A DNA stretch of 34,269 nucleotides from Spirochaetia bacterium (lineage in GTDB: Bacteria > Spirochaetota > Spirochaetia > JABMQR01). The stretch is taken from contig JAIPFR010000007.1 of assembly GCA_021736525.1 (NCBI GenBank), forward strand, positions 1 through 34,269, given 5' to 3'. Under the pieces are notes generated by a model. The model worked only from the letters and a program-made list of their open reading frames with translations, did no database searches and had not been told where the DNA came from. The translations under genes and the position numbers were made by a program. Positions 1 through 34,269 of the stretch are shown piece by piece. How positions within the stretch are numbered: the stretch's first letter is position 1; the number at the start of each line of letters is the position of its first letter.

Positions 1-77
1 GTAATAACAAGTACATTTATGCAGAGCTGATAAAGTAAGACCTTTGAAAATAAGAAATACCTCCGTATGCCGTCGTT

Positions 78-119
78 ATGGTCCTCACAGGCTTGACCAT
101 CGGGCGGGAATGCGATAAT
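78..119 (+). promoter_or_regulatory. Probable sigma70-type promoter of the aldolase gene
   Basis: TTGACC (93-98) is followed after 15 bp by GATAAT (114-119), which is preceded by TGC and so resembles an extended -10 element. An inverted repeat, ATGGTC (78-83) and GACCAT (95-100), overlaps the -35 box and could be an operator. The predicted start is near 126, giving a leader of about 40 nt. The spacer is slightly short. The rest of 1-165 shows no recognisable gene. Confidence 0.5.
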
Positions 120-165
120 TTCACACTAGAAAACAGATTATGGATTATATTACAAGAGGTATTTT

Positions 166-1158
166 ATGACATCCTACAAAGAACTGGGTCTAGTTAACAC
201 AACTGATATGTTTAAAAAAGCTATTGACGGCGGTTATGCAATACCTGCCTACAATTTTAACAACATGGAACAGCTGCAGGCTATTATACAAGCCTGCGTA
301 GAAACCAGATCCCCTGTAATTCTTCAGGTTTCCAAAGGAGCCCGGGATTACGCAAATATCAACCTGCTGAGAAATATGGCACGGGGAGCCGTAGAATATG
401 CCAAGGAATTGGGCTGCGAGATCCCCATCACTCTGCACCTTGACCATGGCGACAGTTTTGAGACCTGCAAAGAATGCATTGACAACGGCTTTTCTTCAGT
501 CATGATAGACGGATCCCATTTCCCGTACGATGAAAATGTCGCCCTTACCCGTAAGGTTGTGGAATACGCCCATGCCAGAAACGTTACTGTTGAGGGAGAA
601 CTCGGAGTACTTGCCGGCATCGAGGATGATGTAGTTGCTGAAAAATCTACCTATACCAAACCTGAGGAAGTAGAGGATTTTGTCGGGAAAACCGGTGTTG
701 ATTCATTAGCTATTTCAATAGGCACCAGTCATGGAGCCAATAAATTCAAGCCGGAGCAGTGCACAAGAAATGCTGACGGCGTGCTCATTCCGCCGCCTCT
801 CAGGTTTGACATCCTCGAAGAGATAGAAAAGCGGCTCCCCGGTTTTCCTATTGTACTACACGGTTCTTCGTCAGTTCCTGTTGAATATGTTACGAAAATC
901 CAGCAATACGGCGGATCGCTCAAAGACTCTGTCGGTATTCCGGAAGAGCAGCTTCGTAAAGCGGCCAAACTGGCTGTCTGCAAAATCAACATCGATTCTG
1001 ACGGACGTCTTGCCATGACAGCATCTATCAGGGAAACCATGGCAAACAAGCCGGGAGAATTCGATCCGAGAAAATATTTGGGACCGGCTCGCGAAACCCT
1101 TAAAGAAATGTATAAAAAGAAGAATATTGATGTTCTCGGTTCTTCCGGCAAGGCTTAA
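166..1158 (+). CDS. fba: Class II fructose-1,6-bisphosphate aldolase
   Basis: This is a cytoplasmic zinc-dependent aldolase that cleaves fructose-1,6-bisphosphate to glyceraldehyde-3-phosphate and dihydroxyacetone phosphate in glycolysis, and runs in reverse in gluconeogenesis. The 330-residue protein is a TIM barrel. Visible signatures are HLDHGDS near residue 93 (a metal-ligand His and the catalytic Asp region), VEGELG, the substrate loop SIGTSHGANKF, LHGSSSVP with another metal His, and KINIDSDGRLA. The start ATG has an AAGAGG ribosome-binding site 7 nt upstream. It is a single-gene unit with its own promoter and a terminator hairpin directly after the stop. The subtype resembles the longer class II aldolases. 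A role on tagatose bisphosphate cannot be excluded from sequence alone. Confidence 0.95.
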   Translation: MTSYKELGLVNTTDMFKKAIDGGYAIPAYNFNNMEQLQAIIQACVETRSPVILQVSKGARDYANINLLRNMARGAVEYAKELGCEIPITLHLDHGDSFETCKECIDNGFSSVMIDGSHFPYDENVALTRKVVEYAHARNVTVEGELGVLAGIEDDVVAEKSTYTKPEEVEDFVGKTGVDSLAISIGTSHGANKFKPEQCTRNADGVLIPPPLRFDILEEIEKRLPGFPIVLHGSSSVPVEYVTKIQQYGGSLKDSVGIPEEQLRKAAKLAVCKINIDSDGRLAMTASIRETMANKPGEFDPRKYLGPARETLKEMYKKKNIDVLGSSGKA

Positions 1159-1170
1159 ATTGATTTTTTC

Positions 1171-1193
1171 GGGGCTGTCACCGCAGCCCCTTT
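1171..1193 (+). terminator. Terminator hairpin after the aldolase gene
   Basis: A perfect 7-bp stem, GGGGCTG/CAGCCCC with a 6-nt loop, begins 12 nt after the aldolase stop and is followed by TTT. A run of six T precedes the stem. The downstream U-tract is short, so termination may be partial. Confidence 0.65.
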
Positions 1194-1307
1194 GACTCAT
1201 TGCATTCTTCGTGATATATTTTGCTGGTATGAAAATGCAGGGAACTAATTTCTGTATACCCAGTTTATAGTGGCGATGTTTTGGTAAAGGAAACAGTAGG
1301 AGGAAGA

Positions 1308-1841
1308 TTGGCTGCGAAAAAACAGAGAATCAACAATCAGATCAGAATACCTGAAGTACGTCTGATTGATGAGCTTGGTGAACAACGGGGGGTGGTACCT
1401 ACCCAGGAGGCATTGCGTATTGCCATGGAAGCTGGTCTTGACTTGGTGGAAGTTGCACCGAATGCAAATCCTCCTGTTTGCAAGATCCTTGATTTCGGCA
1501 AGTTTAAATATGAACAGGAAAAAAAACTGCGGGAAGCCCGCAAGAACCAGACGCAGATAAAGCTTAAAGAAATTCGCATGCAGCCGAAAATTGAAAAGCA
1601 CGATCTTGAATTCAAGACAAAACATATTACGGACTTCCTGGCTGAAGGAAACAAAGTTAAAGTAACAATACGGTTTCGCGGTCGAGAGCTTGCTCATACG
1701 GAACTCGGTCGAGCGGTGCTCGAAAGGGTGCTGGAAATGCTCACTGCCAATGAAGTCGGATATAATCTGGACCGAAGCCCGCTTATGGAAGGAAGGTTCA
1801 TGTCAATGATTATAAGTCCGGCAAAAAGTTCCAAAAAATAA
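1308..1841 (+). CDS. infC: Translation initiation factor IF-3
   Basis: IF-3 binds the 30S subunit, blocks premature joining of 50S and proofreads initiator tRNA and start-codon selection. The N-domain begins [14 protein letters not shown] and the C-domain carries [15 protein letters not shown] and RFRGRE, all typical. The ORF track starts at TTG 1281. A perfect AGGAGG (1298-1303) lies 4 nt before an in-frame TTG at 1308, giving M-A-A-K-K-Q-R-I-N, the usual IF-3 N-terminus, so I chose 1308 (177 aa). A non-AUG start is a known hallmark of infC, because IF-3 discriminates against such codons and so limits its own synthesis. It is the first gene of the conserved infC-rpmI-rplT operon. Confidence 0.95.
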
Positions 1842-1899
1842 CCGGGTTTTACTTTTATTCAGAGCAAATCAACTGAAGAGAATCCTTTCATGGAGAGAT

Positions 1900-1980
1900 A
1901 CTCTATGGGGAAGTTATAGAGTCCGCAGTCTGCGGATATATTTAATGCAGTTCCAGGGGTAAATCTTGTTCCCTGAGAAC
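1900..1980 (+). promoter_or_regulatory. Structured infC-rpmI leader, candidate L20 translational operator
   Basis: The 156-nt gap between infC and rpmI holds three consecutive hairpins: ACTCTAT/ATAGAGT (1900-1906 and 1916-1922), TCCGCA/TGCGGA with a 3-nt loop (1922-1936), and GTTCCAGGG paired with CCCTG-A-GAAC (1950-1958 and 1971-1980, one bulged A). The last stem ends just before the rpmI ribosome-binding site AAAGGAAAGG (1983-1992). In E. coli, ribosomal protein L20 represses rpmI-rplT by binding an RNA structure at this same position. The structure is seen in the sequence; L20 binding is inferred. Confidence 0.55.
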
Positions 1981-1997
1981 GCAAAGGAAAGGTATTT

Positions 1998-2198
1998 ATG
2001 CCAAAAATGAAAACAAGAAAAGCTGCCGCAAAGAGGTACAAGGTAACCAGTTCCGGGAAAGTCCTGTACAAAAAGCAAGGCACACGGCACATTCTCACCA
2101 AGAAGAGCTCGAAAAGGAAGCGGAGTCTTCGTCACTCGGATGTTTTAAGTGATCCTGAAACAAAAAAAGTGAAGAAACTGCTTCCATACAAGTTCTAA
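1998..2198 (+). CDS. rpmI: 50S ribosomal protein L35
   Basis: This is a 66-residue basic protein of the large ribosomal subunit. [17 protein letters not shown] at the N-terminus and the basic middle [15 protein letters not shown] are diagnostic, and the length is normal for the family. The start ATG follows the purine-rich AAAGGAAAGG. It lies between infC and rplT and is preceded by three hairpins that could couple its translation to the level of free L20. Confidence 0.97.
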
Positions 2199-2216
2199 GA
2201 GGAGAGGAGATCAACC

Positions 2217-2576
2217 ATGCCAAGAGCAGTAGATGGTACTAGAAGAAAAGATAGACGAAAGAAAATCCTTCAGGATGCTAAAGGATTTTATGGAAGACGA
2301 AGCACCAATTTCAGAACGGCAAAAGATGCTGTAACAAAAGCCGGTCAATATGCCTACCGGGACAGGAAGAGAAAGAAAAGAGACTTTCGCAGATTATGGA
2401 TAACAAGAATCTCTGCTGCAGTGCAGTCAGAGGGTCTGAACTATTCTCAATTTATGCATGGTTTAAAACTAGCCAATATTGAAGTCAACAGAAAAGCACT
2501 CTCTAATATGGCGATAGAAGACAAGCAGTCTTTCTCTGTTCTTGTTGCTCAGGCAAAAAAAGTATTAGAGGTATAA
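2217..2576 (+). CDS. rplT: 50S ribosomal protein L20
   Basis: L20 is an early 23S rRNA-binding assembly protein of the 50S subunit, and in several bacteria it is also the autogenous repressor of its own operon. The 119-residue sequence has the typical basic N-terminal arm ([18 protein letters not shown]), then [29 protein letters not shown] and the C-terminal globular part with [19 protein letters not shown]. The start is preceded by AGGAGAGGAG. It lies 18 nt after rpmI and only 1 nt before the next gene, so co-transcription is expected. Confidence 0.97.
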
Positions 2577-2577
2577 T

Positions 2578-2976
2578 ATGCTGACTTTAGATAAGGTTCA
2601 GCTCCTTGAAGAACGAATAAAAAAAGCTGTAACTCTTATCCACAAGCTTCGCGAAGAAAATGCCGCTCTGCGGGATGAGTTGGAAATGCTGAAAATGCAC
2701 AACGACGAGCTTAAAGATTTTGCCAAGAGCCTTGGCAACGACACTCAGCTTATCGAAAAAACTATTTCAACCGCCCTCACCAGTCTTGAAGAAGTTGGTG
2801 AGGGTTTTCAGGCAGCTATAGAACCTGCTGATTCAGCCGAAATGGATTATGCTGAAGCTGATGTCTTCGCATCCCAGGATGGTGCAGTAATCGAGGATCT
2901 GGAATTACCGAAAGATGACCCTAATGATGATATTATCATCAATCTGGGCTTGGACGAGGATATCCCCCTCTATTAG
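2578..2976 (+). CDS. Coiled-coil protein, ZapB-like (cell division associated)
   Basis: A 132-residue soluble protein. The first about 70 residues form a strongly predicted coiled coil with heptad leucines (LLEERIKKAVTLIHKLREENAALRDELEMLK). The C-terminal half is acidic and probably disordered. The N-terminus resembles ZapB, a small coiled-coil protein that binds the FtsZ ring through ZapA, but it is longer than E. coli ZapB (about 80 aa). It follows rplT by 1 nt with its ribosome-binding site inside the rplT end, and it directly precedes a ZapA-family gene, which supports a division role. Short coiled coils resemble one another easily, so the family call is tentative. Confidence 0.55.
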   Translation: MLTLDKVQLLEERIKKAVTLIHKLREENAALRDELEMLKMHNDELKDFAKSLGNDTQLIEKTISTALTSLEEVGEGFQAAIEPADSAEMDYAEADVFASQDGAVIEDLELPKDDPNDDIIINLGLDEDIPLY

Positions 2977-2999
2977 CCGCAGTTATGGGAGAAACATGC

Positions 3000-3305
3000 A
3001 TGGATAGTCATGTAGTCAGGGTAACCGTTTTAGGGAACAAGCTGTCAGTTCGTACTGATGCACCCCCTGAACAACTTTCCGCTACAATATCGTTTATAGA
3101 GGAGAAGGCTGAATTACTGAAAACTGCTTCCATTGCAGCAGATCCGTTAAAACTCAGCATTCTCCTGAATATCATCCTAGCAGATGAACTTATTAAAGCC
3201 AACAAAGAATTGGTTAAGATCAAGCAGACTGAATTTTCTGAGCTGGAAAAAGCTGACAAGCTGGCATCCGATTTGATCGAATTGATATCACATGAAATCG
3301 AATAG
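3000..3305 (+). CDS. zapA: ZapA-family cell division protein
   Basis: ZapA bundles FtsZ filaments at mid-cell. The protein has the usual layout: a short beta-rich N-terminus (VRVTVLGNKLSVRTDAPPE), a helical segment, and a C-terminal coiled coil (LLNIILADELIKANKELVKIKQ). The ORF track starts at ATG 2985, but GGGAGAA (2987-2993) is placed correctly for the in-frame ATG at 3000, giving MDSHVVRVTVLG (101 aa). The N-terminal VRVTVLG-type strand is what ZapA proteins normally start with. It lies 23 nt after the ZapB-like gene, and the 6S RNA begins right at its stop codon, an arrangement known from other bacteria. Confidence 0.8.
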   Translation: MDSHVVRVTVLGNKLSVRTDAPPEQLSATISFIEEKAELLKTASIAADPLKLSILLNIILADELIKANKELVKIKQTEFSELEKADKLASDLIELISHEIE

Positions 3306-3513
3306 CCGCATTCTGATTGATCACTGAAGATTACAAGTTCCTGCGGTGTGCGGGCGAAACACAAATCTCTTGGGTCAACTATTATAAAAGGGACTTCAAC
3401 GTTTTCCTGTTGAATTGATCCATGTACTTGGAACAGGATGCAGGTTACAGAAGACCCACTTGAACCTATGAAGTTCAAGAGATTACGTTTCAATCGGCAT
3501 CGCGGGTTTTTTT
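3306..3513 (+). ncRNA. ssrS: 6S RNA (RNA polymerase-binding regulatory RNA)
   Basis: 6S RNA mimics an open promoter and sequesters housekeeping RNA polymerase. The fold is visible here. A long closing stem pairs CCGCATTCTGATTG (3306-3319) with CAATCGGCATCGCGG (3491-3505), with one bulge and one mismatch. A central bubble follows, whose 3' side carries the small hairpin CTTGAAC-CTATGAA-GTTCAAG (3459-3479). A terminal arm opens with TGGGTC/GACCCA (3371-3376, 3453-3458) and ends in TCCTGTT/AACAGGA (3405-3411, 3432-3438). The 3' bubble hairpin and the following GATTACG closely match the E. coli 6S segment CTTGAACC...GTTCAAGGGTTACAG. Seven T (3507-3513) follow the closing stem as a terminator. It starts directly after the zapA stop codon. 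The exact ends are estimated. Confidence 0.88.
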
Positions 3514-3589
3514 CCTATATTGAGAAAACTTAATGAATGCTTACATTTTTTAAAGTTGCCTCAATATTCTTCGGTTTCCAAGTTGCCCG

Positions 3590-3599
3590 CCCCCCCCCC
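3590..3599 (+). repeat. Run of ten C upstream of the TPR gene
   Basis: An uninterrupted C10 run lies 5 nt before the AGAGAGG ribosome-binding site of the TPR gene. Runs this long are prone to replication slippage. It would be coding only if translation began at ATG 3537. Confidence 0.9.
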
Positions 3600-3617
3600 G
3601 ACGAGAGAGGTAATGCA

Positions 3618-4742
3618 ATGAACATTAAAGACAACCCTGAAATTCCTGAGCAGCTGAAAAACATTCTGTATATTTCCCTTCCTGAAGGAACTGGACGAAA
3701 AATTGATGATTTTATTATTGATGAAAATCATCTGATACCAGTTGAAATACCGAAAGGAGAGTCAGAACTCGATTTGACTAATCTCTCCTGGGAAATGATT
3801 GTATCAGCCATGCTCAGGATTTTTGCCTATAAACCGGACCATAGTGATATCGAATACTACCGAAAATTTATTCATGCTGTGCAGCCCGACATTATTCCGG
3901 AATTGACAAAAACTGGAGTTATTAAAGCAGAAAACAAAGATTTTCTATTAGCAGAAGAAATATTTCTCGCTTTGAATCATTTTGCCCCTGAAGAACCTTT
4001 CACATTTCTCAACCTTGCATTTCTCTACGAAGAGATGGCGGAAATCGCGAGGAAAACTGGCAGCAAGCTAAAAGAAAACTATTTAAGCAAGGCCTTTGAA
4101 ACCTACACTGCAGGTTTAGAGGTTCATCCTGATCATCCGGATATGCACTTTTATTCAGGGTATTTTTATCTTAAAAACCAGAATCCTTCAAAAACCCGCG
4201 AACATTTTGAGTTTTTCCTGGGTTTGGCCCCAGAAGATGAAAGAAGCAGTGAAATCCGGGAAATTACTGAGCGGATCAGCATGCAGAGTCAGGATGACCA
4301 GCTGTTTACTGAAGCTTTCGATCTCATAATGCTCGAAAATGAGCCAGAAGCTATAACTCGCATAGATCAGTTCCTTCAAAGGAATCCCCATGTCTGGAAT
4401 GCCTGGTTTCTCAAGGGATGGGCGCACAGGAGACTGGGAGAGTATTCAAAAGGAAAATATGCTCTGGAAAAAAGTCTTGAGCTGGAGAAGTATACTACCG
4501 ATATTTTTAATGAACTGGCTATTTGCTGTATGGAAACTGGATTCTTGACTCAAGCGTATAATCATTTAAAGGAAGCACTGGCAATAGAACCGGAAAACAC
4601 GAAAATCATATCAAACTTTGGGGTACTTGAGCTGAAAAAAGGCAATCCTGATGAGGCTCTCCGCTTTTTTCTGATAGTTCAGGAACTTGATCCTGATGAT
4701 GCAATAGCTGCGGACTATATTTCCAAGCTTTCAGAGGCCTGA
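3618..4742 (+). CDS. Tetratricopeptide-repeat protein
   Basis: A 374-residue soluble protein with no signal peptide. The N-terminal about 110 residues are unrecognised. From roughly residue 140 onward there are about five TPR units, seen as repeated helix pairs with the W/Y-G-A-P pattern: HFYSGYFYLKNQNPSKTREHFEFFL, AWFLKGWAHRRLGEYSKGKYALEKSLEL, ELAICCMETGFLTQAYNHLKEALAIEPEN, SNFGVLELKKGNPDEALRFFL. TPRs are protein-protein scaffolds, and the partner is unknown. The ORF track start is ATG 3537, but AGAGAGG (3604-3610) sits 7 nt before the in-frame ATG 3618, and upstream translation would cross the C10 run and read RPPPDERG. I therefore chose 3618. It lies 3 nt upstream of tsaE, so it is probably co-transcribed with tsaEB. 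Confidence 0.8.
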   Translation: MNIKDNPEIPEQLKNILYISLPEGTGRKIDDFIIDENHLIPVEIPKGESELDLTNLSWEMIVSAMLRIFAYKPDHSDIEYYRKFIHAVQPDIIPELTKTGVIKAENKDFLLAEEIFLALNHFAPEEPFTFLNLAFLYEEMAEIARKTGSKLKENYLSKAFETYTAGLEVHPDHPDMHFYSGYFYLKNQNPSKTREHFEFFLGLAPEDERSSEIREITERISMQSQDDQLFTEAFDLIMLENEPEAITRIDQFLQRNPHVWNAWFLKGWAHRRLGEYSKGKYALEKSLELEKYTTDIFNELAICCMETGFLTQAYNHLKEALAIEPENTKIISNFGVLELKKGNPDEALRFFLIVQELDPDDAIAADYISKLSEA

Positions 4743-4745
4743 CTC

Positions 4746-5180
4746 ATGTCCACCGATTTGCTGAGCTTGATTTCACATAGTGAGCAGCAGACCCTCGAGG
4801 TTGGGAAGAGAATTGGAGAACTCTGTCAGAAAGGAACCATAATTTCGATGAGGGGTCCGTTGGGATCGGGTAAAACGATACTTGCTAAGGGCATAGCTCT
4901 TTCCCTGGGAATAACGGAACCAGTCACCAGCCCGACTTTTACTATAATTCAGGAGTACAACGGAAATTATCCTCTGTTTCATATAGACTTATACCGTCTC
5001 GATAATCCGGAGGAATTTGAGCTGCTCGGTGGTGAAGAACTGCTTTATAATCAGGCAGTTACGATTATTGAATGGAGTGAAATTATTGACAGCCTGCTTC
5101 CTGATTCAACCATATCAATCGATATTTCAATAGAAAAAAATCAGGATCGTATCATAGAAATTCGGGGAGCCTCACTATGA
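4746..5180 (+). CDS. tsaE: tRNA t6A biosynthesis ATPase TsaE
   Basis: TsaE is the small P-loop ATPase that works with TsaB and TsaD in transferring threonylcarbamoyl to A37 of ANN-decoding tRNAs. The 144-residue protein has the Walker A GPLGSGKT near residue 38, the switch-like SPTFTIIQEY, and the family hallmark HIDLYRL, followed by IEWSE. Its length is typical. The start ATG lies 3 nt after the TPR gene stop with GAGG upstream. The last 4 nt overlap the start of tsaB (ATGA), which indicates translational coupling. Confidence 0.95.
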   Translation: MSTDLLSLISHSEQQTLEVGKRIGELCQKGTIISMRGPLGSGKTILAKGIALSLGITEPVTSPTFTIIQEYNGNYPLFHIDLYRLDNPEEFELLGGEELLYNQAVTIIEWSEIIDSLLPDSTISIDISIEKNQDRIIEIRGASL

Positions 5181-5854
5181 ACATTCTTGCTTTAGACACT
5201 TCCGGTACTATGCTGGATATCGCATTAGAGGCTCGAGGGAAACTCTATTCCCGTTATCGCCAGATCGGGCTGCAGCACTCTGAGCATATCATGCCCGCTG
5301 TCATTGAACTCTGCACCGAAGCATCAATTACTATTAAGCAGCTTGAACTGTTGGTAGTTACCCGTGGTCCTGGTTCATTTACCGGCCTGCGGATAGGAAT
5401 GGCAGCCGCAAAGGGGTTGGCTTTTGGTTTGCAGATACCGCTCGTCTCGGTTCCAACTCTCGATGCTCTTGCTGCAGCCGCGGGCCTTGCCTATGGTAAT
5501 CATAATGAAGAACAAAGAGTTACTGTTCCGGTAATTGATGCCAGAAAACAGCGTTATTACGCAGCTTTATATAAATCCGGCAATCGAGTAAGTGAATATC
5601 TTGATATATCTCCGGAAGATTTACTTAACAACTATCTGATTCACTGCAACGATATACTTCTTGCAGGACCAGACAGCGAACGGTTTCTTATGCTCCTTCA
5701 GGAAACGGGGCTTCCGACTGATTCCCCAGTTATTTCAGCTGCAGGTTCTATACCTGCAGCTCCATTTCTCATAGAAGCTGGTTTACGGCAGTTTGAAACT
5801 AACGGGAGTGACAGTGCTGATCAGGGCCCACTCTATATCAGAAACAGCACATAG
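5177..5854 (+). CDS. tsaB: tRNA t6A biosynthesis protein TsaB
   Basis: TsaB is the inactive paralogue and dimer partner of TsaD in the t6A complex. The 225-residue sequence starts MNILALDTSG (the ASKHA-fold phosphate-1 region), with QHSEHIMPAV near residue 37 and the hallmark TRGPGSFTGLRIGMAAAKGLA around 63-84. It lacks the metal-binding pair of histidines of TsaD, which fits TsaB. It overlaps tsaE by 4 nt. tsaD is not in the window. About 180 nt of AT-rich sequence separate it from trxB, and I saw no clear terminator there. Confidence 0.93.
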   Translation: MNILALDTSGTMLDIALEARGKLYSRYRQIGLQHSEHIMPAVIELCTEASITIKQLELLVVTRGPGSFTGLRIGMAAAKGLAFGLQIPLVSVPTLDALAAAAGLAYGNHNEEQRVTVPVIDARKQRYYAALYKSGNRVSEYLDISPEDLLNNYLIHCNDILLAGPDSERFLMLLQETGLPTDSPVISAAGSIPAAPFLIEAGLRQFETNGSDSADQGPLYIRNST

Positions 5855-6034
5855 CTCCACCCCTTTTCTATACATTACCATTTTTGTAAGTTTTCGGGCT
5901 TTTCCTGTTGTTTTCACTTTACTTTTTACCTGTTTTTTACGATATATATAGGTATACAAATGAGAAAAAATTGCTGAAAATCTTTGATTATTACAATTAC
6001 CTCAATTTTTCTGAATTATCATGGAGGATGGACT

Positions 6035-6982
6035 ATGAGCTTGGAAACACTTGATGCTGAAATTATCGTGGTTGGCGGTGGCGCAGCGGGCTTGACCGCT
6101 GCTCAATATGGTGCGCGAGCTAATCTGAAAACACTACTCATAGAGGAAATGGCCCCCGGTGGACAAGCCCTTATCATAGATGACCTGGAAAACTACCCTG
6201 GTTTTCCGGAAAAAATATCAGGTTTTGACTTCACTCAGCGCTTTACCCAGCAAGCTTTGAATTTCGGGGCAGAAATAACCAATGCAACGGTAAATTCCAT
6301 AAAAAAGGAAGGGAATGTATTTGTGCTCGACACAACCAAAGGTGAAAAAAAAGCTTTTGCCGTCATTCTTGCTACCGGTGCAAAACACAGGAAGCTTGGC
6401 GTTCCAGGGGAAGAAACCTATTCCGGTAAAGGGGTCTCTTATTGTGCTACGTGTGACGGTCCTTTTTTTCGCGGAAAGAAAATGCTTGTCGTAGGCGGCG
6501 GTGATGCAGCTTGTGATGAAGCGCTTTTTCTTTCTAAACTAAGTGACAACATAGTAATGGTTCATCGACGAGACCGCTTCCGAGCTCAAAAGGCTTTAGC
6601 CGGACGCGTTCTGGATAATAAGCGAATTGATGTGCGGTTTAACCATGAAGTAGTGGAAATTGGCGGAGACGGAAAAAAAGTAACCAGTGTCAAACTGCTT
6701 AATAATGCAGATAATTCGCAATATGAAGAAGATTTTGCTGCGGTTTTTATTTTTGTCGGCTCATTACCCCAAACAGCTTTAGCCGAAAATCTGGAAAAGG
6801 ATGAAGCCGGCTATTTGATTACCGATCAGGAAATGAGAACCTCGCTGCCAGGATTTTATGTAGTTGGGGATGTGCGGGCTACTCCCTTCCGCCAGCTGAT
6901 TGTAGCTGCTGGAGAAGGAGCCGTTGCCAGTCATAGTGCAGCCCAGTACATCGATGCACTTGAAGGCAACTCCTACGATTAA
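6035..6982 (+). CDS. trxB: Thioredoxin reductase
   Basis: A cytoplasmic FAD/NADPH enzyme that reduces thioredoxin. The protein (315 aa, usual length) has an N-terminal FAD motif VVGGGAAGLTAAQYGARA, the redox-active CATC in SYCATCDGP, the NADPH motif VVGGGDAACDEALFLS followed by HRRDRFRAQK, and the C-terminal FAD contact VVGDVRATPFRQLIVAAGEGAVAS. The ORF track starts at 5984. GGAGG (6023-6027) points to ATG 6035, giving MSLETLDAEIIVVGGGAAG. It is a single gene, with an inverted repeat 13 nt after its stop. Confidence 0.95.
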   Translation: MSLETLDAEIIVVGGGAAGLTAAQYGARANLKTLLIEEMAPGGQALIIDDLENYPGFPEKISGFDFTQRFTQQALNFGAEITNATVNSIKKEGNVFVLDTTKGEKKAFAVILATGAKHRKLGVPGEETYSGKGVSYCATCDGPFFRGKKMLVVGGGDAACDEALFLSKLSDNIVMVHRRDRFRAQKALAGRVLDNKRIDVRFNHEVVEIGGDGKKVTSVKLLNNADNSQYEEDFAAVFIFVGSLPQTALAENLEKDEAGYLITDQEMRTSLPGFYVVGDVRATPFRQLIVAAGEGAVASHSAAQYIDALEGNSYD

Positions 6983-6994
6983 CATACTCCTCAA

Positions 6995-7038
6995 TCCGGC
7001 ATCAAAGATATGGTATATAATCTGTTTTTGATGCCGGA
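6995..7038. repeat. 12-bp perfect inverted repeat between trxB and glgA
   Basis: TCCGGCATCAAA (6995-7006) and TTTGATGCCGGA (7027-7038) are perfect arms separated by 20 nt. It starts 13 nt after the trxB stop, and no T-run follows the 3' arm. It could be a U-less terminator, an mRNA-stabilising hairpin or a protein-binding palindrome; the sequence does not decide. Confidence 0.8.
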
Positions 7039-7125
7039 ATACTATCCTGCCTGAATAACAACCAACTGGCAATTTCGTTTCTTGTCTTTATCTGTCAAAT
7101 ACTCTTAATTAGATTCTATAATTGA

Positions 7126-7154
7126 TTGACGGATTATTGTTTACATGGTCTAAT
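7126..7154 (+). promoter_or_regulatory. Strong extended -10 promoter of glgA, leaderless geometry
   Basis: TTGACG (7126-7131), a 17-bp spacer and TCTAAT (7149-7154) preceded by TGG make a near-consensus sigma70-type promoter with an extended -10. The expected start, about 7 nt after the -10, coincides with the glgA ATG at 7161. Confidence 0.75.
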
Positions 7155-7160
7155 TTAGAT

Positions 7161-8654
7161 ATGAAAATAATGATGATAACCAGTGAAGCAGTTCCTTTTG
7201 CAAAAACCGGAGGTCTGGCTGACGTTGTAACAGCGCTATCCCAGGAACTGGCCCTTGCAGGAAATGATGTTAAAATAATTATTCCCTACTACGGTTTTAT
7301 TCCGGCGGAAGGATTTGAAAACTTACCTTGGAACATAAATCTCACAACAGATTCCATTAATACAACTTTCAGAATAGCCGTTATTACAATAGAAGCTGTT
7401 GAATTCATTTTTTTCCAGCATCCAGTATTTACTGACCGATCAGGAATTTACGGCAATTCCGGACCATTGACATATTCAGACAATATGTTTCGATTTACCC
7501 TGTTCAGCTATGCAGTTTTCGAAATCTGTCGAAGAATTAACTGGTATCCGGACATTTTCCACTGCCATGACTGGCCGACAGGTATGGTTCCACCATTATT
7601 GAAAAAATATAGCAGTAATTTAAGCTATGCACCCTTTAGGCATTCAGCAAGTGTTATGACTATTCATAATCTCGGCTATCAGGGCAAATTTTCAAAACAC
7701 GATATTCATCTTTCTGGTCTGGACAGTGACTCGATCATTTTTCCTGCTGATAATGATTCTGCAGCGGTGAAAGAAATCAACTTTCTGGCAGCTGGAATTC
7801 GTTTCAGCAATAAAATAACAACCGTCTCAGAGACCTATGCTGCTGAAATTCAATCAGAAGAATTTGGAGAAGGCCTCCATGAACTGTTGGCCTCAAGAAG
7901 TGATGACCTCCTGGGGATTTTAAACGGTGTTGACTATTCAGAATGGAATCCGGAAAACGACTCTCTGCTTCCAGTAAATTACTCATCTCATGATCAGAAA
8001 AATAAAAATCAGCTCAAACTGCTCCTGCAGCAGGAAATGAAGTTGAAAGAAGATCCTTCTGTCCCACTTATTGGAATGGTATCGCGTCTTGCAGATCAGA
8101 AAGGATTTCGAGAACTCTGCGGAGGAAAGCCCTCTGCTCTTGAACGAATCATCAGTGATTATCCGATTCAGATGGTAATTGTGGGTACAGGAGAAATGGC
8201 TATAGAGCAGGCTCTGACAGAATTATCGCGAAAATACCCGAACCTGTCTGTTAAAATCACCTTCAGTAATTATCTTGCTCACTTGATTGAGGCGGGATCA
8301 GATTTTTTTCTCATGCCCAGCAGATACGAGCCTTGCGGTTTGAATCAGATATACTCACTGCGATATGGTACTATACCAATTGTACGCAGGACAGGAGGTC
8401 TTGCCGACACGGTTAAGCAGTTTTCAGATGATTATTCTGAGGGTACCGGCCTTGTTTTTGATTTAATGTCCGGTGAGGCTGTTTACCAGAGTATGCAGGA
8501 AATTATGAAGCTCTGGAAACAGCCTGAAAAAATACTTCGGGATATTCGCAGCAGGGCAATGGAAGAGCGCTTTCTGTGGAAATCATCAGCTCATAGCTAT
8601 GTGCAGGTTTATGAAACCGCACTGCAAACGCATAAAGGAGTACAACATGACTAG
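7161..8654 (+). CDS. glgA: Glycogen synthase (ADP-glucose type, GT5)
   Basis: GlgA elongates alpha-1,4-glucan from ADP-glucose. The protein has 497 residues with two Rossmann-like GT-B domains. The N-terminal signature is MKIMMITSEAVPFAKTGGLADVV, where KTGGL contacts ADP-glucose. HCHDWPTG and TIHNLGYQGKF follow, then the C-domain GMVSRLADQKG, and the catalytic-site region SRYEPCGLNQIYSLRYGTIPIVRRTGGLADTV. The ORF track begins at TTG 7122. ATG 7161 aligns with the family N-terminus, has no Shine-Dalgarno sequence, and sits at the predicted transcription start. Its end overlaps glgC by 8 nt. Confidence 0.95.
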   Translation: MKIMMITSEAVPFAKTGGLADVVTALSQELALAGNDVKIIIPYYGFIPAEGFENLPWNINLTTDSINTTFRIAVITIEAVEFIFFQHPVFTDRSGIYGNSGPLTYSDNMFRFTLFSYAVFEICRRINWYPDIFHCHDWPTGMVPPLLKKYSSNLSYAPFRHSASVMTIHNLGYQGKFSKHDIHLSGLDSDSIIFPADNDSAAVKEINFLAAGIRFSNKITTVSETYAAEIQSEEFGEGLHELLASRSDDLLGILNGVDYSEWNPENDSLLPVNYSSHDQKNKNQLKLLLQQEMKLKEDPSVPLIGMVSRLADQKGFRELCGGKPSALERIISDYPIQMVIVGTGEMAIEQALTELSRKYPNLSVKITFSNYLAHLIEAGSDFFLMPSRYEPCGLNQIYSLRYGTIPIVRRTGGLADTVKQFSDDYSEGTGLVFDLMSGEAVYQSMQEIMKLWKQPEKILRDIRSRAMEERFLWKSSAHSYVQVYETALQTHKGVQHD

Positions 8655-9939
8655 ATCTATTCTTGCAATAGTACTTGGCGGCGGAAAAGGAACCAGGCTC
8701 CAACCGCTTACGAAAGACCGGGCAAAACCGGCTGTTCCCTTTGGCGGAAAATACCGGTTAGTGGATATACCGATATCAAACTGCATAAACAGTGACATTC
8801 GGAAAATTTTCATCCTGACCCAATTCAACTCCGCTTCCCTTCATAACCATATCTCAAATACGTATATTTTTGACACATTTTCTCAGGGCTTTGTCGAAGT
8901 ACTGGCAGCAGAACAAACTCCTCAGAGCGAGGATTGGTATCAGGGCACAGCCGATGCAGTGAGAAAAAACTTCCGCCATTTCAGGGACCAGAAACCATCT
9001 CATTATATTATTCTCTCCGGTGACCAGCTCTACCGGATGGACTATAGAGAAATGCTTAAAATTCATATGGATAATAATGCGGATCTCACTATTGCCGCAA
9101 AGCCCATTTCCCGTGAAGAAGCAACGGGTTTTGGCATTGTTGGAGCTGATAAATCGGGAAGAGTTACCTCCTTTCTTGAAAAACCGCCGATAGAAAAAAA
9201 TATTGAAGAGTACAAAGCCTCCCCTGAACTTCTAGCTGCTAACCGGATTAACCCGGCTAATGCTTTCGGAAAGGATTATCTGGCTTCAATGGGTATTTAC
9301 ATTTTCAATGCTGATGCCATGGAGAAAGCACTTGACAATGATCAAACGGATTTCGGCAAGGAAATATTCCCTAATACACTGAACAAATTCCATGTTCATA
9401 CGTATGTATTTGATGATTTCTGGGAGGATATCGGAACCATTAAATCGTTTTACGATACAAACCTAAATTTGGCATCCCTGACTCCGGATTTTAATTTTTA
9501 CAATGAGCAAATGCCGATTTATACACACAGAAGGCATTTACCGGCCACGAAAGTAAACTTCTGCACAATCAGTCAGTCACTTACCAGTGAGGGCAGTATT
9601 ATCACCAATGCATCCATTGTCAATTCAGTTATTGGTGTACGCACCCTGATAGAATCAGGAGCTAACCTTGACGGAGTTTACTGCATGGGAGCAAATCACT
9701 ATGAATCGGATGCACAGAAAGCTGAAAACAGACGTCAGGGAATACCGGATATCGGTATTGGCAGGGGTACAATAATTCGTCGGGCAATATTGGATATGAA
9801 TGTTCACATAGGAGACGGATGCCGTATTGGAATTGATTCATTCGATCGACAGGACGGAGTTTACAAAACCCACACAATCAGGGACGGGATAATTGTAATT
9901 CCAAAAAATGCTGTCATTCCAGACGGAACGGTTATTTAA
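8647..9939 (+). CDS. glgC: Glucose-1-phosphate adenylyltransferase
   Basis: GlgC makes ADP-glucose from glucose-1-phosphate and ATP, the committed step of bacterial glycogen synthesis. The protein has 430 residues. It starts MTRSILAIVLGGGKGTRLQPLT (nucleotide-binding loop) with KPAVPFGGKYRLVDIPISNC, then WYQGTADAVRKN, HYIILSGDQLYRMDY, the glucose-1-phosphate site FLEKP, and a C-terminal left-handed beta-helix region (SVIGVRTLIESGANLDG, IGRGTIIRRAILDMNVHIG). The chosen start ATG 8647 has AAGGAG upstream and overlaps the glgA stop by 8 nt, so the two are translationally coupled. It converges with the Nudix gene after a 25-nt gap. Confidence 0.96.
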   Translation: MTRSILAIVLGGGKGTRLQPLTKDRAKPAVPFGGKYRLVDIPISNCINSDIRKIFILTQFNSASLHNHISNTYIFDTFSQGFVEVLAAEQTPQSEDWYQGTADAVRKNFRHFRDQKPSHYIILSGDQLYRMDYREMLKIHMDNNADLTIAAKPISREEATGFGIVGADKSGRVTSFLEKPPIEKNIEEYKASPELLAANRINPANAFGKDYLASMGIYIFNADAMEKALDNDQTDFGKEIFPNTLNKFHVHTYVFDDFWEDIGTIKSFYDTNLNLASLTPDFNFYNEQMPIYTHRRHLPATKVNFCTISQSLTSEGSIITNASIVNSVIGVRTLIESGANLDGVYCMGANHYESDAQKAENRRQGIPDIGIGRGTIIRRAILDMNVHIGDGCRIGIDSFDRQDGVYKTHTIRDGIIVIPKNAVIPDGTVI

Positions 9940-9964
9940 AAAAGCAGCCTCTTTTGAAATGAAA

Positions 9965-10384
9965 TCATATTGAGGTTTTCTCAAATGATAATAAAGCCTG
10001 CAGGATCTGACGGTCAGACTCCGCCATCTTGCAGGCTTTCAGCTCTTCAATTGTTTTCCAGGCAGTGCACTGATGCTCAGTTAAAACCAGATGATCATCA
10101 GCAGTGAGAATTTTAATTTCCCAAGCCTGAAGCGTATAATCGATATGCTTGTTTGTAAAGTATCCTTGGAAAAATTTTGATTTGACAATTATATCAGCCT
10201 TGAATTCTTCCTGAAATTCTCGTACAAGCGTCTGCTCTGCTGATTCCCCTATCCGGTTTTTTCCACCAGGGAATTCCCAGCTTTCTCCGATTGATGTACC
10301 GGGCTTTCGTAATGCCGTAAAAAAGGTATCACCGCGTCTGGCGATACCGGCTGCCGAGATTCTGGTTTTATTTTCCTGCTGCAT
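9965..10384 (-). CDS. Nudix hydrolase, MutT-like
   Basis: Nudix enzymes hydrolyse nucleoside diphosphate derivatives; the MutT branch removes oxidised nucleotides such as 8-oxo-dGTP. This 139-residue protein shows WEFPGGK followed by the box GKNRIGE-X7-REFQEEF, close to the consensus GX5EX7REUXEEXGU, and the C-terminal TEHQCTAWKTIEEL resembles MutT. The Gly near the end of the box is replaced by Lys (EEFKADI), while the metal-binding REXXEE residues are intact. The ORF track starts at GTG 10390; ATG 10384 with AGGTG just before it is equally possible and preferred. It lies 23 nt after the membrane-protein gene on the same strand, so probably one operon. The substrate is not determinable. Confidence 0.85.
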   Translation of the reverse strand: MQQENKTRISAAGIARRGDTFFTALRKPGTSIGESWEFPGGKNRIGESAEQTLVREFQEEFKADIIVKSKFFQGYFTNKHIDYTLQAWEIKILTADDHLVLTEHQCTAWKTIEELKACKMAESDRQILQALLSFEKTSI

Positions 10385-10407
10385 CGTCACCTGCCTGATA
10401 GAGATTG

Positions 10408-10872
10408 TTAGAGAAGAACCGCCCCGGGAAAAAGAAAATGAAACAGAGCAACAACAAGAGTTGTATACCCCAGTATTTTCTTATTTTTATAGTAAAAGGA
10501 TTTTACTTTATTCAGAGCATCCGAGTCGGTAAACAGCTCATCCCCATCTCCGCCGCCTATAGGTTGATCCCCGTTATCTTCAGTTTGCCTGGATCTCTTT
10601 ACGTCAAATGCGAAAAAAACTGCAAGAGCCAGCAGATTAACTGCAGGTAGAAAATCCCCGATAACAACCGGTCCGGGACTTGTGGGACCTATAAGCTTCA
10701 GCAGTCCGACAACAGCGGTAAGAACGATCATAACAATAGTAAAAGTCTGATTTATAAGATGAAGTTCTTTGATTCTCAATAATATTTTAAACTTTTCACC
10801 ATACTCATCAGCCAACAAAATCGCAGCACCATAAAGCATAAAAGCAAGCGCCAGAACATAAAACTGTATCAT
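10408..10872 (-). CDS. Small membrane protein of unknown function
   Basis: A 154-residue protein I do not recognise. It has hydrophobic segments at about 3-20, 43-62, 73-90 and 135-153, predicting four transmembrane helices. A charged loop of about 40 residues between the third and fourth is rich in D/G (EDNGDQPIGGGDGDELFTD). Helix 1 has no signal-peptidase site. GGGAG lies 6 nt before ATG 10872, so the start is well supported. It is followed by the Nudix gene and preceded, after 146 nt, by nnr on the same strand. A possible TTGACC -35 lies in the upstream gap, but a good -10 was not found. No function should be inferred from context. Confidence 0.75.
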   Translation of the reverse strand: MIQFYVLALAFMLYGAAILLADEYGEKFKILLRIKELHLINQTFTIVMIVLTAVVGLLKLIGPTSPGPVVIGDFLPAVNLLALAVFFAFDVKRSRQTEDNGDQPIGGGDGDELFTDSDALNKVKSFYYKNKKILGYTTLVVALFHFLFPGAVLL

Positions 10873-11018
10873 TTCGTTCTCCCGTCATTATTAATACCAG
10901 CTTAATCCAAAGAGTGCCGCTGGTCAAGTAATACCATATTTCTCAAACACATGAAAACCTGGAAAGGATACAACTCATAAAGTATTGCCAATTATGATTT
11001 ACACCGGGAAGCCCGACT

Positions 11019-12605
11019 TCAACGGGCAAGTAAAGCAATTTCCGGAATAAGCTGATCCGCGGTAAAAATACCGGCTTTTTCATAGAGCTCCTTACCTGCT
11101 TTCTGGTGTATAACTGCTCCAGTACAGGCGGCAGTATACGGATCCATACCTTGGGCTGCGAGACCTGCAATACATCCGGCCAGCACATCACCAGATCCTG
11201 CAGTACCCATTGCCGGATTCAGCCCCTCCAGTACCGCCAGTTTCCCGTCAGGAGAAGCTATATAGAGCATGTGGGCCTTATAAACTACCGTGCAATGATG
11301 CATTTCTGCAAAAACACGCACAGCTTCAGGTATTTTCTCAGGAGTCTTCTTTGTGCTTATGCCGGAAAGACGTTCAAATTCACCGGGATGAGGAGTCAGT
11401 ATCAGTGCCCCTTTTTTCTCCCCTTCCACTTCCCCTTCCACTTCCCCTTCCCCTTCCACTTCCACTTCCACTTCCACTTCCACTTCCCTTCCCCTGCTCC
11501 ATGCATCGGCACCTGATGGATGGGTTTTCAGTAATTCACTGAAAAGAGTCAGTGCGTCGGCATCCAGAACAACAGGAACAGAGCATTCAAGAAATTGCAG
11601 CAGCTGTCGGCGATTACTCTCATTCAAGCCCCACCCCGGTCCAGCTAGAACAGCATTGTAAGAGGCTGACAGCTCAGCAGCCGAAATAACATCTTCGCTC
11701 CGTTTACGGGTTATAACCGAGGGATTGGCCGCGACCGCAGCTGGATAGACTTCTTCTTCTGTGTACAGGGTTACCAATCCTGCCCGAATGTGCAGCGCCG
11801 CTGAAGCAGCAAGAACTGCCGCTCCGGGAGTTTTGGCAGACCCTGCAAACACCGCAGCAGTTCCTCTTGAATTCTTAAAATCTGATTTCAGCATAGGGCT
11901 CAGGGAAACAACATCTGGCGGCAGTAAAAAAGCTGCTTCCTTTGCCTCCAGAAGGAGATCGGGCGGGAACCCGGGATTAACAACCTCGATCTGTCCACAG
12001 AGCTGCCGGTTATGGGGAAGATAAAAAGGTGTTTTTGGAAGTCCCATGGTAACCGTCAGATCTGCGGGAATTACCAGAGTCTCAGCCCCACCAGTCGCGT
12101 ACATACCGCTTGGTATATCAACTGCTATAATAAAAGCTTTCAGCAGGCCATCTGCCCTGCCGGTGGAACAAAACTCTACAACTTCCTTTGCCGGCCCGCG
12201 AACAGCCCCGGAAATCCCTGTACCAGTAATGCCGTCAACCATTATATCTGCAGAAAGAAGGACTTTCCGTGCAGCAGGCTCACCCCATACCATAACAGGA
12301 ATCCCCAGCTTACGGCATATTTCCACCTGCATAGAGGCTATATCATTGAGTTTCTCCCTGATCAGTACTATTGATATACTACAGTAACCGGCAATAGCCG
12401 CTGCCCTGGCAGCAGTCATAGCATCCCCGCCATTATTCCCGGGACCTGCCAGAAAGACAATATTGGCGCTCTGAGAGCAATACGCCTGTACTGCATTGAA
12501 GACAGCCGTTCCAGCCTGTTCCATAAGAAGGATGCCGGGTATACCGTACTGCTCCTGTGCTTTCTTATCCACCATGCTCATGGTATCGGGAGTTACAATT
12601 TTCAC
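11019..12605 (-). CDS. nnr: Bifunctional NAD(P)H-hydrate repair enzyme (epimerase plus ADP-dependent dehydratase)
   Basis: This enzyme repairs hydrated NADH and NADPH. The N-terminal YjeF_N epimerase domain (about 1-210) interconverts the R and S hydrates and carries GPGNNGGDA at about 54-62. The C-terminal ribokinase-like dehydratase domain (about 220-528) removes water using ADP and shows AGPGWG, VLDADAL, LTPHPGEFERLSG and the catalytic GTAGSGDVLAG at about 468-478. The ORF track starts at TTG 12662. AGAGGAGG sits 8 nt before GTG 12605, giving VKIVTPDTMSMVDKKA, the normal domain start, so I chose that (528 aa). A hexanucleotide repeat inserts 22 alternating E/V and E/G residues just before LTPHPGE. 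The gene is divergent from secA. Confidence 0.93.
   Translation of the reverse strand: MKIVTPDTMSMVDKKAQEQYGIPGILLMEQAGTAVFNAVQAYCSQSANIVFLAGPGNNGGDAMTAARAAAIAGYCSISIVLIREKLNDIASMQVEICRKLGIPVMVWGEPAARKVLLSADIMVDGITGTGISGAVRGPAKEVVEFCSTGRADGLLKAFIIAVDIPSGMYATGGAETLVIPADLTVTMGLPKTPFYLPHNRQLCGQIEVVNPGFPPDLLLEAKEAAFLLPPDVVSLSPMLKSDFKNSRGTAAVFAGSAKTPGAAVLAASAALHIRAGLVTLYTEEEVYPAAVAANPSVITRKRSEDVISAAELSASYNAVLAGPGWGLNESNRRQLLQFLECSVPVVLDADALTLFSELLKTHPSGADAWSRGREVEVEVEVEVEGEGEVEGEVEGEKKGALILTPHPGEFERLSGISTKKTPEKIPEAVRVFAEMHHCTVVYKAHMLYIASPDGKLAVLEGLNPAMGTAGSGDVLAGCIAGLAAQGMDPYTAACTGAVIHQKAGKELYEKAGIFTADQLIPEIALLAR
11421..11486 (-). repeat. In-frame hexanucleotide repeat, 11 units, within nnr
   Basis: On the coding strand the units are GAAGTG x5, GAAGGG x2, then GAAGTG, GAAGGG, GAAGTG, GAAGGG, exactly 66 bp with no interruption. 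They encode EVEVEVEVEV EGEG EV EG EV EG. The unit length is a multiple of three, so gain or loss of units keeps the frame. Confidence 0.97.
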
Positions 12606-12738
12606 TTGAGCGGCCTCCTCTTGTCTGCTGGTAATTCTACCAGTTGATTTTGCCAGAGTCAAACATACATCAGTTCAAGTTGCATTATTGCGATTCTTTC
12701 AGTAATCTTATAGTATGTGAGCAATATAGAGGAATCAG

Positions 12739-15459
12739 ATGGCTAAAAATATCATATTAAAGAAAATATTTGGAACAAAACAGGAAGCGGACCTGAAGAA
12801 ACTCGTACCAGTTCTTCATGAGATCAATGCCAGGGAGAGTTGGGCAGCCGCCCTTTCTCCCGAGGATTTCCCACGCCAGACAATCCGCTTCAAAGAGCGT
12901 CTTTCTCAGGGTGAGCTGCTGAATGACCTCTTGCCGGAAGCTTTCGCCCTTGTAAGGGAAGCAGCACGAAGAGTTCTCGGCGAACGTCACTATGATGTCC
13001 AGCTTCTGGGCGCTATTGTACTTCATCAGGGAAAAATCATGGAAATGAAAACGGGAGAAGGAAAAACCCTCTCTTGTGTTCCGGCTGCCTATTTAAACGC
13101 ACTCACAGAAAAAGGGGTTCATATAGTTACGGTCAATGACTATCTGGCCGAACGTGATGCCGACTGGATGCGGCCGGTATACGGCTATCTTGGACTCGAA
13201 GTCGGTACTATTCTTTCCTCAATGGAAAATGAAGAACGTCGGGCTGCCTATTCCAGGGATATTACCTACGGAACAAATAACGAATTTGGATTTGATTATC
13301 TCAGAGATAATATGAAGCAGGATATCAGACAGAAAATTCAGCCTAAGCATTCCTACTGCATAATTGATGAAATTGACTCGATTCTTATCGATGAAGCCCG
13401 TACTCCGCTGATTATTTCCGGCCAGGCAGAAGATGATACCAAAAAATTCTTCGATGTTAACCGTATTGTTGCCAGTTTGACGGAGTGCAGCAAAGACCCC
13501 GAAACAAATGATTATTTCGAAGAAGCTGACGGTGATTATCAGCTTGATGAAAAAACGCGAAAGGTCACCTTTTCCAACAGAGGAATGGATTCAATAGAAC
13601 GACTGCTCAACTCACATGGAATTATTAAAGGCTCAGTTTTCTCTGATGAAAATTTTGAATATATCCATTATGCCACCCAGGCTGTTAAAGCCCTGCGATT
13701 ATACCACAAGGATGTCGAATATGTAGTAGCTGACGGACAAGTCCAGATTGTCGATGAATTTACCGGAAGAATCCTGCATGGCAGACGGTACTCCGACGGT
13801 CTTCATCAGGCGATAGAAGCTAAAGAAGGGATCAAGATTGCACGACGTAATCGGACTCTGGCTACAATAACTTTCCAGAATTTTTTCCGTATGTACGACA
13901 AAATTTCCGGTATGACAGGAACTGCCGATACGGAAGCATCAGAATTCTCAAAAATTTACAGTCTTGATGTGGTAGTTATACCTACTAACCGCCCGGTTAT
14001 ACGTGATGACCAGCACGATCTAATCTACTTCAACGAAAAATTCAAATATGAGGCAATTATCGATGAAATAGACAGGGTGCACCAGAAGGGCCAGCCAATC
14101 CTTATTGGTACGGTTTCGATTGAATCTTCTGAATTGATTTCCAGGCTTCTTACAAAACGCGGGCTCCGTCATGAAGTTCTCAATGCCAAGAACCACTCCA
14201 GAGAAGCCGCAATAATCGCTGAAGCAGGATCAAAAAGCGCTATAACTATCGCGACAAATATGGCTGGACGCGGAACAGATATTAAACTTGGCGGTAATCC
14301 TGAGTATCAGGCCCGCAAGCGGTGCGGAACAGAAGCCTCCCAGAAGGAATATGATCAAGCCTATGCCCTTGAAGTGATTAAGTGGAGAAAGGATTATCAG
14401 GAGGTAAAAGATCTCGGCGGACTCTATATCCTTGGAACGGAAAGGCACGAATCCCGACGAATCGATAATCAGCTGAGAGGCCGCTCCGGGCGACAAGGTG
14501 ACCCTGGCTTTTCCCGTTTTTACCTTTCCCTTGATGACAGCTTAATGCGTCTGTTTGCCAGGGACAATCTGAAATCCATGCTCGGCAAGGTAATGGATAC
14601 CGGTGAGCCTATCTATCATTCTATGATTTCAAAGGCTATTGAAAAAGCCCAGTCACGAGTGGAAGAGCGCAACTTCGATATAAGAAAGCATCTCCTTGAT
14701 TATGATAATGTTCTCAATGAGCAGAGGAATTTTATCTACAGCCAACGCGATGCAATCCTGGAAAACAATGACTTGATCCAACGAATTATTTCATCGGCTG
14801 AAGAAATGATTGACGACATAGTTGAAGAGTCAGCAGGTACAAAAACACTTCAGGTCTCACAGGCTCAAACTGCTGCTGAAACCGTTTTTGAGACCTTTGG
14901 TCTCTCTGTGGACGTTTCTGAATTGGACAGTGCAGTCAGTGCTGAAAAGCTTGCAAAGATTTTTTTCGATGCAGCTGCTGCCAACCTGGAGGAAAAAGCT
15001 TCAAAAATCGGACGTGATATATTTAACGGTTTCCTGAGGTATCACTATCTCAAGCAAGTCGATTCCCGCTGGCAGGATCACCTGGAAACGATGGAAGCAT
15101 TGCGTGAAGCCGTTTACCTGCGTTCGTATGCTCAAAAAAACCCGCTGCTGGAGTACAAGCTTGAGGGCTTTGATATTTTTGACTCAATGCTCGGGGAAAT
15201 CAAAAAAACCATGGCCAAGCTGGCAATACGGGTAGTTATCTCCGAGAAGCCGAAAGCATCCGCAAAAAGAACCCTGCCGTCTGGAAACATATCAGCACAG
15301 CATTCTGACATAGGACTTTTCGGCGGTGCAAGTCCGAAAGCCTCGGCTGCAGGACAGCCTCCTTCCGGACAAGTACGGAGAGTGACTGAAAAAGTTGGAA
15401 GAAATGACCCCTGCCCCTGCGGCAGCGGTAAAAAATACAAACACTGCTGCGGTTCATGA
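12739..15459 (+). CDS. secA: Preprotein translocase ATPase SecA
   Basis: SecA is the motor that drives unfolded proteins through SecYEG. The protein has 906 residues, normal for the family. Visible features are the N-terminal MAKNIILKKIFGTKQEADLKKL, Walker A MKTGEGKT near residue 102, the DEAD-type helicase motif IIDEIDSILIDEARTPLIISG, the crosslinking-domain region, FFRMYDKISGMTGTADTEA, the second motor domain with NMAGRGTDIKLGG and LRGRSGRQGDPG, the helical scaffold, and a C-terminal zinc tail CPCGSGKKYKHCC that binds SecB and phospholipid. The start ATG has GAGG upstream. A candidate promoter, TTGCGA (12689-12694) and TATAGT (12710-12715), has a rather short 15-bp spacer. It is divergent from nnr. 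Confidence 0.98.
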   Translation: MAKNIILKKIFGTKQEADLKKLVPVLHEINARESWAAALSPEDFPRQTIRFKERLSQGELLNDLLPEAFALVREAARRVLGERHYDVQLLGAIVLHQGKIMEMKTGEGKTLSCVPAAYLNALTEKGVHIVTVNDYLAERDADWMRPVYGYLGLEVGTILSSMENEERRAAYSRDITYGTNNEFGFDYLRDNMKQDIRQKIQPKHSYCIIDEIDSILIDEARTPLIISGQAEDDTKKFFDVNRIVASLTECSKDPETNDYFEEADGDYQLDEKTRKVTFSNRGMDSIERLLNSHGIIKGSVFSDENFEYIHYATQAVKALRLYHKDVEYVVADGQVQIVDEFTGRILHGRRYSDGLHQAIEAKEGIKIARRNRTLATITFQNFFRMYDKISGMTGTADTEASEFSKIYSLDVVVIPTNRPVIRDDQHDLIYFNEKFKYEAIIDEIDRVHQKGQPILIGTVSIESSELISRLLTKRGLRHEVLNAKNHSREAAIIAEAGSKSAITIATNMAGRGTDIKLGGNPEYQARKRCGTEASQKEYDQAYALEVIKWRKDYQEVKDLGGLYILGTERHESRRIDNQLRGRSGRQGDPGFSRFYLSLDDSLMRLFARDNLKSMLGKVMDTGEPIYHSMISKAIEKAQSRVEERNFDIRKHLLDYDNVLNEQRNFIYSQRDAILENNDLIQRIISSAEEMIDDIVEESAGTKTLQVSQAQTAAETVFETFGLSVDVSELDSAVSAEKLAKIFFDAAAANLEEKASKIGRDIFNGFLRYHYLKQVDSRWQDHLETMEALREAVYLRSYAQKNPLLEYKLEGFDIFDSMLGEIKKTMAKLAIRVVISEKPKASAKRTLPSGNISAQHSDIGLFGGASPKASAAGQPPSGQVRRVTEKVGRNDPCPCGSGKKYKHCCGS

Positions 15460-15537
15460 TTATTATTCAGAACCGCCGCATCTGCCTGTCCCTGTCAGCG
15501 GCGTATCCGGATACAGGGCTCGATTGAATTGCCTGAA

Positions 15538-16797
15538 TTAAAAATACTGCTCAGGGTCAACAGGGATTGAATCTTTGCGCAATTCAAAATAGAGCTGCGG
15601 TTCGATAACACTGCCTGTTCTGCCCAGAGTACCGATTGCGGCACCTTGAGGTATTCGGGAGCCTGGAGTTATTCCCTCTGAGACGGTATCAAGATGTGCA
15701 TAGAGCGTCTGGTATCCATTTTCATGTTCTATCAATACATGTTTACCGAGACCAGTGGCCAGATTTGTTATAACGGTTGTTATAACACCTTCCATAGCGG
15801 CCAGTACCGGTGTCCCGGTACTTGATATGATGCTTATCCCCTTTGAAACGAAAAGTTCACCGGTAATCAGATCTTCTTTCTCGTCGCCGTAGTGCACCTG
15901 AATCTGTCCTTCAGAAGGTTTGATAAATAACGTCTTCATTACCATTCTGTAGTCTTCCTCACTGATCAGCCGGCCGGGCACAAAAAGCTTGTCTCCGGGT
16001 CTGATCAAATCGGAAGTGAGACCATTTACTTCAGCCAGTGGTATATAGCCCATACCGAAGGAGTACGCTATTAATGAAAGTGAGTCTCCCGATTTTACAG
16101 TATATATTAACCCATCACGATCAGGAATTTTAAGCCGCATGCCTGTGGATATCTGGTTAACATCACGTATCCCATTTACACTGATCAAAGTTCTCGGTTG
16201 AATTCCAAACCGGGATGCTATCTGATTCAGGGTATCACCCTGCTTAACGGTATAGTCACGATATACAACGGTATCCGAATCTGCCTCTGCCCCATCCCTA
16301 TTCTCAGCGTCAGTACTTGACTCTGCAGACTCTACGGGAAGTGCTGGAGAATCTGCTGCCCCATTGACAGGAACTTCTGCCGGAGATGTATCTGCGGCTG
16401 CTTCCTGTTCCGGTACGTCAGTGGAGTCAGCATCCGCTGCTTCTGAGGCGATTGCCGCTGCTGCTTTCTGCTCATCACTCAGATGCCCTTCAATCACTGC
16501 TTCAGCCTCGACATCAAGCAGTACGTCAGCTTCAGGAAGTACAACTTTACCAGACATAAGACCGGTATCGAGATTGTCTGATGAAGATAATTCAGTTTTC
16601 AAGCCTGGTGCCTGCGAAGACACGCTTTTCTCGGGATCAGCCAAAAGAAAAACAATTCCTGCAATAGATGCAGCAATAAAAAGAAATATGACAATTGAAA
16701 CCAGGCGCTTCATGAAAATAAACTTTTTATCACTATAGTCCTTTCCAAAAGCTCCGGGACTCATATCATCATATGCATTTCGTTTATTTCCATCCAT
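15538..16797 (-). CDS. Membrane-anchored LysM protein with degenerate LytM (M23-like) domain
   Basis: A 419-residue bitopic protein with a short cytoplasmic tail, a transmembrane helix at about 29-53 (LVSIVIFLFIAASIAGIVFLL), an acidic Ala/Glu-rich linker, LysM domains at about 182-226 and 232-275 (YTVKQGDTLNQIASRFG, YTVKSGDSLSLIAYSFG), and a C-terminal LytM fold at about 313-419. LysM binds peptidoglycan. The M23 zinc ligands are mostly lost: the HxGxD site reads SKGIS and PHLHFE reads PQLYFE, although YAHL is kept. It is therefore unlikely to be an active endopeptidase and resembles NlpD/EnvC-type amidase activators. The ORF track starts at TTG 16869. ATG 16797 with AAGGA 9 nt upstream is preferred. 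It is divergent from the PBP gene. Confidence 0.85.
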   Translation of the reverse strand: MDGNKRNAYDDMSPGAFGKDYSDKKFIFMKRLVSIVIFLFIAASIAGIVFLLADPEKSVSSQAPGLKTELSSSDNLDTGLMSGKVVLPEADVLLDVEAEAVIEGHLSDEQKAAAAIASEAADADSTDVPEQEAAADTSPAEVPVNGAADSPALPVESAESSTDAENRDGAEADSDTVVYRDYTVKQGDTLNQIASRFGIQPRTLISVNGIRDVNQISTGMRLKIPDRDGLIYTVKSGDSLSLIAYSFGMGYIPLAEVNGLTSDLIRPGDKLFVPGRLISEEDYRMVMKTLFIKPSEGQIQVHYGDEKEDLITGELFVSKGISIISSTGTPVLAAMEGVITTVITNLATGLGKHVLIEHENGYQTLYAHLDTVSEGITPGSRIPQGAAIGTLGRTGSVIEPQLYFELRKDSIPVDPEQYF

Positions 16798-16862
16798 GTA
16801 ATAAGATCCTTGCCATCTCGTTTCCGTTTGATTCAGAAAGAGCGCATTCCCCTGACTTCCTA

Positions 16863-16891
16863 TCGACAATTGTTACAGTAAATACTAATAT
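16863..16891 (+). promoter_or_regulatory. Probable PBP promoter with near-zero 5' leader
   Basis: TCGACA (16863-16868), a 17-bp spacer and TAATAT (16886-16891) fit a sigma70-type promoter. The -10 ends 9 nt before the PBP start ATG at 16901, and no Shine-Dalgarno sequence lies between them. Confidence 0.5.
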
Positions 16892-16900
16892 ATTTTTCCT

Positions 16901-18613
16901 ATGGGTACCAGTGGGAAAAAACCGATTATTCCATTATTCATTCTCCTGACCATAATTCTTCTCATGACTCTTGCCTGGAGGCTGGGACAGCTCACGCTAT
17001 CCCGGGAAACAAGGGATTCACCAGTAAATGGTTACACAGCACCTCTGATAGCATCCAGAGTGGTTAGAGGCTCCATATATGACAGAAACGGAACCATTTT
17101 AGCTCTGGAGATACCTTACTATACCTGCGCCGTAATGCTCAAGTCAGTGGAATCGCTTGAAAAGACCGCTGAAACTCTTTCTCCAATTCTTTTTATGACG
17201 AAATCGGATATTCTCCGGAAAATGGAGGGTAAAACGACTTATGCAATGATAAAACAACGCATGAGCAGAGACGAGATGGAATCCCTTCAGGCTGAAATTT
17301 CAGAAGGTCTTCTTCCGGGGGTTATTATTGAAAAACGCTATGGCAGATTCTACCCTCAGGGGCATCATGCCTCACAGCTTATCGGGTTCACCGGAATTGA
17401 CAACATAGGTCTTGAAGGTCTGGAATACTATTTTAATGATACTCTGTCGCCACTTCCTCAGCCCGATGAAGAAATAACAACCGGTAATGATATCTATCTT
17501 ACCATCGATATGCGCATTCAGTTCTTTACTGACCGCCAGGTTGAACTGATAGCCGAGGAGCACGATCCGGATTCAATTTCCGCTCTGGTCATGAATTCCG
17601 ACACCGGTGAAATACTTGCATGGGCTTCCTACCCCTGGTACGACATTAACAGGTATTCTTCGACGGTTCCCGAAGAGCGCATTAATCGCCCTGCTGTATC
17701 GATGTATGAACCCGGGTCGGTATTCAAGATTTATTCTCTCGCTGCTATTCTCGATCTTGGAGAAGCTCAGACAGATGAATACTTCATCTGTGACGGGTCC
17801 TATTCCTTTACCATGCCCAACGGAAAGCAGTCAGTAATCAGCTGCGTAGCACCACATGGTACAGTTGGTCCGCGTGAAATTCTTAAATACTCCTGCAATG
17901 GGGCCATTGCTCACTATGCCCTGCAGACAGATGCAGAAAACTTCTACCGCAAACTTCTGGATTTCGGTTTTACAAGTTCTTTCAATCTTCCTGTCCCGGG
18001 AGAGACCGCTGGATATCTGGCAGCTCCGGAAAACTGGTCAGGAAGAACTCTGCCGACAATTGCCTTCGGGCAGGAAATAGGTGTTTCGGCCCTGCAGATG
18101 GCTGCAGCAGCGACACCATTTGACAATGGAGGAGTGCTTCTTCAGCCTTCAGTAATTTCCAGAATTGCATCACCAGAAGGAAAAATACTGGAGTCGTTCA
18201 GGAAAAACGAAATACGTCAGGTTATCGGTGCAGATACAGCAGAAGCTGTACTCGAAATGATGACCGCGGCGACAGAACCGGGCGGCACGGCTGTCCATGC
18301 ACAAGCTGAAGATGTCGCTACTGCTGCCAAAACCGGCACAGCCCAGATATTAGATCCGGGCACCCGCACCTATTCAGCCAGTCATGTACTTGCCAGCTGC
18401 ATTGCCCTGCTTCCAGCCTCAGATCCCGAATTTATTATTTATATCACCGTTGACAATCCAAAATCAGGTCAATTATACGGAAGCACAGTCGCAGCTCCGG
18501 CAGTCGGTCAAATTGCGGAGGATCTGGTATCAGCAGGTCTGGCTGCCAGCAGCAGAACCAATTTCCTTGTCATTCCAGGCGAGCGGCTTGATGCAGAGCT
18601 TGAGGTTCCTTAA
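16901..18613 (+). CDS. Class B penicillin-binding protein (FtsI/PBP2-type transpeptidase)
   Basis: An inner-membrane D,D-transpeptidase that cross-links peptidoglycan. The 570-residue protein has a short cytoplasmic N-terminus, one transmembrane helix at about 9-24, a pedestal domain with RGSIYDRNG (57-64) and KRYGRFYPQG, and the transpeptidase domain with the catalytic SVFK (S273, K276), SCN (331-333) and KTGTA (477-481). FtsI is absent from the division cluster in this window, so this is the obvious candidate for septal FtsI, but PBP2 (elongation) is not excluded. No ribosome-binding site precedes ATG 16901. It is divergent from the LysM/LytM gene, and its last 44 bp overlap the end of flhF on the other strand. 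Confidence 0.9.
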   Translation: MGTSGKKPIIPLFILLTIILLMTLAWRLGQLTLSRETRDSPVNGYTAPLIASRVVRGSIYDRNGTILALEIPYYTCAVMLKSVESLEKTAETLSPILFMTKSDILRKMEGKTTYAMIKQRMSRDEMESLQAEISEGLLPGVIIEKRYGRFYPQGHHASQLIGFTGIDNIGLEGLEYYFNDTLSPLPQPDEEITTGNDIYLTIDMRIQFFTDRQVELIAEEHDPDSISALVMNSDTGEILAWASYPWYDINRYSSTVPEERINRPAVSMYEPGSVFKIYSLAAILDLGEAQTDEYFICDGSYSFTMPNGKQSVISCVAPHGTVGPREILKYSCNGAIAHYALQTDAENFYRKLLDFGFTSSFNLPVPGETAGYLAAPENWSGRTLPTIAFGQEIGVSALQMAAAATPFDNGGVLLQPSVISRIASPEGKILESFRKNEIRQVIGADTAEAVLEMMTAATEPGGTAVHAQAEDVATAAKTGTAQILDPGTRTYSASHVLASCIALLPASDPEFIIYITVDNPKSGQLYGSTVAAPAVGQIAEDLVSAGLAASSRTNFLVIPGERLDAELEVP

Positions 18614-19931
18614 AGCCGCCGAAATTCAGATGTTCCAGATCCACAGTAAAACCTTTCAGCTTTCGCATGAAAAAACCCACGGAAGCAGGTTCCAAATCCT
18701 GAGGCACTTTTTGCCCGGTTGAAAGAAAAGCTATCGGAAGCCGGCTGTCAGATGCAGCCGATAGAATATTACCCATTAGTTCCGTCTCATCCAATTTGGT
18801 TATAATCAACGATGACACTCTGAAAGGAATAAAACGGTCTACGGTTTTCAGCATGTCGGCAGTTTTCATGGAAGCCGAAAGCGTCAGGAAAAAGCGGGGC
18901 TTCACCTTCGTTCCGCCGCCCCTATAGCCGGTCCTGCTGCCGCATACTGACAAAATTCTATGCATCTCATCAAAAATATCCTGGTCACGGGGACTTTTAC
19001 CGATGGTATCGATCAGGATCAGGTCATCGTGACTGTTATCCCGCAAATACCTGTCCAACTCAAGCGGGGAATTTATCTGGGTTACGGGAACTGAAAGAAT
19101 TTCACCAAATGTTTCAATCTGGTTAACAGCACCTATCCGGTAGTTATCAATTGATACAATAGAAATAGAATTCTTTTCCCGACGGCTCCCTGCCTGTACC
19201 GGGGCAGGTTTTTTACGGACAGGTTTATAAAGGTAATGAGCAGCGATTTTTGCTATCGTGGTCGTCTTCCCTACTCCCGTCGGGCCCATGAGCACAACTA
19301 TTCGAGAAAGCTCGTCCTGAGCATCCATATCTATCTGGAAGGATTCTGCAATAAAGCCGAGAGCACGTGATTCCAACAGCAGACGATCACGCAGCTGGGT
19401 GCTTGTCAGACCCTTGAAAACAGAAGAGGTCAGGCGATCTATATAGCTTCGGGAAAAATCATTTTCAAGCAGTATATCCTTCAGGGCTGAAGCAGCATCC
19501 TCCTGCTGCTTGTTAATTTTTCGCTCACGGGCAAGTTCTCTCCTGACCTTTTTCAGTTCCTCAAGGGCCCTGCCAGCTGCTGCATCCTGGTGGACAGAAG
19601 CAATTCCAGAGGAGGGTGCTGCCGCCGTGAATGAGGCGGTCTCTACTGCCTCTTCACTGATACTCCTTAAGCCGGCATCTTCCACAGGCGCTTGAGCTGC
19701 ATGTTGTTTTTCATTCTCTCCGGGAACTGGCATTGTTGAGGTAGAGATTAAGGCTGAGGAAGAAAGATAGCCAACCACTTCAACAAAATCCGGGGAAGCG
19801 CGCCTGAACAGCCCCTTACTTTTCCCTTTTACTGTTTTCCGGCTATGAATCCGTGCTTGAGAACCATAAAGCTCTCTGATTTTTTTTACAGCCGCTTCAT
19901 AGCTTCCCGCTGTTACGGTAAAGTATTCCAT
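18570..19931 (-). CDS. flhF: Flagellar biosynthesis GTPase FlhF
   Basis: FlhF is an SRP-type GTPase that sets the position and number of flagella. The 453-residue protein has an N-terminal basic domain (MEYFTVTAGSYEAAVKKIRELYG...RKTVKGKSKGLFRR), a variable Ala-rich linker, a helical N-domain (about 150-205) and a G-domain with GPTGVGKT (216-223), SIDNYRIGAVNQIETFGEIL, LILIDTIGKSPRDQ, TKLDETELMGN and LSTGQKVPQDLEPA. It sits 11 nt after hslU in the same orientation, so it is probably the last gene of the division/hslVU run. FlhF is usually next to flhA. AGGAAG precedes the ATG. The C-terminus overlaps the convergent PBP gene by 44 bp. Confidence 0.93.
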   Translation of the reverse strand: MEYFTVTAGSYEAAVKKIRELYGSQARIHSRKTVKGKSKGLFRRASPDFVEVVGYLSSSALISTSTMPVPGENEKQHAAQAPVEDAGLRSISEEAVETASFTAAAPSSGIASVHQDAAAGRALEELKKVRRELARERKINKQQEDAASALKDILLENDFSRSYIDRLTSSVFKGLTSTQLRDRLLLESRALGFIAESFQIDMDAQDELSRIVVLMGPTGVGKTTTIAKIAAHYLYKPVRKKPAPVQAGSRREKNSISIVSIDNYRIGAVNQIETFGEILSVPVTQINSPLELDRYLRDNSHDDLILIDTIGKSPRDQDIFDEMHRILSVCGSRTGYRGGGTKVKPRFFLTLSASMKTADMLKTVDRFIPFRVSSLIITKLDETELMGNILSAASDSRLPIAFLSTGQKVPQDLEPASVGFFMRKLKGFTVDLEHLNFGGFKEPQALHQAARLE

Positions 19932-19942
19932 GGTTCTTCCTG

Positions 19943-21397
19943 TTAAAGAATATACCGGCTCAAATCTTGATTCATTACAATACCGGCCAGCCTCTCATCA
20001 ACATATTCACTTGTTACTGTTACTGTCTGACCGGCTAAATCCGATGCTGTAAAGGAGACTTCATCAAGCAGGAGTTCCATGATCGTCTGAAGTCTCCGGG
20101 CTCCGATATTTTCAGTCCGGGAATTTACCTCAGCAGCTATCGAACCCAGACGCTGAATTGCCCCTTCTGTGAAAATCAGCTCGACATCCTCGGTTCTCAT
20201 CAGTTCAACATACTGCCGGGTTATAGCATTCTCAGGCTCCGTTAAAATCCGGCAGAAATCAGCACTTGTCAGGTCTTCAAGCTCAACTCTGATTGGAAAT
20301 CTCCCCTGAAGTTCAGGAATCAGGTCGGACGGCTTGCTTATATGAAAGGCTCCCGCTGCAATGAATAATATATGTGACGTGTCTATTATACCATACTTTG
20401 TACTGACTTTCGATCCTTCTACAATCGGAAGGATATCACGCTGTACACCCTCCCGGGAGATATCTGGACCACTTCCCCCACCGCGGCTGCCGGAGGTCAC
20501 TTTATCAATCTCATCAATAAATATAATGCCCATCTGCTCAACTCTCTCCCGGGCTATGTCAGATGCATTATCGGTATCAATCAGCTTTTCCATTTCTTCA
20601 TCAAGGATGATTTGTCTGGCCTGTTTTACTGTCACATGCTTTTTCTTTTTTTTCGCGCCAAAGATGCTGCCCAGACTGTTAAGGGCATTCTGCATATCTT
20701 CCATATTTCCGCCGGCAAAAAGCTCTATGCCCTTTGGTCCTCGTTGAGAAATATTTACATCAATCTCTCGGCTGTCAAGTTTGCCGTCTCTAAGCATTTT
20801 ACGAAATTTATCCCGTGTAGTAGTCTCGCCTCCCGAAGCAGCATCTCCAACTGCCGACTCTCTGGCTGCCTGTCCGCGGTCATCTACCACAAAGACATTA
20901 CGGCTGTTCTCTTTACCGGCTTGTTCTTTGTTTTCCTGCTTCCCTACTCCAACCCCGACACCGACACCTGGCAGAAGAAGATCAAGGATATGCTCCTCAG
21001 TATTCCTCTCTGCTGTTTCACGGACATTTTCTGCCAATTCACTTTTTACCATCGAAACAGCTACACTCATAAGGTCACGGACCATAGATTCTACATCGCG
21101 ACCGACATATCCTACTTCGGTGAATTTAGTAGCTTCAACTTTAATGAACGGAGCACCGCTCAATTTTGAGAGTCTTCTGGCAATTTCAGTTTTACCGACC
21201 CCTGTAGGGCCGATCATTATGATATTTTTCGGCGATACTTCGTCTCTGATATCGTCAGGAAGTTTTTTACGGCGAATCCGGCTTCTCAATGCAATGGCAA
21301 CAGCCCGTTTTGCCTTGTCCTGGCTGATAATATATTTATCAAGTTCCTCAACTATTTCTGCCGGGGTCATGGTGTCAAGATCTTTTCTATTGGTCAT
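19943..21397 (-). CDS. hslU: HslUV protease ATPase subunit HslU
   Basis: HslU is the AAA+ unfoldase that feeds substrates to the HslV peptidase. The 484-residue protein is slightly longer than E. coli HslU (443). It starts with MTPAEIVEELDKYIISQDKAKRAVAIALRSR. Walker A GPTGVGKT is at 63-70, GYVGRDVESMVRDL carries the pore GYVG loop, Walker B is IIFIDEIDKV, and the C-terminal residues LSRYIL insert into HslV. Extra length sits in the I-domain, where a hexanucleotide repeat encodes GVGVGVGVG at about 144-152, followed by a polar stretch. GGAGG precedes the ATG, and the stop of hslV overlaps the start by 1 nt. Confidence 0.97.
   Translation of the reverse strand: MTNRKDLDTMTPAEIVEELDKYIISQDKAKRAVAIALRSRIRRKKLPDDIRDEVSPKNIIMIGPTGVGKTEIARRLSKLSGAPFIKVEATKFTEVGYVGRDVESMVRDLMSVAVSMVKSELAENVRETAERNTEEHILDLLLPGVGVGVGVGKQENKEQAGKENSRNVFVVDDRGQAARESAVGDAASGGETTTRDKFRKMLRDGKLDSREIDVNISQRGPKGIELFAGGNMEDMQNALNSLGSIFGAKKKKKHVTVKQARQIILDEEMEKLIDTDNASDIARERVEQMGIIFIDEIDKVTSGSRGGGSGPDISREGVQRDILPIVEGSKVSTKYGIIDTSHILFIAAGAFHISKPSDLIPELQGRFPIRVELEDLTSADFCRILTEPENAITRQYVELMRTEDVELIFTEGAIQRLGSIAAEVNSRTENIGARRLQTIMELLLDEVSFTASDLAGQTVTVTSEYVDERLAGIVMNQDLSRYIL
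20945..20968 (-). repeat. Hexanucleotide repeat encoding GVGVGVGV within hslU
   Basis: On the coding strand the units are GGTGTC GGTGTC GGGGTT GGAGTA: four degenerate GGNGTN units, in frame, in the I-domain of HslU between ILDLLLP and KQENKEQ. E. coli HslU has no comparable stretch at this place. Confidence 0.85.
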
Positions 21398-21927
21398 CAG
21401 ACTTCCTCCACAATAATCTTATCGTTGGTGTAAATACAAATCTCAGAGGCAATCTGCAATGACCGCTGTGCTATCTGGCCTGCAGTAAGATCAGAACCGT
21501 CAAGATATGCCTTGGCAGCTGCATAGGCGTAATTCCCCCCAGAGCCTATGGCAATTGCACCGTACTCAGGCTCAATGACATCCCCTGTTCCTGAAATAAG
21601 GTATATTTTATCCAAATCGGCCACAAGCATCATTGCTTCCAACCGGCGAAGCGTCCTGTCAGTCCTCCACTCTTTTGCCATCTCCACTGCCGACCGGGTC
21701 AGGTCGCCGTTAAACTGATTCAACTTTTTCTCAAACAGATCAAACAAGGTAAATGCATCAGCCGTAGCCCCGGCAAAACCGGTTATGATTCTGTCATGAT
21801 ACATCCGCCGCACCTTGCGGGCATTGCCTTTCATAACAGCCTCTCCAAGAGTTACCTGTCCATCTCCTGCTATTGCTGTTTTACCGTCTTTTTTTACTGC
21901 GAGAATTGTAGTTCCCCTGAAACTCAT
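21397..21927 (-). CDS. hslV: HslUV protease peptidase subunit HslV
   Basis: HslV is the proteasome-beta-like Ntn threonine peptidase, a double hexamer working with HslU. The chosen start ATG 21927 ([28 protein letters not shown]) has AAGGAG upstream and gives 176 residues, typical of the family; the ORF track start at 21975 adds 16 unlikely residues. By alignment to E. coli (MTTIV) the nucleophile is Thr6 after removal of [42 protein letters not shown] and EICIYTND are family signatures. It overlaps hslU by 1 nt (TGATG) and follows xerC by 55 nt. Confidence 0.97.
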
Positions 21928-21982
21928 ATACGTTTGCTCCTTGTGTATTCGGGTGCATCCCCTGTCTTTGAACATCTGTTTT

Positions 21983-22876
21983 TCACCCGTGCGGATGACT
22001 TTTCCTGTAGACTTCCTTTAATCTCTTTGAACTGACATGGGAATAGATCTGTGTTGTTGATATATGCTCATGACCTAACAGTTCCTGTACCACCCGTATG
22101 CCGGCATCGTTTTCCATAATATGGGTTGCAAAGGTATGTCTGAACGTATGCGGAGTAATATGTTTAGGTATGCCAAGCTCAGCTGTATATTTATTGAATA
22201 TGTAATGCACTCCCTGAGAAGACATTCTCCTTCCCCGATTGTTGATCAATAGTGCTTGGCGATCTTCCTGGCTGACTGGTCTTGTCTCCTGTCTTCTCCC
22301 TCGAAGAGGAAGATACACATCCAGTATTTCATGGGCTGAAGGGGTAATAAATACAAATCTGTCTTTTCCTCCCTTTCCATGAACTAGAACCGAATTTTCT
22401 GACAAGTTGAGATCTTTCAGGTTCATACCCGTTAATTCCGATAATCTGCAGCCTGTTGAATAGAGCATTTCGAAAATCAGCCTGTCGCGTATGCCGGAAA
22501 AATCATTACCGGCAGCAGCAATCATGCGCTGAACTTCTTCCCGTGTCAGAACCGCCGGCAGTCGTCGTCCTCCGCTTAAATTGTTTATTCTGGAGAAAGG
22601 ATCTGCCGCACAATAGTCGAATTTCACGCAATATGAGAAAAACCCTTTTACTCCCGAAAGAATTCTATTTACACTGTTCGGTCGGTAACCCGCCTTCATA
22701 AGTTTTGCTATAAATCTGCGGGCCTGCTCATTGGACATCTTTTCAGTGTCAATCTCGTTTTCAACACAAAATTGATGAAGCTTAGCCAAATCCTGAGCAT
22801 ATGCTTCCAGCGTTTTCTCAGAAACGCCCCTCACATCATCGAGATAGTTGAGATAAAGCTCCATCATTTCATTCAT
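21983..22876 (-). CDS. xerC: Tyrosine recombinase, XerC/XerD family (second copy)
   Basis: Xer recombinases resolve chromosome dimers at dif sites. The protein of about 297 residues has the SAM-like N-terminal core-binding domain and a complete catalytic set: Arg in GCRLSEL, Lys in GKGGKDR, HTFRH, LGHEH and the nucleophile Tyr in TTQIYSHV. The start is uncertain. The ORF track uses TTG 22888, overlapping the dprA stop by 4 nt; ATG 22876 is closer to the family N-terminus ([19 protein letters not shown]) but has no strong ribosome-binding site. It lies between dprA and hslV. XerC and XerD cannot be told apart with certainty; I call this one xerC because the other copy looks more XerD-like. Confidence 0.85.
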
Positions 22877-22884
22877 GATACAAT

Positions 22885-23898
22885 TCAACCTGTGCAGTGT
22901 ACTTTGTACCAGGTATTTTGAAAACGGCAGTAATTCCCGTCACACTTTCCCGATGCCAATAATTTGACTCTGCGCAGTTCCGGCCCCCAAGTAACTATTT
23001 GATTCAGTTCAGGTACACGACCCGGGTCCCAACCCCAATCACTGCACACCTCATGCATTGAAGATAGTACGGGAGCCCCTTCTTCGGCAAGTCTTTTCGT
23101 ACCGCCCGATAGCGGAGATTTCAGTCCTACACGATGGATGTAAACATCCCGCCCCTGCTCGAGAGCATAGTCTGCAGTAATAAGCGATCCTGATCGTTCT
23201 GGAGCTTCAATAATGCATACAGCTCTGCTCAAGCCGCTGATGATTCGGTTGCGAGAGGGAAAATGCCACCGCAGCGGGGGTTCCAAAGGTGGAAACTCGC
23301 TGATAATACCGCCGCCGTTGGCTAAAATACGTCGTGCCAGACCGCTCGAAGCCGCAGGATAAATCCGTCCTATACCGCTTCCAAGAACGCTCCAGGTCCC
23401 CCCGAAGGCTTCGGCTGCGGCAGCTCCGGTCTGGGCAGCAAAGTCTATTCCAGCCGCAAGACCGGAAATTACCGGTATACCCAGTCGGGCTGCTTCAAAG
23501 CCCAGTCTGAAGGCCGCCTGTTCGGACTTGTGCAATGCCTTTCGAGTTCCAACGATGCCAAAGGCAGGAACCGATACCGATGGAAGGGTGCCGAAATAAT
23601 AGAGAACATAGGGTGGATCGAAAATCTCTCTCAACATTGCCGGATAGACCAGGTTGTCGAGACATACCGCTGAAGCGTGGTGACCTTCAATCCATCGAAA
23701 TATATCCTCAGCTTCCTTGAGAATTTGAGGAGGATCATAATGCTTTATCCTGATCGGCCGGCGTAGGAGTATCTGCAGTTCATATTGACTGATCTTATTG
23801 AGTGCGTAGGCATCGGGCAGTTCTGAGGCAAGCGCAGAACGTTCGGAACTTTTAAGATTGGGAATTCTGCTGACAGTTAATTGAATTAATGAAATCAT
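22885..23898 (-). CDS. dprA: DNA processing protein DprA (Smf)
   Basis: DprA binds incoming single-stranded DNA during transformation and loads RecA; in non-competent bacteria its role is unclear. The 337-residue protein has an N-terminal helical part and the Rossmann-like DprA core: YPAMLREIFDPPYVLYYFG, GIVGTRKA, ISGLAAGIDFAAQTGA, GSGIGRIYPA, FPSRNRIISGLSRAVCIIEA and SGSLITADYALEQGRDVY. The C-terminus (about 40 residues ending KVHCTG) is not a recognisable winged helix. The ribosome-binding site AAGGAG and ATG sit immediately after an intrinsic terminator, so expression depends on read-through or antitermination unless a promoter overlaps that hairpin. Confidence 0.93.
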   Translation of the reverse strand: MISLIQLTVSRIPNLKSSERSALASELPDAYALNKISQYELQILLRRPIRIKHYDPPQILKEAEDIFRWIEGHHASAVCLDNLVYPAMLREIFDPPYVLYYFGTLPSVSVPAFGIVGTRKALHKSEQAAFRLGFEAARLGIPVISGLAAGIDFAAQTGAAAAEAFGGTWSVLGSGIGRIYPAASSGLARRILANGGGIISEFPPLEPPLRWHFPSRNRIISGLSRAVCIIEAPERSGSLITADYALEQGRDVYIHRVGLKSPLSGGTKRLAEEGAPVLSSMHEVCSDWGWDPGRVPELNQIVTWGPELRRVKLLASGKCDGNYCRFQNTWYKVHCTG

Positions 23899-23912
23899 GA
23901 TTTTCTCCTTGC

Positions 23913-23937
23913 AAAAAAAGTCTTATATATAAAGACT
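23913..23937 (-). terminator. Intrinsic terminator between xerD and dprA
   Basis: Read on the minus strand, the stem AGTCTT/AAGACT with a 7-nt AT loop runs straight into seven T, then GC, then the dprA ribosome-binding site AAGGAG. Only about 15 nt separate the T-run from the dprA ATG. Confidence 0.75.
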
Positions 23938-23967
23938 CAGAAGAAAGGAGAAAAAATTCAGTTTTTC

Positions 23968-23986
23968 AATATTTTCTTAAAATATT
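23968..23986 (-). other. AT-only hairpin at the end of xerD
   Basis: AATATTTT and AAAATATT form a perfect 8-bp stem with a 3-nt loop directly at the xerD stop codon. In the reading direction it is followed by an A-rich stretch, so it is not a classical terminator. It lies about 30 nt before the terminator hairpin. Confidence 0.6.
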
Positions 23987-24909
23987 CAGTTTGATTTTGT
24001 TTTCTCACCATTAGCACCCGGATGAAATTCATTAAACTGGCTTTGCAGATGACTTCGATCTATATGGGTGTATATTTGCGTGGTACTTATGGAAGAGTGT
24101 CCCAGCAGTTCCTGGACAATCCTCAAATCAGCTCCTCCGGAAAGAAGGTGTGTGGCATACGAATGTCGCAGAGTATGTACTTTTGCCGATAATCCTGCAT
24201 CTGCGGCATATTTCTTGAACCTGACCCAAAGACTCTTCCTGTTAAGCGGTTTTCCCAGTGCAGACAGAAATACTGCATCATTTACAGTTTTTGCATTGGC
24301 AAGATGGGGTCTGGATTCCTTGAGATATACCTTCAATTCTGCTGCCGCTCGCCTGCCCAAAGGCAGAAGCCTCTCCTTATCCCGCTTGCCAACAACCCGG
24401 ATCAGTTCTTCCTCCATAATAACATCACCCATATGCAGGCCTACCGCCTCGGAAGCGCGGAGTCCGGCAGAATAGATTAGTTCAATTAATGCCTTATCAC
24501 GGATTCCAAGAACAGTTGAGGTTGGAATCACATCCAGGATACGTTCAACTTCGACCAGCTCCAGAACATCAGGAATAATTCTGCCTGACTTCGGGGACTC
24601 AAGCTTATCCGATGGATTGTCGTTTCTAACCCTCTCTTCGATGAGAAACAAACAATACGAATGGATAATTGAGAGAAGTTTGGCAGTTGTCCGCCGGGCT
24701 GTCTTCCCACGGGTGCGTTCTGAAACATACTGTATCAGGGTAACCGAATCAAAGGAGTCCGAAGAAACATTCCTTTTATCAAGATAATTGAGGAACCTGC
24801 GAGTCTCTTGAGTATACATACGTATTGTTGAAGAGGAAAGGCGTCGCTCAAGTGTCAGGTAATCTTCATAGGCTTCAAGCAGACTGCTGCTCACCGTAAC
24901 CGACAGCAT
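23986..24909 (-). CDS. xerD: Tyrosine recombinase XerD-type
   Basis: A site-specific recombinase of about 307 residues. The N-terminal core-binding domain (LEAYEDYLTLERRLSSSTIRMYTQETRRFLNYL) is followed by the catalytic domain with Arg in GLRASEA, Lys in GKRDKER, HTLRH, LGHSS and the nucleophile Tyr in STTQIYTHI. The C-terminal DRSHLQSQFNEFHP resembles the XerD end. It sits 3 nt after ftsZ, linking chromosome-dimer resolution to the division operon. It is not a phage integrase: no attachment site or phage genes are near. The ATG at 24909 has only a weak ribosome-binding site. Confidence 0.88.
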   Translation of the reverse strand: MLSVTVSSSLLEAYEDYLTLERRLSSSTIRMYTQETRRFLNYLDKRNVSSDSFDSVTLIQYVSERTRGKTARRTTAKLLSIIHSYCLFLIEERVRNDNPSDKLESPKSGRIIPDVLELVEVERILDVIPTSTVLGIRDKALIELIYSAGLRASEAVGLHMGDVIMEEELIRVVGKRDKERLLPLGRRAAAELKVYLKESRPHLANAKTVNDAVFLSALGKPLNRKSLWVRFKKYAADAGLSAKVHTLRHSYATHLLSGGADLRIVQELLGHSSISTTQIYTHIDRSHLQSQFNEFHPGANGEKTKSN

Positions 24910-24912
24910 GCG

Positions 24913-26145
24913 CTAGGTATCCGATCCGCTGTCCTGTTTATAGCGTAATACCGCAGGGTACGAATAATCTTCCGGCAGATCTTCATTATTGCCCAATTTC
25001 CTTTGCAGATCCTCCCAGCGGTCTATGGATATTACTTCATCCCGCTGGTGCCCGGGTACTGCCGATTGTGGTGCAACCGCTTCTCGCTGACGCGGCGGCG
25101 GGGTTACACCCAACTCCTTTTTTCTGCTCTTTTCAGTCGCTGCCGTCTCTGCCAGGTCTTTCTGACGGTTGAAACCCGTCGCAACTACGGTTACTTTGAG
25201 ACGGTCACCAAGTTCGGGATTATAAGCCTGCCCGGCTATTATCAGGGCATCATCATCAGCATTCTGGGTGATGATTTCGACCACGTCCTGGTACTCCTTC
25301 AAAGTAAGATCGTCACCCCCAGCTAAATTCACCAGAATTCCCTTGGCCCCTTCGATCCGTGCATTTTCGAGCAACGGATTATTTATTGCCGAATTTGCGG
25401 CATCCACAGCACGGTTCTCCCCTTCACCAATTCCAATACCCATCAAAGCGTCACCGCGCCCCTTCATTACGGTTCGAACATCTGCAAAGTCTATATTTAT
25501 TTCACCAGGCTCTGTTATAAGCTCACTGATACCCTGCACCCCCTGCCGAAGCACATCATCTGCAATCTGAAAGGCCTGCTTAATCGGCGTATTGTTCTCC
25601 ACAATCTTGAGAAGATACTGATTGGGAATTATGATGAGCGTATCGACACTCTTTCTGAGTTTTTCAATGCCTTCAGAGGCTAGCAGCAATTTTTTCTTAC
25701 CCTCAAAAGTAAACGGAGTTGTAACAACTGCGACTGTCAGGGCATTTATCTCTTTTGCAATTTCCGCAATTATCGGAGCAGCACCGGTTCCAGTACCCCC
25801 TCCCATACCCGCAGTTATAAAAACCATATCGGTTCCTTCCAGCAATTCTTTTATCTCTTCGGCGGATTCCTTGGCAGCCTGCTCGCCTATCTCCGGAATA
25901 CCTCCCGCGCCGAGTCCATTGGTGAGCTTGGAACCTATCGGCATCCTGGTATGGGCATTTGATCGCTGCAATGCCTGCATATCGGTATTGAGAACTACAT
26001 AATGAACTTTTTTCAATCCTGCTGCTATCATACGATTTACAGCATTCCCCCCGCCGCCTCCGATACCGATCACCTTAATGTCAGTCGGGGTAGACCGATC
26101 ATTCTCCTCCGCATCTCCAATGCCTTCAAATATCTCAATATTCAT
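24913..26145 (-). CDS. ftsZ: Cell division protein FtsZ
   Basis: FtsZ is the tubulin-like GTPase that forms the division ring. The 410-residue protein has [15 protein letters not shown] (about 26-40), the tubulin signature GGGTGTG (115-121), [38 protein letters not shown], and the C-domain VVATGF. A disordered linker follows, ending in YPAVLRYKQ, a version of the conserved IPAFLRR-like tail that binds FtsA and other partners. The start ATG 26145 has GGAGGG upstream. The 116-nt gap before it (after ftsA) carries a small hairpin. It is followed by xerD after 3 nt. Confidence 0.98.
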
Positions 26146-26157
26146 GATCCCTCCGAT

Positions 26158-26175
26158 AGGTTTTCATGGAAACCT
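26158..26175 (-). other. Hairpin in the ftsZ leader
   Basis: AGGTTT-TCATGG-AAACCT forms a 6-bp stem with a 6-nt loop just upstream of the ftsZ ribosome-binding site, inside the 116-nt ftsA-ftsZ gap. The rest of this gap shows nothing I recognise. Confidence 0.5.
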
Positions 26176-26261
26176 CATTATTCCCCTCAGGGTATTCCAA
26201 CTTTATGTTCTCCGCGGCGAGCCCGGGCAGCTTATTTGTGACCCGCTCCAGAAGACTTTTT

Positions 26262-27515
26262 TTAAAAAAGCACATCAAATATATCTTTCATCCGTTTTAT
26301 CAGCGGATTCTTTCTCTCCTGCGACGAGGCTCCCCGGCCGCGGGCTGTTTTCTGCGGACCAATATCACCCTTTCGCTTTGCTTCATGAAGAACCAGACCA
26401 ATTGCTGTAGCATACTGAGGATCAATATAACGGCTCTCCATTCCCTCTACGGGCTTGGGCAGACCAAGTCGTGCGGGAAGACCGAAAATTTCCGCAGCCA
26501 GCTCAACGGTCCCCGGCAGCATTGCCCCTCCGCCAGTAATTACTATCCCCCCCCCGTAGGAGCTGGATCCCGTTGTTCTATTCTTTGCCAGAATACCTTT
26601 CAATATGGAAAAAATTTCAGCCATCCGGGGTTCTACTATACGGCAAATCTCCCGCTTAGGCATTTTTATTGAAGGCCACCCGCCAATCTGAGGGATGATA
26701 ATATCTTCATGCTTGCCGATCAGTGGACCATAGCAGCATCCATGTTCACATTTCAGCTCTTCGGCCAGGCCTTTCGGCTTGTTCAGGATATAGGCCAAAT
26801 CCGCGGTGACCTGCTCTCCTCCCATATTTATGCCCCCGGCATAATAGGGCGAACCGCCGATAAACCCGATCATATTAGTCATTCCGCCGCCAATATTGAG
26901 AAGCAATGATCCCATCTCTTTTTCTTCCTGGGACAGAACTGCTTCCGAATCTGCCAGCTGATGCAAAATGAGGCGCTGTACTTGGAATCCGGCCCGTTCA
27001 ATGCACTTTCTGATATTCCGTGAAACCGAAAGGGCACCAGTTACAATCATTACCCGCGTCTCAAGTCTATGCCCGAGCATGTCAATGGGATCCTTGATTC
27101 CGCCTCTTCCGTCTACCCGAAAATCCTGTACAAGCGTGTGGAGAATTTCACGATCCAGCGGAAGATCAAAAGCACGTGCCACTTCCATTGAACGATAGAT
27201 ATCTTCTTTGCGGATTTCCTGATTCTGCCCGCTGATGCCGACAACTCCCTGGGAATTATAACCGGATATGTGCTGTCCACCTATACCGGCTACCAAATGC
27301 TGGAGCTCACGCCCTGTCCTCAGTTCTACTTCTTCTATGACTGAAGCTACAACCTTCAGGGCAGTCTCAATGTTTTCAACAGAACCAGCCCGGATTCCTT
27401 CTGAAGGTCTTTCGCTGACACTCTCGATACGAACTTCGCCCTCACGACCGACACTTCCTGCTACGGCACAAATTTTTGAGTTTCCAATGTCGAGACCTAC
27501 AATGTGATTTTCCAC
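26262..27515 (-). CDS. ftsA: Cell division protein FtsA
   Basis: FtsA is the actin-like ATPase that tethers FtsZ to the membrane. The 417-residue protein shows the phosphate-1 motif VGLDIGNSKICAV at the N-terminus, the 1C domain, LLNIGGGMTNMIGF (phosphate 2), GGEQVTADLA and the adenosine motif GGGIVITGGGAMLPG. The C-terminus KNPLIKRMKDIFDVLF is an amphipathic membrane-targeting helix. The start is GTG 27515 with GAGGG upstream. A run of nine G on the coding strand lies in the adenosine motif. It sits between ftsQ (46 nt) and ftsZ (116 nt). Confidence 0.96.
   Translation of the reverse strand: MENHIVGLDIGNSKICAVAGSVGREGEVRIESVSERPSEGIRAGSVENIETALKVVASVIEEVELRTGRELQHLVAGIGGQHISGYNSQGVVGISGQNQEIRKEDIYRSMEVARAFDLPLDREILHTLVQDFRVDGRGGIKDPIDMLGHRLETRVMIVTGALSVSRNIRKCIERAGFQVQRLILHQLADSEAVLSQEEKEMGSLLLNIGGGMTNMIGFIGGSPYYAGGINMGGEQVTADLAYILNKPKGLAEELKCEHGCCYGPLIGKHEDIIIPQIGGWPSIKMPKREICRIVEPRMAEIFSILKGILAKNRTTGSSSYGGGIVITGGGAMLPGTVELAAEIFGLPARLGLPKPVEGMESRYIDPQYATAIGLVLHEAKRKGDIGPQKTARGRGASSQERKNPLIKRMKDIFDVLF
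26547..26555 (-). repeat. Run of nine G (coding strand) inside ftsA
   Basis: The nine C on the plus strand encode the triple glycine of the FtsA adenosine-binding motif (SSYGGGIVITGGG). Alternative glycine codons would break the run, and none is used. Confidence 0.9.
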
Positions 27516-27561
27516 GCTGCCCTCATCTCCCCGTCAACAAATCAAATCACCGGACACAATT

Positions 27562-28398
27562 TCACAGCCTGCAGACCGCTGAATTACCATAAATTGACAC
27601 TACTCCGAATTCATGACCACCAACCCGGTTGTCAGCCATGCCGGCAACCGCTTGAAGATAAGCCAGCAGCGGGGCAAATTCCAAATCATGACTGAATTGA
27701 AATTCAATTTGCGCCTCAGCTATGGCAACGAATAACGAAGCTGATTCTTGATTACTATTATTATCGTATTTTACCCTTGTTATCAAGCTGAAGGTTTCTG
27801 AATCTGCTGCCTGTAATTGCCTAAGCAGTCCTGCAGTCTGCAGCAGCCCTTCAGATGCCTGCCATTCCTCGTCTGTAAAGGCATTCTGCTCTCTCAATGT
27901 TATGATCGGTACCCTGTTGATGAAATAGTGCATATAATCATCAGACGCAAAGAAGGGTCGTCCATTCCGATCGACTGGAATGCGCCGGCTGACCCCTGAA
28001 CTGTTTCCGCTCCAAGTCTCAACAATGAAATATGCCGGTCTGGGATACAGCGATACCGACAGCTTACCATTCCAGGATCGTACTACTTCCGCTGCCAGAA
28101 TCTCATCGAGGGCGCTGAAGGCAGTCTCCAATGCTCCCGGGCTGGCCTCGCTGAATGATATCCCTTTCAGGCGTTCCCCCATCTGGTATATTTCTTCTGG
28201 AAATGGTATTTGAGCCCCGCTGACGCTGATAACAACCTCTTTAATCTCCATATTCGGTTTAATTATAAATTGAAACATCAGATAAATTATTAAAGCAAGT
28301 ACCGCAGTACCAATAATAATGTTTACCAGGAGGCGAAATGGGCGCTTTTTTATTTCCTGCTGTTTTTGATTTTTTCTTAAAAAAAACAGACTACTCAT
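27562..28398 (-). CDS. ftsQ: Cell division protein FtsQ/DivIB
   Basis: FtsQ is a bitopic divisome scaffold that binds FtsL and FtsB. The protein (278 aa) has a basic cytoplasmic N-terminus (FFLRKNQKQQEIKKRPFRLL), one transmembrane helix (LVNIIIGTAVLALIIYLMFQFII), a POTRA-like domain starting IKEVVISVSGAQIPFP, and a beta domain with YPRPAYFIVETWSG and IPVDRNGRPF. Sequence identity in this family is low, so the call rests on topology and position between ftsW and ftsA. The ORF track start at 28476 is too early: AGGAGG precedes ATG 28398, which overlaps the ftsW stop by 8 nt. Confidence 0.85.
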   Translation of the reverse strand: MSSLFFLRKNQKQQEIKKRPFRLLVNIIIGTAVLALIIYLMFQFIIKPNMEIKEVVISVSGAQIPFPEEIYQMGERLKGISFSEASPGALETAFSALDEILAAEVVRSWNGKLSVSLYPRPAYFIVETWSGNSSGVSRRIPVDRNGRPFFASDDYMHYFINRVPIITLREQNAFTDEEWQASEGLLQTAGLLRQLQAADSETFSLITRVKYDNNSNQESASLFVAIAEAQIEFQFSHDLEFAPLLAYLQAVAGMADNRVGGHEFGVVSIYGNSAVCRL

Positions 28399-29584
28399 AA
28401 AGCACCTCCTGAAGGTCCAAGTTGGAATCCGGAGATTTTTCAGCATTAGGATTTCGATACTTGCCTGATGCTGCAAGAACCTTACCTAGCAGTCCTCCCA
28501 TCCCAAGATTAACTATGAGACTCGTCAGTCCTTGAGAGAAAAACGGCAGCGGAATACCTGTTGGCGGAAAAACCCCGATAACAACTCCAATATTCATGTA
28601 TGCTTGGAAGACGATTAAGCTTGTCACCCCTATTCCTAGAAAATGAAGAAACCGATCGTGGTCCCTTAACCGGGCAGCTCCGTAAAAACCTGTAACGGCT
28701 ATCATCCCGAAAAGAAGAAGAACAAAAAGTCCTCCAATGAATCCTGTTTCTTCTACAAAGGATGCAAAAATAAAATCGGACTGAACTTCAGGCAGCAGTC
28801 CGTACTTGTATTCACCGTTGCCCCATCCTTTTCCCATCAGCCCACCCGATCTGACTGCCATCAGTGACGCGTTAACCTGATAGTTTATACCTGAGGGGTC
28901 AAAATCCTTAAAAAGAAAGCCTATAAGACGACGAACCCGGTACGATTCTGTAAAAAGCAGCAAAATTCCAGGAATACCGACAAGTGCAGCCAGATAGGCA
29001 AGATAGGATAATTTTGTTCCAGATGCTGCAAACAGCGAAAAACATACAATCAGAAAAATAACAGTAGTTGAAAAATCGCGCTGCATGAAAATCATGAGGG
29101 CAAAAGCTCCCACAACAGCCGCCGGATAGATGATATAGGAGAATTGTCTGAGCTGGTCCTGATGCTTATCAAAATAGTTTGCCAGAAACAGAATTGTAGA
29201 AACCTTGACCAGCTCTGAAGGTTGGAACCCGATTGAACCTATAGTGATCCACCTTCTTGCGCCCAGCTGTGTTTCTCCCAGGCTGGTAAACAAGGTCAGC
29301 AGCATCAAGATCATGCTGCCAACCAGCACCAGTGGTATTAACAGCCTGATCATCCGAACCGGAAGTGAAAATATTACGACTGCTGCGGCTGTACCGGCTA
29401 GGGAGAAAAGGAACTGTCGTCGGAAAAAGTAGTCGCCTTGAAGCCCCAGACGCATAGCCTTGTCATAAGATGCAGAATAGAGAGAAGCCAGACCGGTTGC
29501 AAGAAGCAGCAGCAGAACTGCAATCAGTAAAAAAAGCAGAGTAAAAGAGGAAAACTTGTTTTCTGCCTGCTGATTTTCCATCAT
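28391..29584 (-). CDS. ftsW: Septal peptidoglycan glycosyltransferase FtsW (SEDS family)
   Basis: FtsW polymerises glycan strands at the septum together with a class B PBP. The 397-residue protein has about ten hydrophobic helices. SEDS hallmarks include GARRWITIGSIGFQPSELVKVS, the loop GWGNGEYKYGLLPEVQSDFIFASFVEETGFIGG and GIPLPFFSQGLTSLIVNLG. RodA is similar, but the location within the fts cluster argues for FtsW. ATG 29584 or the adjacent ATG 29581 is the start, with AAGGG about 9 nt upstream. It overlaps ftsQ by 8 nt. A 115-nt gap with a hairpin separates it from mraY. Confidence 0.94.
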   Translation of the reverse strand: MMENQQAENKFSSFTLLFLLIAVLLLLLATGLASLYSASYDKAMRLGLQGDYFFRRQFLFSLAGTAAAVVIFSLPVRMIRLLIPLVLVGSMILMLLTLFTSLGETQLGARRWITIGSIGFQPSELVKVSTILFLANYFDKHQDQLRQFSYIIYPAAVVGAFALMIFMQRDFSTTVIFLIVCFSLFAASGTKLSYLAYLAALVGIPGILLLFTESYRVRRLIGFLFKDFDPSGINYQVNASLMAVRSGGLMGKGWGNGEYKYGLLPEVQSDFIFASFVEETGFIGGLFVLLLFGMIAVTGFYGAARLRDHDRFLHFLGIGVTSLIVFQAYMNIGVVIGVFPPTGIPLPFFSQGLTSLIVNLGMGGLLGKVLAASGKYRNPNAEKSPDSNLDLQEVLYE

Positions 29585-29607
29585 TCAACCAATCCCTTAT
29601 ATTGGAG

Positions 29608-29628
29608 GCTCTTGCAAAAAGCAAGAGC
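29608..29628 (-). other. Hairpin between mraY and ftsW
   Basis: GCTCTTGC-TTTTT-GCAAGAGC is a perfect 8-bp stem with a 5-nt loop in the 115-nt mraY-ftsW gap. No T-run follows on the coding strand, so it looks like a processing or stabilising element rather than a terminator. It ends about 24 nt before the ftsW ATG. Confidence 0.7.
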
Positions 29629-29699
29629 GTCGTTTTGGTTAGAAGTTTGCATCTATCCAAAGACTGTCCATCCCCTCAGATCCTGATCCATTGATTCTG

Positions 29700-30746
29700 C
29701 TATCGCAGGAAAAAGGCATACATAATAAAGGCACAACAGGTGCTTACTACTCCTGCTGCCCAAAATCCGACAACAATTCTTTTTTCAGCCATACCTTTCA
29801 ATTCAAAATGATGATGCAGCGGCGCCATCCGGAAAATCCTTTTTCCGAAAATTTTAAAAGACGCCACCTGAAGAATTACCGAAAGCGTCTCTGCAAGAAA
29901 GACCGCACCGGCAGCCAGAACCAGCAGTTCGGCATGAAGCATTATCGCCGATACCGCTAAAATGCCGCCTAGACTTTGGCTGCCGACATCACCCATAAAA
30001 ACTTTTGCCGGTTTCATGTTCAACTGCAGGAAACCGAAAAGACAACCTGCCAGCCCCAGAAGCAGCACAATGAATTCTGATCGGAAATATTTATCTGCAG
30101 CATCAGCAGTGCCCATTCCCATCTGCAGCAGAATGACCAGAAAAACAATCAGCAGAATTACCAAGCCTCCAGCAAGTCCATCAAGGCCGTCTGATAAGTT
30201 TACAGAATTAACAAAGAAAAGTATGAATATTCCCGCAAGGGGATAATACCACCCTCCCAGTTCCACTGCGGCACCAGCCATCCATGGCAAATAAAGCAGC
30301 GTTGGATCTGTTACAGAAGTACTTTCGATGCTTATCAGCACTACTGCGGCAGCTAAAGCCTGCAGCAGTATTTTTCCCGCTGCAGACAATCCCCCTGAGT
30401 TTTTTCGAAGCTGCTTCTTCCTGTCATCAATAAAGCCAACCAATCCGAACAGGACCATCCCCAGCAAAAGGGGCAACATCCGAGCCTGCAGCCAATCAAC
30501 CAGAAACAACGATACTATCAAGAGTCCTGCAATGAAAACCAACCCGCCCATGGTAGGAGTACCCTTTTTGCTGTTATGGGACTCAGGTCCTTCTGCACGA
30601 ATGAATTGTCCCAGATTCTGCCTCAGGGAGAAGTGTATAAACGGGTTGGCAATCAGTCGGGTAATTATCCAGGCACCAGCAAATGCAGCCAATCCGCGCT
30701 GTATGACGAATTGGCTCATTTCTGCCCTCAATAATAGTACCATCAT
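29700..30746 (-). CDS. mraY: Phospho-MurNAc-pentapeptide translocase
   Basis: MraY links UDP-MurNAc-pentapeptide to undecaprenyl phosphate, forming lipid I at the inner membrane. The polytopic protein (348 aa, ten helices expected) carries KKGTPTMGG, the catalytic-loop motif FIDDRKK, NSVNLSDGLDGLAGG, MGDVGSQSLGG and the His-rich APLHHHFELKG. The ORF track starts at 30794, but GGGAGGG lies 5-6 nt before ATG 30746, which gives the usual N-terminus. It follows murF by 22 nt. Confidence 0.97.
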   Translation of the reverse strand: MMVLLLRAEMSQFVIQRGLAAFAGAWIITRLIANPFIHFSLRQNLGQFIRAEGPESHNSKKGTPTMGGLVFIAGLLIVSLFLVDWLQARMLPLLLGMVLFGLVGFIDDRKKQLRKNSGGLSAAGKILLQALAAAVVLISIESTSVTDPTLLYLPWMAGAAVELGGWYYPLAGIFILFFVNSVNLSDGLDGLAGGLVILLIVFLVILLQMGMGTADAADKYFRSEFIVLLLGLAGCLFGFLQLNMKPAKVFMGDVGSQSLGGILAVSAIMLHAELLVLAAGAVFLAETLSVILQVASFKIFGKRIFRMAPLHHHFELKGMAEKRIVVGFWAAGVVSTCCAFIMYAFFLR

Positions 30747-30768
30747 GTTCACCCTCCCATAGCACCTC

Positions 30769-32157
30769 TCAGGAAACCAAGCCCAACGGCACAAGCAGCC
30801 GTTCCATCTGCATTGCCCGGGAGCCTTTTAAAAGCAGTAAATCTCCGTCATGCACATATGACGAAACAGCATGCTCAAGCTCATCATACGATTCCGTGAA
30901 AAAAAGCTGCTGAACAGAATGTGAGTTCTTCAGAACCCTATAGGCTGATTCCATCTCTTTGCCGTACAGAAATGCCGCAGAGGGAGACAAGTTTTTCACC
31001 TTAATCCCCAGACGGGCATGAGCAGCCTGTGATATCTTACCTAAATCCTTCATCGAGCCAAGAACAACCGCTTTGCGCCCTTTCCAATCGAGGTGCCGCA
31101 TGTAATCAAGAATTTTTCCTGATGAGTCTGTATTGGCATTGTAGCTATCCTCAATTACTGTAACCTTTCCGGACATTACCCGGCTCCTGCCGGGAAGAGG
31201 ATCGAGAGATTCAAGACCATGCGCTATATGCGATGGTTCGGCTCCTATATCCCGAGTCAGCGCAATTGCTCCTAAAGCATTGAGCAGATTGTGGAGACCG
31301 ACATGTTTGAGGTGGAATTCTCGATTTTCGTATGTAATTCGCCATCCCTGCAAACCAAGAGATTCCGCCCCCTGAAAACCTCTGGTACCCTCTCGACCGA
31401 ATTCACGAAAGTCCAGACTTCGAAGATCTCGCAGGAACCCCTTCCAAACGTTGTTTTCGTTGATATATCCACGGCGTACCTCTGTATGAAAAATTTTACT
31501 TTTTTCGCGTGCGATGGCCTCCATACTTCCAAAATTTGCAATATGAGCTGTCCCGACATTGGTCATCATACTGTATTCAGGAGAATAGACTTCCAGCATT
31601 CGATCCATTTCTCCAGCAGCACTGATTCCCATTTCAAACACACCAAACTGATGATGTGACTCAATATTGAATAGAGATAAAGGCAGTCCTATTTCAGAGT
31701 TGTAGTTCCCCGGGGTTTTCACGGTACTGCCCAGTTCAGAAAGAATGGCACTGATCATCTCTTTTGTTGTAGTTTTTCCACTGCTCCCGGTTATGGCTAT
31801 GCGCGTCAGAGAATTGTGGGTTGCTACCCATGCCGATGCGAGCTGCTGCAGAGCTTTCAAGGTATCATCTACAACAACAACAGCAGCTTTTTGCAGTGCC
31901 AGCTGTGTTCCAGGGTCCCTGGGAATATGCTGCAATTCAACCAGTAATACCCTAGCACCCGCATTTACCGCTGATTTGAGGTGTTTATGCCCGTCTGTTC
32001 TCTCACCATGAAGCGCTGCAAAGAGGGAGCCGTCTTTGACAGCTCTCGAATCAACGACAACATCAGAAACCCATTTGCTTGAAAGAGAGCTCCCAAAGAG
32101 CAGCCTGCCGCCGGTGACGGCAGCTATTTCCGCCGCAGTAAAGATTTTTCTGTTCAT
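30769..32157 (-). CDS. murF: UDP-MurNAc-tripeptide--D-Ala-D-Ala ligase
   Basis: MurF adds D-Ala-D-Ala to the UDP-MurNAc tripeptide, the last cytoplasmic step of the precursor. The protein (462 aa) shows the N-terminal domain with VVDSRAVKDGSLFAALHGERTDGH, the ATP loop GSSGKTTTKEMI, the central-domain TPGNYNSEIGLPLSLFNI, FEMGISAAGEMDRM, TNVGTAHIANFGSMEAIAREKSKIF, and the C-terminal EDSYNANTDSSGKILDYM. The ORF track start at 32187 would add ten residues. I prefer ATG 32157, which is the conventional N-terminus and sits next to the ftsL stop, but its AGGAGG is 13 nt away, so the start is not certain. Confidence 0.95.
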   Translation of the reverse strand: MNRKIFTAAEIAAVTGGRLLFGSSLSSKWVSDVVVDSRAVKDGSLFAALHGERTDGHKHLKSAVNAGARVLLVELQHIPRDPGTQLALQKAAVVVVDDTLKALQQLASAWVATHNSLTRIAITGSSGKTTTKEMISAILSELGSTVKTPGNYNSEIGLPLSLFNIESHHQFGVFEMGISAAGEMDRMLEVYSPEYSMMTNVGTAHIANFGSMEAIAREKSKIFHTEVRRGYINENNVWKGFLRDLRSLDFREFGREGTRGFQGAESLGLQGWRITYENREFHLKHVGLHNLLNALGAIALTRDIGAEPSHIAHGLESLDPLPGRSRVMSGKVTVIEDSYNANTDSSGKILDYMRHLDWKGRKAVVLGSMKDLGKISQAAHARLGIKVKNLSPSAAFLYGKEMESAYRVLKNSHSVQQLFFTESYDELEHAVSSYVHDGDLLLLKGSRAMQMERLLVPLGLVS

Positions 32158-32158
32158 T

Positions 32159-32476
32159 TCAGCTGCCGCTCCTCCTTTCTTTCTCATCCCTCTCAGGTAC
32201 TTGTATTATTGCAAAATTTTCTTCAGTGGCTTTTTTCATGCTGAGCACAAATTCAGCAATTCTTGCTATCCTGTCCGGGGAAGCGAGTTCTGCCCTTTCT
32301 GCCGCCAATATTCTGCTTTCCTCGTACAGCAGCTGCATTTCAATTTCCATGCTTTCAATTTCCAGCTGCAGGTGTCGGTTCACGGCAGCCTGATAAACGG
32401 GAAAAAGACTCAGAGCAGGCAGAAATACAGCAAGAATCAGTATGGATAATCTCCTTAATCGCCTATTCTTCATCAT
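32159..32476 (-). CDS. ftsL: Cell division protein FtsL
   Basis: FtsL is a small bitopic divisome protein that pairs with FtsB and FtsQ. About 105 residues: a basic N-terminus (MKNRRLRRLS), one transmembrane helix (ILILAVFLPALSLFPVY), then a coiled coil (LQLEIESMEIEMQLLYEESRILAAERAEL) and a C-terminal part with SPDRIARIAEF, the typical FtsL element. The ORF track start at 32554 lies deep inside rsmH. ATG 32476 or 32473, overlapping the rsmH stop by about 11-14 nt, fits the family. Identification rests on topology and position because sequence conservation is low. Confidence 0.85.
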   Translation of the reverse strand: MMKNRRLRRLSILILAVFLPALSLFPVYQAAVNRHLQLEIESMEIEMQLLYEESRILAAERAELASPDRIARIAEFVLSMKKATEENFAIIQVPERDEKERRSGS

Positions 32477-33482
32477 TACCCCCATTATCAGCTGGCAGTT
32501 TTTCAGCGCAGCGAAAACGGGCACTCCGGGAAGCAGGATTTTCCAGGACCTCATCTTCTGCAGGTCTGACAGGTTTTTTGGTTAACAGTTTTACCAGCGG
32601 GGAGCCTCCGCAAACACATCGGGGAGCATCAGGAGGACAGACGCAGCCGACAGCCAACTTTCTCAGCATCTGCTTAACCCGTCTATCTTCCAGAGAATGA
32701 AAACTTATTATCCCGATCCTTCCCCCGGGCGACAGACTATTGACAGCATTCTCGAGAACCCTGTCGATTCTGTCGAGTTCGCCATTCACTTCGATTCGCA
32801 ACGCCTGGAAGGTCCTTGTCGCCGGATGTATCCGCCCATAACGATAACTACGGGGAACAGATCCTTTTATTATGTCTGCAAGGTCAGCTGAAGTTGATAC
32901 GGCTTTCATCTTTCTTCTTTTTGCTATTGCAGCTGCGATTCTTCGTGAGTACCGCTCTTCTCCATATTGATATATCACATCTGCCAGTCGATCCTGATCG
33001 TAGGTATTCACAATATATTCAGCATTTATTGAACAGTCATGATCGAGCCGCATGTCGAGAGGTTCATCTTTACTGAAGCTGAACCCACGCCCTGATAATT
33101 CATAATGATAAGTTGATATCCCGAAATCAAAGAGAATCGCATCGGGCGATTTTGCGGCACCAAACCGGTCGATGTCGGGGTCGGTGAAGGGGTCAGAAAA
33201 AAAATCGTCAAACCAGACATTAACTGCCGTAAAGCGTGAACTGTAGGGTTCCAGACGTTTTTCTGCCCGGTTTATTATTTCGCGGTCTCTGTCAAGCCCG
33301 ATTACGTGCAGCCGGGGAAACTCTTTAAGGAAGATTTCACTATGACCGCCCTCTCCAAGAGTTCCGTCAATTAATAGAGGGGGATTATCTTTTTGATCGT
33401 TTCCTGCATTTTCCAATGCCGGACCCAAATACTCCAACACCTCACGCGGCAGTACGGAATAATGCAGTACATCGCTTTTCAT
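32463..33482 (-). CDS. rsmH: 16S rRNA (cytosine1402-N4)-methyltransferase RsmH (MraW)
   Basis: RsmH methylates N4 of C1402 in the 16S rRNA P-site. The 339-residue protein shows HYSVLPREVLEYL, the SAM loop DGTLGEGGHSEIFL, DRDREIINRAEKRL, LFDFGISTYHYELSGRGFSFSKDEPLDMRLD and the C-terminal ISFHSLEDRRVKQMLRKL with a cysteine-rich segment CVCPPDAPRCVCGG. A short D/P-rich insertion (SDPFTDPDIDRFG) separates the SAM domain parts and is encoded by a repeat-like DNA stretch. The start ATG 33482 shares 1 nt with the mraZ stop (TAATG). Confidence 0.96.
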   Translation of the reverse strand: MKSDVLHYSVLPREVLEYLGPALENAGNDQKDNPPLLIDGTLGEGGHSEIFLKEFPRLHVIGLDRDREIINRAEKRLEPYSSRFTAVNVWFDDFFSDPFTDPDIDRFGAAKSPDAILFDFGISTYHYELSGRGFSFSKDEPLDMRLDHDCSINAEYIVNTYDQDRLADVIYQYGEERYSRRIAAAIAKRRKMKAVSTSADLADIIKGSVPRSYRYGRIHPATRTFQALRIEVNGELDRIDRVLENAVNSLSPGGRIGIISFHSLEDRRVKQMLRKLAVGCVCPPDAPRCVCGGSPLVKLLTKKPVRPAEDEVLENPASRSARFRCAEKLPADNGGNDEE

Positions 33483-33949
33483 TATTGTTTTCCTGATCCT
33501 GAGGCGTAAAGCATATTGCCAAGGGCTTCTGCTGCGGCTTCAAATTCGTCCTCGCTGTGTTCGAGGAACATGTTGTATTGCTCAGTGCTCCACAATTCCA
33601 GATAGCTTTCTATACCGAGGATAACGGCTTCCTCTTTAGGGTGAATATTGACTGAGTCTCTCAGCAGGGGGGGGATATTGATTCGACCTGCTTTGTCTAT
33701 TTCACAGAGCTGAGCCGGAGCAATGATCCTGCGTTGAAGAATGCGGTTCTGGGCGTTGAACATAGCCCCCGGTCCGCTCATTATCTGGTTTTTCAAGTTG
33801 TTCCACATATCGGGCAGCATCATCCAAAGACTTTTTTCTATACCGCGAGTTATTACAAGAGCATTTCCCGCTATGGAACTGCGCAGACGGGAAGGGATAA
33901 GAATGCGCCCCTTTTCGTCAATCATGTTCCTGTATTCTCCTGTAAGCAT
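33482..33949 (-). CDS. mraZ: Transcriptional regulator MraZ
   Basis: MraZ is a ring-forming DNA-binding protein of the SpoVT-AbrB superfamily that controls the division and cell wall operon it heads. The protein (155 aa) has the duplicated domain: MLTGEYRNMIDEKGRILIPSRLRSS with the hallmark DEKGRI, and a second copy EIDKAGRINIPPLLRD. The ORF track starts at GTG 33979, but GGTGGGAG sits just before ATG 33949, the conventional N-terminus. It is the first gene of the cluster. The upstream region contains GTGGGA-type boxes in 10-bp register, the expected operator, so autoregulation is likely. A run of eight C on the coding strand (33667-33674) lies in the NIPPLL region. Confidence 0.96.
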   Translation of the reverse strand: MLTGEYRNMIDEKGRILIPSRLRSSIAGNALVITRGIEKSLWMMLPDMWNNLKNQIMSGPGAMFNAQNRILQRRIIAPAQLCEIDKAGRINIPPLLRDSVNIHPKEEAVILGIESYLELWSTEQYNMFLEHSEDEFEAAAEALGNMLYASGSGKQ

Positions 33950-33994
33950 TGCTCCCACCTTGAAAACTTCTTTTACCACTTATCTGAAATAATC

Positions 33995-34020
33995 TACCAC
34001 TTTTTACTACTTTCTCCCAC
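33995..34020 (-). promoter_or_regulatory. MraZ operator: three boxes in 10-bp register
   Basis: On the coding strand GTGGGA (34020-34015), GTAGTA (34010-34005) and GTGGTA (34000-33995) repeat every 10 bp with A-rich 4-nt spacers. Further copies, GTGGTA (33979-33974) and GTGGGA (33958-33953), follow at 21-bp steps; the last overlaps the mraZ ribosome-binding site. Known MraZ sites are TGGGN repeats with 5-nt spacing, that is, a 10-bp period. Confidence 0.75.
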
Positions 34021-34021
34021 T

Positions 34022-34052
34022 AATATACTAATCTATCCTCCGTCAAAGTCAA
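34022..34052 (-). promoter_or_regulatory. Promoter of the mraZ division and cell wall operon
   Basis: TTGACT (34052-34047) with either TATATT (34027-34022, 19-bp spacer) or TAGTAT (34030-34025, 16-bp spacer) as -10. A second TTGACG (34046-34041) is adjacent. The MraZ boxes begin 2 nt downstream of the -10, so bound MraZ would block initiation. The choice of -10 is uncertain. Confidence 0.55.
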
Positions 34053-34242
34053 GGCAGGGATTTTTAAAATACCTCAGGGAAAGAAGATATTACAATCTCA
34101 CACTATACGCCTGTTAACTGGCATAGCGGATTAGGGGATTGAAAAATGGGGAAAGAAAGAGAAACAGCTGGATGGATGACAATATTACGAAGAAAATTGA
34201 GGCAGTGGTGATATCCTATCAACCCGGACTGATTGTGAGGCA
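34053..34242. other. Intergenic stretch upstream of the mraZ operon
   Basis: No ORF above 26 codons with a ribosome-binding site and no RNA gene was recognised here. It is purine-rich around 34136-34165. It separates the mraZ promoter from the tandem repeat at the window end. Confidence 0.6.
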
Positions 34243-34269
34243 GTTCATTTAGGGTTCATTTAGGGTTCA
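34243..34269 (+). repeat. 11-bp tandem repeat, cut by the window edge
   Basis: GTTCATTTAGG occurs twice head to tail and a third copy begins (GTTCA) at the last base, so the array continues outside the window. The copies seen are identical. Confidence 0.9.

Follow-up and report, generated by a model that had tools for sequence, protein, structure and literature searches.

The gap between zapA and a downstream TPR-repeat protein gene in an uncultured spirochaete almost certainly encodes a 6S RNA, judging from covariance-model matches and from the conserved fold of the sequence. The gene (ssrS; mature RNA about 178 nt, forward strand, positions 3335-3512 of the window, the whole 34,269-nt stretch of DNA that we analysed) is itself an ordinary, well-supported member of a known family. 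The modestly new part is a candidate promoter embedded in the cell-division gene zapA, a reasonable and testable addition that resembles the distal promoter of Escherichia coli ssrS.

Identity, boundaries and fold of the 6S RNA

The initial annotation had placed a 6S gene in this gap and proposed a search with the Rfam 6S covariance model, which the sequence passed: when the whole window was compared to Rfam 15 with cmscan, 3335-3512 (+) matched RF00013 over the full model (positions 1-187 of 187) at 64.7 bits, against a gathering score of 46.4 bits (E 9e-11, a value that refers to the entire window). This was the sole Rfam match above any curated score in the window, and the 74% complete genome assembly has no RF00013 match besides the window copy. 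A second covariance model, R1, built solely from aligned Spirochaetia 6S sequences, scored the window copy, one of its own building sequences, at 171.2 bits and recovered E. coli ssrS from exactly its annotated first base onward (41.2 bits). This recovery is independent, reciprocal evidence for 6S identity. A direct search for DNA similarity to E. coli genomes found none.

The architecture first described from the window (closing stem, bubble and terminal arm) is conserved among relatives. An alignment of 23 spirochaetal 6S sequences, folded with RNAalifold, yielded a consensus of 47 pairs, 29 of which showed compensatory changes on both sides (18.7 in shuffles, with 0 of 500 as high). Paired cells made up 91.4% of this alignment versus 79.7% in shuffles, 141 cells versus 49 were changed on both sides, and the covariation score was 0.399 versus 0.192, a value reached in 0 of 500 shuffles; all slid versions scored far lower. 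In the fold, the 5' arm of the closing stem, CCTGCGGTGTGCG (3340-3352, +), pairs with 3494-3506; its 12 pairs were intact in 100% of cells, and 6 of them showed compensatory changes. The 5' strand of the central region, ATCTCTTGGGTCAACTATT (3365-3383, +), is the expected template for pRNA by analogy with E. coli. Within it, CUCUUG (3367-3372) pairs with CAAGAG (3476-3481) with a probability of 0.94-1.0 in free RNA, and the helix 38-45/170-177 was present in 96.7% of cells.

The RNA begins near 3335, about 29 nt past the zapA stop codon (3303-3305), because the RF00013 match begins there and because inclusion of 3306-3334 weakens the fold: 3335-3512 alone folds at -56.6 kcal/mol (z -3.78; 0 of 200 dinucleotide shuffles as good), whereas the extended segment is less exceptional (z -2.28). 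The 5' end proposed at first, 3306, directly at the zapA stop, was therefore about 29 nt too early. The 3' end was placed correctly: the 3' arm of the closing stem is followed by seven T residues (3507-3513), and together these (3494-3513, +) form the probable transcript end, a T run after the closing stem being present in most relatives. A stem followed by T7 is also what a chance or terminator structure in the zapA 3' untranslated region would leave, but that reading carries almost no weight, refuted as it is by the full-length covariance-model match, and also opposed by the wide covariation and the reciprocal recovery of E. coli ssrS. The antisense ORF called at 3008-3493 had been dismissed as spurious, and a Pfam search returned no match for it.

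The zapB-zapA-6S locus in Spirochaetia

Upstream of the 6S gene lie zapB (2578-2976, +; PF06005, E 6.6e-08) and zapA (2985-3305, +; PF05164, E 8.8e-07), themselves preceded by the genes for IF-3 (infC) and rplT in a locus of the order infC-rpmI-rplT-zapB-zapA. Past the 6S gene come the TPR-repeat protein gene (3618-4742, +; Pfam TPR models and sequence), TsaE, and then, occupying the tsaB position, a TsaD-like protein. We infer that the TPR gene starts at ATG 3618 and not at 3537, on the basis of a ribosome-binding-like sequence, GAGAGAGG, just upstream. A run of C residues (3589-3599) lies immediately ahead of that site, where the sister species reads CCCCACCCCACCCC; the tract may vary in length.

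Simple repeats occur elsewhere in the window. A TCCACT hexamer array of 12.5 copies (11419-11492) lies inside a minus-strand ORF (11019-12662) and adds a (Val-Glu/Gly-Glu)n insert to its product, which by eye resembles an NAD(P)HX repair enzyme. Another in-frame repeat, a short GVGVGVG insert, is found in ORF 19943-21397, presumably HslU-like from its appearance, and GTTCATTTAGG is repeated 2.5 times at 34243-34269, flush with the end of the contig.

In the named collection, rplT had its closest relatives in uncultured Spirochaetales, Spirochaetaceae and Sphaerochaeta. The whole-genome set includes four members of the source genome's order, and each has the same 6S. Across the class Spirochaetia, R1 detected 6S in 74 of 199 genomes; RF00013 detected it in 20 of 41 relatives. 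The gene directly ahead of 6S on the same strand is zapA in the window, in E. coli and in 50 linked loci of the class, and the order zapB-zapA-6S here extends to Spirochaetia, beyond the beta- and gammaproteobacteria for which a ZapB-ZapA-SsrS-(Fau)-EVE array has been described (PMC7641849). The abutment of the RNA on zapA, part of the original description, does not hold for the window genome with its 29-nt gap but does for most relatives: in the 50 linked loci 6S starts a median of about 1 nt from the zapA stop, and in 37 of them between -5 and +9 nt. In two families, f3 and f8, zapA is absent ahead of 6S, which follows zapB instead.

In a further 18 Spirochaetia genomes zapA is present, with no 6S nearby or elsewhere by either R1 or RF00013. 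Behind their zapA genes, R1 with filters off returned nothing convincing (best E 0.52), and a search of five of these genomes with Rfam at E values up to 0.1 was likewise empty. Several of the 18 carry, directly behind zapA in place of 6S, a gene for a conserved MAL(I/V)TSQQ... protein.

A candidate promoter inside zapA

A consensus scan placed a sigma70-like pair, TTAAAA-17-TATCAT, inside zapA (3147-3175, +), with a predicted start near 3182. A promoter within zapA had been raised earlier as one option for this gene, and it gains comparative support here, although the window copy by itself is unremarkable: it matches the consensus at 9 of 12 positions, chance alone would give 1.6 matches of this class in the 751 bases that the scan covered, and it is not significant against synonymous recoding (p ~0.17). 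The sister species has a better pair, TTGAAA-17-TATTAT, differing from the window at synonymous positions, and at the same zapA codons (DPL[KR]...S[CS]IL) relatives carry TTTACG-18-TATACT, TTGAAA-17-TATCAT, TTGCGT-17-TATACT and similar pairs.

In the codon test, 16 families were represented by one zapA each, and every gene was compared with versions of itself in which synonymous codons had been redrawn from those of the same locus; sites of at least 9 bits under an E. coli sigma70 matrix were counted as strong. At the zapA codon site, which had been noticed beforehand although the test spans all positions, 5.39 of the 16 families (five to six; not fully independent of one another) had a strong site, compared to 0.79 expected from recoding. 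No other zapA position averaged above 1.0 families, and the null maximum, taken at any position, never reached 5 in 400 sets. Averaging over all families gave a Stouffer value of 2.4 at this site, with other positions higher; the per-family count is the informative test, since averaging dilutes the site. Among the 18 zapA genes lacking 6S, two also score above 9 at the site; as the 18 genes differ in base composition too, the contrast is weak support for an embedded promoter. Together, the counts show that in five to six of 16 families a promoter-like pair is kept at one codon site beyond what codon usage and protein sequence account for. The stronger proposal, that in several families the synonymous codons of the conserved DPL[KR]...S[CS]IL segment are under selection for a sigma70 promoter driving 6S, with division gene and polymerase regulator physically fused in that 6S starts at the zapA stop and has its promoter within the coding sequence, seems to us evenly balanced between true and false, and we would give about equal odds for and against use of the zapA promoter in the source species.

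The 6S RNA could instead have no promoter of its own and be cut from the infC-rpmI-rplT-zapB-zapA transcript, the pair in zapA being incidental. All genes of the locus run in the same direction, 6S abuts the zapA stop in most linked loci, roughly ten families with zapA-6S lack a promoter-like site in zapA, and no convincing promoter lies close to 6S (the best score in the window is 3.1, versus a shuffle mean of 3.8). Against this stands the enrichment of promoter-like pairs at one zapA codon site. In addition, family f3, which has lost zapA, has TTGATT-17-TATATT right upstream of 6S in both of its genera, while in f8 zapB is separated from 6S by a terminator-like hairpin with a T-run; these two features suggest that 6S in those families needs its own start. 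On balance we consider an origin by processing alone possible but somewhat unlikely. In f3 (L006 and L016), an inverted repeat of the type ATATACACATATC...GATATGTGTATAT overlaps the TTGATT-17-TATATT pair and is a possible operator.

It is improbable that 6S starts near its mature 5' end, from a promoter within the 29-nt spacer whose poor -10 element would be GATTAC (3329-3334). The sister species has almost the same spacer and some relatives have good proximal pairs (TTGCTT-17-TATACT in L020, for example), but in the window GATTAC has no -35 partner and there is no enrichment over shuffles, and most relatives have no room for such a promoter. Over 37 loci, a promoter directly upstream of 6S gave a weak overall signal (mean z 0.33), with no enrichment in the window, and was set aside as a candidate.

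Proposed synthesis and action, and comparison with known 6S systems

6S RNA mimics an open promoter and occupies the main-sigma RNA polymerase holoenzyme when growth slows, keeping the enzyme in reserve; its release follows when the polymerase makes a short pRNA with the 5' bubble strand as template. By analogy, the spirochaetal RNA would fold as such a mimic and hold the main-sigma holoenzyme during slow growth. Its expression, polymerase binding, pRNA synthesis and 5' processing are all inferred. Transcription would most likely begin near 3182, from the sigma70-type promoter in zapA (-35 at 3147, -10 at 3170-3175), with read-through from the rplT-zapB-zapA operon as a probable second source; the 5' leader would be trimmed to about 3335, and the transcript is predicted to end at the closing stem and T7.

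Synthesis of pRNA on the 5' bubble strand would then leave the freed 3' strand to close as a CUUGAAC/GUUCAAG hairpin, releasing the polymerase. The initial annotation had pointed to this hairpin on the 3' side (CTTGAAC-loop-GTTCAAG, 3459-3479, +). It can form there, and 92.5% of cells keep standard pairs, yet in free RNA its predicted probability is at most about 0.05: it excludes the CUCUUG/CAAGAG helix, which competes for the hairpin's 3' arm and wins. With 3365-3383 kept from pairing, the effect expected of pRNA, the hairpin probability rises to 0.94-1.0. The predicted change is the one described for E. coli 6S, in which the pRNA frees the other strand and a 3' stem loop forms (PMC10406553). 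Both arms are conserved in the spirochaetal alignment, though covariation in the hairpin does not exceed that of shuffles, and a pRNA-driven switch is for that reason a prediction by analogy.

These results add a solid 6S RNA for a little-studied spirochaete order and show that the zapB-zapA-6S order is not limited to proteobacteria. The zapA promoter, if real, would explain how a 6S gene without intergenic room is transcribed, and would allow a simple test of whether control of division and of polymerase is coupled at this locus.

Compared to E. coli ssrS and the RF00013 family, the window RNA has the same length, closing stem, central bubble and terminal arm. It shares with E. coli the GTTCAAG segment on the 3' side and CGGCATC in the closing arm, bearing out the earlier remark that the 3' bubble segment is close to that of E. 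coli, and it has the same place behind zapA. Unlike in E. coli ssrS, the closing stem of the window RNA runs straight into T7; the gap to zapA is 29 nt rather than 41 nt, the downstream gene is TPR rather than fau, and the candidate distal promoter lies about 159 nt upstream, versus about 220 in E. coli. There, ssrS has two promoters, and a 404-nt precursor is trimmed at its 5' end to the mature 183 nt (PMC10406553). Given this precursor length and the position of ssrS 41 nt behind zapA, the E. coli distal start also falls inside zapA, by our reckoning about 30 nt closer to the beginning of the gene than the spirochaetal candidate. The order and orientation of zapB, zapA and 6S are those of the beta- and gammaproteobacterial array (PMC7641849), whereas the window locus belongs to Spirochaetia, follows infC and rplT, precedes TPR-tsaE-tsaB and has neither a fau nor an EVE gene adjacent. 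Borrelia burgdorferi likewise has a spirochaete 6S, seen there in RNA-seq (PMC6041397).

Follow-up and report, generated by a model that had tools for sequence, protein, structure and literature searches.

What do the regularly spaced GTGG boxes in front of mraZ do in this spirochaete, and which of them belong to a single control site? We analysed a stretch of 34,269 nucleotides from a Spirochaetia bacterium (contig JAIPFR010000007.1), here called the window, which ends 320 bp upstream of mraZ. An earlier note had read the boxes as a helically spaced operator through which MraZ controls the division cluster. Our comparisons, in which the boxes prove to be conserved in the genus, the family and most of the class, lend weight to that reading. 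We consider it highly probable that the leader is an autoregulatory operator at which MraZ would repress, sterically and at the transcription start, its own gene and those that follow, from rsmH and ftsL through ftsZ. The contig end itself carries a tandem 11-bp repeat, GTTCATTTAGG, at 34243-34264 of the window, possibly a point at which the assembly broke.

The first gene encodes MraZ. Its product scores 93.5 bits against PF02381, over the curated cut-off, with domain hits to two stretches, and the solved MraZ chains 1n0e, 9qlr, 9qlg and 9sx6 match it by sequence similarity at 1e-14. The DxxxR motif is a signature of the MraZ family, and in the translation we read it in both halves of the protein, as IDEKGR and IDKAGR. 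Gene order likewise agrees with membership in the family, as mraZ stands first and is followed by rsmH-ftsL-murF-mraY-ftsW-ftsQ-ftsA-ftsZ. The longest open reading frame would place the mraZ start at GTG 33979; this start was rejected because relatives conserve MLTGEYRN from ATG 33949. We note that the interval between ftsL and ftsA holds just the murF-like ligase, mraY, ftsW and the ftsQ-like gene, and that no long open reading frame remains in the cluster (24913-33949 of the window) for ftsI, murE, murD, murG or murC. Directly past ftsZ, at 23986-24909, is a gene for a tyrosine recombinase-type integrase, which could be xerC-like.

Where do the boxes lie relative to the promoter? The sole promoter-like match in 33900-34269 is TTGACT-N16-TAGTAT, and since it sits at 34052-34025, the boxes fall between the -10 element and the mraZ start. 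After -10 the minus strand reads ATTA, then GTGGGA gaaa GTAGTA aaaa GTGGTA gattatttcagataa GTGGTA aaagaagttttcaag GTGGGA gca ATG, which puts the boxes of this genome at offsets of 0, 10, 20, 41 and 62 bp (steps of 10/10/21/21). Compared with GTGGGA, boxes 3 and 4 carry one mismatch each and box 2 carries two. The three boxes at 10-bp steps that the earlier note had placed between -10 and the gene are all present there, on the minus strand. An MraZ operator is marked by direct repeats of GTG(G) that precede mraZ at intervals of 10 bp, and boxes 1-3 form such a row, box 2 being degenerate. Box 5 lies within AAGGTGGGAG, the ribosome-binding site of the mraZ ATG at 33949-33947.

Features of the mraZ leader and the division cluster, in coordinates of the window
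Feature	Position	Strand	Remarks
-35 element TTGACT	34047..34052	-	motif match
-10 element TAGTAT	34025..34030	-	motif match; 16-bp spacer
MraZ box 1, GTGGGA	34015..34020	-	4 bp past -10; expected over the transcription start (inferred from -10)
MraZ box 2, GTAGTA, weak	34005..34010	-	10 bp from box 1; GTAGTA in 4/4 family members
MraZ box 3, GTGGTA	33995..34000	-	10 bp from box 2
Candidate MraZ box 4, GTGGTA	33974..33979	-	21 bp from box 3; least certain box
Candidate MraZ box 5, GTGGGA	33953..33958	-	21 bp from box 4; overlaps the Shine-Dalgarno region
Shine-Dalgarno region of mraZ, AAGGTGGGA	33953..33961	-	anti-SD duplex energy -7.4 kcal/mol
mraZ	33482..33949	-	stop codon included; 155 aa, starts MLTGEYRN; Pfam MraZ PF02381, E 7.7e-27
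rsmH (mraW)	32463..33482	-	Pfam PF01795, 6.6e-104
ftsL	32159..32554	-	Pfam PF04999, 3.3e-6
murF-like Mur ligase	30769..32187	-	Mur_ligase domains; murF inferred from position
mraY	29700..30794	-	Pfam Glycos_transf_4 and MraY_sig1; start codon not settled
ftsW-like	28391..29584	-	Pfam FTSW_RODA_SPOVE, 8.1e-88
ftsQ-like (POTRA)	27562..28476	-	Pfam POTRA_1, 0.00043, just below cut-off; start codon not settled
ftsA	26262..27515	-	
ftsZ	24913..26145	-	

Are the boxes kept in close relatives? In a genus mate whose mraZ protein is 97% identical, the leader (-103 to -1) is 92% identical, as against 65-67% for the 200 bp upstream of the leader and 75% for the third codon positions of mraZ. By part, identity is 28/28 in the promoter, 25/26 in boxes 1-3 and 6/6 in box 5. 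Boxes 1-3, the weak GTAGTA in the middle included, are also kept in two sister-genus genomes. Box 4 reads GTGGGA in the genus mate; of the two sister-genus genomes, one has GTAGAA in its place and the other lacks it. The genus mate and the sister-genus genome with GTAGAA share a spacing of 10/10/21/20. Because box 4 and the spacings vary among relatives, the exact 21-bp steps are a trait of this genome and not of the family. The further statement of the earlier note, that two more boxes at 21-bp steps reach the ribosome-binding site, is thus right as to positions in this genome, but the steps are not kept in its relatives.

The same note had proposed a comparison of the regions upstream of spirochaete mraZ genes, in which a lack of conservation would count against an operator; the boxes turn out to be strongly conserved. 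From 124 mraZ leaders of the class, one was taken per genus, giving 81 genera in 39 families. These 81 leaders contain GTGG 251 times, versus 74 in dinucleotide shuffles, and GTGG boxes are paired 69 times at 10 bp, 59 times at 20 bp and 55 times at 30 bp, versus 0.5-0.6 each in the shuffles. Further peaks of pair distance are found at 21, 31, 41-42 and 52 bp, and distances beyond 12 bp cluster at a period of about 10.3-10.4 bp. Since the pair distances fit whole helical turns, the GTGG boxes would lie on one face of the DNA. The commonest layout, in 50 of the 81 genera, is GTGGGA-N4-GTGGGA-N4-weak-N4-GTGG (0/10/weak 20/30), and the spacers are A-rich. A TTGACn-N15..18-TAnnnT promoter is found in 60 of the 81 genus representatives (N16 in 57), and TAGTAT is its commonest -10 element (25/60). 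In the class-wide leaders the first box mostly lies 7-11 bp past -10, and hence at the expected transcription start. The promoter-like site in the window and this class-wide promoter together place the putative operator downstream of -10, at the expected (unmapped) transcription start.

Several details of the class-wide leaders deserve mention in their own right. The third slot is nearly always weak, (A/T)TAGGA-like, between strong boxes (for example in leaders L005, L019 and L056). An inverted box of the TCCCA or TACCA type is found exactly 11 bp past a GTGG box in seven of the 81 genus representatives (L007, L040, L044, L124, L018, L112 and L126), that is, in the next slot and in opposite orientation; inverted words at other offsets number only four in the same set. 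MraZ slots may be readable from both strands. In four leaders of one genus in family f11 (L086, L090, L094 and L110), the GTG start codon of mraZ is itself part of the fourth box, GTGGTG. In some, but not all, of 20 leaders from outside the class, mraZ is preceded by GTGG boxes paired at 10 bp.

Is the array peculiar to mraZ? The core pattern GTGGKA-N4-GTRGKA-N4-GTGGKA, with up to two mismatches allowed, has a single match in the 1.19-Mb assembly, without mismatch and at the mraZ site; the reversed control also yields one chance match in the assembly at the same threshold. No second core site, and so no sign of a wider MraZ regulon, was found in the assembly, though a second site could be missed because the assembly is 74% complete. 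A wider regulon operating through two-box sites was considered and rejected, the 42 matches (up to two mismatches) being about equal to the 37 of the reversed control. Of 198 genomes of the class, 45 contain the strict 0/10/20/30 pattern, each in a single copy, and none contains its reversed control. Where the position of mraZ was listed, the pattern lies directly upstream of the gene in 39 of 39 genomes (compared by eye), and all 28 genomes in which no mraZ was detected lack it. Since many mraZ-bearing genomes also miss the strict pattern, its absence from the mraZ-less genomes is only moderate evidence. Most of the listed genomes among the 28 (of 198) in which mraZ went undetected belong to a small-genome family, f19. 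What the sequence comparisons show directly is that the boxes exist, are phased and conserved, occur as a unique array in the genome and go together with mraZ and its promoter.

How might MraZ act at such a leader? Its binding, ring form and repression at this locus we infer from other bacteria. According to passages in PMC7761207 and PMC8475190, MraZ represses its own cluster through such repeats in E. coli, B. cenocepacia and Mollicutes. The E. coli operator at Pmra is that of Eraso et al. 2014, as cited in passages of the same two papers, and in the E. coli sequence we read GTGGGAAATTGTGGGGCAAAGTGGGAATAA in the same position before mraZ. The present leader resembles Pmra in having direct GTGGG-type repeats at 10-bp steps in the interval from promoter to mraZ, reaching the Shine-Dalgarno sequence; E. 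coli, however, has three strong boxes (0/10/20), whereas this leader has GTAGTA as its middle box and adds two more boxes at 21-bp steps. In B. cenocepacia, the fragment bound by MraZ carries four 7-nt repeats separated by 3-nt spacers, located past -10 and overlapping the start site (PMC7761207). The 10-bp repeat period, the location downstream of -10 and the overlap with the start site (here expected) are shared with PmraBc, but in place of four contiguous repeats there are three contiguous boxes and two spaced by two turns. In Mollicutes, the sites bound by MraZ are direct repeats of AAAGTG[T/G] (Fisunov et al. 2016, as cited in a passage of PMC8475190), and deletion of mraZ in M. genitalium raises mraW, MG_223 and ftsZ (PMC8475190). 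AAAGTGG direct repeats before mraZ are found here also, with AAAAAGTGGTA at box 3 fitting the sequence of the Mollicute box.

By analogy with E. coli, B. cenocepacia and the Mollicutes, we propose that MraZ blocks RNA polymerase at the start here. The first gene would supply a ring-forming protein of the AbrB fold that binds head-to-tail GTGG(G/T)A boxes placed at whole DNA turns. From the point at which the single mraZ promoter starts transcription, the row of boxes would extend through the untranslated leader, and several MraZ subunits bound on one DNA face would block promoter access or the early escape of RNA polymerase. MraZ would in this way hold down the output of its own gene and of the division genes that follow. 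Boxes 1-3 would be the core site and box 4 a possible extension of the array, while box 5 would also act as the ribosome-binding site. The sign of MraZ regulation could differ between species.

Could the boxes be due to chance, or to low-complexity purine-rich sequence? Single GTGGGA words are indeed not enriched in the window (8 seen versus 13.5 expected), but a three-box 10-bp array with up to three mismatches matches once where 0.01 is expected, and array frequency, phasing and conservation far exceed those of dinucleotide shuffles. Chance is thereby refuted for boxes 1-3, and its overall probability is negligible. We think it very improbable that the G-rich leader works through a G-quadruplex instead of MraZ boxes. 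A report on S. aureus places such a structure immediately past the mraZ promoter (PMC11796246), and GG runs recur in the boxes; in this leader, however, the G runs are short (2-3) and mostly far apart, and a quadruplex needs neither conserved GTGG at exact 10-bp steps nor A-rich spacers. Does MraZ also control translation initiation of mraZ, by binding to the mRNA or in the region of the ribosome-binding site? The earlier note had suggested that the box nearest the gene could let MraZ affect translation or read-out. Box 5 does overlap the Shine-Dalgarno sequence, and in 45 of the 50 genera with the 0/10/30 layout the last box is 11-15 nt before the start. Yet MraZ is known as a DNA-binding repressor (PMC7761207, PMC8475190), and the overlap follows from an operator lying between start site and gene. 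The leader RNA folds no better than shuffles (z = 0.30) and has no match in Rfam; neither a conserved RNA structure nor a known RNA-binding protein, either of which would characterize an RNA leader regulator, was found. Because RNA structure and RNA family are both lacking, the suggestion finds no support, and translational control by MraZ appears quite improbable.

What, then, are boxes 4 and 5? One proposal confines the operator to boxes 1-3, taking box 5 as nothing more than the mraZ Shine-Dalgarno sequence and the GTGGTA of box 4 as accidental; we give it somewhat less than an even chance. In the window's family, GTGGGA or GTGGGG stands 9-10 nt before the start in 4/4 members with a near-constant anti-SD duplex energy (-7.4 to -7.8 kcal/mol), the distance from box 3 to box 5 is 41 or 42 bp, and the sister genus has either no box 4 or a degenerate one; all of this favors the proposal. 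So does the finding that box-4-type sites of the class have the same anti-SD energies as boxes 1 and 2, which also led us to reject the idea that these sites are tuned as Shine-Dalgarno sequences. Class-wide, however, 56 of the 61 genera having a further box place the last GTGG 20 or 21 bp from box 2, whereas this GTGG lies anywhere between 4 and 50 nt from the start codon. Being fixed to box 2 and variable to the start, it would be set by array geometry and not by the start codon, as an operator box would be. Moreover, the family's 41-42 bp amount to four helical turns, and GTGG occurs within 20 nt of the chosen start in only one of 31 window open reading frames, within GTGGAGG (starts chosen by a simple rule that is wrong for mraZ). 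The window's family is opposite to the class, its last box being fixed relative to the start codon. Shine-Dalgarno function is enough to explain the conservation of box 5 in this family, though the box may have both roles. The best anti-Shine-Dalgarno stretch overlaps the last box in 39 of 56 cases, and position 5 of box-4-type sites is T in 29/56, versus 6/56 for box 1 (p 4e-6). We regard as unlikely an extended array of five sites (0/10/20/41/62) that spans six helical turns, is occupied either by a single MraZ ring wrapping the leader or by more than one ring, and ties repression to mraZ translation through a last site that is also the ribosome-binding site.

What does an MraZ operator in this leader add? 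MraZ operators have so far been studied in a handful of bacteria, and in the literature searched we found no paper on those of spirochaetes. This leader very probably adds a new spirochaete example to a type of control site familiar from E. coli, Burkholderia and mycoplasmas. Apart from an unusual, lineage-specific spacing, the window itself is an ordinary instance. The phased array extends over 39 spirochaete families; these share a promoter (TTGACn-N16-TAGTAT), the third slot is consistently weak, and the last box lies close to the ribosome-binding site. Its natural variants, with gaps, weak slots and extra turns, would provide material for the question of how a ring-shaped MraZ reads a straight row of boxes.
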